Positions 1-64,000 of a stretch of 64,000 nt of DNA are shown here, piece by piece. Source of the DNA: an uncultured Saprospiraceae bacterium (lineage in GTDB: Bacteria; Bacteroidota; Bacteroidia; Chitinophagales; Saprospiraceae); NCBI GenBank assembly GCA_937981555.1, contig CALJOK010000057.1, positions 62,001-126,000 on the forward strand, in the 5' to 3' direction. Numbering within the stretch: position 1 is the stretch's first letter; each line of letters opens with the position of its first letter. The translations under genes were made by a program, and so were the position numbers. The notes under the pieces are model-generated. The model saw nothing but the letters and a program-made list of their open reading frames with translations. It made no database searches and was not told where the DNA came from.

Positions 1-709
1 TGGAATTGCATTAGTAGATATAGGTGGAGGAACAACTGATATTACTATTTTCCAAGAAGGTATTATTCGCCATACGGCTGTGATTCCTTTTGGTGGAAAT
101 GTAATTACAAAAGACATCAAAGAAGGATGTTCAGTAATTCATCAGCAAGCTGAAAAATTAAAAATTAAATTTGGATCTGCTTTAGCGGAAGAAGTTTATG
201 ATAATCGAATCATTACTATTCCTGGTTTGAAAGGACGTGATCCAAGAGAAATATCTGAAAAGAATTTGGCAAGAATCATCCAAGCAAGAGTGGAAGAAAT
301 TATGGATTATGTGGTTTGGGAAATTCGTCGATCAGGGTATGAGCGTAAGTTAATTGGAGGGATAGTTTTGACAGGGGGAGGAGCCTTGTTAAGCAATATC
401 GAAAAATTAACTGCTTATCACACAGGGATGAATACTCGAATTGGTTTGCCTATTGAGCAATTGGCTCATGGGTATTCAGAACAAATTTGTAGTCCAGTAT
501 TTTCAACTGCTATCGGATTGTTAATCAAAGGTATAGATGCCAATGAAAAACGACCTGAAAGAATTGAAGAACCAGCTGCCGAAGTGGCAGTAGAGGAGAT
601 GGGAGAAAAAGAACCATCAAACGCAAAAGAAGTTGGTGGCAAATGGTATGACCAATTATTCAAAAAAACCAAAGAATGGTTTGAAGACGAACCAGACTCT
701 GAGTTTTAA
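1..709 (+). CDS. ftsA: Cell division protein FtsA (3' part)
   Basis: This is the C-terminal part of FtsA, the actin-like ATPase that ties the FtsZ ring to the inner membrane. The gene begins before the window and the reading frame is open from base 2. The phosphate-binding motif DIGGGTTD lies near the left edge and the adenosine-side motif GIVLTGGGALLSN lies near base 355. A charged, probably disordered linker follows. The protein ends in an amphipathic stretch (KWYDQLFKKTKEWFED) that matches the membrane-targeting helix expected at the FtsA C terminus. ftsZ follows after 66 bases in the same direction, the usual order at the end of the division and cell-wall cluster. The call is secure; only the missing N terminus limits it. 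Confidence 0.96.
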   Translation, partial: GIALVDIGGGTTDITIFQEGIIRHTAVIPFGGNVITKDIKEGCSVIHQQAEKLKIKFGSALAEEVYDNRIITIPGLKGRDPREISEKNLARIIQARVEEIMDYVVWEIRRSGYERKLIGGIVLTGGGALLSNIEKLTAYHTGMNTRIGLPIEQLAHGYSEQICSPVFSTAIGLLIKGIDANEKRPERIEEPAAEVAVEEMGEKEPSNAKEVGGKWYDQLFKKTKEWFEDEPDSEF

Positions 710-775
710 CCGTTCATCATTAACTATGAGACATTATATCTAATTCCTTTATAAAAAAATAAAACACACTATATT

Positions 776-2215
776 ATGTTATTTGATTTGCCAAAAGAAA
801 CTAGCTCAATAATTAAAGTGATTGGCGTCGGAGGTGGCGGAAGCAATGCAGTAAATCACATGTTTGATTTGGGTATCGTAGGAGTAGATTTTGCGATCTG
901 CAATACAGACAACCAAGCTATGGAACTCAGTAAAGTTCCTACAAAAATACAATTAGGGCCAGACTTAACTGAAGGGTTAGGTGCAGGTTCAAAACCAGAT
1001 ATTGGTCGCCAAGCATGTATCGAGTCTATTGACGAGATCAAAACATTCTTGGCCAATGGTACAAAAATGCTTTTTGTAACTGCAGGAATGGGTGGTGGAA
1101 CCGGAACAGGTGCTGCACCGATCATTGCCAAAGCAGCTCAAGAAATGGATATTTTAACGGTAGGGATTGTTACACTTCCATTTTCATTCGAAGGTCGTCG
1201 TCGTTCAAAACAAGGCGTTGATGGATTGGATGAATTAAAGAAAAATGTTGATACATTAATCGTGATTTCTAATGATAAATTACGTCAGATTCACGGTAAT
1301 CTAAAATTATCAGAAGCATTCTCTGAAGCAGATGATATTTTATCAACAGCTGCCAAAGGTATCGCAGAAATCATCACCGTTCCTGGTTATGTGAACGTGG
1401 ATTTTGAAGATGTTAATACCGTTATGAGAGGTAGTGGAGTTGCCATTATGGGAACTGCAACTGCTGAAGGTGATGACCGAGCAAAATTAGCTGTTGATGA
1501 AGCATTAAATTCTCCACTTTTGGAAGAAAATGATATTAGAGGTGCTCAGCACATTTTATTAAATATTACTTCTGGAAACAAAGAGGTAACGATGGACGAA
1601 ATTTTTGAAATCACAGAATTCGTTCAAGAGGAAGCAGGTTTTGGAACAGATTTGATTTGGGGAAATTGTTATGACGAAACTTTGGGTGACCAACTAAGTG
1701 TAACAGTTATCGCAACTGGTTTTGAAGAAAGCCAACCAACTGCTGTCAAAACTGGAAATGCTAAAATTAAAATCCCTTTGGATAGTTCAGAAAATGCTAA
1801 AAAAAAGAATGGCATTTTTGAGGTAGGACATGACCAAGGTCAATCTGCAAATACAGTAGAATTTGATAACGTTCGATCTAACTACGAGCAGTACCAAAGA
1901 CAAATGGGATACTCGTACGAAGAACCTTATGTGAAAAGTGAGGACAAAGAAAGAATGGAAGAAGAACGTAGAAGAAGGCTTGAATTTGAAGCACAAAAAA
2001 GAGAAGAACGCTTGAGAAATCTCAGCGTAAAGTTAAATAATCCACAAACTGTAAATGAGTTGGAAAATGAACCAGCTTACTTACGTCGAAAAGTAAATTT
2101 AGATGATGTTCCTCACAGTAATGAGGAAACTAATTTATCTAGACTTTCGATTACGGATGATGTAGAACCTGAAATCAAAACTGATAATTCATTTCTACAC
2201 GACCGACCGGATTAA
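776..2215 (+). CDS. ftsZ: Cell division protein FtsZ
   Basis: FtsZ is the tubulin-like GTPase that forms the cytokinetic ring at midcell. The 479-residue product has the N-terminal GTP-binding stretch GVGGGGSNAVNHM, the tubulin signature GGGTGTGAAP near residue 110, and the T7-loop region NVDFEDVNTVM. The core ends near residue 320. A long charged linker rich in Glu, Arg and Lys follows (the EEERRRRLEFEAQKREER region), and the protein ends in NSFLHDRPD, presumably the C-terminal peptide that binds FtsA. The linker makes it longer than the roughly 380 residues of E. coli FtsZ, which is common in Bacteroidota. It is probably co-transcribed with ftsA and followed by a hairpin terminator. Confidence 0.98.
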   Translation: MLFDLPKETSSIIKVIGVGGGGSNAVNHMFDLGIVGVDFAICNTDNQAMELSKVPTKIQLGPDLTEGLGAGSKPDIGRQACIESIDEIKTFLANGTKMLFVTAGMGGGTGTGAAPIIAKAAQEMDILTVGIVTLPFSFEGRRRSKQGVDGLDELKKNVDTLIVISNDKLRQIHGNLKLSEAFSEADDILSTAAKGIAEIITVPGYVNVDFEDVNTVMRGSGVAIMGTATAEGDDRAKLAVDEALNSPLLEENDIRGAQHILLNITSGNKEVTMDEIFEITEFVQEEAGFGTDLIWGNCYDETLGDQLSVTVIATGFEESQPTAVKTGNAKIKIPLDSSENAKKKNGIFEVGHDQGQSANTVEFDNVRSNYEQYQRQMGYSYEEPYVKSEDKERMEEERRRRLEFEAQKREERLRNLSVKLNNPQTVNELENEPAYLRRKVNLDDVPHSNEETNLSRLSITDDVEPEIKTDNSFLHDRPD

Positions 2216-2301
2216 AGAAAATGAGTAAGCAATTACTCATTAGGTTCCATTAGGATTCCTAGAGTCCGTTATGGTTCTTTTAAGGGATTAGTTTAAATAT
2301 G

Positions 2302-2334
2302 AAGGCATTCGCACATTGTGTGGATGCCTTTTTT
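2302..2334 (+). terminator. Probable terminator after ftsZ
   Basis: The arms AAGGCAT...CACA and TGTG...ATGCCTT pair around a short loop and run into TTTTTTG. This is a good fit for an intrinsic terminator. A second 8-bp hairpin (ATGAGTAA/TTACTCAT, 2221-2240) lies just after the ftsZ stop but has no T tract. Confidence 0.65.
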
Positions 2335-2454
2335 GATTTTAGGAAAACGTAATTATTTTTCTAAGAGGTATGGCATGTTTTTTTCATTTACTTTTTCATC
2401 TTCCCACCTAATCAATCTCCTCCCGTATTTTTTATTTTTAAATAATTTAAATCG

Positions 2455-3120
2455 ATGAAATTAATTTACAACCAAACTAGTCTTATTTCTTTTTTTCCAA
2501 AAACAATTTATTGCTTGTTCTTTTTATTGTTATTGACTCAATCCTCAATAGCAAATTCCAATAATTTTGACGCAGATGCTTTGGGGCGTTTTTCAGCAAA
2601 AGTTAAAAACTGTGAAGTGAAATTAATCTGGAATACCTTGTCAGAAACTGATTTAAAATTATTTGAAGTGGAGTGGAGTGGAGATGGACATATCTTTCAT
2701 AAAATTCATACTGAATATACTTCTGGTTATTCTCCAAATAGTGGACTATACGAATTTCTTGATATAAATGCTTGGTACAGTAATTATTACCGTTTGAAGT
2801 TGATTAATTTCGATGGTTCTTTTAGTTATTCAAAAACTATCATTGCAAAAAAAGAATGTAAAACGCTTAGTCCACTTTCTGTTTTTCCAAATCCAGTTTC
2901 AGCAAATTCTAGTATTATAAATTTAGAATTTACTCCAACTAGAGCTCAGGCGCAAATTTTAATCAACGATATGTTAGGAAGAACGATCCAAAGATTAACG
3001 CTTGATGTAGATAGTGGAATTTCTAATAAATTTGAATTAGATATTTCTAATTATCCATCGGGAACTTACAATATGATTCTTGTCGGAGAACGACAAGCTA
3101 AAATATTTGTTATCAAGTAA
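2455..3120 (+). CDS. Small secreted protein with T9SS type A sorting domain
   Basis: This 221-residue protein starts with a hydrophobic signal segment (TIYCLFFLLLLTQSSIA). A domain typical of Bacteroidota surface proteins follows, with VKLIWNTLSETDLKLFEVE and later YRLKLINFDGSFSYS. It ends in a type IX sorting domain starting at VFPNPVSANSS and closing with YPSGTYNMILVGERQAKIFV. It should cross the inner membrane by Sec and the outer membrane by T9SS. No catalytic domain is visible, so it probably has a surface or adhesive role. It stands alone between two terminators. Confidence 0.8.
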   Translation: MKLIYNQTSLISFFPKTIYCLFFLLLLTQSSIANSNNFDADALGRFSAKVKNCEVKLIWNTLSETDLKLFEVEWSGDGHIFHKIHTEYTSGYSPNSGLYEFLDINAWYSNYYRLKLINFDGSFSYSKTIIAKKECKTLSPLSVFPNPVSANSSIINLEFTPTRAQAQILINDMLGRTIQRLTLDVDSGISNKFELDISNYPSGTYNMILVGERQAKIFVIK

Positions 3121-3151
3121 ATTGATATAATTTTATTTTTTACAAAATATG

Positions 3152-3189
3152 AAAAAGACCTACTCATTAATTTGAGTAGGTCTTTTTTT
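3152..3189 (+). terminator. Intrinsic terminator
   Basis: AAAAAGACCTACTCA pairs with TGAGTAGGTCTTTTT around a short AT loop and continues into a T run. It lies 31 bases after the stop of the small T9SS gene. Confidence 0.85.
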
Positions 3190-3248
3190 GGAAAATAACT
3201 TATGATACTTTTAACCTAAAACTGAACTTAGAGCTTCAATTTTTTTCC

Positions 3249-3256
3249 TACTTTTG
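3249..3256 (+). promoter_or_regulatory. Possible -7 promoter element before apbE
   Basis: TACTTTTG matches the Bacteroidota -7 consensus TAnnTTTG and lies 22 bases before the apbE ATG. No clear TTG is seen 19-20 bases upstream, so the call is tentative. Confidence 0.3.
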
Positions 3257-3278
3257 TCTCATAAAAAAGTAGCAATCC

Positions 3279-4334
3279 ATGAGAGAATTTCTTCCATTCG
3301 TTTTTCTGATTTTATTTTTTTCATGTCAAAATAAACCGCAAGTTTCCACTTCTAAGTTTGTAAAGATTGCAGGGGAGACGATGGGGACGACTTATCATAT
3401 TACTTATGACGATGAGTTGGGGCGTAATTTTAAAAAGGAGGTGGATTCGATTTTGGTGGAGATCAATCAAGATGTTTCTACATACATACCAGATTCGTAT
3501 ATTTCAAAAATTAATAAAGGTTCAAAGGAGGATACAATACAAGATCTTTCGAATTATCAACATTTCAATGAGGTTTTCAAAGTGTCAGATGAAATTTTTA
3601 AAAAGACAAATGGTTATTTTGATCCAACTGTTATGCCATTAGTGAATTATTGGGGATTTGGATATACTGAGAAACGAGCTATCACAAATATTGATAGTAT
3701 TAAAGTTGATTCTCTCAAACAATTAGTGGGCTTAAATAAAATAGAAGCTAGGTGTGATGGATCTCCAATTTTAGGTTGGTTTTGTTTTTATCAAAAAGAA
3801 AATTCTAAAATTGAAATCGATTTCTCCGCAATTGCAAAGGGCTACGCAGTCGATGTCGTCTCTAATTTTTTCGAAGAAAAAAAATCAAAAAACTACCTCG
3901 TAGAAATCGGCGGCGAACTTCGAACCGCAGGCAAAAATTCCAGAGAGAAAATCTGGACCACCGCCATCAATACTCCAAAAATCAACGCTCAACTTAACGA
4001 ATACGAAGCCATCATAAAAGTTAATAATAAAGCCATTGCTACCTCTGGCAACTATCGAAACTTCCACGAAGCCAATGGTGAATGGTATGGTCATGAGATC
4101 AATCCCAAAACTGGTTTTCCAGAAAAAAGTAATTTGCTCAGCGTTACCATTATGGCTGATGATTGCATGAGTGCCGATGCTTACGCTACCGCTATGATGG
4201 TCATGGGTTTAGAAAAATCAAAAGCATTAGCTGAAAAGCTAAATAATATAGATGCCTTTTTTATTTTTGCTAATGAGGAAGGAGAACTGGAGACTTTTTA
4301 TACAAAAGGATTTGAAGGAACAATTGTAGAATAA
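3279..4334 (+). CDS. apbE: FAD:protein FMN transferase ApbE
   Basis: ApbE transfers FMN from FAD to Thr or Ser residues of periplasmic flavoproteins such as NqrB, NqrC and RnfG. The 351-residue protein is a predicted lipoprotein, with an N-terminal hydrophobic stretch ending in the lipobox-like LFFSC. Family landmarks occur in order: GETMGTTYHITY near residue 33, DPTVMPLVNYWGFG, EIDFSAIAKGYAVD, YLVEIGGELRTAG, ATSGNYRNF, and the metal/FAD-binding end HEINPKTGFPE followed by ADDCMSADAYATAM. Length is normal for the family. Its flavinylation targets are not in the window. Confidence 0.95.
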   Translation: MREFLPFVFLILFFSCQNKPQVSTSKFVKIAGETMGTTYHITYDDELGRNFKKEVDSILVEINQDVSTYIPDSYISKINKGSKEDTIQDLSNYQHFNEVFKVSDEIFKKTNGYFDPTVMPLVNYWGFGYTEKRAITNIDSIKVDSLKQLVGLNKIEARCDGSPILGWFCFYQKENSKIEIDFSAIAKGYAVDVVSNFFEEKKSKNYLVEIGGELRTAGKNSREKIWTTAINTPKINAQLNEYEAIIKVNNKAIATSGNYRNFHEANGEWYGHEINPKTGFPEKSNLLSVTIMADDCMSADAYATAMMVMGLEKSKALAEKLNNIDAFFIFANEEGELETFYTKGFEGTIVE

Positions 4335-4360
4335 AATGTATATAAAAAATAAAACGAAAC

Positions 4361-5170
4361 ATGGATTTTAATTTAGAACGAGACCTTTGCTTTTTTGATA
4401 TTGAATCAACTGGGCTAAATGTAGTGCGAGACAAAATTGTGCAAATTGCCATTATCAAATATTCAAAAAACGGAGGTGAACCGGAAGAGTTGGAGATGAT
4501 GATAAATCCAGGAATTCCGATTTCGGAAGAGGCGATGAATGTTCACGGCATCACTCCAAAGATGTTATCGAATAAACCTTCTTTCCAACAAGTGGCTGAT
4601 CAGTTGCTCAAATTTATTGGTGATTCAGATTTGGCGGGGTATAATTCCAATCGTTTTGATGTACCGATGTTGATGGAAGAATTTTCCCGAGTAGGAATTG
4701 AATTAGATATGACTCGACGAAGAACGATTGATGTACAACGGATTTTTTATAAAATGGAACCTCGTACTTTGAGTGCTGCTCTGAAATATTATACAGGAAA
4801 AAAAATAGAAAATGCACACGATGCGCTTTCTGATGTTCGAGCAACTATTGATGTGTTAAAAGGGCAATTAGAAAGATATCAAGACGTTGATTTAGAAGAT
4901 GGCGATGGAAATATCATTGAGAAACCAGTTAAAAATGATATGAAAGCTTTGCATCAATTTACGACTGATGATAAAATGATTGATGCGACGATGCGGTTAA
5001 AATATAATCACGAAGGGGTGATTATTTTTAATTTTGGAAAATATCAAGGACAAGATGCTGCGAAAGTTTTGACACAAGACAAGCAATATTATAATTGGAT
5101 TTTGAATAAGGATTTTTCCAGTCAGGTGAAACAGTTAGTTAAAAAATTAGTGAAGGAATATGGGAAGTAG
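4361..5170 (+). CDS. DnaQ-like 3'-5' exonuclease with ExoX-type C-terminal domain
   Basis: The N-terminal 170 residues form a DEDDh exonuclease. Exo I is FFDIESTGLN near residue 11, Exo II is the GYNSNRFDVPML region, and Exo III is HDALSDVRAT, which holds the catalytic His and Asp. The C-terminal part has IFNFGKYQGQDAAKV and YYNWILNKDF, the pattern of the small domain found at the end of exodeoxyribonuclease X-like proteins. The likely role is 3' trimming of DNA in repair or proofreading, but the substrate cannot be read from sequence. It starts 26 bases after apbE and may share its transcript. Confidence 0.88.
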   Translation: MDFNLERDLCFFDIESTGLNVVRDKIVQIAIIKYSKNGGEPEELEMMINPGIPISEEAMNVHGITPKMLSNKPSFQQVADQLLKFIGDSDLAGYNSNRFDVPMLMEEFSRVGIELDMTRRRTIDVQRIFYKMEPRTLSAALKYYTGKKIENAHDALSDVRATIDVLKGQLERYQDVDLEDGDGNIIEKPVKNDMKALHQFTTDDKMIDATMRLKYNHEGVIIFNFGKYQGQDAAKVLTQDKQYYNWILNKDFSSQVKQLVKKLVKEYGK

Positions 5171-5275
5171 GTAAGAGCAACCTTTTGTGGTTGACCAGTC
5201 CTGCGGGAAAGAATGGAGGAAATATCTTTTTTAAGAAATGGATGGGGTAGGGCAACCACAAGGGATTGCTACTAC
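5171..5275. repeat. Imperfect palindromic intergenic repeat (two degenerate halves)
   Basis: CAACC (5178-5182) pairs with GGTTG (5189-5193). A second hairpin at 5247-5275 has GTAG...GCAACC opposite TTGC...CTAC. Both blocks share the GCAACC/TTGTGGTTG words. This looks like a worn intergenic repeat, and it supplies the false upstream start of the next reading frame. Confidence 0.4.
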
Positions 5276-5296
5276 GGTAAAATAAAAAATAAGAAA

Positions 5297-6193
5297 ATGA
5301 ATTCTAGAAATCCTCAAACTCTTTTCAATATCCTAAAATTTATCACTTATCATTTATTACTCATCACGCTAATTTCAAGTTGCTACACGCCAACTGACGG
5401 TTGTCTAAACATTGATGCCACCAACTACGATGCCTCAGCTGATGAACCTTGCGATGATTGCTGCAATTTCCCAAATTTGAATTTAAAAATCACACACAGT
5501 ATCTCCATAGAAGGTACCTTTGGTCAAGATTCTGTGATTAATCATTCAGCTGATTCTACATTTAATAATTTTGCGAATAATTTTTTTCAGATCAAAGGAA
5601 TGGAGTTCTATTTGTCTGATTTTCAATTAGTTATGACTGATGGGAGTATTGTTGAAGTAGAGGATGAAATGACTTTTATGATCTATGAAGATGCGATAGC
5701 TCAGACTTTAAAGGATACTACAGTTAAAGATGATTTTGTGTTAGTTAACCGAAGTTCTTTTAATTATACGATTGGTGAATTTCGGAAACCAGGGACATTT
5801 ATGGAGTTAAGATTTACAGTAGGGATTGATGAAAAATTAAGTTCTATTGATGCAGATACTTTGTCGAGTGCGCATCCTTTGAGTAGTGAAAATTTAATGT
5901 ATTTCGGTACTCGAGATTCGGGATTTGTATATCAAAAGTTTTCCATAGTAAATGATACCACGACTAATTCAACAGAAATAGAAGTTTATCAGTTGGGAAA
6001 AGAAACGGCTAATTCAGTTCAAGTGATATTCCCTCTGTTTGGAGAAATAGAACCAGGGTTTGATGTGGAAATTCCAATAAGGGTAAATTACACGACGTGG
6101 CTTAAAGGCATAAATTTTGCGGATGATTTAGATGAAACGATTAAATCCTTTTTTGTCAGTAATACGGCAGAGGCGTTTGAAATAGGGGAGTAA
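5297..6193 (+). CDS. MbnP-family lipoprotein (paralogue 1)
   Basis: I place the start at the ATG at 5297. The frame is open from 5213, but only the later start gives a clean signal peptide ending in the lipobox LISSC, and the upstream part is repeat sequence. The mature N terminus carries a GCLNIDATNYDASADEPC-type Cys segment, common before surface domains in Bacteroidota. An MbnP-like domain follows: LNLKITHSISIEG, FFQIKGMEFYLSDFQLV, ELRFTVGIDEKL and HPLSSENLMYF. In the family the segment after HP usually carries tryptophans (MxWxW...). Here it reads MYFGTRDSGFVYQKF with no Trp. MbnP proteins bind copper and are substrates of the di-haem enzyme MbnH, which is encoded two genes downstream. 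Transfer of that function to this paralogue is inference. Confidence 0.75.
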   Translation: MNSRNPQTLFNILKFITYHLLLITLISSCYTPTDGCLNIDATNYDASADEPCDDCCNFPNLNLKITHSISIEGTFGQDSVINHSADSTFNNFANNFFQIKGMEFYLSDFQLVMTDGSIVEVEDEMTFMIYEDAIAQTLKDTTVKDDFVLVNRSSFNYTIGEFRKPGTFMELRFTVGIDEKLSSIDADTLSSAHPLSSENLMYFGTRDSGFVYQKFSIVNDTTTNSTEIEVYQLGKETANSVQVIFPLFGEIEPGFDVEIPIRVNYTTWLKGINFADDLDETIKSFFVSNTAEAFEIGE

Positions 6194-6327
6194 TTGATAA
6201 AAATCATCAATATTTTTATCAACTTTAAAAACTGAAAGAGGGATATATTCGTTTAATGAGAGAAACTCAAACAATTGTATTTTTACAAAAGAAAGAAATC
6301 CTTTAATTAGGGTAAAAAAAGATTCCT

Positions 6328-7092
6328 ATGAAAAAATTATTTGCCATTCTTCTATTTGCTTCTTTCCTTTTTTTCCAATATTCCTGTAAACCTGATCCGA
6401 CATTTGAGGCGACTACTGATGTGGAGTTAATTTTTAAGGGAAAATATGCGGATGAAGTTTTGATGATCAATACTGATTATGATTATGATGGGAGTCCAAT
6501 CAGATTTGACCAATTTAATTTCTACATTTCAAATGTAGTATTGGTTAAAGAAATAGTTGGAAATCCAGAGGAAACAGAATTGTTAGAAATTAATTTTGTT
6601 GATTTGAGTTTTAAGCCAGCTGATGTTGATGATGCAACGGAAGGATTTGTGATCACAGCTCCCAATGTTCCAGTTGGAGAATATTCAGGAATCAAGATCA
6701 ATTTAGGTGTAGCCTCTGATTTGAATAAGACGAGTTGGGAAGATTATGGTAGTGGACATCCACTTCGTATGGCTGGACATTATTGGTCAGCTTGGAACAG
6801 TTTTATTTTTTCCAAAACAGAAGCAAAAATTGATGTGGATTCAGATGGTTCTTTTTCTCATAAATTAGCTTATCATACCGGGTCAGATGATGCTTATCGA
6901 GCTAAATTCTTTGCCAAAAATATTACTTTAGAAGAAGATGTAACCTCAAAAGTTTCTTTCACAGTTGATGCAAAAATGATTTTTTCAGATATTGATGTGA
7001 TGACCGAAACTGGCACGCATAATATTAATGATATGGATTTAGTGAATGAGATTATGGATAACTTGCAAGATCTATCTTTAGCGATTGAGTAG
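6328..7092 (+). CDS. MbnP-family lipoprotein (paralogue 2)
   Basis: This 254-residue predicted lipoprotein (FLFFQYSC lipobox) has the MbnP fold landmarks: VELIFKGKYADEVL, RFDQFNFYISNVVLV, GEYSGIKINLGVA and HPLRMAGHYWSAWNSFIFSK. The two Trp residues sit where the family usually has them. In studied MbnP/MbnH pairs the enzyme oxidises one MbnP tryptophan to kynurenine next to the copper site, so this copy could be a genuine MbnH substrate. It lies 134 bases after its paralogue and 65 bases before the peroxidase gene. Confidence 0.82.
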   Translation: MKKLFAILLFASFLFFQYSCKPDPTFEATTDVELIFKGKYADEVLMINTDYDYDGSPIRFDQFNFYISNVVLVKEIVGNPEETELLEINFVDLSFKPADVDDATEGFVITAPNVPVGEYSGIKINLGVASDLNKTSWEDYGSGHPLRMAGHYWSAWNSFIFSKTEAKIDVDSDGSFSHKLAYHTGSDDAYRAKFFAKNITLEEDVTSKVSFTVDAKMIFSDIDVMTETGTHNINDMDLVNEIMDNLQDLSLAIE

Positions 7093-7102
7093 TAAAATAA
7101 AT

Positions 7103-7140
7103 TAACGATTTAGGATTTTTCGAAAAATCCTAAATCGTTA
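7103..7140. repeat. Perfect 38-bp palindrome
   Basis: The 19 bases from 7103 (TAACGATTTAGGATTTTTC) are the exact reverse complement of 7122-7140, with no spacer. It lies between the MbnP and di-haem peroxidase genes, which run in the same direction. There is no T tract after it, so a simple terminator is unlikely. Confidence 0.85.
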
Positions 7141-7157
7141 ACTCCCAACTAGTAACT

Positions 7158-8267
7158 ATGAACAAAATATATTTTCTTTTCTTTTTTCTTTTCCTATTTA
7201 TTTTGAGTTGCGGTGATGATGATACACCAGAAGAATGTGGTGTTACAGGCGATCTATCCGATATTCCATACAATCCTCAAAGCTTTTCAATTACCAAACC
7301 TGATGGTTTTCCTTCGATGTTTATTCCTGCGGATAATCCAATGACCGTTGAAGGAATAGAGTTGGGGCGACATCTTTTTTTTGATCCAATTCTTTCCGCA
7401 GATAGCACGATGTCTTGTTCTAGTTGTCATCTACCTTCATTAAGTTTTACAGATGGAGGAGCTACAAGTGTTGGAATTAATGGTATTTCAGGAGTGCGGA
7501 GTTCGATGAGTTTGTTGAATATTGGCTATGTGGAGAAAGGCTTGTTTTGGGATGGAAGATCTAATGATTTAGAAGATCAGGCAATACTACCTGTGGAAGA
7601 TCCTATCGAATTACATGACACCTGGGAAAATGTAGAGGGGAAATTAATAGCTCATCCTAGTTACCCTGAAATGTTTCGAGAAGCTTTCGGAATCGAAGAT
7701 CGGTCAGAAATAACCAAAGAACTTGCAGCAAAAGCTATAGCCCAATTTGAAAGAACTTTAATTGGTGCTGATTCAAAATATGATAAAGTCATCTTTCAAG
7801 GGCAAGCGGCATTTACCGATTCGGAAGATAGAGGGATGAGAATGTTTACAGATGCGCAAGGTGGATTACCTGATGCAGAATGTGCACATTGCCATGCTTT
7901 GCATTTAGGGACTACTGACGATTTTTTTAATAATGGTTTAGATTCTGTTGGATCATTGACGGAATTTATTGATTTAGGTTTAGGAGGAGTGACTCAGGAC
8001 ACTTTTGATAATGGGAAATTCCGTGCGCCTACTTTGCGTAATATTGCGCTGACAGCCCCTTATATGCACGATGGCCGATTTGAAACATTGGAAGAGGTCA
8101 TTGATTTTTATAATGAAAGTCCTAATCATAATAATTCTTCAAATGTAGATGTTAATATCCGTCCTTTGGAATTGACTGCTGAGCAAAAACAAGATTTGAT
8201 TAATTTTTTGCACACACTTACCGATACTATTTTTACCACGAATCCGACATTTCAGAGTCCTTTTTAA
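7158..8267 (+). CDS. Di-haem cytochrome c peroxidase, MbnH/MauG type
   Basis: This 369-residue predicted lipoprotein (FILSC lipobox) has two c-type haem sites, CSSCH near residue 93 and CAHCH near residue 247. Other family landmarks are ELGRHLFFDPILSAD, GLFWDGRSNDLEDQA, FRAPTLRNIALTAPYMHDGRF and LTAEQKQDLINFL. Members reduce peroxide or oxidise tryptophans in partner proteins. The adjacent MbnP genes strongly favour the MbnH role of modifying an MbnP tryptophan, rather than stand-alone peroxide detoxification. The protein should sit on the periplasmic or outer face. A methionine in PYMHDG at the distal position is more peroxidase-like than MauG-like. Confidence 0.9.
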   Translation: MNKIYFLFFFLFLFILSCGDDDTPEECGVTGDLSDIPYNPQSFSITKPDGFPSMFIPADNPMTVEGIELGRHLFFDPILSADSTMSCSSCHLPSLSFTDGGATSVGINGISGVRSSMSLLNIGYVEKGLFWDGRSNDLEDQAILPVEDPIELHDTWENVEGKLIAHPSYPEMFREAFGIEDRSEITKELAAKAIAQFERTLIGADSKYDKVIFQGQAAFTDSEDRGMRMFTDAQGGLPDAECAHCHALHLGTTDDFFNNGLDSVGSLTEFIDLGLGGVTQDTFDNGKFRAPTLRNIALTAPYMHDGRFETLEEVIDFYNESPNHNNSSNVDVNIRPLELTAEQKQDLINFLHTLTDTIFTTNPTFQSPF

Positions 8268-9013
8268 TATTAGTGATATAAGTTTTTATTCAAAGGAAAT
8301 TATCGCCTGAGATCTTATCTGTATAAAAGATGATTCCTGTATAAATAGTTATGGATTTAAAAATTCAATTTCCTTTCCAATGAGCATCATGGTGCCTTTG
8401 ATAAATGTAGAAGGCTAAATCTAACTTTAAGAAGATATGTTTAAGAAGTAAAAAAAATCTTTCCAATCAAAAATCCTTTTTTCTCAAATTGAATTAACTA
8501 TTGACCTAATACTTGTTATTTTTTTCTAGAAAAACACATATAAATTATCCTAAAATTTATCGAGTTACCCCCCACAGTTTTGCCAATAACGCAATATTGT
8601 TTTTTGTATATGAAAACTCTTATTTTTTAATCTTATTGATTTCATTAGGTTTTTTAGTCTAAAATGATTCCACATTAGTTTTTTTTCACATAATTTTTTT
8701 TTCATATAAAAATAGAAATCCTTGTCACAGTACTATTAGTTTTTTTATTTTTTTACCTCTTAAATGAGGGTTCTAGGCATATTGTTTGCCTATTAGATAA
8801 CTGTTCCGATGCAGGATACACAAACATAAAAACTCCCACAATTTTTCCCCGTACTAAGTTTTACAAACAACTACACTATCAACAGTAACACACTTTATTT
8901 ATTACAGGTTTCTTGAAAAAGCATTAGCTAAAAAATACGATGCAAAAAAAAATAGCTAATGGTTGGATCATTCCTGTGATTATTTCATGAACATTTCAAA
9001 GTGTTACGATTTT
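8268..9013. other. Gene-free AT-rich stretch before the subtilase gene
   Basis: No reading frame of interest and no RNA gene is seen. The stretch has many T runs and one 9-bp inverted repeat near its right end, annotated separately. The promoter of the downstream subtilase gene presumably lies here, but I could not find a clean TTG-N19-TAnnTTTG site. Confidence 0.5.
8922..8961. repeat. 9-bp inverted repeat just upstream of the subtilase gene
   Basis: CATTAGCTA (8922-8930) is the exact reverse complement of TAGCTAATG (8953-8961), separated by 22 A-rich bases. It lies about 50 bases before the chosen start at 9014 and could be an operator or a 5' leader hairpin. Confidence 0.45.
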
Positions 9014-12000
9014 ATGAAAAATGCAATAATGAGTTTTTGCGCTATCATATTTATGATATGCGTAACGGAGATGCACGGTCAAAATCAATCGATCGACAAC
9101 TCAACCACGAAAAAAATGCAACCTCAACAGTTTGTTGAACAGCAACAAAATTTCCAGGAAGACATATTAGGGGAAGACTATGTAGTCGTTATTTCCTTTG
9201 ATAAGATTCCTTCAAAATTGGAAATGAAGACCTTGCAAAAAGCAGAGATCGAATTAATAAATTACCAATATAAAAATACCTACTTAGCTAAGGTTCCCAC
9301 AAAAATGAATGCTTCTGAATTGAAGAAATGTGGTATCCAAACCTTGCGTAAGTACATTATAAAAGAAAAACTTTCACCTGAAATTAGGGAGGGACGATTT
9401 CCAGAGTGGGCCGTAAAATCGCCTGGAACTGTTGATGTAGCAATACTTTTGACAGATAATTTGGAAGCCAATCGTCTTCAATTCATTCACACTTTTAGTA
9501 TAACACACTTGCAAACACCTCTTCGAGGAGGTGATCTTATTATTGGGCGAATTGCTCAAAATGATTTGCAAAGACTTACTGCTTCACCAATGGTTGCGCA
9601 TGTAGATGCAATCGAACCTGCGGTAGAGCGACTTAACCATGAAAATCGAATCTTACAAAAAGTGAATGTACTCCAATCTAATGTTCCTGGGGCTCGAAAC
9701 CTAAGAGGTGAAGGCATCTATGTAGGAATAGGGGACGGAGGCGAGTTGGGTGACCACATTGATTTCAATGATCGGGTAACCAACTACGCCAACGGAACTT
9801 ATTCTTCATTCGGTGCTCACGGCGATCACGTGGCGGGTATTGTAGGAGGTGCTGGAAATGTTGATCCACTTCATCGTGGAATGGCGCCATCTTCCAACCT
9901 AATTATTCAAAAAACTACTTCAATTATTTCTAATGCTCAAACGTATTATGACAATCACGGAATGGTGATGACTAATAATTCTTATGGAGTGGGATATAAT
10001 TGTGAAACCAATGGAACTTATAATTACAGCAGTAATACTTTAGATTGGCAGATGAGGCAAATGCCTGAAATGCTCCATGTCTATGCAGCTGGGAATAGCG
10101 GCTATTCTGTTTGTGGAAATTATCCAGATGGATACAAATCTGTATTAAGATATTACCAAAGTGCTAAGAATGTTTTGACAGTTGGAAATGTTCGACAAAG
10201 TAGAGAACTGAATGGAGGAAGTAGTAAGGGGCCTGTTGCTGATGGGCGATTAAAACCTGAAATTGTAGCCATCGGTTCAGATGTAATGTCTACTGGAAGA
10301 GATTATGATTATTATAATGGAACAGGAACAAGTATGGCTTCTCCATCTACAGTTGGAACGTTGACCCTGTTAAATGAAAGATACAGAGAATTGAATGGAG
10401 GTGATGTACCTAAAGGTGGATTAATGAAAGCAATTGCTTGTAATACCGCAGATGATTTAGGAAATACTGGACCTGATTATGCTTATGGATATGGATTAAT
10501 TAATGGAAGAAGGGCTGCAGAATGTTTAGAGAATACCAGGTATAACGCTGATTCAATTTCAGATGGAGAAACCAAAACCTTTGATATTACCATTCCTTCA
10601 GGATTGGGACAATTAAAAGTAATGTTATACTGGCATGATGTGGAAGCTCCTGCTTATTCTGCCAAGACTTTGATTAATGATTTGGATTTAAAATTAACTA
10701 CTCCAAGTAACTCAGATTATTTGCCTTGGGTCTTGAATCATGATACTACTAATGTAACTGATTTAGCTACTCGAAAACTAGATACACTTAATAATATTGA
10801 ACAAGTAACACTAGATAATCCAACTGCTGGAATTTACACCATTACTATTGATGGAAGTAGTATTCCAACTGGACCACAAGAGTTTTTTATTGTCTATGAT
10901 TATGTAACTACTGATATAGTTTTGACATATCCATATGGAGAAGAAGGTATAGAACCTGGTTCAACTCAAATGATTCAATGGGATGCTGCTGTAAATAACA
11001 CATCTAGTTTCTCCCTAGAGTTTTCAGATGATGGAGGAGCTACATGGGATTTAATTGAGGCAAATATAGCTGCTGCTGATCGCCAATATTCATGGTCAGT
11101 ACCTTCTGCTACAACAGAAGAAGGTGTTATCAAAATTTTGAAAAATAGTGGTTCTGAAACAAGTCAAAATCTAGTTCCTTTTTACATATTAGAAAGACCA
11201 ACCAATCTTTCCTCAACGGTAATTTGTGAAGGACACTTAGAATTGACTTGGGATATAGTTCCAGATGTAGATTCTTATGAGATATATACTTTAGTAGGAC
11301 CAGATATGGTTGCTATCGATACGGTCGCCTCTAATACATATCAAACAGAAACTTTAGTTATAGGAGAAGAATACTGGTATGCTGTACGAGGAATGACTAA
11401 TGAAGGAAGTAAAACAGAACGTTCTATCGCTCTTCGAGTTACCGCTCAATCAGGAGGCGTTTGTCCTTGGGATTATGATTTGAGTTTGTTGGAGATTTCA
11501 ACGATTAAAGTAGGTCGAGCTAACACTTCATTATCATTGTCAAATGCTGCATTGATTAAGATAAGTTTGAAAAATTTAGGAGTTAATACTATAGACAGCT
11601 TTGAAATGTCTTATCAAGTAGATGGTGGAAATTTAAAATCAGAAATGATTTATGAAACACTCCTTTCAGGAGATACATTAGAAAAAATATTTACCACTAC
11701 CGCAAATTTTGCAAATCCAGGAACATATCAATTAAATGGATTCATTAATATTCCTGAAGATGTAGATTTAACAAATAATGAGACTGTTGGATCCTATCTA
11801 GTAACTCAATTGGCTAATCCACCGATTGCCTTACCATATGAACAGAACTTTGAAGGAATTTCAGTTTCCACCTTTACAGATAGTATTATAGGATTGGAAG
11901 GGATTAAAGAATGGGATTTTAAGCCTGATACTGAAGGTAAATTAAATTTTGTCAGCGAAGGTTCCAATAAATGTTTAGAATCAAAAGATTTCTCAAATAG

Positions 12001-12898
12001 TGGAACTAATGAAGGATTAACCGTCACTTTGAATATGTCTAACTATGTTGGAATCGAAGAATTAGAATTAAGTTTTGATTATAAATATAGTTCGCCAAAC
12101 AACTTAGGTGATGGAGATTATATTTACCTGAGAGGAAGTGATACAGATTCATGGATCGAAGCCACAGAATTAGTGCTCTCTAGTGATTGGTTGAGCTCTG
12201 GACAAATAGATTTGAGTAGTATACTTTCAGATAATGGACAACAATTTAGTAGCAGTACACAAATTCATTTTTCTCAAGGAATAAATTCAGGCTATGCGCT
12301 TGATAACTTTAAAATAATTTCTTTGGCTCCATTGCCAATCGAATTGACTTCATTTACTGCGGAAAAACATGGGATGGACGCAATCCTAAGATGGGAAACC
12401 GCATCAGAATTTAATAACCATAAATTTGAAATACAGGTAGCAAAGTCACCGCTACCACTTACAGACGAGAATTTTAAGCATATAGGAACGGTACTCGGTA
12501 ATGGCACAACAACAACTAACCATCATTACACATTTTCTGACAACTCCCCATTGAAATCCGGGTATCGTTACTATCGCTTAAAACAAATTGACTTTAATGG
12601 AAATTACACTTACTCAGATATTCGAAGTGTAAATTTTGGAACCTTTACAGATGTAGCTATTTTTCCTAATCCTTTTATAGGAGAAATCAATATTATGAAT
12701 CTGCCAGAAAAGGGCGTTTTACAAAACATTCAAATTCTAAATACATTAGGACAAGTTGTTTTCGAGTCTACTCAATTTGAGGATGTAAAAGATTTAACGA
12801 TTGAAATTGATGAAAAACTTGCTTCGGGTACTTATTTCTTAAGTATTCAAACATCCGAAGAAACTTTAACCTTTCCAATTATGAAAAATGGAAAGTAG
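9014..12898 (+). CDS. Subtilisin-like (S8) serine peptidase secreted by T9SS
   Basis: The frame is open from a TTG at 8963, but the ATG at 9014 gives a proper signal peptide (MKNAIMSFCAIIFMICVTEM) and is preferred, giving 1294 residues. The catalytic triad of subtilases is visible: Asp in GIGDGGELGDHIDF (about residue 240), His in GAHGDHVAGI (about 270) and Ser in GTGTSMASPS (about 440). Beta-rich domains follow, including LTYPYGEEGIEPGSTQMIQW, a fibronectin-like stretch and a CARDB-like stretch. The C terminus has ELTSFTAEKHG...LRWETASE and a type A T9SS sorting domain starting at VAIFPNPF. The likely role is degradation of extracellular protein at the cell surface. The gene stands alone and is followed by a terminator. 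Confidence 0.9.
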   Translation: MKNAIMSFCAIIFMICVTEMHGQNQSIDNSTTKKMQPQQFVEQQQNFQEDILGEDYVVVISFDKIPSKLEMKTLQKAEIELINYQYKNTYLAKVPTKMNASELKKCGIQTLRKYIIKEKLSPEIREGRFPEWAVKSPGTVDVAILLTDNLEANRLQFIHTFSITHLQTPLRGGDLIIGRIAQNDLQRLTASPMVAHVDAIEPAVERLNHENRILQKVNVLQSNVPGARNLRGEGIYVGIGDGGELGDHIDFNDRVTNYANGTYSSFGAHGDHVAGIVGGAGNVDPLHRGMAPSSNLIIQKTTSIISNAQTYYDNHGMVMTNNSYGVGYNCETNGTYNYSSNTLDWQMRQMPEMLHVYAAGNSGYSVCGNYPDGYKSVLRYYQSAKNVLTVGNVRQSRELNGGSSKGPVADGRLKPEIVAIGSDVMSTGRDYDYYNGTGTSMASPSTVGTLTLLNERYRELNGGDVPKGGLMKAIACNTADDLGNTGPDYAYGYGLINGRRAAECLENTRYNADSISDGETKTFDITIPSGLGQLKVMLYWHDVEAPAYSAKTLINDLDLKLTTPSNSDYLPWVLNHDTTNVTDLATRKLDTLNNIEQVTLDNPTAGIYTITIDGSSIPTGPQEFFIVYDYVTTDIVLTYPYGEEGIEPGSTQMIQWDAAVNNTSSFSLEFSDDGGATWDLIEANIAAADRQYSWSVPSATTEEGVIKILKNSGSETSQNLVPFYILERPTNLSSTVICEGHLELTWDIVPDVDSYEIYTLVGPDMVAIDTVASNTYQTETLVIGEEYWYAVRGMTNEGSKTERSIALRVTAQSGGVCPWDYDLSLLEISTIKVGRANTSLSLSNAALIKISLKNLGVNTIDSFEMSYQVDGGNLKSEMIYETLLSGDTLEKIFTTTANFANPGTYQLNGFINIPEDVDLTNNETVGSYLVTQLANPPIALPYEQNFEGISVSTFTDSIIGLEGIKEWDFKPDTEGKLNFVSEGSNKCLESKDFSNSGTNEGLTVTLNMSNYVGIEELELSFDYKYSSPNNLGDGDYIYLRGSDTDSWIEATELVLSSDWLSSGQIDLSSILSDNGQQFSSSTQIHFSQGINSGYALDNFKIISLAPLPIELTSFTAEKHGMDAILRWETASEFNNHKFEIQVAKSPLPLTDENFKHIGTVLGNGTTTTNHHYTFSDNSPLKSGYRYYRLKQIDFNGNYTYSDIRSVNFGTFTDVAIFPNPFIGEINIMNLPEKGVLQNIQILNTLGQVVFESTQFEDVKDLTIEIDEKLASGTYFLSIQTSEETLTFPIMKNGK

Positions 12899-12990
12899 AG
12901 GAATTCGCCTTATGGTATGGTTCTGAAATAGTTTTTCTCGATTTCAGCATCGTAACCATGAAACTCATTTTTATTTCATAGAATTATTTG

Positions 12991-13027
12991 AGCATGATTT
13001 TTTAATTAAAATCATGCTTTTTTTTTG
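12991..13027 (+). terminator. Intrinsic terminator after the subtilase gene
   Basis: AGCATGATTTT pairs with AAAATCATGCT around TTAATT and runs into nine T bases. Confidence 0.85.
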
Positions 13028-13190
13028 TTTTTTTTTAATGAAAAATTATAATAAATAATTCACAAAAATAACGATTTGGTAAAAGCCTAATATTGTTAAG
13101 TTGTTGACTTTCAGTAGATTGCGAATAATGAAGAAGTAAGTTTTAAAATATAATTGATTTTTAAAAGTTCACAATAAGTGATTTTTGTCT

Positions 13191-13221
13191 TTGTCTAAGG
13201 GAGTAGACCGCTCTATATTTG
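13191..13221 (+). promoter_or_regulatory. Bacteroidota-type promoter ahead of the hairpin array
   Basis: TTG (13191-13193), a 20-base spacer and TATATTTG (13214-13221) closely match the Bacteroidota consensus TTG-N19-TAnnTTTG. Transcription would start near 13228 and run into the array of hairpin elements. A GGGAGG-type ribosome-binding sequence (13232-13237) and a 12-codon reading frame follow. Confidence 0.55.
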
Positions 13222-13249
13222 TTATGTAATCGGGAGGAAACGTAGAGAA

Positions 13250-13288
13250 TGAAGGGAAAAAAGATTACAAACAGGTTAAAAAGTTAAC
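13250..13288 (+). CDS. Possible 12-codon leader peptide
   Basis: ATG at 13250, after a purine-rich ribosome-binding-like sequence, opens MKGKKITNRLKS and ends at a TAA inside the first hairpin of the array. A leader peptide is only a possibility. Similar purine-rich mini-frames occur before the second and third elements (MVKNIKEAERKREIAK and MIKNIRGGMKRKIAK). Each ends in a TGA that overlaps the next ATG. Confidence 0.25.
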
Positions 13289-13388
13289 CTTCAAAATTGA
13301 CAAAAAGGATATGTTCATGGGATTATAATTTGTTGTAGTTAGTCAGAATCCTAAAAATTTTAGGATTCTGACCTACTTCTTTTTTTCT
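13273..13388 (+). ncRNA. Array element 1 (putative structured RNA)
   Basis: An upstream hairpin AGGTTAA/TTAACCT (13273-13290) precedes the core at 13309-13332. A 15-bp stem GTCAGAATCCTAAAA/TTTTAGGATTCTGAC (13342-13372) follows, then a T-rich tract. GTAG and CTAC can extend the lower stem. This copy lies directly behind the promoter at 13191-13221. Confidence 0.45.
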
Positions 13389-13428
13389 CATGGTAAAAAA
13401 TATAAAAGAGGCGGAAAGAAAAAGAGAG

Positions 13429-13553
13429 ATTGCAAAATGATGCAATTAAAAGCTGAAGGATCAGCACTTGAATTTGGATATGTTCATGGGATTATAATTT
13501 GTTGTAGTTAGTCAGAATCCTAGTTAAATAGGATTCTGACCTACTTCTTTTTC
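13429..13553 (+). ncRNA. Array element 2 (putative structured RNA)
   Basis: There are two small upstream hairpins, ATTGCA/TGCAAT (13429-13446) and GCTGA/TCAGC (13452-13465). The core is at 13478-13501. The 12-bp terminal stem GTCAGAATCCTA/TAGGATTCTGAC (13511-13540) has a six-base loop and is followed by a T-rich tract. The lower stem matches element 1 but the loop differs. Confidence 0.45.
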
Positions 13554-13591
13554 TCATGATAAAAAATATAAGAGGAGGAATGAAAAGAAAG

Positions 13592-13720
13592 ATTGCAAAA
13601 TGATGCAATCAAAAGCTGAAAGCTCAGCACCTAAATTTGGATATGTTCATGGGATTATAATTTGCAACATAGCAAGTCGGATCTTTAAAAATCTGACTTG
13701 CTATGCAAATATTTTTTCTC
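13592..13720 (+). ncRNA. Array element 3 (putative structured RNA)
   Basis: The upstream hairpins repeat those of element 2: ATTGCA/TGCAAT (13592-13609) and GCTGA/TCAGC (13615-13628). The core is at 13641-13664. The downstream stem is unrelated in sequence, CATAGCAAGTCGGAT against ATCTGACTTGCTATG (13668-13705), with one G-T wobble. It is followed by ATTTTTTCTC. The last bases of the core (ATTTGC) can pair with GCAAAT after the stem. Confidence 0.45.
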
Positions 13721-13785
13721 TTCACATAATAAATAAAGTATTAATATAGTTTATTAAGTATCCAACTCACAAAAAAGAATTAAAC

Positions 13786-13881
13786 AGCTAAAATTTTAGC
13801 TTGTCTATAAAGAATATGTTCATGGGATTATAATTTGTTGTGGTTAGTCGCGTATTTCAAATACGCGACTTTCTATTTTTT
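13786..13881 (+). ncRNA. Array element 4 (putative structured RNA)
   Basis: The upstream palindrome AGCTAAAA/TTTTAGCT (13786-13801) has no sequence relation to the other copies. The core is at 13814-13837. The downstream stem AGTCGCGTATT/AATACGCGACT (13846-13870) has a three-base loop and is followed by TTCTATTTTTT. Spacers are unlike those of elements 2 and 3, so this copy is older or independent. Confidence 0.45.
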
Positions 13882-13893
13882 AGGACTAAAAAT

Positions 13894-13940
13894 AAAATCA
13901 AAAAGGAAGTCATTTTTTAAATGACTTCCTTTTTGATTTT
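13894..13940. terminator. 22-bp perfect stem, bidirectional terminator
   Basis: Bases 13894-13915 are the exact reverse complement of 13919-13940, with a TTT loop. The stem starts with AAAATCAAAAAGG and ends in CCTTTTTGATTTT, so it gives a T tract on both strands. It separates the hairpin array from the minus-strand gene ending at 14044. Confidence 0.75.
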
Positions 13941-14043
13941 TATAATAACTGTAAGAATTTAAGAAATAGAATAAAGGGAAATTACGAGATCGCTTAAACT
14001 TCTTAAATTTTAACTTCTTGTTGGATAATCGATACTCCTATTT

Positions 14044-14619
14044 TTACTCTTCTTCTTTAGTTTCTTTTTGGAAAAAACTCAAACAATTTTTCTGCAAATC
14101 AACTTCCTCCGATGCCTCATTGAATAAATAGAAAACATAAACCAGTCCTTTTCCTTCTCTATATAATGCTAACATTTTGCAATGATCTTTATCCGAGAAA
14201 ACTGTTTTAGGTTGAAAAAAAACAACCGCTCCCCAATCTGCTTGATAACTTTCTAAATCTTCTCTTGACATTTCATGCAAAACCAACCGAGCTTCCTCAT
14301 CTTCATTTGTTGCTGCTGAGATCGCCATGTTTGACACTTTTATATGTGGAAAAGTTATTGCATTTTTTCCTTCTGGAAATAGGGCAAATCCAATTTTCAT
14401 ATCAGCTTTCTTAGCTTTAATCTCAAAATCAAAATCGACTACAATACTTTCGCTTGCCTTTATTTTTTTATAACTATTTTCTAAAGGAGCTAAAAACGCT
14501 AAATCCATTTTTGCTGATTTTTGAGCAAAAGATTTAGACACGTTTATTTGCGTAAATGCATTGTTAGAATAACTGAAAAATAAAAGACTGAAGGAAAGTA
14601 ATCGTAAAATATTTTTCAT
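14044..14619 (-). CDS. Secreted protein of unknown function
   Basis: I do not recognise this 191-residue protein. It has a signal peptide (ILRLLSFSLLFFSYSNNAFTQ) and no further membrane segment. The mature part contains VVDFDFEIKAKK, MKIGFALFPEGKNAITFP and DWGAVVFFQPKTVFSDKDHCKM, and ends in an acidic tail. It is probably a small mixed alpha/beta periplasmic or secreted protein. It diverges from the dipeptidase gene at 14689, leaving 69 bases for both promoters. Confidence 0.65.
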   Translation of the reverse strand: MKNILRLLSFSLLFFSYSNNAFTQINVSKSFAQKSAKMDLAFLAPLENSYKKIKASESIVVDFDFEIKAKKADMKIGFALFPEGKNAITFPHIKVSNMAISAATNEDEEARLVLHEMSREDLESYQADWGAVVFFQPKTVFSDKDHCKMLALYREGKGLVYVFYLFNEASEEVDLQKNCLSFFQKETKEEE

Positions 14620-14688
14620 GATAAAAAATTATTAAGTTTGAATCGGGATGAAATAACATTCCGAATTTAACGAAAAAACAATTCAATT

Positions 14689-15927
14689 ATGAAGAACCTT
14701 ACTTTTTTAACTTTTATTCTAAGTTCTATTTTTCTATTCTCATGTGAAGAAAAACCACAACTCACAGCGGATGAAAAATTAGAAATACAAGCCAATGAGA
14801 TTGCACACAAATACATTATTACCGATGGCCATGTAGATTTACCATATAGACTTGATGTTCGAAATTTTAAATTAACCAAGGAGTTTATTGGTATCCCTAT
14901 CGAAACTGATAAAGGCGATTTCGATTATGTCCGAGCTAAAAAAGGAGGACTGGATGCGCCTTTTATGTCGATTTATATTCCAGCAAGTTTTCAAGAAAAT
15001 GGCGGAGCAAAAATGTTTGCTGATTCATTAATTGATATGGTTCAAAAAATCATTAAAGCTCATCCAGATAATTTTATGAAAGGGGATTCACCAGCTGATT
15101 GTGAAAAAGCATTTGCCGAAGGAAAAATTGCCCTTCCAATGGGGATGGAAAATGGAGCACCAATCATGGATGATTTAGCCAATGTTCAACACTTTTATGA
15201 TCGAGGAGTTCGATACATTACTTTGACTCATTCCAAAGTAAATCAAATTTGTGATTCTTCTTATGATACCATTCGAACTTGGAATGGCTTGAGTCCTTTC
15301 GGAGTAGATGTGGTGGAAGAGATGAATAAGGTGGGAATTATGGTAGATATTTCACACGTAAGTGATAGTACTTTTTATCAAGTAATGAAACTAGCAAAAG
15401 CTCCTTGTATCGCTTCTCATTCTAGTTGTAGAAAATTCGTTCCTGGTTTTGAAAGAAACATGGATGACGATATGATCAAATTATTAGGTAAAAATAATGG
15501 AGTAATGTGCATCAACTTTGGGTCAACTTTCTTAGACGGGAAATTGAGAAAAAAACAAGATGAAGACCGTGAAAAACTCTCAGGAATTTTAACTGAAAAA
15601 GGATTAGAAGCAAGTGACTCTCTTGCAAAACCCATTATTGAACAATTTAAAAAAGACAATCCTAGACTTTTTTCTGATGTGGAGATGGTAGCTAATCATA
15701 TCGATCATGTAGTAAAATTAGCAGGTATCGATCATGTCGGGTTAGGATCTGATTTTGATGGAGTGGGGGATAGTTTACCAGTAGGTTTGAAGGATGTATC
15801 CCAATTTCCAAATCTTGTAAAAGTATTGTTGCAAAGAGGTTATTCTGAAGAAGACATTGCAAAGATTTGTTATAAAAATGTTTTCCGGGTATGGAATGAA
15901 GTGGAAAAAGTAGCAGCGAGTATGTAA
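14689..15927 (+). CDS. Membrane dipeptidase, peptidase family M19
   Basis: This 412-residue zinc dipeptidase of the renal dipeptidase family is a predicted lipoprotein (FLFSC). Metal-site landmarks occur in order: DGHVDLPYR (His-x-Asp), GMENGAPI (Glu bridging both metals), VDISHVSDST (His), CIASHSSCR (His) and GLGSDFDGVGD (Asp). The family hydrolyses dipeptides, often with a D-residue at the second position. The likely role is scavenging peptides in the periplasm or at the surface, alongside the secreted subtilase upstream. Length is normal. Confidence 0.93.
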   Translation: MKNLTFLTFILSSIFLFSCEEKPQLTADEKLEIQANEIAHKYIITDGHVDLPYRLDVRNFKLTKEFIGIPIETDKGDFDYVRAKKGGLDAPFMSIYIPASFQENGGAKMFADSLIDMVQKIIKAHPDNFMKGDSPADCEKAFAEGKIALPMGMENGAPIMDDLANVQHFYDRGVRYITLTHSKVNQICDSSYDTIRTWNGLSPFGVDVVEEMNKVGIMVDISHVSDSTFYQVMKLAKAPCIASHSSCRKFVPGFERNMDDDMIKLLGKNNGVMCINFGSTFLDGKLRKKQDEDREKLSGILTEKGLEASDSLAKPIIEQFKKDNPRLFSDVEMVANHIDHVVKLAGIDHVGLGSDFDGVGDSLPVGLKDVSQFPNLVKVLLQRGYSEEDIAKICYKNVFRVWNEVEKVAASM

Positions 15928-15932
15928 ATTTT

Positions 15933-16064
15933 GATGGAACACGGATGACGCGGATTGTAACGGATTTTACGATTAGAGGTGTTAATGTTTTTTCTAAAAC
16001 ACTACATTATTGTAATCGTCAAATCTGCTGAAATTCGCTCGATCCGCGTCATCCGCGTTCTATC
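15933..16064. repeat. Long imperfect inverted repeat (dispersed family A, copy 1)
   Basis: The left arm starts GATGGAACACGGATGACGCG (15933) and pairs with 16042-16064, with two mismatches over 23 bases. Pairing continues inside: GATTTTACGATTA against TAATCGTCAAATC. The right arm contains AATTCGCTCGATCC, also found at 38128-38138 in copy 2 of the family. Confidence 0.75.
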
Positions 16065-16065
16065 A

Positions 16066-16569
16066 TCATTCCTTCGAAAAAAGCATCAATTCCTCTTTCT
16101 CAAACGGAATCATTTTTTCAAAAGCTAATCCTATTTTTTCCAAAAGGCGTTGCGAGTCTTTATTTTCTAAAGTGGTAATACCCACAATTCGTTTTATCTT
16201 AATTTCATCTATCGCCATTTTTAAAGTAGCACTAGCTGCTTCGTAGGCATAACCTTTTTTTCCAAATTTTGCTAGCATAGCAAAACCAATGTCGACATCT
16301 TCTAACTGAGGCCGTTTAATCAAACCACAGGTTCCGATAGAAATTCCATCATCCTTTCTTTCCATGATAAACATGGCAATGTTGTCTTTTCCATAATCAG
16401 GCAAAAGTTTATTGGTGATATACTGTTGAGCATCTTTGATCGTTCGAATACCTCGGTCACCAATATTATCTATCCAACCTTTCGAGTTAAGTAATTCAAA
16501 AATAAATTCATCATCATCAAGATTGGCTTCTCGTAAATGGAGTCGTTTAGTGGTGATTATTCTTTTCAT
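16066..16569 (-). CDS. GNAT-family N-acetyltransferase, RimJ/RimL-like
   Basis: This 167-residue protein starts with TTKRLHLREANLDDDEFIFELLN, the usual opening of RimJ/RimL-type acetyltransferases. The acetyl-CoA region appears as GTCGLIKRPQLEDVDIGFAML and KFGKKGYAYEAASATLKMA, and IVGITTLENKDSQRLLEKIGL is the typical C-terminal part. It moves an acetyl group from acetyl-CoA to an amine, but the substrate cannot be told. Its stop lies two bases from the long inverted repeat. Confidence 0.88.
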   Translation of the reverse strand: MKRIITTKRLHLREANLDDDEFIFELLNSKGWIDNIGDRGIRTIKDAQQYITNKLLPDYGKDNIAMFIMERKDDGISIGTCGLIKRPQLEDVDIGFAMLAKFGKKGYAYEAASATLKMAIDEIKIKRIVGITTLENKDSQRLLEKIGLAFEKMIPFEKEELMLFSKE

Positions 16570-16636
16570 AGAAAATGGAATTAGTTAGAATGATTTTTAA
16601 AGTTACAGTTTATTATATCAGATACTTTAGAAATCA

Positions 16637-16673
16637 AAAAAAAATGCCCGTCTCGAAAGACGGGCATTTTTTT
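16637..16673 (-). terminator. Intrinsic terminator of the copper operon
   Basis: AAATGCCCGTCT pairs with AGACGGGCATTT around CGAA, with A and T runs on the two sides. On the minus strand it directly follows the stop of the His-rich lipoprotein gene. Confidence 0.9.
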
Positions 16674-16675
16674 AC

Positions 16676-16969
16676 TTAGTGACTATGTCCATCATGACTA
16701 TCATGGTCATGTCCATCATGAGCATCAGTTTTACCTGCTTTCTCATTAGCTACATAATCCATTTTACAAACTGGACAAGTTCCAGCTGCATCACTTCCAC
16801 TTCCTTTGCAATGCATCGGGCAGATATAAGCTGCAGTATATTCTTTGCCTTGTTCAGCAGATTGTTCAGTCTTAGTAGCATCACCTTTTGCTGCGCCATC
16901 GCCACAAGCAAATACTAAAGTTGCCATAGCAAATAAAAATAATGGGAGAACTAATTTTAAATTTTTCAT
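16676..16969 (-). CDS. Heavy-metal-binding domain lipoprotein with His-rich tail
   Basis: This 97-residue predicted lipoprotein (LVFAC lipobox) carries one heavy-metal-binding domain, YICPMH...GTCPVCKMDYV, related to the domain at the N terminus of CusB-like adaptors. Between the two Cys pairs there is an extra Cys and a Ser/Gly stretch instead of the usual compact spacing. The tail DAHDGHDHDSHDGHSH is rich in His and Asp and should bind copper, silver or zinc. It is the last gene of the efflux operon, 30 bases after the BNR-propeller gene, and could pass metal to the pump or act as a sponge. Confidence 0.85.
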   Translation of the reverse strand: MKNLKLVLPLFLFAMATLVFACGDGAAKGDATKTEQSAEQGKEYTAAYICPMHCKGSGSDAAGTCPVCKMDYVANEKAGKTDAHDGHDHDSHDGHSH

Positions 16970-16999
16970 AATTGATAAGGTTTTAAAAATTTATTTTAA

Positions 17000-18274
17000 T
17001 TATTTGAATTTCCAAAATGCGGTGTGAACAGTTGATTTTTTTCCTTCAGAAACTGTCCATGCGAAGATCAATTTATCTTCTGTTTTTTCTATCTGAGGAA
17101 AGCCGCTTCGTCTCGAAGTGTTTGATTTAGAGAGTGTTATGAGTTTAGGTTTTTCATCGCCTGAAGAAACTTGAGCTAATTTTATTTCTGCATTTTCTCC
17201 TACTTGTTCTAACCAACTAACCATAGCAAAATCATTAAACAACTCAATTCCAACTCTTCCCAAAGGATTGCCTTCATCAATTCTAATTGGTTTTTCAAAA
17301 CTTGTAATCTCATTGTTGTAAAATGAGACATTTACTTTTGGTTTTTCTTCAGCAGCTGTAAACCATGCGATGGCAATATCATCCTTATGATTAGCTAAGG
17401 CTGGTCCGTTGACAGGACAACCTGCAATTTTCCAATTATCAGCATGAACTAAAGATGGACTTGACCAACCCTCATTAGTTTTTTGGACAAAAGAAATATC
17501 TCGAATTTCATCCACAGAGCGATCTCGATAAGCGACTAAGCATTTGTTAGGGGTGACGACAGCAGCAGTTTGGCAGCAGTCGCAAATTCGATGGTCCAAT
17601 TCTTTTTCATCATAAAGTTTTCCTTCAATATTAAAAGTAGCGGTGCGTAAAGTCATCGCTCCACCTCCTCCGTGACCATGATCGTCATGTGAGTCGTGAG
17701 CAGTTTCTTCACCTTCCACTTTTGTAAAACGACCGTCCAACCATGCAGTAAATATTTTTCCATCATCCTGAGGGAGCATTGTTACAAAACCATGTTCGGC
17801 AGCGATACCATCAGTATGAATGATAAAAGACTCACTCCAAGTTTTTCCACCATCTTTAGATTGAGCAATGTGAACATCGTAATCATAAGTTCCTTCTGCT
17901 CGTTTTTGTAACCAATGAGCAGCCATGTGTTGGTCGTTGTTTTTGTAAACAACCAACGATGGAAAATCTGCCCAATTGACAAACCAATCTGAACCTCTAG
18001 CAATTTCGGTAGGAGCAGACCAAGCGTCATTTTCAATTTTGGAAAACATCAAAGCATCAGTTGTATCATTTACATATTCCACCCAACTCAAATAAACTTC
18101 TCCTTGCTCAGAAACAAAAAGATTAGGTTCCCCTCCTGAATCAACTGGACTTTTTAAATCACTCAATACAAAATTATCCAAGTCGATGGAAGGTTTTGAA
18201 CTACTTGAATCTTGTTGACATCCGAACTGTAAAAGTACTATCGTTATGGAAAAAAGGAAAACTATATTTTTCAT
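17000..18274 (-). CDS. BNR/sialidase-like beta-propeller lipoprotein in copper operon
   Basis: This 424-residue predicted lipoprotein (LLQFGC) has Asp-box-type repeats such as SKDGGKTWSESF and several propeller-blade patterns. Inserted in one blade is a His-rich loop, HDSHDDHGHGGGG, followed by ICDCCQTAAV. That Cys-Cys motif with His clusters is not needed by a sialidase and suggests metal binding. No sialidase catalytic set is evident, so glycosidase activity is unlikely. The gene is between the CusB-like adaptor (20 bases upstream) and the His-rich lipoprotein (30 bases downstream), so it is probably a periplasmic part of copper handling. This role is inference. Confidence 0.75.
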   Translation of the reverse strand: MKNIVFLFSITIVLLQFGCQQDSSSSKPSIDLDNFVLSDLKSPVDSGGEPNLFVSEQGEVYLSWVEYVNDTTDALMFSKIENDAWSAPTEIARGSDWFVNWADFPSLVVYKNNDQHMAAHWLQKRAEGTYDYDVHIAQSKDGGKTWSESFIIHTDGIAAEHGFVTMLPQDDGKIFTAWLDGRFTKVEGEETAHDSHDDHGHGGGGAMTLRTATFNIEGKLYDEKELDHRICDCCQTAAVVTPNKCLVAYRDRSVDEIRDISFVQKTNEGWSSPSLVHADNWKIAGCPVNGPALANHKDDIAIAWFTAAEEKPKVNVSFYNNEITSFEKPIRIDEGNPLGRVGIELFNDFAMVSWLEQVGENAEIKLAQVSSGDEKPKLITLSKSNTSRRSGFPQIEKTEDKLIFAWTVSEGKKSTVHTAFWKFK

Positions 18275-18294
18275 TTTGTCTGTTTTTGAAAAAA

Positions 18295-20061
18295 TTATTT
18301 AATGGAAAGAGTATCAGTCACTAATCCACATTTCATCATTTTATCTCCGAAATAAGGATTTCGAACTTCGTTGATATCACTAATCCAATCAGCTCCTTTG
18401 TTGTCAAAAGCCATCGGGCAAAATTGCACAAATAATTTATTTTTTGTACCAAAAGCAGTTATTGAGTTTATCATTGCATCTGACAAAAAATCAAATTGTT
18501 GGCGTTGAATTTCTACGTCATCAAGTGTAGTTATTTTTTTTCCATGTCCTTGAAGAGCGGCTAATTGTTGCATCCAATATTGATGAGCATCGCTCTTGAT
18601 TAAAGTCATATCTACATTTTCTAATTGCATTAAAAAAGTCGTTGCTGCTTCTTTTGCCACTTCTGCATTTGTCTCAACGAATGCATCTTTTAACAATAAA
18701 TATTTATCAGAAAGTGAACTCAACTGTGCTTTGAAGTTATCGGGTGTACCTTCCGTAAAGTCAGGAATGGCTGGCGTTCCAGCATTTTGAGGTTTAATAT
18801 TTACATTTTGATTCATCATTGATTTTTGATTATTCAATTGAGAAGCTGCATCAATTACGAATGCCCCATTAGTGACTACTTCATCACCAAGATTTAACCC
18901 TGCTTTGACTGCATAGAATTCCCCAAGACTTTCGCCTAGTGTAATTTCTTGGTATCGGAAACTAGGGACTTCAGTTTCTTGATCTTTGAGGTAAATGACG
19001 GATCTAGTGCCTGTCCACAGCACGGAAGTTTTAGGAACGGTGATCTTTGATTTGGATGAACTGGCAGTTTGTAACATTCCTTTTACAAACATTTCAGGTT
19101 TAAGAAATCCACCTCGATTGCTGACTTCAGTTCGGATGGCTACGGCTCTAGTCGCTGCATTTAAAATCGGATCGATGTAAGTAACTTTAGCCGAAAATGT
19201 TTTTCCAGGAACAGCAGGTGTCGTAAATTTGATGATATTGCCGACTCGAATATTAGACATATTTTCTTCATAGCCGTCAAATATTACCCACAACCTTTCG
19301 AGTCCAATTGTTTCAAAAAGCATACTTCCTTCTTGGATATAATCGCCGACAGATACTTTTTTATCCATGACGATTCCTCCCTCATCTGCATAAATATTCA
19401 TTAGACTTTGTACTTTGCCACTTTGCTCAATTTGGTCAATAGAGCTTTTAGGAATTTTCCAATAAGCTAATTTTTGTCGAGCAGCAGCGGCAAGATTAGG
19501 ACTGATATCTTTTAATTTTAAAGCCTCCAAAAGCTCTCGTTGTGCACTCACTAATTCAGGTGAATAAATGGTGGCAATTTTTTGACCTTTAGCAATTTTC
19601 TCACCGGTGAAGGTGACAAATAGTTTTTCAATTCGACCAGGTAAATGACTAACGATGCTTGCTGAGCGTCTTTCGTCAGGTTTGATTTTACCATTGAGCA
19701 TAATACTTTTGCCTCCACCTTTTGAAGAACCAATAATCGTCGTTTGTATATTTGAAATTTTTACAGCCTCTTCAGTCATTTGAAAAACCAAAGGATCGCT
19801 TGATGAATTTGTTTCCACAGGAATCAAATCCATTTCACAAATAGGACAAATACCCATTTCGTTTTGACGAATTTGAGGATGCATCGAGCAAGTGTAAATT
19901 GTTTCTTCAACTGCACTTGGTTCACTCATTTCTGCAGAATGATTGTGTCCTTCCATTTGATTAGCTGCTTCATTTTTATTTTTTCCAAAAACAAAATAAC
20001 CAATCCCAACTCCAATTGTTACTGCTAATAACAATACTATTACATTTTTTAAATTTTCCAT
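18295..20061 (-). CDS. cusB: CusB-like RND efflux adaptor with HMBD and DUF3347 domains
   Basis: This 588-residue periplasmic adaptor links the inner-membrane pump to the outer-membrane channel. The N-terminal membrane anchor (VIVLLLAVTIGVGIGYFVFG) is followed by a His-containing linker and a heavy-metal-binding domain, YTCSMHPQIRQNEMGICPIC. The barrel-sandwich and beta-barrel parts follow, with PGRIEKLFVTFTGEKIAKGQ and VSVGDYIQEGSMLFETIGL. The last 160 residues look like a DUF3347 domain, with FVQFCPMAFDNKGADW and NPYFGDKMMKCG. Substrate is probably Cu(I)/Ag(I). It lies 64 bases after the CusC-like gene. Confidence 0.92.
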   Translation of the reverse strand: MENLKNVIVLLLAVTIGVGIGYFVFGKNKNEAANQMEGHNHSAEMSEPSAVEETIYTCSMHPQIRQNEMGICPICEMDLIPVETNSSSDPLVFQMTEEAVKISNIQTTIIGSSKGGGKSIMLNGKIKPDERRSASIVSHLPGRIEKLFVTFTGEKIAKGQKIATIYSPELVSAQRELLEALKLKDISPNLAAAARQKLAYWKIPKSSIDQIEQSGKVQSLMNIYADEGGIVMDKKVSVGDYIQEGSMLFETIGLERLWVIFDGYEENMSNIRVGNIIKFTTPAVPGKTFSAKVTYIDPILNAATRAVAIRTEVSNRGGFLKPEMFVKGMLQTASSSKSKITVPKTSVLWTGTRSVIYLKDQETEVPSFRYQEITLGESLGEFYAVKAGLNLGDEVVTNGAFVIDAASQLNNQKSMMNQNVNIKPQNAGTPAIPDFTEGTPDNFKAQLSSLSDKYLLLKDAFVETNAEVAKEAATTFLMQLENVDMTLIKSDAHQYWMQQLAALQGHGKKITTLDDVEIQRQQFDFLSDAMINSITAFGTKNKLFVQFCPMAFDNKGADWISDINEVRNPYFGDKMMKCGLVTDTLSIK

Positions 20062-20125
20062 GTTTTTTTAAGTTTAAATTACCAACGAGAAAAATTAACC
20101 ATTCACCGTTAACAGTTCACCATTA

Positions 20126-21391
20126 TTAAAAAACTATTTTTTCAATTTTTGCTACAGCTAAATGACTCATCACAATGGCTTCCAAAATCATCACATCATA
20201 ATCCACCAAATCCATTTGCATTTGCAATAAATCTTCAAAACCATTTCCACTTGTACTGAAGTTTCCTTCCAGAATTTCGATAGCCGAACGAGTCAATCGT
20301 TTTTGTTTTTCATACAAATCAATTTTAATTTTAGCCGACTCATGTTCTGCTTTAGCTTGCTCAATCATCATAGAAAACTGACTGATGATTTCCTTTTTTT
20401 GATGATCGATGGCAATGATCTTTTGTTCCTCTTCTTGCGTTTTTGCTCGATATTGTTTGGTGTAGATAGGAAGACTAATTCTAGCTAATGCTATCTTCAT
20501 ATCACGACCATTTGCATCAAAACTAATGTTAGGATATTCCTGAACATAGGTCCATTGGAAACCGACTCCAAAAGATGGTTTTTTATTTAAATCATTGATC
20601 ATCAATGATTTGCTGGCTGCTTGTTGTTGGAGATTCAATTTTTGAATAATTGGATGAGGTTGATTTCCAACGATTGATAAATCACTCTTGTTAATAGGAA
20701 GTACTGCGAAATTAAGTGTCGATTTTATATCAATTGTTTGATTTAAATCGGATTGTAAAAGTTGATTGAAGGTAGTTAAAGGAGCAATTTTCTGATTTTC
20801 TAAAAGAGCTAATTCTGTCTTTATTTTTTCTTTCTTTAAATTGATTTTAACCACATTGATGGTGGAAGATTTGCCTGTTTCGATATTGGAAAGCGTTACA
20901 TCTTCTAGTCGATCTAAAAGTTGTAAGTTTATTGTTAAGTATTCTTTTTTCTTTTCCAATTCATAAATTTTTAACCAAGATTTTTTTAGTTGAAAAATAA
21001 TTTCCAAGGAAGCAATAGGTACATTCTTATTTTTCACTTCCGCTTTAGCGAGTGCTAGGTTTTTTTTCGCTTTCAATGTTCCGAACCAAGGGAATGATTG
21101 CATCGCTCCTAGATTAAATCTATTGATACCAGTATGCCCCTGCATTTTTGGCAACATGACACCTATATTTATTTCAGGATTTGGTAAAATATTGACTTGG
21201 TCGACTTTAGATAAAGCGACTAAATAATCTTGATGCAATGCTTTTAAATTTTCATTTTTTTCAGCCGCTTGGCTAATATATGATTCGAGTTCTGTCTGTG
21301 TAAAAGCATTGTTATGAAAAACTAAAAAAACGATTATCCAAATTAATTTATTGAAAGAAACCATATTTGAAATTTTATTTATTTTTTCCAT
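20126..21391 (-). CDS. cusC: TolC/CusC-like outer membrane efflux protein
   Basis: This 421-residue TolC-family protein forms the outer-membrane exit duct. The signal region includes LIWIIVFLVFHNNAFTQ; a start at the internal ATG (21364) would also give a signal peptide. The two halves have the usual pattern of long helices: LESYISQAAEKNENLKALHQDY, LPNPEINIGVMLP and MQSFPWFGTLKAKKNLALAKAE. It lies three bases after cusA, which implies translation coupling within one transcript. Confidence 0.88.
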   Translation of the reverse strand: MEKINKISNMVSFNKLIWIIVFLVFHNNAFTQTELESYISQAAEKNENLKALHQDYLVALSKVDQVNILPNPEINIGVMLPKMQGHTGINRFNLGAMQSFPWFGTLKAKKNLALAKAEVKNKNVPIASLEIIFQLKKSWLKIYELEKKKEYLTINLQLLDRLEDVTLSNIETGKSSTINVVKINLKKEKIKTELALLENQKIAPLTTFNQLLQSDLNQTIDIKSTLNFAVLPINKSDLSIVGNQPHPIIQKLNLQQQAASKSLMINDLNKKPSFGVGFQWTYVQEYPNISFDANGRDMKIALARISLPIYTKQYRAKTQEEEQKIIAIDHQKKEIISQFSMMIEQAKAEHESAKIKIDLYEKQKRLTRSAIEILEGNFSTSGNGFEDLLQMQMDLVDYDVMILEAIVMSHLAVAKIEKIVF

Positions 21392-21394
21392 TTT

Positions 21395-24300
21395 CTATTT
21401 TTTAAAATTATTGATTCGCCAATCCCACTCTTTCCACATCGAAAATAAAACAGGAACAGTAAACATCGTGATCACTTGAAATAACATTCCTCCAAATGAT
21501 GGAATAGCCATTGGCAACATAATATCCGATCCACGACCCGTCGAAGTCAAAATGGGAAGCAAGGCCAAAATAGTAGTTGCCGTCGTCATCATCGCAGGAC
21601 GAACTCTTCTTTTTCCACCTTCCACTACTGCATCTCTAATTTCTTGAATGGAATCAGGTTTATTTTTTTCGAAAGAATCTTTTAGAAAAGTTGCGACTAA
21701 AACACCATCATCTGTAGCGATTCCAAAGAGTGCCAAAAAGCCTACCCAAACAGCAACACTTAGATTAATAGTCTGAACTTGAAATAAGTCGCGCATATTT
21801 TTGCCAAAAAATTGGATGTCCAAAAATGCTGGATCAGCATACCAATCCAATAAAATAAATCCTCCCGCAAATGCAATAAATACTCCTGTGAAAACCATCA
21901 TCGAAATAAAGATGGAGCTAAACTGGAAGTATAAAATCAAGAAAATTAAAGCTAATGCCAATGGAATCACAATGGCTAACCGTTGATTAGCTCGAACCTG
22001 TTGTTCGTAATTTCCAGCAAAAGCATAACTCGTTCCCGCAGGAATTTTCAGGCTTCCTTTTTCGATTTTTTCTGCAAAAAGCCGTTTCGCATTTTTAACA
22101 ATTTCGACTTCGGAGTAACCATTTTCTTTATCGAACAAAACGTAGCCAACTAAGAAGCCATCTTCACTTTTGATGGATTGTGGACCACGTACAAAGTTTA
22201 TTTTTACTAATTCACCCAAAGGAATTTGTGCACCAGTAGGAGTGCCCACCAAAATACTTTTGATGACTTCTGGATTGTCTCGTAACTCTCTAGGGTAGCG
22301 CAATCGGATGGCATATCGTTCTCGACCTTCCACCGTTTCTGACATTTTCATTCCACCGATGGCCGCTTGAATATGATTTTGAACATCCAGTATGGTCAAG
22401 CCATATCGACTTATTACCTCTCGTTGAATGTCTAATTCCATGTAAGGTTTTCCTACAATCCGTTCCGCAAAAACAGCGGCATCTTTAACCCCATCCACTT
22501 CTTTTAATTCATTTTCTAACAATAATCCTACAGATTCGATAGTAGCTAAATCTGTTCCTTTTACTTTTATTCCCATGGGTGCTCGCATACCCGTTTGGAG
22601 CATGATGAGTCGAGTTTCGATGGGTTGCAATTTCGGAGCAGAGGTAACGCCAGGCAGTCTTGTTGCTTTAACTATTTCATCCCAAATGTCATTAGGTGAT
22701 TGAATCTCGTCTCGCCATTGTCGAAAGTATCGACCATTTCTGTCTTCGATGAGTTCGCCAATTTCGTCTCTAACATATTCATTTTTTTCATTGATCTTGA
22801 ATCGAATCCGATGACCGTTTTTATCCGTTTTGTATTCACTTTTATAATTAATAATATTCTCGTACATCGAGATTGGAGCAGGATCGAGCGGAGATTCTAC
22901 TCGACCTAATTTACCAACTACATTTTCAATTTCAGGAATGGCGGTGACTGCCATGTCTAGCATTCTGAGGTTTTTTAAATTCTCTTGCATGCCTGAGTGA
23001 GGCATAGAAGTAGGCATCAAAAGAAAACTTCCTTCGTTCAAGGCAGGCATGAATTCTTCTTCCGTTTGTTGGAAAGATTGATAGCCAAAAAATAGAATCA
23101 ATGCTGGAAAAATGAAAAACAAAAACTTGAATCGTAAACAGAAACTTAAGATGCTTTCATAGAAATATATCATCGTTTGGAAAAATAATAACAATGCAAT
23201 TACAATTATTCCAATGAAGAAAAAATTGGCCATCAAACTTTTATTAACTCCCAATGGCATCCATATTTGAGTTAAAAAATAAATGACGATGCCTGCGTAA
23301 ATAACATTTTTTAAAATATTAAACCAACGATAAGTACGACTCGAAGTATATTTTTTTACCAAAAGACTCAGTAGTCCAAGAGAGCCTATTGCAATGATTA
23401 CATTTCCAGAAATGGTATTTTTATAATAAAATAAAACGACTAACCCTGCTCCTAAAATAAGTAAGTTGATAATCCAGGTTCGCCAGTCTTGTCCAGTTTT
23501 ATTTTTTTTGCTTGAAAAAATTGAGTGGGCGAGTGGTGGTAAAATAGTGATGGCTACAATGATCGATGCGACTAAGGCAAAAGTTTTGGTGTAGGCGAGT
23601 GGTCTAAATAATTTACCTTCCGCAGCTTCCATGGTGAAAACAGGAATAAAACTAATGACTGTGGTTGCTACCGCTGTCAAAACTGCTGAAGCTACTTCTA
23701 TTGTCGCTTCATAAATTGAAGTCAAGGTACTTTCTTCAGGAGGTGCTTCTTCCAATCGCTTGACCATACTTTCTACCAAAACAATTCCCATGTCAACCAT
23801 TGTTCCAATTGCAATTGCAATTCCTGAGAGTGCCACAATGTTGGCATCAACTCCAAAGTATCGCATTGCAATAAAACACATCAAAACTGAAATAGGCAAA
23901 GTTCCTGCAATCAGAAGACTACTTTGGAAATTTAATAACATTAAGATTACAACTATAATCGTAATCAAAATTTCTAAAGTCAATCCTTCCTGCAACGTTC
24001 CCAAAGTCTCTTGAATCAATTGTGATCGATCATAAAATGGAATGATTTTCACTTGAGAAATTGTTCCATCCGCTAAGACTTTGCTAGGGAGACCAGCTTC
24101 AATTTCGTTGATTTTTTCTTTGACATTTTGAATTACATCCATTGGGTTTGAACCGTATCGAGCGACTACAACTCCACCTACGGCTTCTGCACCAGATTTA
24201 TCAATTGCACCTCGACGAGTGGCTGGTCCAATGTTGACCTTACCAATATCTCGAATTCGGACCGGCACGTTTTCATTAACAATGACAACACTTTCTTCTA

Positions 24301-25081
24301 TGTCAGAAATGCTTTCCACATAACCTAATCCTCGAACGAAATATTCTGCCAAGTTGATTTCGATGGTTTGCGCTCCTGCATCGAGATTGCTATTTTTGAG
24401 CGCACTCATTACTTGATTGAGATTAATTCCGTTAGCTTTCATTGCATCTGGATCAACATCAATTTGGTATTCTTTGACATAGCCACCAATAGAGGCAACT
24501 TCAGAAACTCCTTCTGCAGCATTCAATCCAAAGCGAACATAATAATCTTGAATAGAGCGTAACTCATGTAAATCCCAACCACCGGTCGGGTTATTTTCAG
24601 CGTCTCGTCCTTCTAAAGTGTACCAAAATATTTGCCCCAAACCAGTTGCATCTGGGCCCAACATTGGACTAGCATCTGAAGGCAAAGTATTTGGGGGAAG
24701 TGAATTTAGTTTTTCCAAAATCCGAGATCGGCTCCAATAAAATTCCGCATCTTCTTCAAAAATGAGATAGATACTGGAGAATCCAAACATGGAATTACTC
24801 CGCACACTTTTCACTTTTGGAATACCGAGCAAGGCGGTGGTCAAAGGATAGGTGATTTGATCTTCGACATTTTGAGGTGAGCGACCAGGCCATTTAGTAA
24901 AGACAATTTGCTGGTTTTCGCCAATGTCAGGAATAGCATCTACTGCAACGGAATCACGTGGTAATTGCGAAATTCCAAAATCAAATGGCGCGGTGACTAA
25001 TCCCCAGCCAACGAAAAGTACGAGTAGCAATACGGCTACCAATTTATTTTCTAGAAAAAATCTAATGGTTGATTTTAACAT
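21395..25081 (-). CDS. cusA: CusA-like heavy-metal efflux RND pump
   Basis: This 1228-residue inner-membrane proton/metal antiporter belongs to the heavy-metal RND family. Landmarks are the N-terminal FTKWPGRSPQNVEDQITYPLTTALLGIP, the membrane motif GIAIAIGTMVDMGIVLVE, FRPLAYTKTFALVAS, LNEGSFLLMPTSMPHSGM and the final GIATDDGVLVATFL. Met residues in SMPHSGM and LQTGMRAPMGIKV fit a Cu(I)/Ag(I) path. It is about 180 residues longer than E. coli CusA. One extra block holds four or so added hydrophobic segments between residues 520 and 660, and a second is a charged insertion near residues 745-785. It leads the efflux gene set. Confidence 0.93.
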   Translation of the reverse strand: MLKSTIRFFLENKLVAVLLLVLFVGWGLVTAPFDFGISQLPRDSVAVDAIPDIGENQQIVFTKWPGRSPQNVEDQITYPLTTALLGIPKVKSVRSNSMFGFSSIYLIFEEDAEFYWSRSRILEKLNSLPPNTLPSDASPMLGPDATGLGQIFWYTLEGRDAENNPTGGWDLHELRSIQDYYVRFGLNAAEGVSEVASIGGYVKEYQIDVDPDAMKANGINLNQVMSALKNSNLDAGAQTIEINLAEYFVRGLGYVESISDIEESVVIVNENVPVRIRDIGKVNIGPATRRGAIDKSGAEAVGGVVVARYGSNPMDVIQNVKEKINEIEAGLPSKVLADGTISQVKIIPFYDRSQLIQETLGTLQEGLTLEILITIIVVILMLLNFQSSLLIAGTLPISVLMCFIAMRYFGVDANIVALSGIAIAIGTMVDMGIVLVESMVKRLEEAPPEESTLTSIYEATIEVASAVLTAVATTVISFIPVFTMEAAEGKLFRPLAYTKTFALVASIIVAITILPPLAHSIFSSKKNKTGQDWRTWIINLLILGAGLVVLFYYKNTISGNVIIAIGSLGLLSLLVKKYTSSRTYRWFNILKNVIYAGIVIYFLTQIWMPLGVNKSLMANFFFIGIIVIALLLFFQTMIYFYESILSFCLRFKFLFFIFPALILFFGYQSFQQTEEEFMPALNEGSFLLMPTSMPHSGMQENLKNLRMLDMAVTAIPEIENVVGKLGRVESPLDPAPISMYENIINYKSEYKTDKNGHRIRFKINEKNEYVRDEIGELIEDRNGRYFRQWRDEIQSPNDIWDEIVKATRLPGVTSAPKLQPIETRLIMLQTGMRAPMGIKVKGTDLATIESVGLLLENELKEVDGVKDAAVFAERIVGKPYMELDIQREVISRYGLTILDVQNHIQAAIGGMKMSETVEGRERYAIRLRYPRELRDNPEVIKSILVGTPTGAQIPLGELVKINFVRGPQSIKSEDGFLVGYVLFDKENGYSEVEIVKNAKRLFAEKIEKGSLKIPAGTSYAFAGNYEQQVRANQRLAIVIPLALALIFLILYFQFSSIFISMMVFTGVFIAFAGGFILLDWYADPAFLDIQFFGKNMRDLFQVQTINLSVAVWVGFLALFGIATDDGVLVATFLKDSFEKNKPDSIQEIRDAVVEGGKRRVRPAMMTTATTILALLPILTSTGRGSDIMLPMAIPSFGGMLFQVITMFTVPVLFSMWKEWDWRINNFKK

Positions 25082-25196
25082 AATTAAATATTAACGAAGA
25101 ATGATGAACAGCAAATGGTTAACCACTTGACTGTATCAAAATAGGTGTAGCCCATTTTTCATTTTTGAAAGATGAGCACTCATTCATGTTAATATT

Positions 25197-25628
25197 TTAA
25201 ATAAGAAAAGCCTGCAATTCAGCGGTGTAATCGCAGACAATGAGTGGTGGTTTGTAATTGAAATAATCAGTTGATTTTTTATCAGCTGAAGGTAATTCAA
25301 TATTAAAAAGCGTAAATAAAATCGCAGTTAAAACCTTGATGTTCAAAGGCTTGAATGTAGTAGGAGCAGTTTGTTGGTCAAGGTCGAGTTGGTAAAAATC
25401 CGACTTACTTTCACAACATCCTTTTTTGCAAGACTTAATATTTTCGTCAGCAACTTTATGACAACTTTCTTTCTCTGCTTGAAGTTCACCACAAGTTTTT
25501 GCTTGACAAAAGAACTGCAGATCTTGCAATTGACTTTGGCAAAAATGCGTGCTTATTGAAAAACCAGAAGTACTGGTTAACAATAAAAATGCAAGGATAA
25601 TATGTAGTGATTTTTTTAACAAAGTCAT
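25197..25628 (-). CDS. HYC_CC_PP-family small Cys-rich protein
   Basis: This 143-residue protein has a signal peptide and the three-part pattern of the Bacteroidota HYC_CC_PP family: an H-x-C motif after the signal (STHFC, with Phe in place of Tyr), a CC pair (KKGCCESK), and YKPP near the C terminus. Four further Cys in CQSQLQDLQFFCQAKTC and CHK give it a metal- or disulphide-binding look. Such genes often sit beside copper efflux genes, as here (115 bases before cusA). Function is unknown. Confidence 0.75.
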   Translation of the reverse strand: MTLLKKSLHIILAFLLLTSTSGFSISTHFCQSQLQDLQFFCQAKTCGELQAEKESCHKVADENIKSCKKGCCESKSDFYQLDLDQQTAPTTFKPLNIKVLTAILFTLFNIELPSADKKSTDYFNYKPPLIVCDYTAELQAFLI

Positions 25629-25714
25629 TATTGAATTCTAACTAAAAACATTATTTCTTCAAAGTTAACGTTTTTTTCGAAATGAAGATTGTAATTATTG
25701 TCCCAGGGAAAACT

Positions 25715-26476
25715 TTATCTAGTAAAAACTAAATCTCGTTCGCTGCTCAATTCTTCATTATAGACATATCTGTCCATGTCGAAACCGATCAAGTGTTCAG
25801 GTTCTGTCAATTTATTTTTGATAATATAATTACACATCATACCTCTTGCCTTTTTTGCGAAAAAAGCAACGATTTTAAATTGCCCGTTTTTCTCTTCTTT
25901 GAAATGTACATTGTACAAATCGGCTTGCAATAATTTGGGTTGAACGGCTGAAAAATATTCTTTGGAGGCTAAATTGATAATCGCTTTTGCTTTTGATTTC
26001 TTGACATCCTTGTTGATGGTTTTGGTGATTTTGTCATCCCAAAATTGGTAGAGATTTTTGCCAGCATTATTTTGCAATTTCGTTCCCATCTCTAATCGAT
26101 AAGGTTGCATTAAATCTAATGGTCTGATCAAACCATAAAGTCCTGAAAGAATTCGCAAATGATCTTGAGCAAATGCTAAATCCGCATCATCAAAACTGTC
26201 TGCATCCAAACCTGTGTAAACATCTCCTCGAAAAGCTAAGATTGCTTGCTTTGCATTTTTTAGAGAAAAAGGTGTTTGGAAATTATGATAGCGTTCTACA
26301 TTAAGGTTGGCAATATTGTCGCTGACCTTCATTAAACTTTTGAGGTCGCTAGCTGATTTCTGTTTCAACACATCGATCAGTTCTTGACTTTCAGGGAGAA
26401 AACGAAGTTTCGTTTTTTTCTTTAAATCAGTTTTGTCAAAATCTAAAGTCTTGGCTGGCGAAATTAATAATAGCAT
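25715..26476 (-). CDS. yaaA: YaaA/DUF328 family peroxide stress protein
   Basis: This 253-residue protein has the family opening MLLLISPAKTLDFD and the conserved AFRGDVYTGLDADSF, LRILSGLYGLIRPLDLMQPYRLEMG and NLASKEYFSAV. In E. coli YaaA limits free iron and DNA damage under hydrogen peroxide. Length is normal. It sits alone, separated from the Cys-rich protein gene by 86 bases. Confidence 0.95.
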   Translation of the reverse strand: MLLLISPAKTLDFDKTDLKKKTKLRFLPESQELIDVLKQKSASDLKSLMKVSDNIANLNVERYHNFQTPFSLKNAKQAILAFRGDVYTGLDADSFDDADLAFAQDHLRILSGLYGLIRPLDLMQPYRLEMGTKLQNNAGKNLYQFWDDKITKTINKDVKKSKAKAIINLASKEYFSAVQPKLLQADLYNVHFKEEKNGQFKIVAFFAKKARGMMCNYIIKNKLTEPEHLIGFDMDRYVYNEELSSERDLVFTR

Positions 26477-26594
26477 ATTTTGTAAAAATTGTTTTTGTCA
26501 ATGTTGAAATTATAACAAGTGCAAAGTTGATAAGTTTAGGTTTCTTTTGGAAATTTTATTGAAAAAATATTACAAATAATATGTTGGACAAATA

Positions 26595-26629
26595 ACACGT
26601 AGTGTCAGCTAAAGCAGACCGCTACGTGT
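26595..26629. repeat. Palindromic hairpin between hd and yaaA
   Basis: ACACGTAG (26595-26602) pairs with CTACGTGT (26622-26629), and the inside (GTCAGC, TAAA, GCAGAC) pairs with one mismatch. It lies just after the HD gene stop on the minus strand and lacks a T tract. Confidence 0.55.
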
Positions 26630-26644
26630 CTTATATGTTTGGTG

Positions 26645-27283
26645 TTAGAGCTTGCCTTCCCACTCTTGGTAGAATTGATCTAGATATGTTTCCATAAATT
26701 GATGCCGTTGTTCTGCCATTTTTTTTCCAGTTGGCGTGTTCATTAGATCTTTTAACAAAAGTAATTTTTCATAAAAATGATTAACTGAAGGAGCGGTGCT
26801 TTTTTTATATTCGGCTTTGGTCATGTTTAACTCTGGCGGAATATTAGGATCGTAAATTGCTCGGTTTTTAAAACCACCATAATTGAAAGTTCGAGCAATT
26901 CCAATAGCGCCGAGTGCATCCAAGCGATCAGCATCTTGCACTACCTCCAATTCTGGTGAGTGGAATTTTTTCTCAAAATTACCTCCACCAAACGAAATAT
27001 TTTGAATGATTAAAATGACATGATCTATCGTTTTTTGATCAACTCCGATGGAAGTCAAAAACTCGCTCGCTTTTCGTGGGCCGATAGTTTCATCTCCATC
27101 ATGAAATTTAGAATCTGCAATATCATGAAGCAATGCGCCGAGTTCAACTACGCGAATATCAACAGGTTCTGAAGCAGCGATTTGTTTGGCGGTTTTCCAA
27201 ACGCGATAAATGTGCCACCAATCGTGACCGCCTTCGGCATTTTCTAATTCGGATTTTACGTAGTCGATGGTTTGTTGAATCAT
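26645..27283 (-). CDS. HD-domain phosphohydrolase
   Basis: This 212-residue HD-superfamily protein has the metal ligands in GHDWWHIYRVWKTA (first His), LGALLHDIADSKFHDGDE (HD pair) and VVQDADRLDALGAIGI (last Asp). This arrangement is shared with small YedJ-type HD phosphohydrolases. Substrate is unknown; nucleotides are likely. It begins 15 bases after the second arrestin-like gene and may be the last gene of that operon. Confidence 0.88.
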   Translation of the reverse strand: MIQQTIDYVKSELENAEGGHDWWHIYRVWKTAKQIAASEPVDIRVVELGALLHDIADSKFHDGDETIGPRKASEFLTSIGVDQKTIDHVILIIQNISFGGGNFEKKFHSPELEVVQDADRLDALGAIGIARTFNYGGFKNRAIYDPNIPPELNMTKAEYKKSTAPSVNHFYEKLLLLKDLMNTPTGKKMAEQRHQFMETYLDQFYQEWEGKL

Positions 27284-27298
27284 TTTGTAAATGTATTG

Positions 27299-28372
27299 TT
27301 ATGGGGTTTTGTTTGTTAAATTTGTAGGTACTTGTTTTACTTTTATTTCTTTGACGAATTCTGATTTTAATCCTAAAAAAAAGTTAACTGTTATTTTAAA
27401 TTCCCAATAAGATGAAACATTAGGATGTTCAAAAGTAATTGGCAAGTTTCTCTTAGGGAAGTCAAAAGTGAAATCATAGTTTACTTCTTGAAAATCTAAA
27501 ACGCTTTCTTCTACAGGTTTAATTTTTGATTTTTTGATAGAAGGTGAAATGAAAAAATCAATTCCGTATGGGACTTCCTCATGTGTACCGGAGAAAAGAA
27601 TATTACCAAAAACACCATATTCAGCTTTGACACTTTGGACTTGTTGCCAATTTTTAGTCACATCTAAAAAGATGCTGAACTGATTTTCGTTGATTTGAGT
27701 AATATTTATTCCAATGCTTTTCAAGATATATTCTTTGTATAATTGAGGAAGAACAAAGATGGAAAAAAGTAAAGCTAAACAGATAGGTAATACATAATAA
27801 CTATGAAATAGTTGGAATGGAGAAATAATAAAAGCTGCAATGATTGAACTAATGATGAAATATACCCAAGGGCGGAAATTTCTATTAGTAACAGTATGAC
27901 TTTCTTCTTCAATCAGATAATTCCCTTTTGCGTTGACTAAGGAAAATTTTTTACTTGACCATAATAATTGATTTGTATCTGTTAAAATGTTGAGGTTCTT
28001 TTTTTCTAAATAATCGTTTCTGACTTTTAAATAACTACTCGTTTGTAATTTGACAATTGTCTGAATCGATGATTCAAGGTTTAAGTTTTGTGAATTAAAG
28101 GGCAAAGAAAAGGTTGGATTAAATTGAATATCATAACTATAGTCTTTCCCCTTTTTCATAGTTTTATTTCGGAAAAATATTTTAGTTTGTAATGAAATGT
28201 CTCGACTTAAGTAATTATTGTTTGCCGTTAAAACTACTTGGTATCCAAGCTCCTCTAAACTCAAATCTATTTTTGGAGTAAAAGTTATCTTTCCAGAAAT
28301 GGATAGTTTGGATGAATCTTGAAGATCATCTTCGTGGAATAATATTAGAGTATCGAGATAGTCGTTTTGCAT
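27299..28372 (-). CDS. Membrane protein with two arrestin-like halves (paralogue 2)
   Basis: I do not recognise a named family. The 357-residue protein has an N-terminal beta domain (KLSISGKITFTPKIDLSLEELGYQVVL, DYSYDIQFNPTFSLPF, LESSIQTIVKLQ). Two membrane segments follow near residues 160-210 (VYFIISSIIAAFIIS; YYVLPICLALLFSIFVLP), and then a second beta domain (YDFTFDFPKRNLPITFEHPNVSSYWEFKITV). The layout matches the neighbour at 28399 throughout, so the two are paralogues. The spacing of pGe..G.l and F..P.......Y.lkv.i motifs resembles arrestin or Spo0M folds. This is a weak, structural guess. Both soluble halves should lie on the same side of the membrane. Confidence 0.55.
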   Translation of the reverse strand: MQNDYLDTLILFHEDDLQDSSKLSISGKITFTPKIDLSLEELGYQVVLTANNNYLSRDISLQTKIFFRNKTMKKGKDYSYDIQFNPTFSLPFNSQNLNLESSIQTIVKLQTSSYLKVRNDYLEKKNLNILTDTNQLLWSSKKFSLVNAKGNYLIEEESHTVTNRNFRPWVYFIISSIIAAFIISPFQLFHSYYVLPICLALLFSIFVLPQLYKEYILKSIGINITQINENQFSIFLDVTKNWQQVQSVKAEYGVFGNILFSGTHEEVPYGIDFFISPSIKKSKIKPVEESVLDFQEVNYDFTFDFPKRNLPITFEHPNVSSYWEFKITVNFFLGLKSEFVKEIKVKQVPTNLTNKTP

Positions 28373-28398
28373 TTATAAGGCAAGTTTCAATTTTAACT

Positions 28399-29436
28399 TT
28401 AAGGATTCCAATTCACATCTTTTTGTTCAACAAATATTTTTTGAGCAAAAGTTGATTCTCCTCCATAATCAAATTCAATAATTACATTCACTTCCCAATA
28501 AAAACTGATGTCACCGATTTGAAATGAGACCATAGTATTTGTATTTTTATCAGGGAAGTCAAAAATGAATTCTGTATTTTTTTGAGGAGTTCGTTTTTCT
28601 TTGGTAGCTGATCGGTAAATAGGATGATGATAAGTGTAAGAAGATGTTCCCCGGTCATCAATAACCTTTTCTACTATTTTATATTGAACTTTTAGTTTGG
28701 ATATTTTTTTCCTGTTATCAGGTAAGATGAAATTTAAAGAAAGCTGGTTGTTTTCAGTAGTATTTGCTACGAATTCAATTTTGTCAAGTAATCTGGCTTT
28801 ATAATAATGAGGGATAACAAATGCAAATAACAATACAATTGCAAATAAAATAATTGCTCCAAGGTTAGCTGGGTAATCTAAAAGTCCACAAGCAAGAAAA
28901 AAGAATATCATGAAAACAAGTCCAATACTTAGTGGAGAGAATCCTGTTTGATTTAAAGATAACGGGATAGAATTAACCGAGTAAGGAGTATCTGGAGCTT
29001 TAAAATATACACTTTTAAAAGTTGATAATTTTTTATTTGGATTTATTGCAGCAAGGAGTTTAAATTTTTTAAGAAGTGAATTTCTAACCTGATCATAGGA
29101 TTTTCCTTGTAGCTCAATAAAGGTTTCTACTCTCCAATAAAAACTAATATTTTCGCCTGCATAAGTTGGGGGAAGTACTCCAACAATTTCTACATCATAT
29201 CGATACGTTTCTCCTTTTAGTAGTTTGACATTTTTTATTAGAACTGTTTCATTATTTAATTTTGTTATGACGGCAGTTTGTCCTCGACCTTCCATCGCAA
29301 CGTGATAACCAAATAAATGTACCTCTAAATCTATTTTTGGTTTTAGTATGAGTTCTCCTTTTCCAACTTCTCCAGGAAAGAGAGTGGAATTTTGATTGGA
29401 GAAAACAATCTGAGTTTCAAGAAATCTGTGGGGCAT
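28399..29436 (-). CDS. Membrane protein with two arrestin-like halves (paralogue 1)
   Basis: This 345-residue paralogue of the next gene has the clearer motifs. The N-terminal domain contains LFPGEVGKGELILKPKIDLE, YHVAMEGRG, GETYRYDVEIVGVLPPTYAG and ISFYWRVETFIEL. Two membrane helices (SIGLVFMIFFFLACGLL and LGAIILFAIVLLFAFVIP) lie near residues 170-215. The C-terminal domain has LKVQYKIVEKV, FIFDFPDKNTN and ISFYWEVNVIIEF. The FYWxVxxxIE pattern appears once in each half, as in the two lobes of arrestins, although here membrane helices separate them. It starts two bases after the P-loop NTPase gene, so the two are almost surely co-translated. Confidence 0.6.
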   Translation of the reverse strand: MPHRFLETQIVFSNQNSTLFPGEVGKGELILKPKIDLEVHLFGYHVAMEGRGQTAVITKLNNETVLIKNVKLLKGETYRYDVEIVGVLPPTYAGENISFYWRVETFIELQGKSYDQVRNSLLKKFKLLAAINPNKKLSTFKSVYFKAPDTPYSVNSIPLSLNQTGFSPLSIGLVFMIFFFLACGLLDYPANLGAIILFAIVLLFAFVIPHYYKARLLDKIEFVANTTENNQLSLNFILPDNRKKISKLKVQYKIVEKVIDDRGTSSYTYHHPIYRSATKEKRTPQKNTEFIFDFPDKNTNTMVSFQIGDISFYWEVNVIIEFDYGGESTFAQKIFVEQKDVNWNP

Positions 29437-29438
29437 TT

Positions 29439-30056
29439 TTAATGTTTAAAGTTTTCATAAAGATGGTTTAATATTCCTCTAAAATTATCTTTAAAAGTAA
29501 GAATTAATTGAGAAAGATAAGCTTCATTAATTTCTATTTTTTCTTTTGTAGGATGGAGCAAAGCTGATTGAATTCTATTTTCGATTACTTGTTGTAAGTC
29601 TTCTTTTTTCAATCCCCTAAAATAGAAGTTGGTGTGTTTTTGTCTTGCCCATTTATATTCTAAAATACGAGTTTGATGAGTAGTCAAAATAACCTTATCA
29701 AAGTGACGATAAATTTGTATTCTTTTTTGGAAAGAAAGATGATGAATACTGTCCAGGAAAATAATTTTTTCGGTAAATAAATTATCCGTAAGTGTATTGT
29801 TATTTTTTGTAAGATGAACGATGGGAAGGTGAGGGAATAGTTGTTGCAAAAAAGTGAGGTGAGTCGTTTTCCCTCTACCTTTTTTTCCTACCAACTCAAT
29901 AATTATTGGAGTTGGAGATTCGATGAGATTTTTAATTTTTGAAAAAAAGGATTTTGGAACAATGATTTGATTTAATTCTTCAGGGGTAATTCCCCCAAAT
30001 GGATTAAATCGAAAGGTGAGATTGTTATTGAAAAATATAGATTGATTATTTAACAA
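29439..30056 (-). CDS. Small P-loop NTPase of arrestin-like operon
   Basis: This 205-residue protein has a Walker A motif, VGKKGRGKTTHL, near residue 57, and a Walker B-like IIFLDSIHHLS. It begins with LTFRFNPFGGITPEE, a lead-in seen in some bacterial P-loop proteins. A possible sensor is VILTTHQTRILEYK, and the C terminus is helical (FKDNFRGILNHLYENF). It has no membrane segment. The two-base gap to the arrestin-like gene suggests it works with those membrane proteins, perhaps powering or gating them. The family is unrecognised. Confidence 0.65.
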   Translation of the reverse strand: MLNNQSIFFNNNLTFRFNPFGGITPEELNQIIVPKSFFSKIKNLIESPTPIIIELVGKKGRGKTTHLTFLQQLFPHLPIVHLTKNNNTLTDNLFTEKIIFLDSIHHLSFQKRIQIYRHFDKVILTTHQTRILEYKWARQKHTNFYFRGLKKEDLQQVIENRIQSALLHPTKEKIEINEAYLSQLILTFKDNFRGILNHLYENFKH

Positions 30057-30098
30057 TGGTTCGTTTATGTTTTCTTTGTCAATTGTTTTTTAGATCTA

Positions 30099-31025
30099 TT
30101 AACGCATAATCCCAAATGGATACAGCGTAAAATTCCCACCCATCATTTTATTATATTTTTGATTCAACGCTTTAATGCCGAACTCTTCTGAAACGACTGT
30201 CATATAATTATACAACACATATTTTTGAATAGAAGAAGGTGGATGATTATTTAATTCTGCGTCAATTTCAAAAAGTAATGCTTTGGCTTGTTGCTTTAAA
30301 TCATTCATGGAACCACCGAATAAATTTTCATTCGCCAGAACAGAATCCCAAACCATTTTTAAATAAACAGTCTGATTAACCAAAGGATCGTCCGTCAAAC
30401 CATCGATGAATTTTTCGATGGTTTTCAAATTTCCTCCCCACTTTGGTTGAATATTTTCGGCATACTCGATGTGAGCCCACAAGTGAGTTGGGTTGAGTGC
30501 GAGACATTTGTCAAAATAAATATCAGCATTTTTGAAGTCGCCAGTTGTACCTGAAATTCGAAGTAATTGAGCATACGCCTCAGCCTTCAATTCATCGTCT
30601 GAATCAATGTTTTCCAACAAATCTTTTGCCTTGTCAGAATTATCAAAGAACAATTCTTCCTGTTTGGCAGACAATGCATCCATTGGCAAATTTCCTCGAT
30701 CAATCGATGCTTGGTGAATATAATAAACGCCTAGAAACAAATTAACCATTTGAGAATCAGGCAATGCTTCCTTCCAATCTAAGATAGTTTTTCCATCACC
30801 GTTTAAGGTAACATGATCGATTGCTTGACGTAAATCATCGGCATCTAATTGATTGATTAAAAATTCGGCAGAGATATATTCTTGTTCCTCTAGTTTTGAT
30901 TTTATTTTTTGTAAGGCAGGATCTCCAAAAGAATAGTCCACCTCTTTTCCGGCAAAAGTTGGACGCTTTTGGTACAAATAATAAGTGACTAATCCGAAAA
31001 GTATGATGGAGGTAATTATGGGCAT
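30099..31025 (-). CDS. Membrane-anchored TPR-like protein
   Basis: This 308-residue protein has one N-terminal membrane segment (MPIITSIILFGLVTYYLY). A helical soluble part follows with TPR-type pairs, for example KAEAYAQLLRISGTTGDFKNADIYFDKCLALNPTHLWA. It is probably a scaffold. Its stop lies 42 bases before the P-loop NTPase gene on the same strand, so it may be the first gene of the operon. No catalytic motif is visible. Confidence 0.7.
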   Translation of the reverse strand: MPIITSIILFGLVTYYLYQKRPTFAGKEVDYSFGDPALQKIKSKLEEQEYISAEFLINQLDADDLRQAIDHVTLNGDGKTILDWKEALPDSQMVNLFLGVYYIHQASIDRGNLPMDALSAKQEELFFDNSDKAKDLLENIDSDDELKAEAYAQLLRISGTTGDFKNADIYFDKCLALNPTHLWAHIEYAENIQPKWGGNLKTIEKFIDGLTDDPLVNQTVYLKMVWDSVLANENLFGGSMNDLKQQAKALLFEIDAELNNHPPSSIQKYVLYNYMTVVSEEFGIKALNQKYNKMMGGNFTLYPFGIMR

Positions 31026-31055
31026 GTGAGGGATTTTGGTTTGAATTTAAAATTT

Positions 31056-31125
31056 GGTTATTGAGTTATTAGATATAAAGTTAATCATTTTAATGCAGCA
31101 AAAATAACGTAACAACTCAATAACC
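31056..31125. repeat. 12-bp inverted repeat upstream of TPR gene
   Basis: GGTTATTGAGTT (31056-31067) is the reverse complement of AACTCAATAACC (31114-31125), with 46 bases between. It lies between the two minus-strand genes ending at 31133 and starting at 31025. Confidence 0.5.
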
Positions 31126-31132
31126 TAATCAC

Positions 31133-32536
31133 TTATTTTTTCTTTGGTTCAACATATTCCATTCTAATCATTTCACTTTCATTCAAGTTAGAATTTAAGA
31201 CAACTTGTTTTCTTCTTCCGTTAAAATAATAAGTGATCGCACAAGTATTAGGTGGCGTTTTTCCAAGGTTTTCGGCATGCAATATAATATAGTTTTCGAC
31301 TGCTGGATTTATCTTGATTTTTACTTGAAGTGGTCGGTTTTTTAGAACTTGATTTTCGATGATCCATTTGCCATTCAAGTTAATAGAAATGATGTCTCCG
31401 TCTTGCTCTTTATGATCAAAAATCTGAAGCGTAAATTCTGTTTTATCCACCACAATGTTTTGTTGTCGAACAACTACATTTCGATCGTTAACAACCATGG
31501 GAGCGTCTCCCACAATTGGTTGGTTTTCAGGTTTTTGTATTTCTTTTTCAGGGTAAATAACTTTTAAAATATGAGGCTCTTCCAGAAGAAATAAGCTAAA
31601 ATCTGATTCTAGTTTAATCAAGTCGTTTAAGGATTTAATCATACGTCCTGAGTAATTGTTAAACGAAGCGACCAACTCAACATTGTGGTAATAATAAGAT
31701 TTCCCGTAGAGTTCATATTTAGAATCAAATTGATTGGAATTTTGATATTTTTTCAACTCTGTCAAAAACTTTTTTGCAGCCGTCTTTGCCGTTTTATATC
31801 GAGCATTAATATTGACAATTTCGTTGAGTTTTTTAATGTTTACTTCAAGCTTTTGAGTGTACTCAGGAAGGTTGCCAGAAACATCATATCGCAAGGATTT
31901 TAAAATTGGAAGTATATTGTTATGAATTTCAGTTAAGACAGGGACACCTAAACTTTTATGAGGAGATTCCTTGTAATAATTTTTTTGATAAATCTTATTC
32001 AGGTCTTTGCGAAGTTGTTCTTTTTCCAAATAAAAATTCTCATACAAGTCAACTACAACTTCCATTTGACGAAAAATTTCCGTTTGATTTTTAGGGTCTT
32101 GTAAATCTTTATTTTTTATGAAGTCATCTAATTGGAATCGCAATTTATTAGTCCGATCAATTAGCTTTTTGATATTGTCGGCATGCGCATTTAAAGTTTG
32201 GCTTTCTGTTGTTTTTAGAAAACGACTTTCTGTTTTCGCAGTTTGATACCATTGGTAAGGTGAAATTTGGTAGAACCATTGTTCTGGATCTAGAAATATA
32301 TTTTTAGGTAAATCTTTGTTTCCATAAAAATTAATTTGCTCACTTGGAGAATCTACTGAGCGATTAACTTCTTGATTGATATTTTCAAAAATCCGATGCG
32401 CAATCATCATCCCATGAATACTTTCATTGGTGAATTGGACATAATTGTTGAGAGCTTTGACAGAAGCTTTGGAAGGGTTTTGGGCAAATGCAAAAGTAGC
32501 TAGGCAAAGGAATATGCTTGCAAAAATGTGTTTCAT
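31133..32536 (-). CDS. Secreted helical protein with C-terminal beta domain, unknown function
   Basis: The frame is open from 32614, but the ATG at 32536 gives a standard signal peptide (MKHIFASIFLCLATFAFAQ), so I use it; the product is then 467 residues. The middle is charged and helical. The last 110 residues form a beta domain with FDHKEQDGDIISINLNGKW and HAENLGKTPPNTCAITYYF. That pattern recurs at the end of many Bacteroidota periplasmic proteins. I cannot name a function. Confidence 0.65.
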   Translation of the reverse strand: MKHIFASIFLCLATFAFAQNPSKASVKALNNYVQFTNESIHGMMIAHRIFENINQEVNRSVDSPSEQINFYGNKDLPKNIFLDPEQWFYQISPYQWYQTAKTESRFLKTTESQTLNAHADNIKKLIDRTNKLRFQLDDFIKNKDLQDPKNQTEIFRQMEVVVDLYENFYLEKEQLRKDLNKIYQKNYYKESPHKSLGVPVLTEIHNNILPILKSLRYDVSGNLPEYTQKLEVNIKKLNEIVNINARYKTAKTAAKKFLTELKKYQNSNQFDSKYELYGKSYYYHNVELVASFNNYSGRMIKSLNDLIKLESDFSLFLLEEPHILKVIYPEKEIQKPENQPIVGDAPMVVNDRNVVVRQQNIVVDKTEFTLQIFDHKEQDGDIISINLNGKWIIENQVLKNRPLQVKIKINPAVENYIILHAENLGKTPPNTCAITYYFNGRRKQVVLNSNLNESEMIRMEYVEPKKK

Positions 32537-32972
32537 GTTCATGTGAGATTTGAAAAATAAGTTTAATGTAAAGTACAAAGTTAGTGAAATTTGAGAATAA
32601 ATGTGAAATTCCAATACTCTACGCTTCGCTAAGAAATGTTCAATATTCGAAGAAAGTTAAACATGAAAGATGTTGAAGATTGGATATTCAATTAAAATCT
32701 ATTAACCTTCTTATTCATCACGACCATAGAACTAAAACGACCTGTATTATATTATTTATCAATCGTAGATTTTTTATCTATGAAAACGGAGTAACTTAAT
32801 TACTTATATTACGCAAACAAATTATTCTAAAAATCACTTCGTGGCTTTTCTAATTCTGTGTGTATCATCATTTAATTAGTTTTTAAATTAAAAAACATGG
32901 ATTTCTAAAACATTCCCTCCTTTATTTGATTCTATCAATACGTTTTTATTTATTTCAAAAAAGTATTTCAAT
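32537..32972. other. Gene-free stretch between divergent genes
   Basis: This AT-rich stretch should hold the promoters of the secreted protein (minus) and the YheT-like hydrolase (plus). I found no convincing RNA gene, terminator or clear TAnnTTTG site. Confidence 0.4.
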
Positions 32973-33947
32973 TTGCCCATTCTACAAAGTGATTTTCAAT
33001 CTTATTATCGGATATTTCGCAATACACATGTGAGTACTATTTACGCGTCATTAATTCGTCGATGGATTCCAAAAGTGAAATTCCAACGAGAGCGATTGGA
33101 GACGCCTGATGGTGATTTTTTGGATTTGGATTGGTCAAAAAATGATAGCGAAAAGCTTGTCGTTGTGCTCGCAGGTTTGGAAGGAAAGTCAAACAGTTTG
33201 TATTCTAGATCTGCGATTCGTTTTTTTAATCAAAAAGGATGGGATGCTTTGGCGATGAATTATCGAGGTTGTAGCGGTGAACCTAACCGAAAATTACGAG
33301 GTTACCACATGGGGGCAAGTGATGATGTGAAATTTACGATAGACCATGTTTTGCGAAAAAACGATTATAAAAAGATAGTAATTATTGGCTATAGTTTGGG
33401 TGGGAATTTAGCGTTGAAATATGTTGGAGAGGAAGCGGATAGTTTGCCAAAAGAAATTAAAGCGACCATCTCATTTTCTGTTCCGATGGACATTCAAGCA
33501 AGCGATGAACGATTGAATAAATGGTATAACTGGCACTACTTAAAATGGTTTATGATGCCACTTAATTACAAAGCGAATCGAAAGAAAAAACAATTCCCAA
33601 AAGCGTTAGAAAACTATCATGGATTTTTTATGTCAGGTAATTTTGTTTATTTCGATACTCATTTTACTGCGCCAGCCAATGGTTTTGAAGATGTAGTCTC
33701 TTATTGGAAATCCAGTAGTTGTATTCCTGTGTTGGAAAAAATAAGAATTCCTTCCTTGGTGGTTTCTTCAACGGATGATACTTTTATTTCTGAGAATTGC
33801 TATCCTTATGAAGTTGCGAAAAAAAATAAAAATCTATATTTAGAATTACCAAAGTATGGTGGACATTGCGGATTTATCCGTCAGTTTTTTGAAAAAAGTG
33901 GATGGATGGAAGAGCGAGCTTTCGCTTTTTTGGAGGAGAAAATTTAG
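32973..33947 (+). CDS. YheT-like alpha/beta hydrolase
   Basis: The protein has 324 residues. A TTG start at 32973 is used because it gives MPILQSDFQSYYRIFRNTHV, which aligns with the usual YheT opening, and no in-frame ATG is nearby upstream. The nucleophile elbow is GYSLGGNLALKY (Ser) near residue 140. Other landmarks are NYRGCSGEPN, the acid region SSTDDTFIS, and the final YGGHCGFI with the catalytic His. Members are esterases or lipases of the alpha/beta hydrolase fold. It stands alone. Confidence 0.9.
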   Translation: MPILQSDFQSYYRIFRNTHVSTIYASLIRRWIPKVKFQRERLETPDGDFLDLDWSKNDSEKLVVVLAGLEGKSNSLYSRSAIRFFNQKGWDALAMNYRGCSGEPNRKLRGYHMGASDDVKFTIDHVLRKNDYKKIVIIGYSLGGNLALKYVGEEADSLPKEIKATISFSVPMDIQASDERLNKWYNWHYLKWFMMPLNYKANRKKKQFPKALENYHGFFMSGNFVYFDTHFTAPANGFEDVVSYWKSSSCIPVLEKIRIPSLVVSSTDDTFISENCYPYEVAKKNKNLYLELPKYGGHCGFIRQFFEKSGWMEERAFAFLEEKI

Positions 33948-34043
33948 TCGACTTTATTTTTTCAAAATTAAAAAGAGGATAGGGTTTTAGTTAAACTTCT
34001 TAGATTTAAACATTTTGAGAAAGAATCCACTAAGAATTTTTTC

Positions 34044-34113
34044 ACCACATAGGCTCATAGGAAACATAAATTATTATTTATTAAGACCTATGTTTTCTAT
34101 GTGTCTATTTGGT
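34044..34113. repeat. Intergenic inverted repeat (dispersed-repeat type)
   Basis: ACCACATAGG...AAACATA (34044-34068) pairs with 34089-34113 (TATGTTTTCTATGTG...TTTGGT) at about 21 of 25 positions, around an AT-rich loop. T runs flank the left arm and A runs the right. It lies between the hydrolase and phosphatase genes, which converge. Confidence 0.6.
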
Positions 34114-34164
34114 AAAAAAAATAATAGCGGTTATTCTCTTTTGAAAATAGTCTTTGAGTTTTAA

Positions 34165-34794
34165 TTAAACTTTAGACATCACATAAAACATTTCCCTTCC
34201 AATTTGTCGCACTCTTTCGTCATATTTTTCACTTTCCAAATCTGTATCATCAAAATGTTTTGGATCATCGAAAGTCAAAGCAAATCGATTTTCTGCGCCC
34301 AAAATTACAGGACAACCTTCATCAGCATCTGAGCAAACCATGATAGCTGCAAATTCACTTTGAGGATTTTCAGCATGATCATATTTTTTCGAAAACATTT
34401 TTAAAGGAGTGTGCGAAAAACCAAATGTGGAAAAATAAATCGGATTTTCAACAGATGAATCAGCGGTCACTATTTCAAAACCTGCTCGTCGTAGTGCTGC
34501 TACAGATCGATGATTAAAAGCTGTTGCTTCCGTTCCACCAGAAAACGTGTGTATATTGTTTTTTTTGTAAAAAAGCGCAGCGGCAGCTAGCCATAATTGT
34601 CCAATATGACTTCTGCGAGAATTGTGCGTGCAGATAACGTTCAACTTCGTCGGTTGATTGTTTTTTTGTTTTTGGGAAATATATAGAGCAAGTTCTTCGA
34701 GTTGCTTTTTGCGATCTTCTGAGATGTGATGAAATTCATTTTTGAAGCTTTGGCTATAATTATCTAGTTGTTCGAATAAGTTTGGTGACATCAT
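34165..34794 (-). CDS. Low-molecular-weight phosphatase/ArsC-like protein
   Basis: This 209-residue protein has the P-loop CTHNSRRS near residue 50, the CX5R(S/T) active site of low-molecular-weight tyrosine phosphatases and thioredoxin-type arsenate reductases. After it come FSGGTEATAFNHRSVAALRRAG, VCSDADEGCPV and FALTFDDPKHFDD; the Asp in DDP is the probable general acid. A 40-residue helical extension precedes the domain. Arsenate reduction cannot be told from phosphatase activity here. Confidence 0.82.
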   Translation of the reverse strand: MMSPNLFEQLDNYSQSFKNEFHHISEDRKKQLEELALYISQKQKNNQPTKLNVICTHNSRRSHIGQLWLAAAALFYKKNNIHTFSGGTEATAFNHRSVAALRRAGFEIVTADSSVENPIYFSTFGFSHTPLKMFSKKYDHAENPQSEFAAIMVCSDADEGCPVILGAENRFALTFDDPKHFDDTDLESEKYDERVRQIGREMFYVMSKV

Positions 34795-35033
34795 GATTTT
34801 TATTTTTTAAATTAAGGAAGTTGTTTTCTAACCAAGCAAGGCAAATTAACTAACTTCATAATGCAAGAAAAAGAAATTTATCTAAAAAAGAAGATTCATC
34901 GACATCTTCTATTGTTTCCTCGAAAAAAAACAAGAACTCCTCTCTATTTTATAGTATCTTTTAGTAAATTTCACACGTAAAATATTATGATTAAGTTGAA
35001 ACCATTTTTTACAAAATTAAAAATCACCCAACT

Positions 35034-36059
35034 ATGAGTTTAAGACGTTTCTTTATAGAAGAATTTGTTGAAGTTATTGAATGGAGAGAAGAAGATCGAG
35101 ATACAATTCTTTGGAAATTTCCAGATCGAGATGCCAATATTAAATATGGAGCAAATCTGACGGTTCGAGAATCTCAGACTGCAATGTTTCTCAATGAAGG
35201 ACAATTTGCTGATCTCTTTGAGCCAGGTCGTTATGAATTATTGACAGAGAATATGCCCTTGTTGACCAGTTTGAAAAATTGGAAATCAGGATTCAAATCA
35301 CCTTTCCTTTGCGATGTTTATTTCGCAAGTACCAAAACTTTTACAGATTTAAAATGGGGAACTGTTAACCCGATCATTTTGCGTGATCCCGAATTTAAGC
35401 AAGTAAGAGTAAAAGCACACGGAACTTATTTTATCAAAATAAAAGATCCAGAAGTGTTTTTCAAAAACTATTCAGGTACCAAAGGAGTCGTTAAAATTCA
35501 AGAAGTAGAAGCGAGTTTGAGAGATATCATTTCACCAAAATTTGCGGAGGCTTTAGCAGAAGCAGAAGTTTCGGTTTTAGATATGGTGAAAAGTTATACA
35601 GAATTAGGCGATCAAGTTGCGCCAATTTTGCAAGCGGATTTAGATCCATTTGGAATTGAGTTAGTAAAGTTTCAAGTGTCAAGTGTTTCTCTTCCAAAAG
35701 AGGTGGAAGAGTTTTATGATAAAATGACCAATATGAATATGGTCGATGACATGAATAGATTTCAGCAATTTCAAACTGCTCAAGCAATGGAAAAGGCTGC
35801 GGGAAATCCTTCTGGTGGAGGGAGCGAAGGTATCGGTATGGGTATGGGATTTGGAATGGCGAACATGATGATGAATCAACAAAATACTCCAGCTACACCA
35901 AAAGCTGCTCCTGCTACTCCAGCAGATAATTCAGGTAAAGCAATTACCCGAGAAGAGATTATGGTTACACTTAATCAATTGGGTGAACTTAAATCTGCAG
36001 GAATTTTGACTGATGAAGAATTTGATGCGAAGAAGAAAGAATTACTTGCTCGATTGTAA
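35034..36059 (+). CDS. SPFH-domain protein with C-terminal SHOCT domain, YdjI-like
   Basis: This 341-residue protein has an SPFH/virion-core-like N-terminal half (IEWREEDRDTILWKFPD, NLTVRESQTAMFLNEGQ, FKQVRVKAHGTYFIKIKDP). A Gly/Met-rich linker (GIGMGMGFGMANMMMNQQ) follows, and the SHOCT domain LKSAGILTDEEFDAKKKELL ends it. The next gene encodes zinc ribbons plus a membrane anchor. In Bacillus the YdjI and YdjG proteins form a comparable pair that recruits PspA to the membrane. No PspA gene is seen here. A role in membrane stress is inferred from the pairing. Confidence 0.85.
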   Translation: MSLRRFFIEEFVEVIEWREEDRDTILWKFPDRDANIKYGANLTVRESQTAMFLNEGQFADLFEPGRYELLTENMPLLTSLKNWKSGFKSPFLCDVYFASTKTFTDLKWGTVNPIILRDPEFKQVRVKAHGTYFIKIKDPEVFFKNYSGTKGVVKIQEVEASLRDIISPKFAEALAEAEVSVLDMVKSYTELGDQVAPILQADLDPFGIELVKFQVSSVSLPKEVEEFYDKMTNMNMVDDMNRFQQFQTAQAMEKAAGNPSGGGSEGIGMGMGFGMANMMMNQQNTPATPKAAPATPADNSGKAITREEIMVTLNQLGELKSAGILTDEEFDAKKKELLARL

Positions 36060-36067
36060 TTAACTAA

Positions 36068-36131
36068 CAGTTGGCAATATTCAGTAAGCAGTTACCAAAC
36101 GGTCAAACTACTAACTGAATATTGCCAACTG
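36068..36131. repeat. 18-bp perfect inverted repeat between the SPFH and zinc-ribbon genes
   Basis: CAGTTGGCAATATTCAGT (36068-36085) is the exact reverse complement of 36114-36131. The 28-base spacer contains further CAGTT words, and another CTGCCAACTG follows at 36135-36144. This resembles simple repeats scattered through Bacteroidota genomes. Confidence 0.7.
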
Positions 36132-36150
36132 AAAACTGCCAACTGAAAAA

Positions 36151-37266
36151 ATGCTCAATAGCGAAGACCAACAACAATACGTAGAATCCTCTGTCGAAAT
36201 GCCTTGCCCATCCTGCGGCAGTCGGTTGCATTACGCAGCTGAAAATCAAAAAATATCCTGTGATTATTGCGGTTATATAGAAGAAGTCAATAAGGCTAAT
36301 GACAAGGTCGTGGAAAAATCTTTACATGATGCTGTTGATAGCGTGGCAGATTTTTCGCCTGAGGAAAAGGGAAAGAAGGTCTATGATTGTGGAAATTGTG
36401 GAGCAAATTTTATGGTCGATAGTGATCAAGTAAAAATCAATTGTGGTTTTTGTGGATCTACGAAAGTGAATGTGCAAGCTTATGATCATCAATACATCGA
36501 ACCATCTGGAATTATTCCATTTTATATCAGTCGATTTGAAGCGGATAAGATTTTTAAAAAATGGGTTCGTTCAGGTTGGTTTCATCCCACTAAATTAAAA
36601 AAGTTGGATGAGATGGAGCAATTGCATGGCGTCTATTTGCCCTTTTGGACTTATGATGCCAAAGCTGATGCTCAATGGAGTGGGGAAGCAGGACATTATT
36701 ATTACGAGACTAGGCGAGTGCGAGTAAATGGAAAAATGACAACTCAGCAAGTTCGGAAAGTACGTTGGAGTCATCGAAGCGGAAGGATTAATCATTTTTT
36801 CGATGATGTTTTGGTAGTGGCTGCTGATGGATTATCGCAAGCAGATGTAGAACGAATTCTTCCATTTCGATTAAGTGAGGTCGTGAATTTTGATCCTCGT
36901 CTGATGGTAGGTTGGGAAGCCGAAATTTACAATCTCGAAGTCGATGATGGTTACCAGCAAGCTGAACACATTATGAATTATAAATTGCGTAACATGTGCT
37001 CAGCTCAGCTTGGAGGAGACACTCAACGTAATTTGCATGTACAAAGTCAAAAGTCCGCTCAGACTTTTAAACATATTATCCTACCTATCTGGTTGTGTTC
37101 TTATTATTACAACAACAAATTATATCACTTCACTATTAATGGTCAAACTGGGAAAGTTTATGGTAAAAAACCTACTTCCTGGTGGAAAATAACAGGGCTT
37201 ATTTTACTTTTTGCTTTGTTTATTTTTGGAGTTTGGTATCTTCGTGAAAGTGGAGTGTTCCGTTGA
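36151..37266 (+). CDS. Membrane protein with two zinc ribbons, YdjG-like
   Basis: The N-terminal half of this 371-residue protein carries two Cys4 zinc ribbons: CPSCGSRLHYAAENQKISCDYC and, after a linker, CGNCGANFMVDSDQVKINCGFC. A long beta-rich region follows (GVYLPFWTYDAKADAQWSGE, FRLSEVVNFDPRLMVGWEAE, IILPIWLCSYYYNNKLYHF). A C-terminal membrane helix, ITGLILLFALFIFGVWYL, ends it. The ribbons should be cytosolic. The SPFH gene lies 91 bases upstream. The combination parallels Bacillus YdjG/YdjI, a PspA-recruiting membrane-stress module. Confidence 0.82.
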   Translation: MLNSEDQQQYVESSVEMPCPSCGSRLHYAAENQKISCDYCGYIEEVNKANDKVVEKSLHDAVDSVADFSPEEKGKKVYDCGNCGANFMVDSDQVKINCGFCGSTKVNVQAYDHQYIEPSGIIPFYISRFEADKIFKKWVRSGWFHPTKLKKLDEMEQLHGVYLPFWTYDAKADAQWSGEAGHYYYETRRVRVNGKMTTQQVRKVRWSHRSGRINHFFDDVLVVAADGLSQADVERILPFRLSEVVNFDPRLMVGWEAEIYNLEVDDGYQQAEHIMNYKLRNMCSAQLGGDTQRNLHVQSQKSAQTFKHIILPIWLCSYYYNNKLYHFTINGQTGKVYGKKPTSWWKITGLILLFALFIFGVWYLRESGVFR

Positions 37267-37326
37267 TTAAGAAATCAATTCGGCACTTTTTAATTTTTGC
37301 AAACAACTTTAATAAGAAATAAAATC

Positions 37327-37818
37327 ATGGTTCAAATTTTTGTAACTGGAGGAACCTTTGATAAAGAATATAACTTTATCACGGGTAAATTGTATTTTAA
37401 AGACAGTCATTTGAAAGATATGTTTCAGCGAGGTAGGTGTACAATAGATATTGATGTAAAGACTTTGATGATGATCGACAGCCTAGAAATGACAGATGAG
37501 GATCGAGGCATTATTATCCATAATTGTAAGAAATCTGCTCATGATAAAATTATCATTACTCACGGAACAGATACCATGGTCGAAACGGCAGAGAAAATAG
37601 CTGAGGCAAATTTGAAAGGAAAAACGATCATCTTGACTGGCGCAATGGTACCGTATGCTTTTGGAACTTCTTCTGATGGGTTTTTTAATTTGGGGAGTGC
37701 GATGGCATTTGCGCAAGCTTTGCCAGAGGGAATTTATGTGGTGATGAATGGACGTTATTTTGATTGGGCAAATGTGAAGAAGAATCGTCAAACGGGAAAT
37801 TTTGAGGAATTGAATTGA
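37327..37818 (+). CDS. Single-domain asparaginase-like protein
   Basis: The ATG at 37327 is chosen over the upstream TTG. The 163-residue product has only the N-terminal domain of type I/II L-asparaginases: the TGGTFDKEY catalytic-Thr loop, ITHGTDTMVE, the second catalytic Thr-Asp pair, and TGAMVPYAFGTSSDGFFNLG. The C-terminal domain (about 150 residues) is absent, and no frameshifted remnant follows. Such short forms occur in Bacteroidota as intact genes. Activity is uncertain because full-length enzymes form active sites between two chains. Confidence 0.85.
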   Translation: MVQIFVTGGTFDKEYNFITGKLYFKDSHLKDMFQRGRCTIDIDVKTLMMIDSLEMTDEDRGIIIHNCKKSAHDKIIITHGTDTMVETAEKIAEANLKGKTIILTGAMVPYAFGTSSDGFFNLGSAMAFAQALPEGIYVVMNGRYFDWANVKKNRQTGNFEELN

Positions 37819-37872
37819 GGTTTTTTTAATGCCCTTATATGGTTAAAATTCTTTTTTAAAAAAAATTGGAAT

Positions 37873-38091
37873 ATGAAGTTCATAGCATTATTTTTTGAAA
37901 TCCTTATTCTTGCATTTGCGGTGTATGTTTATCTTTTTTCTACGGGGAAATTAAAAGTGAAGGATGCGAAGTTAAATGAAAAAGCAGAGTCGTTTAGAAA
38001 AGAAAATAGCACGTGGATGCGATTACTTTCTTTATTGTTGATTGCTTTGATGTCGGTTGAAGTTTTTTTAAATGTGAAATCTTTTTTATAA
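37873..38091 (+). CDS. Small membrane protein of 72 residues
   Basis: It has two predicted membrane helices (IALFFEILILAFAVYVYLF and MRLLSLLLIALMSVEVFLNV) separated by a charged loop of about 25 residues. It is 54 bases after the asparaginase-like gene on the same strand and may share its transcript. The function is unknown. Confidence 0.6.
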   Translation: MKFIALFFEILILAFAVYVYLFSTGKLKVKDAKLNEKAESFRKENSTWMRLLSLLLIALMSVEVFLNVKSFL

Positions 38092-38094
38092 AAT

Positions 38095-38157
38095 GATGGA
38101 AACCCAATGCTGCGGATCCGCTTCAATTCGCTCGATCCACGGCATCCGTGTTCCATC
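38095..38157. repeat. Dispersed palindromic repeat, family A copy 2
   Basis: GATGGAA...GCGGATC (38095-38118) pairs with GATCCACGGCATCCGTGTTC (from 38134) out to 38157. The right arm shares the TTCGCTCGATCC...CATCCG.GTTC words with 16031-16064. This copy lacks the long inner stem of copy 1. Its right arm overlaps the first codons of the next gene. Confidence 0.7.
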
Positions 38158-38964
38158 GCAATATCTCTTCAAATCAGAAAAATAAAACCCATCGGCTCAT
38201 TTTTCCCACAGGACAAAAACGGTTTTATCCTCAATGATACCTCCTTCGAAAAAGTCCAAAAACAATGGCTTTCTGTCATTGAAAGAATAAAAAAATCTTA
38301 CATAGATAATTTTGGAAAAAAAGTTCATAGCATTTATTTGCGTGGAAGTGTAGCTCGTGGAAGTAATGTCGACGGCTTTTCAGACATTGATATTTTTGCG
38401 GTGATTTATGATTTGGAAGAACGATGGAAAATGGGGGAGTGGCAACCTGATTTACAAAAAGAATTGCAAAAGGAATTTCCATTTGTTCGAGAGGTAGAAA
38501 TAATGCTGACGCTATTTTTTAAAGATTTTTACCAAGAAAATCCAAGATTAGCGATGATCATAAAAACACAATCGCTTTGTATTTTTGGAAATGACTTGAG
38601 TGAAAGTATTCCACCATTTTTACCTAATAAAAAAATGATACTCAACCTTACTTGGCTCGAAGAAGACGTCAATGAATTTTTGCAAAAAGAAAAAATCACC
38701 ACACAGAATTGTCAAGAAATCACTAAAATTCTGATTCGAAGTGGATTTGAATTAGTGATGGAAAAGGAACAAAAATTCACTACAGACTTATATTTGTGTT
38801 ACGATGTTTTTTCTAAATACTTTCCAAATAAAGAAAAAGAGATGCGAGAAATGTTGCATTTATATTTGAATCCGATGGAAGATGAGATTTATTTGAAAAA
38901 ATTGGTTGAAAAATTAAGCAAATGGATACTTGATACGATTGTAATTTTCCAAAAGAAAGCATAA
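38107..38964 (+). CDS. Nucleotidyltransferase-domain protein
   Basis: The product is up to 285 residues. The nucleotidyltransferase motif GSVARGSNVDGFSDIDIF lies near residue 79, with the GS and D-x-D metal ligands, and VREVEIMLTLFF may supply the third carboxylate. The C-terminal part is helical, as in minimal nucleotidyltransferase/HEPN-like or aminoglycoside adenylyltransferase types. The first 17 or so codons lie inside a dispersed palindromic repeat and look non-native, yet no later ATG precedes the catalytic motif. The true start is therefore unclear. The target substrate is unknown. Confidence 0.75.
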   Translation: MLRIRFNSLDPRHPCSIAISLQIRKIKPIGSFFPQDKNGFILNDTSFEKVQKQWLSVIERIKKSYIDNFGKKVHSIYLRGSVARGSNVDGFSDIDIFAVIYDLEERWKMGEWQPDLQKELQKEFPFVREVEIMLTLFFKDFYQENPRLAMIIKTQSLCIFGNDLSESIPPFLPNKKMILNLTWLEEDVNEFLQKEKITTQNCQEITKILIRSGFELVMEKEQKFTTDLYLCYDVFSKYFPNKEKEMREMLHLYLNPMEDEIYLKKLVEKLSKWILDTIVIFQKKA

Positions 38965-38985
38965 CAGATTACAATTAATTTTTAT

Positions 38986-39021
38986 AGCAATTGCGTTTAT
39001 TTTCTTAATATTGCAATTGCT
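38986..39021. repeat. Inverted repeat upstream of first CotH gene
   Basis: AGCAATTGC (38986-38994) is the exact reverse complement of GCAATTGCT (39013-39021). It lies 40 bases before the ATG and may be an operator or the terminator of the preceding gene. Confidence 0.45.
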
Positions 39022-39060
39022 TTAATGCATTATAATTAAAATTTATTTATTATATCGAAT

Positions 39061-40677
39061 ATGAAAAAATTTACCTTTTTCTTTTTTATCCTTTTTTTAG
39101 CCCTTTCCAATTCCTTTGGGCAAGACAAAGATGATTTGTACAACCTTGATCAAGTACATGAAATTCGCCTAGAGTTTAAGCAAGATAATTGGGCAAGTGT
39201 GATGGATTCACTTCGATTATATGGCAATGGACTGTTGAAAGGAATTGCCAAAGTTGATGGAAAGGAATATGTTGATATTGGTGTAAGATATCGAGGCAAT
39301 CGGTCATTTCGAATAGGCAACAAACGAAATGCACTTCATATAAAATTAGATCATCAAGATGCTAAGCAGAATCACCAAGGATATCAAACCTTGAAATTAT
39401 CCAATGCACTTCGTGATCCAAGTATGGTTCGAGAAGTATTGGGATATGAAATTGCAGGCAAGTATATGATTGCACCACGAGCTTCTTATTCGCGAGTTTA
39501 TGTCAATAATGAGTACTATGGATTGTTTATAAATATAGAAGCGATTGATGATAACTTCTTGACTAAAAACTTTCAATCTAATGAAAATACTCTGATCAAA
39601 TGTACACCTGATTTGAGTAAAAAATCTCCAGAAGGTTGCAAGCAAAATATTTTTTCTTCTTTGGAGTATGAAGAAAATATGGAATGCTACAAAAGTAATT
39701 ATGAATTGAAATCAGAGGAAGGTTGGAATGACTTGGCAAGTTTGGCGAATGCATTGTATAAAAATAAAAATAATGGTGATCTAAGTAAGGTGTTAGATGT
39801 AGATGCGACTTTGTGGATGTTGGCGTTCAATAATGTTGTGGTTAACTTGAGTAGTTATAGCGGACAATACAGTCAAAATTATTATTTGTATAAAAATAAT
39901 CATGGGCGATTCGTACCAATGCTTTGGGATTTGAATTTAGCTTTTGGAAGTTTTAAAAATACGGGAGATGGTTCTGATTTGAGTTATAAAGAATTAATAA
40001 AATTAGATCCACTTTTGCATGTTGATAATCCATACAAACCATTGATTAGCCAATTGATGAAAAATCCTTCGTACAAAAAAACTTATCTCTCACATATGAG
40101 AACGATTTTGTACGATAATTTTATGGACAATAGTTACGAGCAACGAGCGAAAGAATTGCAAAAATTAGTTCAACAAGCATTTTCCAATGATCCGAACAAA
40201 ACGTATACGTCAGGAGATTTTGAAAGAAGTTTGTATTCTACGATTGGTCGTCGAAGTAAAATCCCCGGAATTTATTCTTTGATGAATAAGCGAGCTAAGT
40301 TTTTGAAAAAACATAAAAGTCTTGGAGCTATTCCTCCAACGATTACAGAAGTGGCTGTTTTGGGTAGAGAAAGATACTCTAACGCACGAGTTAATGATTT
40401 TAAAATTCAAGTAAAAACGGCTAACAAAGCGAAGCAAGTAAAAGTATATTATCGTTTCCGTTCGGTGGCAGATTTCAAAATGGTTTACTTGAAAGATGAT
40501 GGTGATAGTAATGATGAAGCTAAAGGGGATGATATTTTTGGAGGGATGATTGCAAGTAATGGAAATGAAACTATCGAGTATTATGTGGTGGCGGAAAACC
40601 CGCTTTCGGTTGGTTATGAACCAGCCAATTATATGTTTGAATTACGAAAAGCATCATTGAAAGAATTGAATAATTGA
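39061..40677 (+). CDS. CotH kinase family protein (paralogue 1)
   Basis: This 538-residue protein has a signal peptide ending in NSFGQD. The CotH fold landmarks are VDIGVRYRGNRSFRIGNKRNALHIKLDH, QTLKLSNALRDPSMVREVLGYEIAGKYM, NEYYGLFINIEAIDDNFLTKNF and the metal-binding WDLNLAFGSF. CotH of Bacillus spore coats phosphorylates coat proteins; relatives exist in many secreted bacterial and fungal proteins. Here, with a signal peptide and a C-terminal beta domain (KQVKVYYRFRSVADFKMVYL), it is probably secreted or periplasmic. Its substrate is unknown. A paralogue follows after two hairpins. Confidence 0.88.
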   Translation: MKKFTFFFFILFLALSNSFGQDKDDLYNLDQVHEIRLEFKQDNWASVMDSLRLYGNGLLKGIAKVDGKEYVDIGVRYRGNRSFRIGNKRNALHIKLDHQDAKQNHQGYQTLKLSNALRDPSMVREVLGYEIAGKYMIAPRASYSRVYVNNEYYGLFINIEAIDDNFLTKNFQSNENTLIKCTPDLSKKSPEGCKQNIFSSLEYEENMECYKSNYELKSEEGWNDLASLANALYKNKNNGDLSKVLDVDATLWMLAFNNVVVNLSSYSGQYSQNYYLYKNNHGRFVPMLWDLNLAFGSFKNTGDGSDLSYKELIKLDPLLHVDNPYKPLISQLMKNPSYKKTYLSHMRTILYDNFMDNSYEQRAKELQKLVQQAFSNDPNKTYTSGDFERSLYSTIGRRSKIPGIYSLMNKRAKFLKKHKSLGAIPPTITEVAVLGRERYSNARVNDFKIQVKTANKAKQVKVYYRFRSVADFKMVYLKDDGDSNDEAKGDDIFGGMIASNGNETIEYYVVAENPLSVGYEPANYMFELRKASLKELNN

Positions 40678-40701
40678 TGTTAAAAATAACTTCAATCAAT
40701 G

Positions 40702-40737
40702 AAAAGCCACTTCGAAATTCGAAGTGGCTTTTTTTTT
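40702..40737 (+). terminator. Intrinsic terminator after first CotH gene
   Basis: AAAAGCCACTTCGAA pairs with TTCGAAGTGGCTTTT over 15 bases, and a T run follows. Confidence 0.9.
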
Positions 40738-40885
40738 GGAAATATAATATTTGACCAGCTTGATTAGTTTTATAAAATGAAAAAACATCCTATTTTCAAA
40801 AGAAACTTTTAATCAAAAAAATATCGAAATATTGCATATTTACTTTTTTCCAATAAAATATATTATTTTTGAATTCACTATCACG

Positions 40886-40925
40886 AAAGCTGCAAACCTA
40901 TCTTATCAAGTTTGCAGCTTTTGTT
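40886..40925 (+). terminator. Second stem-loop between CotH genes
   Basis: AAAGCTGCAAAC (40886-40897) pairs with GTTTGCAGCTTT (40910-40921), followed by TTGTTGTTTT. It may be the end of a short transcript or a terminator of leader type. Confidence 0.55.
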
Positions 40926-41024
40926 GTTTTAAGAAATGATTAAATTTATTCTTTCTTTTAAAATATTAAAAAATGTATTGTGTTGATTATCAACACTTTA
41001 GGTACTGTTATTAAACTAATCAGC

Positions 41025-42599
41025 ATGAGGAAAATTTTATTCACTTTAGTTCTATTGTTCTTATCAACTGTTTTTTACGCCCAAGATTTATATAGCTTGG
41101 GATCGGTGAAAGATGTAAAATTGACTTTTAAACAAGACAATTGGTCCGATATTTTAGATCATTACAAAGAGGAAGGAAAAGATAAAAGATTGAAAGCTTC
41201 GGTGACGATTGATGGAATTAAGTATGATTCTGTTGGAGTTCGGCATAAAGGAAATAGCTCCTATTTTAATGTTCGAAAAACGGGTTCTTCTAAATTACCC
41301 TTCAATATCAAGGCTAATCATGTGAAGAAAAAACAAACCTTTCCAGGTGGATATACTTCCTTAAAGTTGTCCAACGTATTTCGGGACCCGAGTTTTCTTA
41401 GAGAAGTGATGGCTTATGAAATTGCGAGTAAATATATGCCTGCACCACGAGCGAATTATGTTCGATTATATGTCAATGATGAGTTGTTAGGTTTGTACAA
41501 TAGTACAGAATCTGTGGATGAAAAATTCCTCGAAGAGAACTTTGGTACAGACAAAGGTACCCTCATTAAGTGTGATCCTAATTGGCATGGAAAAACCAAA
41601 AAAGGATGCATGAGAGGTCATAATGGCTCATTAAATTTTTTGGGACAAGATTCGGTTTGTTACTATGAATTTTATGAAATGAAGTCAGATCATGGGTGGA
41701 ACGATTTGATTCAATTAGCGCAAACTTTAGAAACAAAACCAAAAGAAATTGAAAAAGTATTAAACGTAGATCGAGCATTATGGATGTTAGCTTATAATAA
41801 TGTGCTGGTTAATTTGGATAGTTATACCGGTCGACTATGTCATAACTTTTATATTTTTAAAGATGCCGATGGTCGATTCAATACAATTCCTTGGGACATG
41901 AATATGAATTTTGGTGGTTTTCGTTTCTTAGATGATAAGACTGTTTTGACTGTGGAGAAAATGCAAAAGATGAGTGTCTTGACCAATTACAAAAGTATTA
42001 CTCGTCCACTTATCAGTAAGTTATTGGAAAATAGCATGTATCGAAAAATGTACATCGCACATGTTCGAACGATTGTAAAAGAGAATTTTAGTAATGGAGA
42101 ATATGAAAAGAGAGCGAAAGCAATTCAAGCTTCCATTGATTTTTATGTAAAAAGTGATACTAATAAATTGTACGCCTACGAAGATTTTAAACAAAATCTT
42201 TCGGCGACAACTAAGGCTGGGAAAACTCCAATCGTAGGAATTACTGAACTCATGTCAGCTCGAACTCAATACCTTGAAGCGCATCCTCTTTTACAAAAAA
42301 CGCCACCAAAAATTTCTGAGGTAAAACATAAAGTGGGAAGTGATGATACAGTTATTACTGCAAAAATTGATGGAGTTAGAAAAGCATTTGTGTATTATCG
42401 TGATAAAGGATTTGGAACTTTTACACGGATAGCAATTGAAGACAAAGGATCAAATGGAGATACAGAAGCAGGTGATGGAACTTATAGTGTGATTATTCCT
42501 AAGACTTCAAAAACGGAATATTATGTGATGGCTTTGAATAAAGATGCGGCGATGTTTTCGCCTGAACGAGCGGCGTTTGAAGTAATTGAAATCAAATAA
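41025..42599 (+). CDS. CotH kinase family protein (paralogue 2)
   Basis: The frame is open from a GTG at 40980, but the ATG at 41025 begins a signal peptide (MRKILFTLVLLFLSTVFYAQ) and is preferred, giving 524 residues. It resembles the upstream gene along its whole length: VDSVGVRHKGNSSYFN, GYTSLKLSNVFRDPSFLREVMAYEIASKYM, ELLGLYNSTESVDEKFLEENF and PWDMNMNFGGF. The two genes come from a duplication but have diverged a good deal. The metal-binding Asp of WDMNMNFG is kept, so both may be active. Confidence 0.87.
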   Translation: MRKILFTLVLLFLSTVFYAQDLYSLGSVKDVKLTFKQDNWSDILDHYKEEGKDKRLKASVTIDGIKYDSVGVRHKGNSSYFNVRKTGSSKLPFNIKANHVKKKQTFPGGYTSLKLSNVFRDPSFLREVMAYEIASKYMPAPRANYVRLYVNDELLGLYNSTESVDEKFLEENFGTDKGTLIKCDPNWHGKTKKGCMRGHNGSLNFLGQDSVCYYEFYEMKSDHGWNDLIQLAQTLETKPKEIEKVLNVDRALWMLAYNNVLVNLDSYTGRLCHNFYIFKDADGRFNTIPWDMNMNFGGFRFLDDKTVLTVEKMQKMSVLTNYKSITRPLISKLLENSMYRKMYIAHVRTIVKENFSNGEYEKRAKAIQASIDFYVKSDTNKLYAYEDFKQNLSATTKAGKTPIVGITELMSARTQYLEAHPLLQKTPPKISEVKHKVGSDDTVITAKIDGVRKAFVYYRDKGFGTFTRIAIEDKGSNGDTEAGDGTYSVIIPKTSKTEYYVMALNKDAAMFSPERAAFEVIEIK

Positions 42600-42620
42600 A
42601 AAAAAGGTGTTTGATAATTG

Positions 42621-42666
42621 AAAAGCCCGATCAAAATTGATGAATCAATTTGATCGGGCTTTTTTA
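42621..42666. terminator. Bidirectional terminator between convergent genes
   Basis: AAAAGCCCGATCAAAATTGA pairs with TCAATTTGATCGGGCTTTTT around TGAA, with one bulge. It serves the CotH gene on the plus strand and the membrane gene ending at 42682 on the minus strand. Confidence 0.85.
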
Positions 42667-42681
42667 TTTAAGTAATTAAGT

Positions 42682-43959
42682 TTAAAATTTTCTACTCACT
42701 CCAAAGTTTATATTGATGATTTGCGGTTGTAAAGTCAATGTTGAATTATTGAGTAATTTAAGATTAGAGAAAGCATGCTTGTATCCGAAACTAGTAAAGA
42801 TTTGATTGCTTTTAATTTTATAAAATAACCTTACCTCAGCACCAGCACTAATAAATAATTGTCGATCCGCAGCAAAATATTCAATATCAATGATCGATTT
42901 ATCATCATTAAGGGTTCTGCCTGAAGACTTAATCCTAAAGGAAGGATTAATATTTAGAGCAATCTGACTGCCCCAGTTTTTTGCAAGAGTAAACGATTTT
43001 CCTCCTCCAATATTTAATTCTACTAACTGAGAATAGTTATTATAGAAAACTTTTTTTGTTCTTTTAATTTGTTGAAACTGAGTGAAGTCTATAATTGGAT
43101 CTAATATTTCACGATAAGAAAAAGTATGATGTAGGTTTTGAAAAGAAATTCCAATTGTAGTAAAGAATCCTTTTTTGAGTTGGTATTGCAATCCCAAATT
43201 ATAAGTGGTTCCAATTGCTTGATCCTCTGCTGCCCTCAATAAATCAACTTGCTCTCCAGAACGATAATTACTTAAGAAAGTGTTTGCTCCAAAGCTTAAC
43301 GAAAGAGATAATTTTTTATCCTTTGGATTATCCATAGGAAGCTTAAAGAAAATTGGAAGATTAAGTTCTTTTTTCTTTTCGAAGGGTATTTCAATCAGAG
43401 CATAAACACTTTGAATTCCAACTAGATTAATTTGAACTTTCTGATCTTGTGAGGTAGGAAGCTCATTTGTTTGCATAGGTAAAAGAGATTCGATGTCTAA
43501 TGCTTTTTCACTTGTCGAATCAATTAAACTAAAAGATTTAAAAATTAAATCAGATGATGGTTTTAGATCAACTTCGATAATGTTGTTGGAAGATGAAATA
43601 CTTGGACGTGTGTTAGTTATATTTTTATTATCAATAGTTTCGAAGGTAGAATTAAATGGTGACTGTGATATTTTTACTTTTTCGATAGTTTCAAATTCCA
43701 TCTTAGAATTTGCCTTTCCATTTTCTAATTGAGTTATATTTTTGATCTTTTCATTGGTGGTAGTTTTAGCAACATTTAAATAAATGAATGTACTACTAGC
43801 CAGAAAGAATAAACCAAACCAAAGGAGAAAGAAAAACTTACGATTCTTTTTCTTGGGAGGTAAAGGAATATTCATGTTGTCCCAATCTAAGCCTTCAGGA
43901 ACATCTAAATTCTTACGAGAATTAGATTTTATAAATTTATCAAAATCTGCGTTTTCCAT
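42682..43959 (-). CDS. Anti-sigma-like membrane protein fused to a beta-barrel domain
   Basis: This 425-residue protein begins with a soluble part of about 40 residues (FDKFIKSNSRKNLDVPEGLDWDNM) and a Lys-rich turn, then a single membrane helix (FFFLLWFGLFFLASSTFIYL). A linker of more than 100 residues follows. The C-terminal 200 residues have the alternating pattern of an outer-membrane beta-barrel, ending in NFGVSRKF. It starts 13 bases after an ECF sigma factor gene, as anti-sigma genes commonly do. A cytoplasmic sigma-binding piece, an inner-membrane helix and an outer-membrane barrel in one chain would span the envelope. The anti-sigma role is inferred from position and topology. Confidence 0.6.
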   Translation of the reverse strand: MENADFDKFIKSNSRKNLDVPEGLDWDNMNIPLPPKKKNRKFFFLLWFGLFFLASSTFIYLNVAKTTTNEKIKNITQLENGKANSKMEFETIEKVKISQSPFNSTFETIDNKNITNTRPSISSSNNIIEVDLKPSSDLIFKSFSLIDSTSEKALDIESLLPMQTNELPTSQDQKVQINLVGIQSVYALIEIPFEKKKELNLPIFFKLPMDNPKDKKLSLSLSFGANTFLSNYRSGEQVDLLRAAEDQAIGTTYNLGLQYQLKKGFFTTIGISFQNLHHTFSYREILDPIIDFTQFQQIKRTKKVFYNNYSQLVELNIGGGKSFTLAKNWGSQIALNINPSFRIKSSGRTLNDDKSIIDIEYFAADRQLFISAGAEVRLFYKIKSNQIFTSFGYKHAFSNLKLLNNSTLTLQPQIININFGVSRKF

Positions 43960-43972
43960 TTGTTAATAAATT

Positions 43973-44545
43973 TTATACAGTTTTTTTAAAATTGGAAATC
44001 GAATCTTTAAAGTGAACCTTCAATTCTTTCATTGCCCAAACTCTTCCTCTATGCAGCAAAATTCTCGATGCGTTTTCGGTAATGTTTAAGGACTGAGCAA
44101 TCTCTTTATGTGAATACCCATCAATGATGAATAAATTAAAAACGGTAATATATTTAGATGGCATCTTACTTAGAATCCCATATAAAATTTCTTTATCCAT
44201 TTTTGATTCAATCGGCACTTCAAAGTCATTTTCAATTAAGTTTATATTTTCGTTTTCCAAAGTAGTATAGTCAATCTTAGCTTTTCTTTTTTGCATCAAA
44301 ATTTGATTGATCGTAATTCTAGTTAACCAAGTTTTGAATAGAGATTTATTAGAATCATATTTTTTAAGTGATTTAAAAATCTCCATAAAAATAATTTGCA
44401 TCGAATCTTTTACTTCAATCACACTCACTCCATACCTTATACATATAGTGTAAACGTACCCTTTGTAGTTTTCATAAATAGCCTTAAAGGCACGCTGGGT
44501 ACCTTTAAGGCATTCTTGAATTAGTTGTTCTTCATTTTTTTTCAC
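43973..44545 (-). CDS. ECF-type RNA polymerase sigma factor
   Basis: This 190-residue sigma-70-family protein contains region 2 (FKAIYENYKGYVYTICIRYG through DSMQIIFMEIFKSLKKYD, then FKTWLTRITINQILMQ). Region 4 (MPSKYITVFNLFIIDGYSHKEIAQSLNITENASRILLHRGR) is a clear helix-turn-helix. There is no region 1 or 3, as expected for ECF factors. It lies 21 bases after a lipoprotein gene and 13 before the membrane-barrel gene, so all three form one operon. It probably transmits an envelope signal. Confidence 0.92.
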   Translation of the reverse strand: MKKNEEQLIQECLKGTQRAFKAIYENYKGYVYTICIRYGVSVIEVKDSMQIIFMEIFKSLKKYDSNKSLFKTWLTRITINQILMQKRKAKIDYTTLENENINLIENDFEVPIESKMDKEILYGILSKMPSKYITVFNLFIIDGYSHKEIAQSLNITENASRILLHRGRVWAMKELKVHFKDSISNFKKTV

Positions 44546-44566
44546 AGAAGGATATTCAAGTGATGA

Positions 44567-45109
44567 TTAATAACAAAAAACTGGTGTTACACTTGGATTA
44601 ACTTCAGCTGAAAATTCAACTGAATAATCTGCTGTTTGCGCATTTGGTCCAGGGATATCGATAAAGAATGTTCCGCTCATGCTTCCATTAACGAAGTCAC
44701 TATTTGCTTCGTCAATTGTAACCGTAGCTTCTGTATCTAGAGATAAAGTTAATCCAGGTTGACCGTTGACCTCTGTAGCGAAAGCTGCCCCACCCATAGT
44801 TGTGATAAGAGTTCCATCATTACGATAGTGAAGAATAAAGTCATCTTCTGCTAGATTAGCAGTCCAAACATCTGTATCTAGCAATGCTTCGTTATTCGAT
44901 ACCGCAACAGCTTCTACTCCATTTACATTACAGTAAGCAGCATAAGCAGTATAATTAGTAGTGGTTCCACTAATAGTAAGTGCCATAACTGGTTGAATTA
45001 CCTCTACCGTTTCTTCGATTTCTTCTACATTTTCTTTTGAACAAGAAGTCATAAAGAAAGTTAAAGCGAACATGCAAAAAGCGAATTTAAAAAAGATTGA
45101 ATTTTTCAT
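44567..45109 (-). CDS. Lipoprotein of unknown function upstream of ECF sigma factor
   Basis: This 180-residue predicted lipoprotein has the lipobox MTSC. The mature part starts with an acidic run (KENVEEIEETVEVI) and continues as a beta-rich domain (MALTISGTTTNYTAYAAYC, FILHYRNDGTLITTMGG, VNGSMSGTFFIDIPG). It resembles small Bacteroidota lipoproteins with a DUF6252-like fold. It is the first gene of the sigma-factor operon and could be either a sensor or a target gene. Confidence 0.7.
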   Translation of the reverse strand: MKNSIFFKFAFCMFALTFFMTSCSKENVEEIEETVEVIQPVMALTISGTTTNYTAYAAYCNVNGVEAVAVSNNEALLDTDVWTANLAEDDFILHYRNDGTLITTMGGAAFATEVNGQPGLTLSLDTEATVTIDEANSDFVNGSMSGTFFIDIPGPNAQTADYSVEFSAEVNPSVTPVFCY

Positions 45110-45141
45110 AATGAATTAAATTTTATTCACATCAATGAAAT

Positions 45142-45167
45142 GTGATTAATGAGTTAATGTTTATCAC
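45142..45167. repeat. 26-bp repeat, copy 1 (possible operator)
   Basis: The word starts GTGATTAATGAGTTAATG and ends ATCAC, and GTGAT can pair with ATCAC. It lies 33 bases before the lipoprotein start, in promoter range. Confidence 0.55.
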
Positions 45168-45430
45168 TTATATTATTTGCAGGTTGCTTTCGTTTCGTTA
45201 CAGAAAAATTCATTTTTTTTTATTGAAGTTTGTTTATTATTTATAAAGAATTGATAGTCAATTACTTGTAAGGAGTTTTTTATTTAGGAAAAATATATAA
45301 TTACAAATGATCATAGAAATTAGAGATTCATTTTTGTTGTTTTCAAGATTGAATTTGAATTTTTACATAAATCATTTCTATATGATTTCTACATTTTTAG
45401 GAAAAATCAATTATCTTTAAACGTGAAGAC

Positions 45431-45456
45431 GTGATTAATGAATTAATGTTTATCAC
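45431..45456. repeat. 26-bp repeat, copy 2
   Basis: This is identical to copy 1 except for one base (GAATTAATG instead of GAGTTAATG). It lies 35 bases before the terminator of the T9SS type B gene and 289 bases from copy 1. Confidence 0.55.
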
Positions 45457-45490
45457 CTTTTAGTTTATGAACCACTTCTTCTATTTTACA

Positions 45491-45537
45491 AAAAGAAAAC
45501 CCGAAGTTTTATCTTAAAACTTCGGGTTTTTTCTTTG
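45491..45537 (-). terminator. Terminator of the T9SS type B gene
   Basis: AAAACCCGAAGTTTTA pairs with TAAAACTTCGGGTTTT around TCT, with A-rich and T-rich flanks. On the minus strand it follows the stop at 45554 after 16 bases. Confidence 0.9.
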
Positions 45538-45553
45538 ATCAATTATTATCAAC

Positions 45554-47746
45554 TTATCGAATCAAACTAATATTTCCTTTCTTAAAATACTCTTCGCCAT
45601 TCACACATTTTATCCTCAAATAATAACCATACACATCAGGTTCGAGTAATTCATCTTTATACATTCCATTCCAGCCGATTGATTTATCTTTCGACTCAAA
45701 AACCTTTTCTCCCCAACGATCATAAATGGCTAAGTACATTTCATCAATCACATTTCCTTCTACAAAAAGTATATCATTTTCGCTATCACCATTTGGTGTA
45801 AAAGCATTTGGCATAAAAAGATAAGGCTCCTCACAAATTGTACTTAGTACCACCACTAAAATTGAAATCGTATCAATGCATCCATTTGCATCTGTAACGA
45901 TGGTAGTATATTCTGTGGAAGCGACAGGTTCAGCAACAGGATTAAAAATAGTAGGATCATCCAAACTTCCAGTTGGTTCCCAATCATAAGAATCTAGATT
46001 GTTTCCAGTCACTTCGAGTTGAGAAGTTTGTCCTACATTAAGTGTGTCAGGTGTTGCTGAAATATTTAATCCTAAATCTACTCCACTATTATTTACCACA
46101 ATTGAATCTTCGAAAATACATCCATCATCATATTCAACTGAAAAATAATAGGTATCGGTTAGAGTTAAATCAACAGTTGGAGTATTCGTATTTCCTCCTG
46201 AAATAATTCCTGCAGATGGCATCCAAGTCCAAGAAGTAATATCTGGATTACCCACTACATTAACTGCCAAGTCGAAAGTTGAAACAGGTTCGCAAGTGGC
46301 CGTATCATTCGAATATTCTAAATCAATCCCAATATTAATAATTTGAGTGAGGCTATCTTGACAACCTTTTTCATTGGTAATGATCAGTTGGATTTCAAAA
46401 TCTTCGTCATTATTATTGGAGATAAAAGTGGGAGGATTTTCACTATTTGAAAAAACAGTTCCATTTACAGTCCATTGCCAATTCGTCAAATCAAAAACAG
46501 TATCTACTGAGGAATTTGCAAAATCAATATTGATCGGATCTTCGCAATCGACAATATCTGCTAAAAATTCTGGAATCAATGAATGCTCATAAATTGAAAA
46601 AGTTTGGAAAGAGGTATCTGTACAGATCGCAGAATTGATGGTTGCTTCGATGGCAAGCATTACGGTATAAGTTCCTGTATCGGAATAAATAAAGGAAGGG
46701 TTTGAAATGGTTGACATTGCTCCCGGATTTGCAGGATCATTAAAATTCCATTCATAATCCAATGCATTGACACTTTGATCATCAAAATTAACTTCTAAGC
46801 CTTCACAACTAACTTCTGGAACAAAGAAAGAAGAAACAAATTCACCACAAACACCAACATTATATTGAAAGTCTCTACGGGTCGTTGAAATTAAATTTCC
46901 ATCTCGATATTCTTCCACACAAATTCCAACTACAAATTGCCCAATTGTATTAGGCACTCCTGTCAAAAAACCAGTTTGGGAATCAATTGACATAGCTATT
47001 CCCCCCATCACATTATTTAAATCATATGGAGGATTTAACCAAACGACTTCAGTAAAGGGAGGTGCGTTTGGAGGTTGAGGCATCGGAAAGTCAGGACTTG
47101 CTCCTTGGAAAGGAGTACATAACTTATAGACCAGAGAATCTCCATCAATATCTGTTGCTGCATGATCAAAATCAAGTGGTTCATTTACGCAAACATAGAT
47201 GGGAGGCCATTCATTAAAAACAGCATTACTATTACATTCTAGCAAGGAAGTTTCAGAAATTTCTACGGGGTAAGTTGCTCCTGTATCAAGTGGATCAATA
47301 ATGTTTAGAATATTCATATTCCGACAACATCTTTGATAAGCTAAGGTATATCCACCTGCTCGAAATGGTAACGAAACAGTATCAGTATAAGTAGTGGTAT
47401 TTACACATACATTTGGAGGAACGACTAAACATGGATCAGTTAAAACAGGATCAAGCGTATCATTATTAGTCAATGGAATTAATAATTGTCCCATTTGCCC
47501 AACTCCTGTATCCAAAAAATAAGAATTGGTTATTGCATCAAATGCAAAAATTCCAATCGAAGCTGGATTATCAAAATCTGGAATTCCAGTATCGCAATCT
47601 CTAAATATAGTTAATTGGATTTCATATTGATCGTTTCCCAAACATCGGTAATTCATTTCACCACCAACAATATGTGTTCCCCAACTAAACTGAGGCAAGA
47701 CCATTAATAAGATTCCAATCAATAAGGAGTAGTGTTTGTTTTTCAT
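45554..47746 (-). CDS. PKD-domain surface protein with T9SS type B sorting domain
   Basis: This 730-residue protein has a signal peptide ending at FSWGTHIVGGEM. An N-terminal domain typical of Saprospiraceae-like surface proteins (GGEMNYRCLGNDQYEIQLTI) comes first. PKD-like domains follow (DYEWNFNDPANPGAM, TGTYTVMLAIEA). The C-terminal type B sorting domain (gliding-motility-associated) contains FMPNAFTPNGDSENDILFVE and YDRWGEKVFESKDKSIGWNG. It is probably secreted and left at the surface, perhaps in adhesion. No enzyme motif is visible. It is the last gene after the CoA-transferase gene, 51 bases away. Confidence 0.85.
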   Translation of the reverse strand: MKNKHYSLLIGILLMVLPQFSWGTHIVGGEMNYRCLGNDQYEIQLTIFRDCDTGIPDFDNPASIGIFAFDAITNSYFLDTGVGQMGQLLIPLTNNDTLDPVLTDPCLVVPPNVCVNTTTYTDTVSLPFRAGGYTLAYQRCCRNMNILNIIDPLDTGATYPVEISETSLLECNSNAVFNEWPPIYVCVNEPLDFDHAATDIDGDSLVYKLCTPFQGASPDFPMPQPPNAPPFTEVVWLNPPYDLNNVMGGIAMSIDSQTGFLTGVPNTIGQFVVGICVEEYRDGNLISTTRRDFQYNVGVCGEFVSSFFVPEVSCEGLEVNFDDQSVNALDYEWNFNDPANPGAMSTISNPSFIYSDTGTYTVMLAIEATINSAICTDTSFQTFSIYEHSLIPEFLADIVDCEDPINIDFANSSVDTVFDLTNWQWTVNGTVFSNSENPPTFISNNNDEDFEIQLIITNEKGCQDSLTQIINIGIDLEYSNDTATCEPVSTFDLAVNVVGNPDITSWTWMPSAGIISGGNTNTPTVDLTLTDTYYFSVEYDDGCIFEDSIVVNNSGVDLGLNISATPDTLNVGQTSQLEVTGNNLDSYDWEPTGSLDDPTIFNPVAEPVASTEYTTIVTDANGCIDTISILVVVLSTICEEPYLFMPNAFTPNGDSENDILFVEGNVIDEMYLAIYDRWGEKVFESKDKSIGWNGMYKDELLEPDVYGYYLRIKCVNGEEYFKKGNISLIR

Positions 47747-47797
47747 ATCTCTAAAATTAAAAAATTATGTCTAATTATAAGAACCCAAAAATGACTT

Positions 47798-48874
47798 TTA
47801 AGAAATGGTAAATGCAACGGTCTTTACTCTTTTCGTTTCCGAACCATCTTCCAAGGTTTCTTTCAAAATCATATCCCTCGCTTGTTCCAATTCAAAAACT
47901 TCTTTCATATTTCGAATACTTCCAGCTGGCACACCTTCTTTTTTTAATAAATTTAAAAGGGACTTTCTATCAAAATGAATAATTGCTTTTCCCAATTCAT
48001 CAGCCAATTCTTTCCTGTTTTTTACTCGTAAAGTATTGATATTGAATCGGTTATCATCTTTTAAAGAATCCACTTTCAAAACTTTGCAAAGCAATTGAAA
48101 TTGTTTTTCCGTTCCTATCGCTAATACGATCGGTAAATTATCTTTGGTTAAAAAAACATCTCCATAGGGTGAAATGTTAGGATGTTGACTTCCCATGCGT
48201 TGCGGAATTGTATTTCCCATCAACCAATTCGTAGCCTGATTTGCTAAAGAAGCGACTGCCGATTCCAACAAGGAAGTAGTAACGAAACTCCCTTCTCCTG
48301 TTCTCATTTTTTTCAAAAGTGCCAACAAGATCCCTTCTTTTAATTGATGCGCGGCCAATAAATCAATCAGCGCTACCGGCATTCTCACAGGGTTACGATC
48401 AGGTTCCCCACACATGTATAAAAACCCCGCTTCCGCTTGCATGACAATGTCAAATGCAGGGGTGAAATCTTGTTTTCCGTACGAAGTCAATTCGGCATAG
48501 ATGATTTGATTATTGATAGTGCGAAGTGACTCGTAATCCATTCCCATCTTTACTGCGGAAGCAGGTTTAAAATTACTGACTACTATATCTGCCGTTTTAA
48601 TCAAGTCTAACACTTCAGTTCGATCTGATTCATCTTGCAGATTTTTTAATAAGATACGCTTTTGCCAATTTACGCTGCAATAGTAAGCGGAATGAAATGC
48701 CGATTTGTCTTCAGATGGCAATTTCCATTTTCTAGTGACATCTCCGCCGGTACTTTTATTTTCGATTTTGATGACTTCAGCGCCTAGTTCTGAAAAGAAC
48801 ATTCCAACCGCTGGACCAGCTAAAACACTAGCTAATTCAATTACTTTTAGTCCTTTAAAAAATTGATCTTGCAT
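47798..48874 (-). CDS. CaiB/BaiF-type (family III) CoA transferase
   Basis: The frame is open from 48907, but the ATG at 48874 matches the family start (MQDQFFKGLKVIELASVLAG). The product is then 358 residues. Landmarks are GLKVIELASVLAGPAVGMFFSELGAEVIKIE, DIVVSNFKPASAVKMGMDY, the catalytic-Asp region FDIVMQAEAGFLYMCGE, and NISPYGDVFLTKDNLP. These enzymes move CoA between carboxylic acids. The substrate cannot be read, and no pathway partner lies nearby. Confidence 0.9.
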   Translation of the reverse strand: MQDQFFKGLKVIELASVLAGPAVGMFFSELGAEVIKIENKSTGGDVTRKWKLPSEDKSAFHSAYYCSVNWQKRILLKNLQDESDRTEVLDLIKTADIVVSNFKPASAVKMGMDYESLRTINNQIIYAELTSYGKQDFTPAFDIVMQAEAGFLYMCGEPDRNPVRMPVALIDLLAAHQLKEGILLALLKKMRTGEGSFVTTSLLESAVASLANQATNWLMGNTIPQRMGSQHPNISPYGDVFLTKDNLPIVLAIGTEKQFQLLCKVLKVDSLKDDNRFNINTLRVKNRKELADELGKAIIHFDRKSLLNLLKKEGVPAGSIRNMKEVFELEQARDMILKETLEDGSETKRVKTVAFTIS

Positions 48875-49046
48875 GGCTGATTTTTTTTCGAAAAAATAAA
48901 AACACAATTTACAAAATGAAAAACAATCGGATATTTTCTAGTAATTTTGATTTGAAAAATAATGTTCTTTATTCATAATTGGGCAATATTCAATTTTAAG
49001 TCACCTAGGGAATAAAGAAAAGTACAAATAAAGAAAAAATAAAACT

Positions 49047-49748
49047 ATGTCAAAAAAAAGAATAACAGTTCTCACAGGAGCAGGAATATCAGCTGAAAGC
49101 GGCATCAAAACTTTTCGAGATGCAGGAGGATTATGGGAAGGTCATGATGTGATGGAAGTTGCATCACCTCAAGGCTGGAACAAAAACCGAGCACTTGTCA
49201 TTGATTTTTATAACCAAAGACGGGCGCAACTTTTGGAAGTAAACCCCAACGCAGGACATCAGGCATTAGTCGAATTAGAAGAAAAATATGAGGTTCATAT
49301 CGTCACTCAAAATGTCGACGATTTACATGAGCGAGCAGGGAGTTCCAACATTATCCACTTGCATGGTGAGTTGACCAAGGTGCGAAGTTTGGGAAATGAA
49401 AAATTGGTTTATGACTGGCGAAAGGATTTGTTGGAAGGAGATTTATGTGAAGAAGGTCATCAGTTGCGACCTCATATTGTTTGGTTTGGAGAAGAAGTTC
49501 CTATGTTGCAAAAGGCAGCAGAAGTAGTAAGTCAATCAGATATTGTTTTGGTGGTTGGGACATCAATGCAGGTATATCCCGCAGCAGGATTAGTTGGAGT
49601 TGCGCCGAAGTCTGCGCCGATCATTTATATTGATCCGAAGCCTTCGTTGAATTATGAAATGAAAATGGCAGAAAATTTAGTTACCGTTGCTGAGGTTGCG
49701 ACCACGGGAGTACGAAAGGTAGTTAATGAGCTTTTAGCTGATAATTAA
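49047..49748 (+). CDS. cobB: Sirtuin NAD-dependent deacylase, CobB-like
   Basis: This 233-residue Sir2-family protein has TGAGISAESGIKTFRDAGGLW for NAD binding, TQNVDDLHERAG and the catalytic His in IHLHGEL, and VVGTSMQVYPAAG. A Y-x-x-R motif (YNQRRAQL) marks class III sirtuins with desuccinylase or demalonylase preference. The four zinc-binding Cys are not present: the segment between HGEL and LRPHIVWFGE has only one Cys. This shortened zinc module is seen in other Bacteroidota sirtuins. It diverges from the CoA-transferase gene, and acyl-CoA chemistry could link the two. Confidence 0.93.
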   Translation: MSKKRITVLTGAGISAESGIKTFRDAGGLWEGHDVMEVASPQGWNKNRALVIDFYNQRRAQLLEVNPNAGHQALVELEEKYEVHIVTQNVDDLHERAGSSNIIHLHGELTKVRSLGNEKLVYDWRKDLLEGDLCEEGHQLRPHIVWFGEEVPMLQKAAEVVSQSDIVLVVGTSMQVYPAAGLVGVAPKSAPIIYIDPKPSLNYEMKMAENLVTVAEVATTGVRKVVNELLADN

Positions 49749-49812
49749 AGTTAGCTTTTTGAGTTAGAGAACTAATCGATTAACCTATTTTGATTTCAAA
49801 AAACAACATCAG

Positions 49813-51666
49813 ATGAAGCTTAGAAATTTTCTTTTTTTCATATCTTTTATTCTTTTTTCACAAAACCTTTTTTCACAAAAAACAGAAATAAAGATGCCTA
49901 CCCATCCTGATGGTAGTCCAATCTTTTGTGAGAAATTTGATTTGTTAGAGGAAAATTTAAAATATATTTTAGATCAAAGAGGTAGTTATAACAATGTAAT
50001 TACAAATTCTGTTTATGCTCAAATTGCAGTCGAAAATAGAACAAATGAAGATGTTCGAATTGGTGACGCAGGAGAATCTGAATTTGAAATTCATGCAGCG
50101 GTTAATCCATTTGATTCTTCCAATATTGTGGTAGGTGCAATGAATATTTCGGCCACAAGTGGAGGCTCATCTTCTTTAAAATTTTCGATTTATTATACTA
50201 ATGATTTTGGCACAACATGGGCGAAAAGTCCCTTTGAGGGAATGCTTCCAAATGAGTCTGTCATTGGTGGTGGAGACCCGATGATTGCTTTTGATGAAAA
50301 TGGAAATGTTTTCTTTACGTGGATATTGTTAACTATAAATAATGCAGATCAAATAGGCCGGTGGGGGATGTATCTTGCAAAATCAACTAATAATGGTGCA
50401 AATTGGGTAGTAAGTGGAAATCCAATAGAGGTGGATACTTTTACTGATTTTATCAATTTAGGAGATTTAGATCATGTGGTAGACAAGCAATGGATGGCAA
50501 CTGACCACTCTCTGACGAGTGATTTTACGGGTAATATTTATCTTACGTATGTTGATATAGAAACGATGACAGGCACTTATAATATGAAGGTGAAAAGGCG
50601 ATTACCGGGGAATGATTTTTTTGAAAATGGATCGGTTATTATTTCTACCCAAAATTATGCGTTGGCTCAATTTGGAAGTGTCGATGTAGGAATAGATGGG
50701 ACAGTTTATATTACTTTTTTTGCAGATACAGGTAATGATAATTATGGAATGTATCTGACTAAATCTATCGACGGTGGTGCCACATTTTCTACTGAACAAA
50801 AAATTTATAACATTGCTTTTCCAAAATTATTTTCAGGGAATTTTTCCATCGAAGGAATCGATGATAATCGAATATATCCTTGTCCACATGTTGTGGTTGA
50901 TCCATCTGACCCTTCCAAAGTTTATGCAACTTGGACTGCTTTTGGAATCGATTCAAAGGTCTCGAATGGCTTAGATATTTATTTGTCAACATCAGAAGAT
51001 AACGGAGATTCGTGGTCCACCCCGATCGTAGTCAATAATGATACGGATGATGAGATAAATCAATTTTATTCCAGCATTGCGGTCAATCAAGAGGGAGTTG
51101 TTTTTGTAAGTTGGTACGATCAGCGGGACAAAGATGGAACGGAAGACACGAATTTTTTCATGGGATATTCAATAGATGGAGGAGTTGTTTTTGAGCAAAA
51201 GAATGTGACGACTTTGGCAAGTGATTTTAATCAAATTGATGAATCTAATATTGGAATTGGTCCTGGTGAGTACAATCAAATTATTACGGTGGGAAATTAT
51301 ACGATTCCATTTTGGGGAGATGGTCGAACGAATGATGGTCAAATTATGGTTTATGCAGCTTTTTTAAATGTCTTTGAAGAAGAAGAAATTATTTCCATTA
51401 ATACTCAATTCGCCTTTGATGGGCCGAAAGTAAATCCAGTCAATAATACCGCAGTCTTTGAATTAATTTTAAAAGAATTTTCCGACGTAAATATATTTTT
51501 GTTTGATGTATTGGGAAGAGAAATTAAGTCTATCCCGAAACAGAGTTTTGCTGTAGGACGTCACACTATAAAAGTGAAAGTGGATGAATTACCCGTTGGC
51601 GAATATTTTGTGACGGTGCATACCGATTTTGGTTTTAAAACAAAAAAAATAATTGTGGCGAGATAA
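49813..51666 (+). CDS. BNR/sialidase-like protein with T9SS type A sorting domain
   Basis: This 617-residue protein has a signal peptide (FFISFILFSQNLFSQ) and a beta-propeller with Asp-box patterns (STNNGANWVVSG, SIDGGATFSTEQ, SEDNGDSWSTP). A T9SS type A sorting domain ends it: PKVNPVNNTAVFEL through LPVGEYFVTVHTDFGFKTKK. No full sialidase active site is evident, so glycosidase activity is doubtful. It may be a surface binding protein. It starts 64 bases after the sirtuin gene, though a shared transcript is not certain. Confidence 0.8.
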   Translation: MKLRNFLFFISFILFSQNLFSQKTEIKMPTHPDGSPIFCEKFDLLEENLKYILDQRGSYNNVITNSVYAQIAVENRTNEDVRIGDAGESEFEIHAAVNPFDSSNIVVGAMNISATSGGSSSLKFSIYYTNDFGTTWAKSPFEGMLPNESVIGGGDPMIAFDENGNVFFTWILLTINNADQIGRWGMYLAKSTNNGANWVVSGNPIEVDTFTDFINLGDLDHVVDKQWMATDHSLTSDFTGNIYLTYVDIETMTGTYNMKVKRRLPGNDFFENGSVIISTQNYALAQFGSVDVGIDGTVYITFFADTGNDNYGMYLTKSIDGGATFSTEQKIYNIAFPKLFSGNFSIEGIDDNRIYPCPHVVVDPSDPSKVYATWTAFGIDSKVSNGLDIYLSTSEDNGDSWSTPIVVNNDTDDEINQFYSSIAVNQEGVVFVSWYDQRDKDGTEDTNFFMGYSIDGGVVFEQKNVTTLASDFNQIDESNIGIGPGEYNQIITVGNYTIPFWGDGRTNDGQIMVYAAFLNVFEEEEIISINTQFAFDGPKVNPVNNTAVFELILKEFSDVNIFLFDVLGREIKSIPKQSFAVGRHTIKVKVDELPVGEYFVTVHTDFGFKTKKIIVAR

Positions 51667-51828
51667 TTTTTTTTAGGAAAATTTAATTGATGTTGGGAAA
51701 TTAAATTTCGAATACCGTCCAATTTTCTAGTATAAATTTTTTGTTTTTGAATGTTGTTGAAATTACACTAAGTCTATCCTTTTTTTACTAAATTTAACCA
51801 TCATTGAAAAAACAAAACTTAGACTCAG

Positions 51829-53541
51829 ATGAATTTAAACTTAAGGTCAAAAAAAGAAAATACCTACGATGCAATAGTTGTCGGGTCAGGTATTAGTGGT
51901 GGTTGGGCTGCAAAGGAACTTTGCGAAAAAGGACTTAAAACTTTAGTCCTGGAGCGAGGTCGCAATGTAGAGCACGTCAAAGATTATCCAACCATGTACC
52001 AAGATGATTGGGATCTTCCTAACCGAAATAAAATCACCGAAAAGGAAAGAGAAAGACAAGGTAAACAAAGCAGAACTGGATATACCACTACTCCTTCTAG
52101 GAAGCATTGGTTTGTCGATGATGTCGATAATCCATACACCGAAGTGAAACGATTTGATTGGATGCGTGGGTATCATGTCGGAGGTCGATCTATCGTTTGG
52201 GGACGTCAAAGTTATCGATGGAGTGACTTGGATTTTGAAGCAAATAAAAGAGATGGCAATGCAGTAGATTGGCCGATACGATATAAAGATGTTGCGTCTT
52301 GGTATGATTACGTAGAAAAATATGCAGGGATCAGCGGGCAAAAAGAAGGTTTACCTCATTTGCCTGATGGACAATTTTTGCCTCCAATGGAATTGAATGC
52401 AGTAGAAAAACATGTGCGAGAAAGAATTGCAAAAAACTTTGATGATCGAATTTTGACAATTGGGCGAACGGCTCATATTACAACTCAAACTCATAATGGT
52501 CGAGGAGGTTGTCAGTTTCGAAATAGATGTATGAGAGGGTGTCCATATGGTGGATATTTTTCTAGTAATGCTTCGACTTTGCCAGCAGCTGTAAAAACGG
52601 GAAATATGACTTTACGTCCATTTTCGATTGTAAATACTATTATTTATGATGAGAAAACGGGAAAAGCAACTGGAGTGAGAGTCATTGACGCAGAAACGAA
52701 TGAAACATATGAGTATTTCGCAAAAGTGATTTTCTTAAATGCTTCAGCTTTGGGTTCTACTTTTATTATGATGAATTCAAAATCAAAGCGATTTGAAAAT
52801 GGATTTGGAAATGATAGTGGTGAGCTGGGGCACAATGTAATGGATCACCATTTCCAAACTGGAGCAAGTGGAGAGATTGATGGTTTTAATGATAAATATT
52901 ATAAAGGTCGTCGTCCTAATGGTATTTACATTCCTCGATTTAGAAACTTAGGAACTCAAAAAACAAAAGGAAAAAATTTCCTTCGAGGATATGGTTATCA
53001 AGGTGGTGCAAGTCGTTCCAATTGGACTCGAAGTGTCAAAGAATTGAGTTTTGGAAAAGATTTAAAAATTGATATGCTAGCTCCTGGACCATGGAGAATG
53101 GGGATTAATGCTTTCGGTGAGTGCTTACCTTATCATGAAAATAAAGTAATGCTCAATGAAGAAGTGCGTGATAAATGGAATCAGCCAACCTTGACCATGG
53201 ATGTAGAATGGAAAGAAAATGAATGGGAAATGAGAAAAGATATGCGGGAGCAAGGTGTGGCAATGTTGGAAGCAGCAGGTTTTAAAAATGTAGAATCATT
53301 TGAAAGACCATGCTACCCTGGACTTGGCATTCATGAAATGGGAACTGCTCGAATGGGTCGTGATCCAAAGACTTCTGTCCTTAATGGTTTTAACCAAGTA
53401 CATGCTGCCAAAAATGTTTTTGTTACAGATGGTGCTTGTATGACTTCAGCTGCTTGTGTTAATCCTTCACTAACTTATATGGCGTTGACAGCTAGAGCTG
53501 CGGATCATGCAGTTAAAGAATTGAATAAACAGAATTTGTAA
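51829..53541 (+). CDS. GMC-family FAD oxidoreductase
   Basis: This 570-residue protein has the FAD-binding motif VVGSGISGGWAAKELCEKG followed by LVLERG at residues 17-42. GGRSIVWGRQSYRW is a second FAD-contact motif. A Cys-rich segment, CQFRNRCMRGCPYGG, is typical of the gluconate dehydrogenase group. The catalytic end is HEMGTARMG with NPSLTYMALT. It probably oxidises a sugar or alcohol in the periplasm with the small Tat-exported subunit encoded next (181 bases on). A cytochrome subunit gene is not seen. Confidence 0.92.
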   Translation: MNLNLRSKKENTYDAIVVGSGISGGWAAKELCEKGLKTLVLERGRNVEHVKDYPTMYQDDWDLPNRNKITEKERERQGKQSRTGYTTTPSRKHWFVDDVDNPYTEVKRFDWMRGYHVGGRSIVWGRQSYRWSDLDFEANKRDGNAVDWPIRYKDVASWYDYVEKYAGISGQKEGLPHLPDGQFLPPMELNAVEKHVRERIAKNFDDRILTIGRTAHITTQTHNGRGGCQFRNRCMRGCPYGGYFSSNASTLPAAVKTGNMTLRPFSIVNTIIYDEKTGKATGVRVIDAETNETYEYFAKVIFLNASALGSTFIMMNSKSKRFENGFGNDSGELGHNVMDHHFQTGASGEIDGFNDKYYKGRRPNGIYIPRFRNLGTQKTKGKNFLRGYGYQGGASRSNWTRSVKELSFGKDLKIDMLAPGPWRMGINAFGECLPYHENKVMLNEEVRDKWNQPTLTMDVEWKENEWEMRKDMREQGVAMLEAAGFKNVESFERPCYPGLGIHEMGTARMGRDPKTSVLNGFNQVHAAKNVFVTDGACMTSAACVNPSLTYMALTARAADHAVKELNKQNL

Positions 53542-53722
53542 TTTTAATTTGTTAAACGTTTTACGTTATTACAATGCAATTTTTTCGAATTTGAATTATT
53601 ATTTTAATAAAAAATTAAACTGCTTTTTTTTGTAAATGTATTGTTAAGAGTTTTTTATAAAAAAATAAAACAATGTATTTACGTAAAAATAAAAATCAGT
53701 TTTTTACATAAAAAATAGAAAA

Positions 53723-54316
53723 ATGAAACGTAGAGATGCCATAAAAAATACAGCCCTTTTAATGGGCTATGCAGTATCTGCATCTGCGATTGCTGGATTG
53801 ATGAGTGGTTGTCAAGCTGACACTAAAACGCCTGTTGATATGTGGAAAGCCAAGGCTATGTCAGATACTCAAATAAATACGCTTCGAGAAGCTGCAGAAA
53901 GAATTTTACCAGCTACAGAAGGCATAGTCGGAGCAAAAGACGTGATGGTCGAAAGATTTGTAGATGAGATGTTAGATGGTGCTTATGAACCTGCAGAAAT
54001 TGCTTCATTTAAAAAAGGTTTAGATGATCTTGAAGCGACTGCGCAAGCTACTTATAACAATACATTTGCAAAATTGAAACCTGAAGAAATGGATGCCTTA
54101 ATTACTAAGATTGGGGAAGCAGCAATGGCAATAAAAGATGAGGAACATGAAGTTGAACCTTTCTTTTTTGCGCTCAAAGGAATTACACTTCTTGGGTTTT
54201 TTACTTCTGAAAAAGTAGGAGAAGAAGTTTTAAATTATTTACCAATTCCAGGAGGATATCAGGGTGACGTTCCGATGTCAGAGATTCCTCAAGGAGGTCG
54301 AGCTTGGTCGTTTTAA
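53723..54316 (+). CDS. Gluconate 2-dehydrogenase subunit 3 family protein
   Basis: This 197-residue protein starts with a Tat signal (MKRRDAIKNTALLMGYAVSA), and a Cys in MSGC may allow lipid attachment. The mature part has the subunit-3 pattern LREAAERILPATEGIVGAKD and FVDEMLDG, then a helical middle and SEIPQGGRAWSF at the end. It pairs with the GMC oxidoreductase upstream, as in gluconate and fructose dehydrogenases, where this subunit helps export the FAD subunit through Tat. Confidence 0.88.
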   Translation: MKRRDAIKNTALLMGYAVSASAIAGLMSGCQADTKTPVDMWKAKAMSDTQINTLREAAERILPATEGIVGAKDVMVERFVDEMLDGAYEPAEIASFKKGLDDLEATAQATYNNTFAKLKPEEMDALITKIGEAAMAIKDEEHEVEPFFFALKGITLLGFFTSEKVGEEVLNYLPIPGGYQGDVPMSEIPQGGRAWSF

Positions 54317-54344
54317 TTATAAAAGATCAATATCTTAAAATATT

Positions 54345-54380
54345 AAAGGTGTTAGCGTTTTAAACGCTAACACCTTTTTT
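54345..54380. terminator. Bidirectional terminator between convergent genes
   Basis: AAAGGTGTTAGCGTTT pairs with AAACGCTAACACCTTT around one base, and T or A runs lie on both sides. The central bases must open to form the loop. Confidence 0.85.
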
Positions 54381-54413
54381 AATATTTAAATCATTGATAA
54401 TCAGTTGGTTGGT

Positions 54414-55514
54414 TTAAAAAGAGCAGATCACACCAATCCATTTTTCATACCATGGATATATCAAAATGTCTTTGATTTTTTGAAAATCCTCACATGCTAA
54501 GTCGTTATTCTTTAAATTTAAATGCATGATTCCTCTAAAGTATAACCACTCCGTATTGTTTGGCGAATCTTCAATAGCTTGATCCATGATGGCAATTCCT
54601 TCTGTTGATTTTCCTTCGTCATGCATTGTAACAGCTTTTTCCACCTTAATTAAATTGGCTTCATATTCGTTAACTTTCGTTTTGCAACCAGCTGAAGTTG
54701 GACGGAATTCTACTCTAATAGGATAGACACTAGTAACTTGTTTTCCTTCGTAAGTGGCTTGCTTCCATTTACCTTCAGTTTTAGGCACTAACTTGATTAC
54801 TTCAAATAAAAAATCAGTTCCTAAATTACTATAATCAATTGTTTCTAAAAGCTGAACTGATCCATCTTTCTTAACAATCAAATCACTTTTTAAACTTCCG
54901 ATTAGGCAGCTGTCTAAACCACTCGCAGGGTATATTGTTTCAGTTGCTAAAAATATATTTAAAGCATCTTCTCCACCTTTGAATTCGATGCCAGTTTCAA
55001 GTTCTAAATAAATAGAATCACTTTGATAAATTGTATATGGTGGGGGAGGAGTGTACTCTTCAATTTTGAATTTCACAGGTAGCGTATATTGAACACTTAC
55101 CTGTTGTCCATCTTTTATACCGGGCTTCCAGATTACATTTCTCTCTTGCATCAATTTAAGCGCACGGAGTGCTTCTTCACCACAGCCATCACCGATATCT
55201 TTCAATATTTTTGGATCACTTACTTGGCCATTTTTTGTCACGACAAAACTAAGGACAACTCTTCCTTCTGTTCCATGTGCGCGTGCTGAGTCAGGATAGA
55301 CAATCGTCGAATAAATAAAACTAAGCATGCTTTTTTCAGCACATTTGTATCTCTCCTCGAGTGTCATGATACCTACTTCGCAACCAGGAAAACGAGGCAT
55401 CTCTTCTACTACTTTATAAATTTTTTCGTCTGGTAGATTTCCATTATCCTGCGCAAAAATATTTTGTGAAGATATAAGCGATAGCGTTATAAAAACTAAT
55501 AAAATGAATCTCAT
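54414..55514 (-). CDS. TonB C-terminal-domain protein with TPR end
   Basis: This 366-residue secreted protein has a signal peptide (ISSQNIFAQ) and no membrane anchor. The first domain, with VYPDSARAHGTEGRVVLSFVV and VIWKPGIKDGQQVSVQYTLPVKF, is a typical TonB C-terminal fold. A second copy ends in GKWKQATYEGKQVTSVYPIRVEF. The last 90 residues form a TPR-like helical pair (AIMDQAIEDSPNNTEWLYFRGIMHLNLKNNDLACEDF). Lack of an anchor means it does not act as a true energy transducer. It may be a periplasmic binding protein. Confidence 0.78.
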   Translation of the reverse strand: MRFILLVFITLSLISSQNIFAQDNGNLPDEKIYKVVEEMPRFPGCEVGIMTLEERYKCAEKSMLSFIYSTIVYPDSARAHGTEGRVVLSFVVTKNGQVSDPKILKDIGDGCGEEALRALKLMQERNVIWKPGIKDGQQVSVQYTLPVKFKIEEYTPPPPYTIYQSDSIYLELETGIEFKGGEDALNIFLATETIYPASGLDSCLIGSLKSDLIVKKDGSVQLLETIDYSNLGTDFLFEVIKLVPKTEGKWKQATYEGKQVTSVYPIRVEFRPTSAGCKTKVNEYEANLIKVEKAVTMHDEGKSTEGIAIMDQAIEDSPNNTEWLYFRGIMHLNLKNNDLACEDFQKIKDILIYPWYEKWIGVICSF

Positions 55515-55602
55515 GTTTTTGTACTGTTTGATTTTTTCTGAAAATATGTTTGTAATAATAAACGATGAGTAACTATAATTCGTGATTTTTTATTTGAAAA
55601 AA

Positions 55603-57045
55603 TTAATTTGGCTGTTTTAATTTTTCTATTCCTTCCCTTAAAACTTGAAGACACAAGTCAACAGTTTTTAAATGAGTTCGGAATGCTAAGATGGCAATTC
55701 GTAACCAGTATTTTCCTTCAATCGTAGTCGAGGATAAAAAGACTCGTCCATCGTGTTGAACGTGTTGAATTAATTTTTTATTAAAATCATTGGCATCTCC
55801 TTCGTTTGGAACGTAGCGATAAATCATTACTGACAACTCTGGAAATGGACCTACTTCACAACCTAGTTTTTGAATTTCATGGTAAAAATACTGAGTTAAC
55901 ATTAATTTTTCATCTAAAGCAGATTTAAAAGGAGCAAGTCCAAAAAGTTGAAGAGGTAACCATAATCTCAAACCTCTAAAATGTTTGGTCAATTCAGGCG
56001 ACAAATCTGCAGGAGAAAGTTCTGCCGTATCATTCAACGCATCTTGCATATAGTTTGCTTGATATTGATGAGCATCCTGTTGGGCTTTAACATTTTTTAT
56101 TAACACAGCTCCTAAACCATAAGAAAGAAATAAACCTTTATGTGGATCAATAACTAAAGAATCGGACCGTTCGATTCCTTTCATTTTCTCTCTGCCTTGT
56201 TCCGTCAACATAAAGAATCCTCCGTAAGCACCATCAACATGAAATCATAAATTGAATTCTTCAGCAATGTCTGCTAAGTCATTTAATGGATCAACTGCGC
56301 CAACATCTGTCGTCCCCGCTGAACCAATTAAAAGGAATGGTTTTTTGCCATCGGCTAAATCCTTTTGGATTTGTTTGCGCAAAGCATTTAAATCCATTTT
56401 GAAATTTTCATCGACAGGAATATATGTCGTTTGAGCTTGGTTGAGTCCTGCAATTCTAATTGCTTTTTGTACACAATGATGAACTTGACTAGTCAAGTAG
56501 ATGACCGATTTTGGAATTATTTGAGGTTCTATTTTTTTAAAATCTCTCGCTGTGACAATAGCAATTAAATTTCCAATTGAGCCTCCTGATGCTAAATTTC
56601 CAGAGGCAGTTTCAGGGTATCCCATTACTGAACACATCCATCGAATCAACATGTTCTCAATTCGAACAGCACCTGGTCCTCCGAAGTAAATTCCAGCATA
56701 TCGATTTGTCACCGCTGCTAAATAATCGCCAAGTGCAGTTGGAAAAATTCCTCCTCCAGGGATATAACCAAGATGGCCACCTGAGGCAGGATTAAGCCCA
56801 ATATTGTCGACATTTTTTTCCAAAATATTTAGTGCGTCTTCGATCGGAATGGGTTGGTCAGAGATCGGATAATTTAATAAATCTTTTCCTCCATCTTCTG
56901 TGGGGATATAAGTTTTGGAGTTTGATAAATCATCAATAAACTTAAATGCATACTGTTCCACTTTTCTTTGCCAAAGAAGCCGGTCTTCGTCATTAGGTTC
57001 AAGTAGAAGAGATTCTTTTTCGAGTTCCTTTATTTTTTCAATCAT
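55603..57045 (-). pseudogene. PLP-dependent decarboxylase interrupted by an in-frame TGA
   Basis: Two reading frames in the same phase (57045-56245 and 56211-55603) together encode a group II pyridoxal-phosphate decarboxylase of about 480 residues. They are split by TGA at 56245-56247. The junction reads EEFNL-stop-FHVDGAYGGF, and the family usually has Trp at the stop (NLWFHVDGAYGG), so a TGG to TGA change explains it. Landmarks are GGHLGYIPGGG, ASGGSIGNLIAI, VHHCVQKAIRIAG, and the PLP Lys in VIDPHKGLFLSYG in the second part. The first part alone lacks that Lys, so neither half should be active. Related enzymes act on tyrosine, tryptophan, glutamate or diaminobutyrate. Confidence 0.85.
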
Positions 57046-57090
57046 ATTTCAAAACTAAAATTTTCTGAGGAAAATGCATGTTTTTGAAAA

Positions 57091-57131
57091 AAGAAAATCC
57101 CGAATTTTTATAATTTAAAAATTCGGGATTT
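57091..57131 (-). terminator. Terminator of the FG-GAP lipoprotein gene
   Basis: AAATCCCGAATTTTTA pairs with TAAAAATTCGGGATTT around a four- to five-base AT loop. On the minus strand it is followed by TTCTTTTTTC. It separates this gene from the decarboxylase pseudogene. Confidence 0.88.
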
Positions 57132-57155
57132 CTAGATTTAGTACTTTGTAATGTT

Positions 57156-60100
57156 TTATTTTAAAATACTAAATACCTGCACATTATCATTATTATTAGA
57201 AACCAAAATGGATTTTCCTAATTTTGGATTATTGATTAATTGTAAATCTTTCGTGTCTTTATTGGAGAAAAAACCGCTTTGCTCAACAGACTGAGGATCG
57301 AAAGTTGCATCTCCGTTCCCTAATAAAAGTAGACCAACACCAGCATCATTTCGAGGCGTTTCAACTTCAGAAACGAACAAGTTTCCAGCTAGTAAAATGT
57401 CCAAATTTTTATCATTATTAAAGTCCTCGATAACAAAAGAATTCGTTGAAGAGATCTGAGCATTAGCTGGTAATTTTTTTAATTCAAATTGACCAGAACC
57501 ATTGTTGATCATAATGCAAGTTGCAAAATTTGTTGCTTGCAAATGATAAGAGTTTTGAAGTGCTTCTCCATAAATATCATCAACAGTTGCCACAGCATAG
57601 CTTCTATAAGTTGGAAATTTTTCTTGGATGGAAGGTACTTGTTGAGATGAACATTCTCGACCTCGAACAGGGTAGGCTATCCCTGTTTTTTTATCTTCAT
57701 AACTCAATACAATATCCAAATTTCCAGAGTTGTCAAAGTCACCTGAATAGATATGGAAAGGAGATTCTTTACTTGCTTTGTATTTGTAATTTAGTCCAAG
57801 GTTACCTACCACAAAATCTATATCACCATCATTGTCAAAATCACCTTTGGCAATTGAATTCCACCAACCAGTTTCAGCACTTATATTATCAGGAGTAATG
57901 TCCACCAAATTCGATTTTGTGTTTTTGAAAATACGTACACTCATCCATTCACCAACTACGATTAGGTCATCGATTTTGTCACCATCCACATCTTCTAAAA
58001 TGGCATCTGTAACCAATCCTATACTTGATAATTCAGGAGCATACTCTGCTGTTTTATCTAGGAATTTTCCATCTTGCTGAATTAGAATATAGCTATTGGA
58101 AGGGACTGGATAATTTCCTGGTTTCATTCTTCCACCAACAAAAAGATCAGGTTGACCATCTCCATTAAAGTCGGAGGAGACAACTGTTGAACCACTCGCA
58201 ATCATACTCGGAAGAGCATTGTTAGATTTTGAAAATTTTCCTTTTCCTTGATTGATGTAAAGACGATCTTGAAGATTTTTTGAGTTTGGTTCAAATTCAT
58301 TTCCACCGCTTACCACATATAAATCTTGGTCACCATCTTTGTCAAAATCAAAAAATAAACATCCCATATCTTCCGCTGCTTTATCAGATCCCCAAGGTTG
58401 AGTAGTTGCAGATTTGAAAGTTCCATCTTGATTTTGAAGATATAAGTTACCACTAGAATTAGCTGCACCGCCGATGAAAAAATCATCTAATTGATCACCA
58501 TTAACATCAGCTGTTGCAATGAATGGGCCATGCTGTGAATTTTTATGAGGTAACAAAATCTCTTTAATAAAGTCATCATAAACGTTCTCTTGATGTTTGT
58601 GTGAAAGCTTGGTTTGATTGGTGTTGTCTGCAAAATAAATCCCTTTAGATTTTGGATACCAATGCTTGTCTTTTGCTTGACTTCGATCTATTACTAATTT
58701 TTGATTAGCAGTAACATCAGTCAATCTTTGTTTAGAATTATCGAGCCAAATAACAACTACACTATCCACTTTTGTATTTTGTCCTAAGCCAAAATGTAAA
58801 ATATTATCAACTGCAGATTGGTAACCTCTAGTCAGCGTTAACTCTTGATATTGCATTTCCCCTCCAGCATAAATATTCACTTTAGCATTCAACCCCATTG
58901 GATTTTTTTTGATCCCTTTAAGTTGAATTTGGAGGTAATTATTTCCTTTTTGGTTTTGATGGTTTTCATATAAAAAAACAGGATCGTTGAGGTTGTTGAT
59001 GATAATATCTAAGTCTCCATCGTTATCCAAATCAGAGTAAGCAGCTCCATTTGAAAAAGTCAATTCACTTAATCCCCAATCTTCCGTGGTGTTTTTAAAA
59101 TGTAAATCGCCTTCATTTTTATAGATGAAGTTTTGTAATTTTTGAGAAGGTAATTTACTTAACCATTCCTCTCGTTGTTGGTTATTAAATTTTCCTTTTA
59201 ATTCTCTTTTCTTAGCTTTCAATGCATTGTTAAAATCATTGTCCATCACATCATTCATGTAGCCATTTGTGATAAACATATCTTTCAAACCATCATTATC
59301 AAAATCTGCCAAAAGAGTAGCCCAACTCCAATCAGTTTTATTCACCCCTGCTAGTTGAGCGATCTCACTAAAATTATTATTTCCATGATTTAACTGAAGT
59401 GTATTAATCATGTATTGATATTGAAACCCATAGTTGTCATGCATATTGTAAAACTTCTTTGGATTCATAGAAGCCATCAAAGTTTTAGATCTAAGTTGAT
59501 CAGGAGGAGTCATGTCCATCACACTAATTTCAGGATGTCCATCATTATTTATATCTGCAATATCAACTCCCATTCCATAATAAGAAATATGTTTTGTGGC
59601 CTGATTAATTACATTTTCAAATTTGCCTCCCCGTTTATTTTTAAATAAATAATCAGGAGTGTCGTAATCGCTTGTTGCATAAAGATCCACCCAACTATCA
59701 TTGTTATAATCTGCAGCAACTACTCCAAGACCAAAAGCATGGTGAAGCAATCCAGCCTCATCTGTAACTTTTGAAAAAATACCTTTATTGTTTTTATACA
59801 TATTTCCAGAAACGTCTGCGACAAATTTTTTGTCCAAATTCATTTCCGTATAACTTTTTAGAGTAGCATTGAAAATAAAAGAATGATTTAAAACATATAA
59901 GTCTAAATCGCCATCTTTGTCATAATCAAAAAATGTAGCTTGAGTTGAAAAACCAGGATCATTAATTCCATATTTACCAGCTTGCTCTGTAAATGTCAAA
60001 TCTCCATTGTTGACAAAAAGGAAATTTTGTTTTTCAGTTTTACCTTTAAATGGACCAGATTTACAAACATAAATATCTAACCAACCATCATTGTTAATAT

Positions 60101-60512
60101 CAACAGTTGTAACTCCTGATGACCACGTTTTTTGTTTTGGATTTTTGTCGGTAAGAATTTTTGAGCTTTCGGAAATATCTTCAAATTTCAGTTTTCCTTT
60201 ATTTAAATATAATTTATCAGCTACTTGATTTCCTGTAAAATACAAATCTTGTAACCCATCATTATTAAAATCACCTACAGCAACTCCACCGCCATTCAAG
60301 TAGTAGTTATACCGTAATACATTGAGTTCTCCAGATTGCTTGAGTGTATTTTCAAATGTTAAACCAGAGGAGCTTGGTTTTTTTAAGGAAAAAAGAGATC
60401 CTGTATAGTTGCTGTCTTCAGAGGAGTTTGAATCTGAACTGCAGGAAATAAAAAATAAGGAAAGGATAATTCCCAATATGAAAAGGGAAAATATTTGAAT
60501 ATTATTTTTCAT
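57156..60512 (-). CDS. FG-GAP/VCBS-repeat lipoprotein with ASPIC/UnbV domain
   Basis: This 1118-residue predicted lipoprotein (LFFISC lipobox) has many integrin-like Ca-binding repeats of the form GDFNNDGLQDLYFTGN, DINNDGWLDIYV and DYDKDGDLDLYV. An ASPIC/UnbV domain sits in the middle: NYLQIQLKGIKKNPMGLNAK, then LTLTRGYQSAVDNILHFGLG and VVVIWLDNSKQ. The repeats should fold as one or two seven-bladed propellers and bind calcium. Relatives are CRTAC1-like proteins, often exported to the surface by SusC/D-rich Bacteroidota. A carbohydrate or protein binding role is likely, but no enzyme site is visible. Confidence 0.9.
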   Translation of the reverse strand: MKNNIQIFSLFILGIILSLFFISCSSDSNSSEDSNYTGSLFSLKKPSSSGLTFENTLKQSGELNVLRYNYYLNGGGVAVGDFNNDGLQDLYFTGNQVADKLYLNKGKLKFEDISESSKILTDKNPKQKTWSSGVTTVDINNDGWLDIYVCKSGPFKGKTEKQNFLFVNNGDLTFTEQAGKYGINDPGFSTQATFFDYDKDGDLDLYVLNHSFIFNATLKSYTEMNLDKKFVADVSGNMYKNNKGIFSKVTDEAGLLHHAFGLGVVAADYNNDSWVDLYATSDYDTPDYLFKNKRGGKFENVINQATKHISYYGMGVDIADINNDGHPEISVMDMTPPDQLRSKTLMASMNPKKFYNMHDNYGFQYQYMINTLQLNHGNNNFSEIAQLAGVNKTDWSWATLLADFDNDGLKDMFITNGYMNDVMDNDFNNALKAKKRELKGKFNNQQREEWLSKLPSQKLQNFIYKNEGDLHFKNTTEDWGLSELTFSNGAAYSDLDNDGDLDIIINNLNDPVFLYENHQNQKGNNYLQIQLKGIKKNPMGLNAKVNIYAGGEMQYQELTLTRGYQSAVDNILHFGLGQNTKVDSVVVIWLDNSKQRLTDVTANQKLVIDRSQAKDKHWYPKSKGIYFADNTNQTKLSHKHQENVYDDFIKEILLPHKNSQHGPFIATADVNGDQLDDFFIGGAANSSGNLYLQNQDGTFKSATTQPWGSDKAAEDMGCLFFDFDKDGDQDLYVVSGGNEFEPNSKNLQDRLYINQGKGKFSKSNNALPSMIASGSTVVSSDFNGDGQPDLFVGGRMKPGNYPVPSNSYILIQQDGKFLDKTAEYAPELSSIGLVTDAILEDVDGDKIDDLIVVGEWMSVRIFKNTKSNLVDITPDNISAETGWWNSIAKGDFDNDGDIDFVVGNLGLNYKYKASKESPFHIYSGDFDNSGNLDIVLSYEDKKTGIAYPVRGRECSSQQVPSIQEKFPTYRSYAVATVDDIYGEALQNSYHLQATNFATCIMINNGSGQFELKKLPANAQISSTNSFVIEDFNNDKNLDILLAGNLFVSEVETPRNDAGVGLLLLGNGDATFDPQSVEQSGFFSNKDTKDLQLINNPKLGKSILVSNNNDNVQVFSILK

Positions 60513-60730
60513 GAGATTAATTTATCAGCAAGTAATTAATGTTGCAAAATTAGAAATAATTTAATAATAAACCTTGCTGTTATTTAAAAACTGAACAAGA
60601 ATTGTTTTAGACCTTTTTTTGGGTCATATGATTTGGAGAGGCTCAACTCTTTGTTTCTATTGAAAATTACTGAATAGTAGAATATTTAGGAGAAAAAAGC
60701 AAAGAAGGTATTGATCTTCGAGTGTGATCT

Positions 60731-60760
60731 AAAAGCTTTAATTTTTGAATTAAAGCTTTT
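60731..60760. terminator. Stem-loop with flanking T run
   Basis: AAAAGCTTTAAT pairs perfectly with ATTAAAGCTTTT around TTTTGA. No gene ends upstream on the plus strand, so it may end an unannotated short transcript. Confidence 0.45.
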
Positions 60761-61145
60761 TAAATGTGGATAGATTATTAAAAGAAAACCTAGGAAGGTG
60801 CAGCCCCTAGGGAATCAAAATGTTAGTAAATAAATATATTTTATAATTAATTGATAACCAATAGATTATGTTACGTTTTTAATTTCTTTCAATTTTTAGT
60901 TGAGAAAAGGATAAGAAATATGAATAAGAACTCTATCTTCGTAAAATATATCTTTGTCATGTAATTATTTCATTGAAGATATTAAAAATAAACAAATTTA
61001 AAATTTACGTATTTTTAGGTAATGAATTTGAGAGAATTTATTTTATATTTACAAATAAATTAATCATAAGAACATATTATCACTTCTATCAAGTCGTACT
61101 AAAACTTCACCTTACCCACTTACCGTTTTAACAAAATTTCAAAAA

Positions 61146-61166
61146 CTATAGAATTCTATTCTATAG
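61146..61166. repeat. 9-bp perfect inverted repeat upstream of the small secreted protein
   Basis: CTATAGAAT (61146-61154), a TCT spacer and ATTCTATAG (61158-61166) form a perfect inverted repeat, about 285 bases before the next ATG. It could be an operator. Confidence 0.5.
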
Positions 61167-61449
61167 AACCGTTTACTTCTACTTAAAGAAGTTTTTCCCA
61201 AACCGTTAATTAAGAATTTAACAATTATTTTTATAATTGATAGGAGACCTATCTTTTGTACTAAATAATGTCTAAAGACATGATTTTCTTAGGAGAATTA
61301 AGAGGCTAATTGGATTGTACATTTGTTAAATTTCTTACACTCACTTTCTTAAATATTCTGACCAGTTGTTGACCAAGTTGTCAAGAACTGGATATGTATA
61401 TCTATATATTTTACTTAAATTTTTCACTTACAAAAAAACATGATATCTC

Positions 61450-61827
61450 ATGAAAAAGACAATTCTAAAAGCAATGTTATTTTTTGCTTTTCTAACGGTT
61501 GGTCTGCAAAGTGTTTCTGCACAGTATGTTACTTCAGATGAAGCTACCATTCTATTGACTGCTGAAATTCAGGAAGCTACAGATTTAACTGCTGCTATGG
61601 CTCCAGCAAGTAAGGCCACTCAAGGTCCTTATCTGGATAAAAAGATCACTCTATTCACTTATGTAAAGGATCAAATAGCAGCTGGTGAAACAGTTGAAGA
61701 TTCTGTTAAGCAAGGAGCTGATCGATTTAATCACACAGTAAACTCATTTTCAAATGGGCCAACTTTTGGTAAAAATCCATATGTCACTCCTGTACATCAA
61801 GAAATCCTTGATTTATTAACTCTGTAA
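61450..61827 (+). CDS. Small secreted protein of unknown function
   Basis: This 125-residue protein has a signal peptide (MLFFAFLTVGLQSVSAQ) and a helical mature part with DEATILLTAEIQEATDLTAA and TLFTYVKDQIAAGETVEDSVKQG, ending in EILDLLTL. There is no sorting domain and no Cys in the mature part. It lies 52 bases before the giant HYR-domain gene. Both genes have the same TCTCATGAAAAA sequence at their starts, so they are probably co-transcribed. The function is unknown. Confidence 0.7.
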   Translation: MKKTILKAMLFFAFLTVGLQSVSAQYVTSDEATILLTAEIQEATDLTAAMAPASKATQGPYLDKKITLFTYVKDQIAAGETVEDSVKQGADRFNHTVNSFSNGPTFGKNPYVTPVHQEILDLLTL

Positions 61828-61879
61828 ACCAACTTATTAGATGGTTTCTTTTTTTATTAATTGAAAAGAAAAATTTCTC

Positions 61880-64000
61880 ATGAAAAAAATTCACTTAAAT
61901 TTATTATTCACATTTCTAGTATTACTAGTATGGCAATCTAATATCTCAGCGCAAGCTTGTAGTTTAGATTGTGGTACAGGAGTACTTACTGTAAGTTCTG
62001 AGGCAGGACTATGTGAAGCAAATGTAACAGTTGCTAATCCAGCATTAGTTGGAGCTTGTTCTTCTGTTACTACTGTATTCTTTGAAGGGTTTGATACACC
62101 TACTCAAAATGCAGAACCAACTGGTTGGTCTGTATTATTTGAAGATGATCCAACAGGAAATATGGGCGGAAATATTGGCCCAGGAGCTTGTGGTGGTAAC
62201 TTCTTTACATTCGGTTGTACTTCTACAGGTACATATACATTGGCTGCAGTAGATAACGCTAATTTTGCTGGAAACATCGCAAGTTTAGCTGATGATGATG
62301 CAGGTAGTGCAGCAGATGGTGTAGGTACTATTACAAGTCCTGTGATGGATTTATCTGCTCAAGCAGCTTGGTCTTCATTGAACTTCTCAGTTGATTATGG
62401 TTTTGATGCACTTGGTTCTGAATTTAGAATTGAGGCAACTTCAGATGGAACAAACTGGGATGTACTTTTAGCACAAACTACTGATGGAACAGGAAGCCCT
62501 GTTTTTGATTTTTTACCATATGCTACAGCAACTGCACAAGTAAGATTTGTACATGATGACCTTAACAACTCATTCGCATGGGGAGCAGGTTTTGATAATG
62601 TATTGGTTGAAGGTGTAGATCCAGCAGCGGCTCCAACAATCACTAATGATTTTAATGGAACTGAAGATGCAAGTGGTGTATACCCAGTTGGAACAACAAC
62701 TGTAACTTTCACAACTCAAGATGCTACAGGTGCAGATGTAACTTGTACTGTAGATGTAGTTGTTGAAGATAACGAAGCTCCAGTATTGGCTTGTCCAGGT
62801 GATCAAACTATTCACTTGGATCCAGGTGCTTGTGATCAAGTATTGAGTTATGATGTAAGTGCTACAGATAACTGCCCTATTTCAGGAGGGTCAGTATCTT
62901 TTACAATGAATAATGATATATCTTTAGCATCAGCGACTACAGGTCTTAACTGTGGAAATGGAACTTCAATAAGCTATTTGCAAGTATATGATTTACCTGC
63001 ATTAGGAGCTACAGCTGAATTATCAGTAACTAGCATAGATATCGTATTAGCAGGAAATGTTGCTGCAGGTGATGTAATTGCGAATATTTATAGTATTCCA
63101 GCATTACCAGGAACAAATGTTAATTTTAACTATTCTGACCTTACATTATTAGGGACTAATACTTTTAATTATACTCCAACATTTGCATTCTTTACTCCAA
63201 CGCTTGCATCTATTCCAGTTTCGGCAATTATTCCAACTGGAACTATTGTAGTATTGGAGATTGTTGCTACTAATGACCAATTAATTCCAGCGGTTAATAC
63301 TGCAGGAATGGCAACTGGTGGAGATTCTTATGTTGCTGGTTGTATTGGAGCTTTTGCAAATCCAACATCAATTGGTAATACAGGATTAGCAGGAATTGGA
63401 CAATACATGATGGCTTTAAATGCAGAATTACCTGCTGCTGAGCCAATCCAAACTGCAGGTATCGCAAGTGGGGAAGCATTCCCAATCGGAACAACTACAA
63501 ATACATATGAAATTACTGACATAGCAGGTAACACAGCTACTTGTACTTGGTCTGTAACAGTTGTAGAATTTGCACCTACTTCAAATGATATTACTTGTAA
63601 TTCATTAGTTCACGTTTCATTAGATGAAAACTGTGAAGCAACTGTAGGAGCTGACCAAATTTTGGAAGGTGATAACTACGGATGTTATGATAACTTTGAT
63701 GTAGTATTTGCTGGATCAGGTTTACCATTAGTGTTAGACGGTTCACATGTTGGTCAAACTATCGAAGTGATGGTTACTAATCCAGCAGGTGTACCTTGTT
63801 GGGGATATATCTTAGTAGAAGATAAATTGATTCCAGAATTGGTATGTACTGATATTGAAGTTACTTGCGCAGATCCTACTGCAGCAGGAAGTTCTTTTGA
63901 TGCAAGAATTGACTATGCATTTGCTTCTTTACCTTCTTCTGATAATAATACTGTAACTGAAACATTAGTTGTAGATGCAGGAACAACAGTACAAGACTTA
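61880..64000 (+). CDS. Giant HYR-domain secreted protein (5' part)
   Basis: ATG at 61880 opens a frame that stays open to the window end, so more than 700 residues are present and the gene is truncated. It starts with a signal peptide (LLFTFLVLLVWQSNISAQA) and a short Cys-rich part. A jelly-roll-like domain follows (FFEGFDTPTQNAEPTGW; DGVGTITSPVMDLS; FVHDDLNNSFAWGAGFDNV). HYR-type repeats come next, with VTCTVDVVVEDNEAPVLACP, YDVSATDNCPISGGS and ATCTWSVTVVEFAPTSNDITC. HYR domains are Ig-like adhesive modules, and such proteins in Saprospiraceae usually end in a T9SS domain, here outside the window. Codon use is noticeably richer in GTA and GCA than in neighbouring genes, as often seen for repetitive surface proteins. 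Confidence 0.85.
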   Translation, partial: MKKIHLNLLFTFLVLLVWQSNISAQACSLDCGTGVLTVSSEAGLCEANVTVANPALVGACSSVTTVFFEGFDTPTQNAEPTGWSVLFEDDPTGNMGGNIGPGACGGNFFTFGCTSTGTYTLAAVDNANFAGNIASLADDDAGSAADGVGTITSPVMDLSAQAAWSSLNFSVDYGFDALGSEFRIEATSDGTNWDVLLAQTTDGTGSPVFDFLPYATATAQVRFVHDDLNNSFAWGAGFDNVLVEGVDPAAAPTITNDFNGTEDASGVYPVGTTTVTFTTQDATGADVTCTVDVVVEDNEAPVLACPGDQTIHLDPGACDQVLSYDVSATDNCPISGGSVSFTMNNDISLASATTGLNCGNGTSISYLQVYDLPALGATAELSVTSIDIVLAGNVAAGDVIANIYSIPALPGTNVNFNYSDLTLLGTNTFNYTPTFAFFTPTLASIPVSAIIPTGTIVVLEIVATNDQLIPAVNTAGMATGGDSYVAGCIGAFANPTSIGNTGLAGIGQYMMALNAELPAAEPIQTAGIASGEAFPIGTTTNTYEITDIAGNTATCTWSVTVVEFAPTSNDITCNSLVHVSLDENCEATVGADQILEGDNYGCYDNFDVVFAGSGLPLVLDGSHVGQTIEVMVTNPAGVPCWGYILVEDKLIPELVCTDIEVTCADPTAAGSSFDARIDYAFASLPSSDNNTVTETLVVDAGTTVQDL

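Follow-up and report, generated by a model that had tools for sequence, protein, structure and literature searches.

In the 64,000-nucleotide stretch of Saprospiraceae DNA analysed here, hereafter the window, a tandem array on the forward strand appears to be an undescribed noncoding RNA of the Saprospiraceae, and probably constitutes a single noncoding RNA gene about 650 nt long. Comparison of arrays shows a repeated unit made of a 5′ hairpin, a core and a 3′ hairpin, with the last unit formed by the core and a terminator. The hairpin sequences change freely while their pairing is kept, and the core is nearly fixed over the whole family. Our preferred reading, to which we give a probability of roughly 0.43, is that the array is a single noncoding RNA whose trans-acting core is presented to one partner, most likely an RNA-binding protein.

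The core of the array, AUGUUCAUGGGAUUAU, is nearly invariant across Saprospiraceae. In the window, the 24-nt sequence ATATGTTCATGGGATTATAATTTG is found in four identical copies on the + strand, at 13309–13332 (copy 1), 13478–13501 (copy 2), 13641–13664 (copy 3) and 13814–13837 (copy 4, the last), with start-to-start spacings of 169, 163 and 173, confirming the four-copy repeat with these spacings that the original prediction had described. The repeat lies far above chance: an exact 20-mer of the core occurs four times in the window, and with up to three mismatches the core has five matches, as compared with a mean of 0.02 in 100 dinucleotide shuffles, none of which reached five. The fifth match, with three mismatches, is at 11463, inside the open reading frame (ORF) at 8963–12898. 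Across the whole assembly (7.25 Mb in 117 contigs, 96.95% complete), the 22-mer ATGTTCATGGGATTATAATTTG with up to three mismatches matches only at the four array cores. The apparent invariance of the core across the family is biased because the loci were fetched by the core itself. In the 52 of 150 units without the fetching 20-mer, core positions −2 to +13 are still 83–98% conserved, with a mild bias remaining as some of these units come from loci fetched by the 22-mer with up to three mismatches; conservation in the 52 units falls off from about +14. Four arrays (L162, L169, L252 and L269) carry the promoter-like block described below and have first units with a diverged core (for example, TTTTTCATGAGATTAT), hinting at a second subfamily.

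Each core in the window is predicted to have a hairpin on either side. The 5′ hairpins, at 13273–13290 (copy 1, SL1), 13452–13465 (copy 2), 13615–13628 (copy 3) and 13786–13801 (copy 4), are short, with 5–7 bp and folding energies of −4.8 to −6.4 kcal/mol. The 3′ hairpins, also on the + strand, are located at 13335–13376 (copy 1, SL2), followed by a T7 tract at 13380–13386; at 13504–13544 (copy 2), followed by T5; at 13668–13705 (copy 3), followed by T6; and at 13846–13881 (copy 4), where the hairpin and its T-rich tract form the probable terminator of the array, in line with the T6 runs found at last copies elsewhere. The original prediction held that these stems all pair and are mostly unrelated in sequence. 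All of them do pair; copies 1 and 2, however, share the 3′ stem TCAGAATCCTA, from which the 3′ stems of copies 3 and 4 differ, leaving three distinct stems among four.

Family-wide, 5′ hairpins with at least six uninterrupted pairs are found in 72% of 97 first copies against 26% expected, and in 69% of 52 middle copies against 32%; last copies (45% of 95 against 36%) and single copies (46% of 37 against 37%) are barely above chance. The 3′ hairpin, compared with shuffled sequences, has mean stability z-scores of −5.5 in first, −4.2 in middle, −4.3 in last and −3.9 in single copies, and its 14-pair stem covaries. In alignment A1, composed of 28 units hand-picked from 65 diverse ones, 86.0% of cells are paired as opposed to 73.2% after shuffling, and changes on both sides are seen in 53 cells as opposed to 14.3. 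Alignment A2, which holds 150 of 176 model matches from 80 loci searched and includes six units that show no core, is biased towards the structure to which it was fitted; in it, 90.7% of cells are paired against 63.2% shuffled, with 565 double changes against 156.7. No shuffle of A2 reaches the observed value in four of five measures, the fifth (pairs with any double change) being saturated at 14 of 14 against 13.7, and versions in which the stem is slid are 33–50% paired. The 3′ stem covariation bears out the earlier claim of selection on structure around a fixed core, and relatives of the window's genome carry both the core and covarying stems. Pairing between the core and the stretch behind SL2 is weak, with mean z-scores of −0.42 in first, −0.28 in middle and −0.06 in last copies.

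A covariance model built from 28 units (R1) and run on Saprospiraceae genomes matches 102 of 120 at E ≤ 0.001, with 18 giving no match; among good-quality genomes of the family the count is 91 of 106, at 1 to 12 matches per genome. The window's own genome has exactly four copies (E ≤ 7.1e-12), and the next match has an E value of 0.05. With up to three mismatches, the 22-mer is present in 50 of 61 Saprospiraceae genomes versus 3 of 39 from other families of the order, and L006, examined among these three, is not an array. Sampling the class more widely, the core with at most one mismatch occurs in 5 of 6 Saprospiraceae versus 5 of 389 other genomes, the latter with single hits only, each carrying one mismatch, and the reversed control was matched in a single genome. 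A contig scan found the core in at least 118 stretches, and most of the 80 listed belong to Saprospiraceae or Saprospirales, including Phaeodactylibacter luteus and Flavilitoribacter nigricans. Array copy number varies between relatives. Among named phages and plasmids, core hits are at chance level only. The family had not been recognised from the sequence, and indeed no Rfam family reaches its gathering cut-off in the window; the literature searched, with most subscription journals outside it, holds nothing relevant on this RNA family or its sequence. Many of the best sub-threshold Rfam matches fall instead on 13894–13940, a perfect inverted repeat of 22 bp that has T/A tails. It separates the array from the convergent gene at 14044–14619 and is probably a two-way terminator.

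Family-wide context was analysed in 147 arrays, namely loci L001–L158 matching the 16-mer with up to two mismatches, with duplicates removed and with viral loci and the chance locus L006 included. Arrays with short flanks were set aside, which left 90 multi-copy arrays for T-runs, 136 of the 147 for the upstream motif and 137 elsewhere; the upstream motif is listed in 111 of the 136. In the window, the array is preceded by a promoter-like block, TTCACAA-N8-TTTTGTCTTTG (13168–13193, + strand), consisting of an upstream box at 13168–13174 and a −33-type element at 13183–13193. It is followed on the same strand by TATATTTG at 13214–13221, which we take to be a Bacteroidota-type −7 box. From the form and place of the block we infer a promoter, with transcription starting near 13228.

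With N6–10 allowed, the exact block occurs once in the window's 7.25-Mb genome, at the array. In 100 relatives it has 29 matches in 17 genomes, all among the 61 Saprospiraceae, and the reversed control has none. The spacer is N = 8 in every one of the 29, all 29 loci contain covariance-model matches, and the best core match 80–315 nt downstream is exact in 24, has one mismatch in three, and has three and four mismatches in one locus each. Across 127 arrays, a set without short flanks, viral loci and L005/L006, the N8 block is exact in only 22; with up to four mismatches it is found in 76, compared with 1 of 127 shuffled upstream regions, and 65 of those 76 arrays have the −7 box TTG at the same offset from the block. 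In the remaining arrays the block is divergent or none was found. That only 17 of 61 family genomes have the exact block, and that 18 of 120 give no model match, counts against our preferred reading.

T-runs complete the picture at the other end of the array. In the 90 multi-copy arrays, a run of at least six follows 20 of 90 first, 12 of 50 middle and 84 of 90 last copies, and a run of at least eight follows 1 first, 2 middle and 44 last copies. With the block before the first copy and the T-run mainly after the last, each array resembles a single transcription unit that has one promoter-like block and, as a rule, one strong terminator. The suggestion of a tandem family of small structured RNAs is therefore kept as regards noncoding RNA, but not as regards separate small RNAs, as the copies appear to be parts of a single transcript. 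Within the window, TAnnTTTG is found at 13214 and at one place in the array itself, 13632, immediately ahead of core 3, and the internal T7, T5 and T6 tracts could cause partial termination. Behind the first 3′ hairpin (for example, in L018, L044 and L045) a CCCTG ... AAAGATATA stretch is enriched, possibly as a processing site; ATATA is found there in 27 of 91 cases against 5.6 expected. The terminator T-run of last copies (for example, in L040 and L045) is often followed by GCCC or GTCC: among 121 array terminators, the only ones compared, 59% have a G after the T-run, and CCC lies in the first 8 nt in 30, then in 7 and 9. On read-through, these GCCC or GTCC sequences could base-pair with the core's GGG.

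The genes around the arrays were surveyed over flanks of 1.5–4 kb as a rule, and the neighbour counts cover that range. The nearest upstream ORF has the orientation of the array in 83 cases and the opposite one in 40; for the nearest downstream ORF the counts are 65 and 62, respectively, some of the 147 arrays having no neighbour in view. No downstream gene is common to most of the 147 arrays. The first downstream genes include 15 from one mixed single-linkage cluster of large outer-membrane or secreted proteins, 13 of them on the array's strand, and six from a RarA-like family named by eye; other groups are smaller. With neighbours on both strands and none shared downstream by most arrays, the array is not the leader of one gene, and this candidate role was rejected. 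A di-haem cytochrome c peroxidase recurs upstream, near 23 of the 147 arrays. In the window it is encoded at 7158–8267 (Pfam CCP_MauG), and an S8 peptidase with a type IX sorting tail (8963–12898) separates it from the array. We read this recurrence as an inherited locus rather than proof of function.

The tandem copies, and a copy number that shifts between relatives, would also suit a repeat that acts as DNA, such as a mobile element, a REP-like sequence or a site of recombination or protein binding. Against this stand the RNA covariation, the array-specific promoter-like block and the long T-run mainly at the end, together with the single orientation within arrays, the sense orientation behind phage genes and the recurring peroxidase neighbour. 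We regard a DNA-level repeat as very unlikely, and little speaks for a degenerate transposon.

Protein coding had been thought unlikely from the outset. A five-codon frame does fit the core, ATG TTC ATG GGA TTA TAA (M-F-M-G-L), with the stop kept in 234 of 289 copies, and a translated mini-ORF would account for such a frame. Its third codon positions, however, vary no more than the other two, with hardly any change in TTC and GGA, so that synonymous drift is absent, the stop is lost in 55 of 289 copies, and several viral copies have no first ATG. Fixed third positions and the copies without a stop speak against a conserved peptide, and we consider this explanation the least credible of all, with hardly any chance of being right.

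Copies of the core are also found in phages. Scans of IMG/VR gave 16 viral contigs with a core match. Four of these matches are inside ORFs and one is intergenic with no visible hairpin (L274, fold z −1.5), and these we count as chance; in L157 the core has a weak hairpin. In ten contigs (L152–L156, L158, L238, L239, L272 and L273), the core is followed by a hairpin between genes, as judged by eye and by fold z-scores, although L154 and L156, which are close kin, have weak scores (−1.3 and −1.1) that are no better than that of L274. One or more PHROGs matches lie near the element in each of the ten. L152 has an exonuclease, L154 tail sheath and tape measure, L156 tail sheath, L238 a DnaB-like helicase and a primase, L239 a helicase, L272 a RecT-like protein, an exonuclease and a methyltransferase, and L273 families of unknown function; L153 (tail fibre) and L155 have weak matches only. 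L154, L156 and L158 share a tail module, and the kinship of the remaining contigs was judged by their differing genes alone. The gene before the element in these three has a major head protein as its best PHROG and a tail protein as its second best; we take it for the tail tube because in L154 it sits between sheath and tape measure. In these contractile-tail phages the element thus lies between the presumed tail tube gene and the one that follows, a position at which an attenuator would create a step in expression. The phage copies suggest that the core has an important cellular partner.

In eight of the ten viral elements, the core begins 3–22 nt past the stop codon of a same-strand ORF. Such placement in 3′ untranslated regions, with the core directly before a strong stem, is what would be expected if the core and its hairpin were a cis element controlling termination or 3′-end stability of the carrier RNA in hosts and phages alike. 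Host arrays are built differently: their internal hairpins mostly lack a T6, they have their own promoter-like block, and a single ORF of at least 100 aa was seen inside any of the 147 arrays. Where a same-strand ORF of at least 60 codons lies upstream (118 arrays), the gap is below 37 nt in five, all of them viral contigs. Cis action is in our view improbable.

Tandem RNA units combined with phage copies also resemble ToxIN and phage PhiTE, as far as the available part of that account goes (PMC3475682), and the array could by analogy be the RNA antitoxin of a type III toxin–antitoxin system, with units binding a toxic endoribonuclease and phages carrying mimics. The genomic setting argues otherwise, as most arrays share no downstream gene, the window's convergent neighbour (14044–14619) has no Pfam match, and the family-wide spread is unlike that of a mobile defence module. 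A PADLOC scan of 10 of the 82 downstream neighbours of 100–400 aa found no type III toxin. We judge such an antitoxin quite unlikely, slightly more so than cis action. The downstream neighbour in L018 has one weak PADLOC candidate match, and a gene downstream of the array in L147 (L147:2177–3043) gives a hit to PADLOC's MzaA model (E 1.9e-48).

The strongest competitor is a tandem base-pairing small RNA (sRNA), in which the core would be the seed for one or more mRNAs or another RNA and the units would be freed by processing or partial termination; we put its chances at somewhat better than one in three. Its layout of a hairpin, an invariant linear core and a terminator is that of Yfr1 in the part of the report available (PMC2190773), and FopS likewise has its seed before a terminator, again according to the accessible text (PMC11697453). 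Every core position is invariant, as suits pairing, and TTCATGGG within the core could mask a start codon. In the window's whole genome, the 16-mer GTTCATGGGATTATAA with up to three mismatches has 116 sites compared with 64 for the reversed pattern, which is the one control pattern used.

Other searches for pairing partners speak against this small RNA. Outside the array, the window's genome has no second site for the 22-mer at up to three mismatches. In 0.77 Mb of relatives (145 loci, masked ±450 nt around cores with at most one mismatch), near matches outside arrays number 10, the reversed pattern has 9, and 80 shuffled patterns have a mean of 11.3 (s.d. 4.0), with 53 of the 80 as high as the observed 10. 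Many of the fetched non-array 22-mer hits are divergent array members, and of 26 non-array near matches inspected, one (L188) is clearly at the right place of a gene start. Pairing of the core to 671 sampled gene starts, with core strength controlled and with L005/L006 and loci above L158 excluded, is no better than to shuffled starts, with ratios of 0.95–1.03. An excess of pairing at gene starts disappeared with shuffled starts as the control and those loci excluded, and several near matches in which a core complement seemed to lie over a start codon (L166, L171, L188 and L006) were not retained as antisense targets. Pairing to ribosomal RNA and to the tmRNA locus is likewise no better than that of shuffled cores. 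A search of the window's genome for its own 23S rRNA found none, and a relative's 23S rRNA (model positions 566–2912) and, for 16S, the E. coli rRNA served as stand-ins. Short seeds of 8–11 nt may still act in a few mRNAs.

As no pairing target was established, the weight shifts to a protein partner. RRM proteins were found in 50 of the 62 genomes searched, with five matches in the window's genome; they single out no partner, because sister families without the RNA have them too. We consider the partner slightly more likely to be a protein than an mRNA, which makes a protein our first choice at less than even odds. Counting against a protein, the invariant 16–20 nt are long for a protein site and equally typical of a pairing seed.

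Returning to the single RNA with a trans-acting core, the sense orientation of the phage copies, the fixed core, the freely changing stems that still pair, the private promoter-like block and the many units together suggest that the core is the important element and acts in trans. The array RNA would show several cores, held between stable stems, to one conserved partner, which would most likely be an RNA-binding protein titrated by the array RNA, following the logic of CsrB-type sponges, in which an RNA titrates a protein. The dose would depend on the number of core copies, which is 1 to 12 per genome by model matches, and phages, carrying a minimal unit of core and hairpin, would supply this partner through transcripts of their own. 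Folding predicts a mean unpaired probability of about 0.4–0.6 over the core; the core is thus not predicted to be clearly unpaired, which counts against a sponge. A more specific form, in which a Saprospiraceae-specific multivalent sponge under a private promoter titrates a global RNA-binding regulator and phages have repeatedly taken up the unit as a 3′ untranslated region mimic, is doubtful, with a little under one chance in three. If it is true, phages would steer a host regulator during infection by means of such mimics. To our knowledge, RNA regulation in Bacteroidota outside Bacteroides has been little studied. Here a family-wide RNA combines a private promoter-like signature, a barely changing motif and copies in several phages, and its core is a ready bait for a new regulator or target and for testing whether phages exploit a host RNA hub.

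Sponges of the CsrB/RsmZ type are single RNAs in which one short motif recurs many times, set between hairpins, and the CsrA site is a GGA in a loop. The array is similar in repeating one motif between hairpins in one predicted transcript, but its motif is not the GGA-in-loop site of CsrA. Within Bacteroidota, the nearest multicopy sRNA family that we know of is FopS/GibS. These RNAs of Bacteroides, studied with RbpB, are multicopy sRNAs with a linear seed before the terminator and a sequence that was also seen in a phage (PMC11697453, as far as its available text covers them). The array shares the multicopy occurrence in Bacteroidota, the conserved linear stretch before a terminator and the presence in phages; FopS and GibS are not described, in the accessible portion of that source, as units of one multi-hairpin transcript, and the GibS Rfam model scores 20 bits in the window against a cut-off of 115. 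The cyanobacterial sRNA Yfr1 is, in the part of its description available, a single RNA of 54–69 nt that is found group-wide, with an unpaired, perfectly conserved core between two stem-loops, the 3′ one being the terminator (PMC2190773). Stem-loops flanking a conserved linear core, a terminator as the 3′ one and a spread over a bacterial group are common to both, and the Yfr1 layout is present in the array, although last copies have no clear excess of 5′ stems and internal 3′ stems mostly have no T-run. Yfr1 differs in its core (ACUCCUCACAC versus AUGUUCAUGGGAUUAU), in being a single RNA rather than an array and in its phylum. Unlike ToxI, the array has no common downstream gene, consists of long hairpin units and is present in the whole family. 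Tandem RNA units with phage copies are nonetheless shared by the two, and ToxI, with the pseudo-ToxI of phage PhiTE, is the closest example of a phage mimicking RNA units in tandem, going by the portion of the source at hand (PMC3475682).
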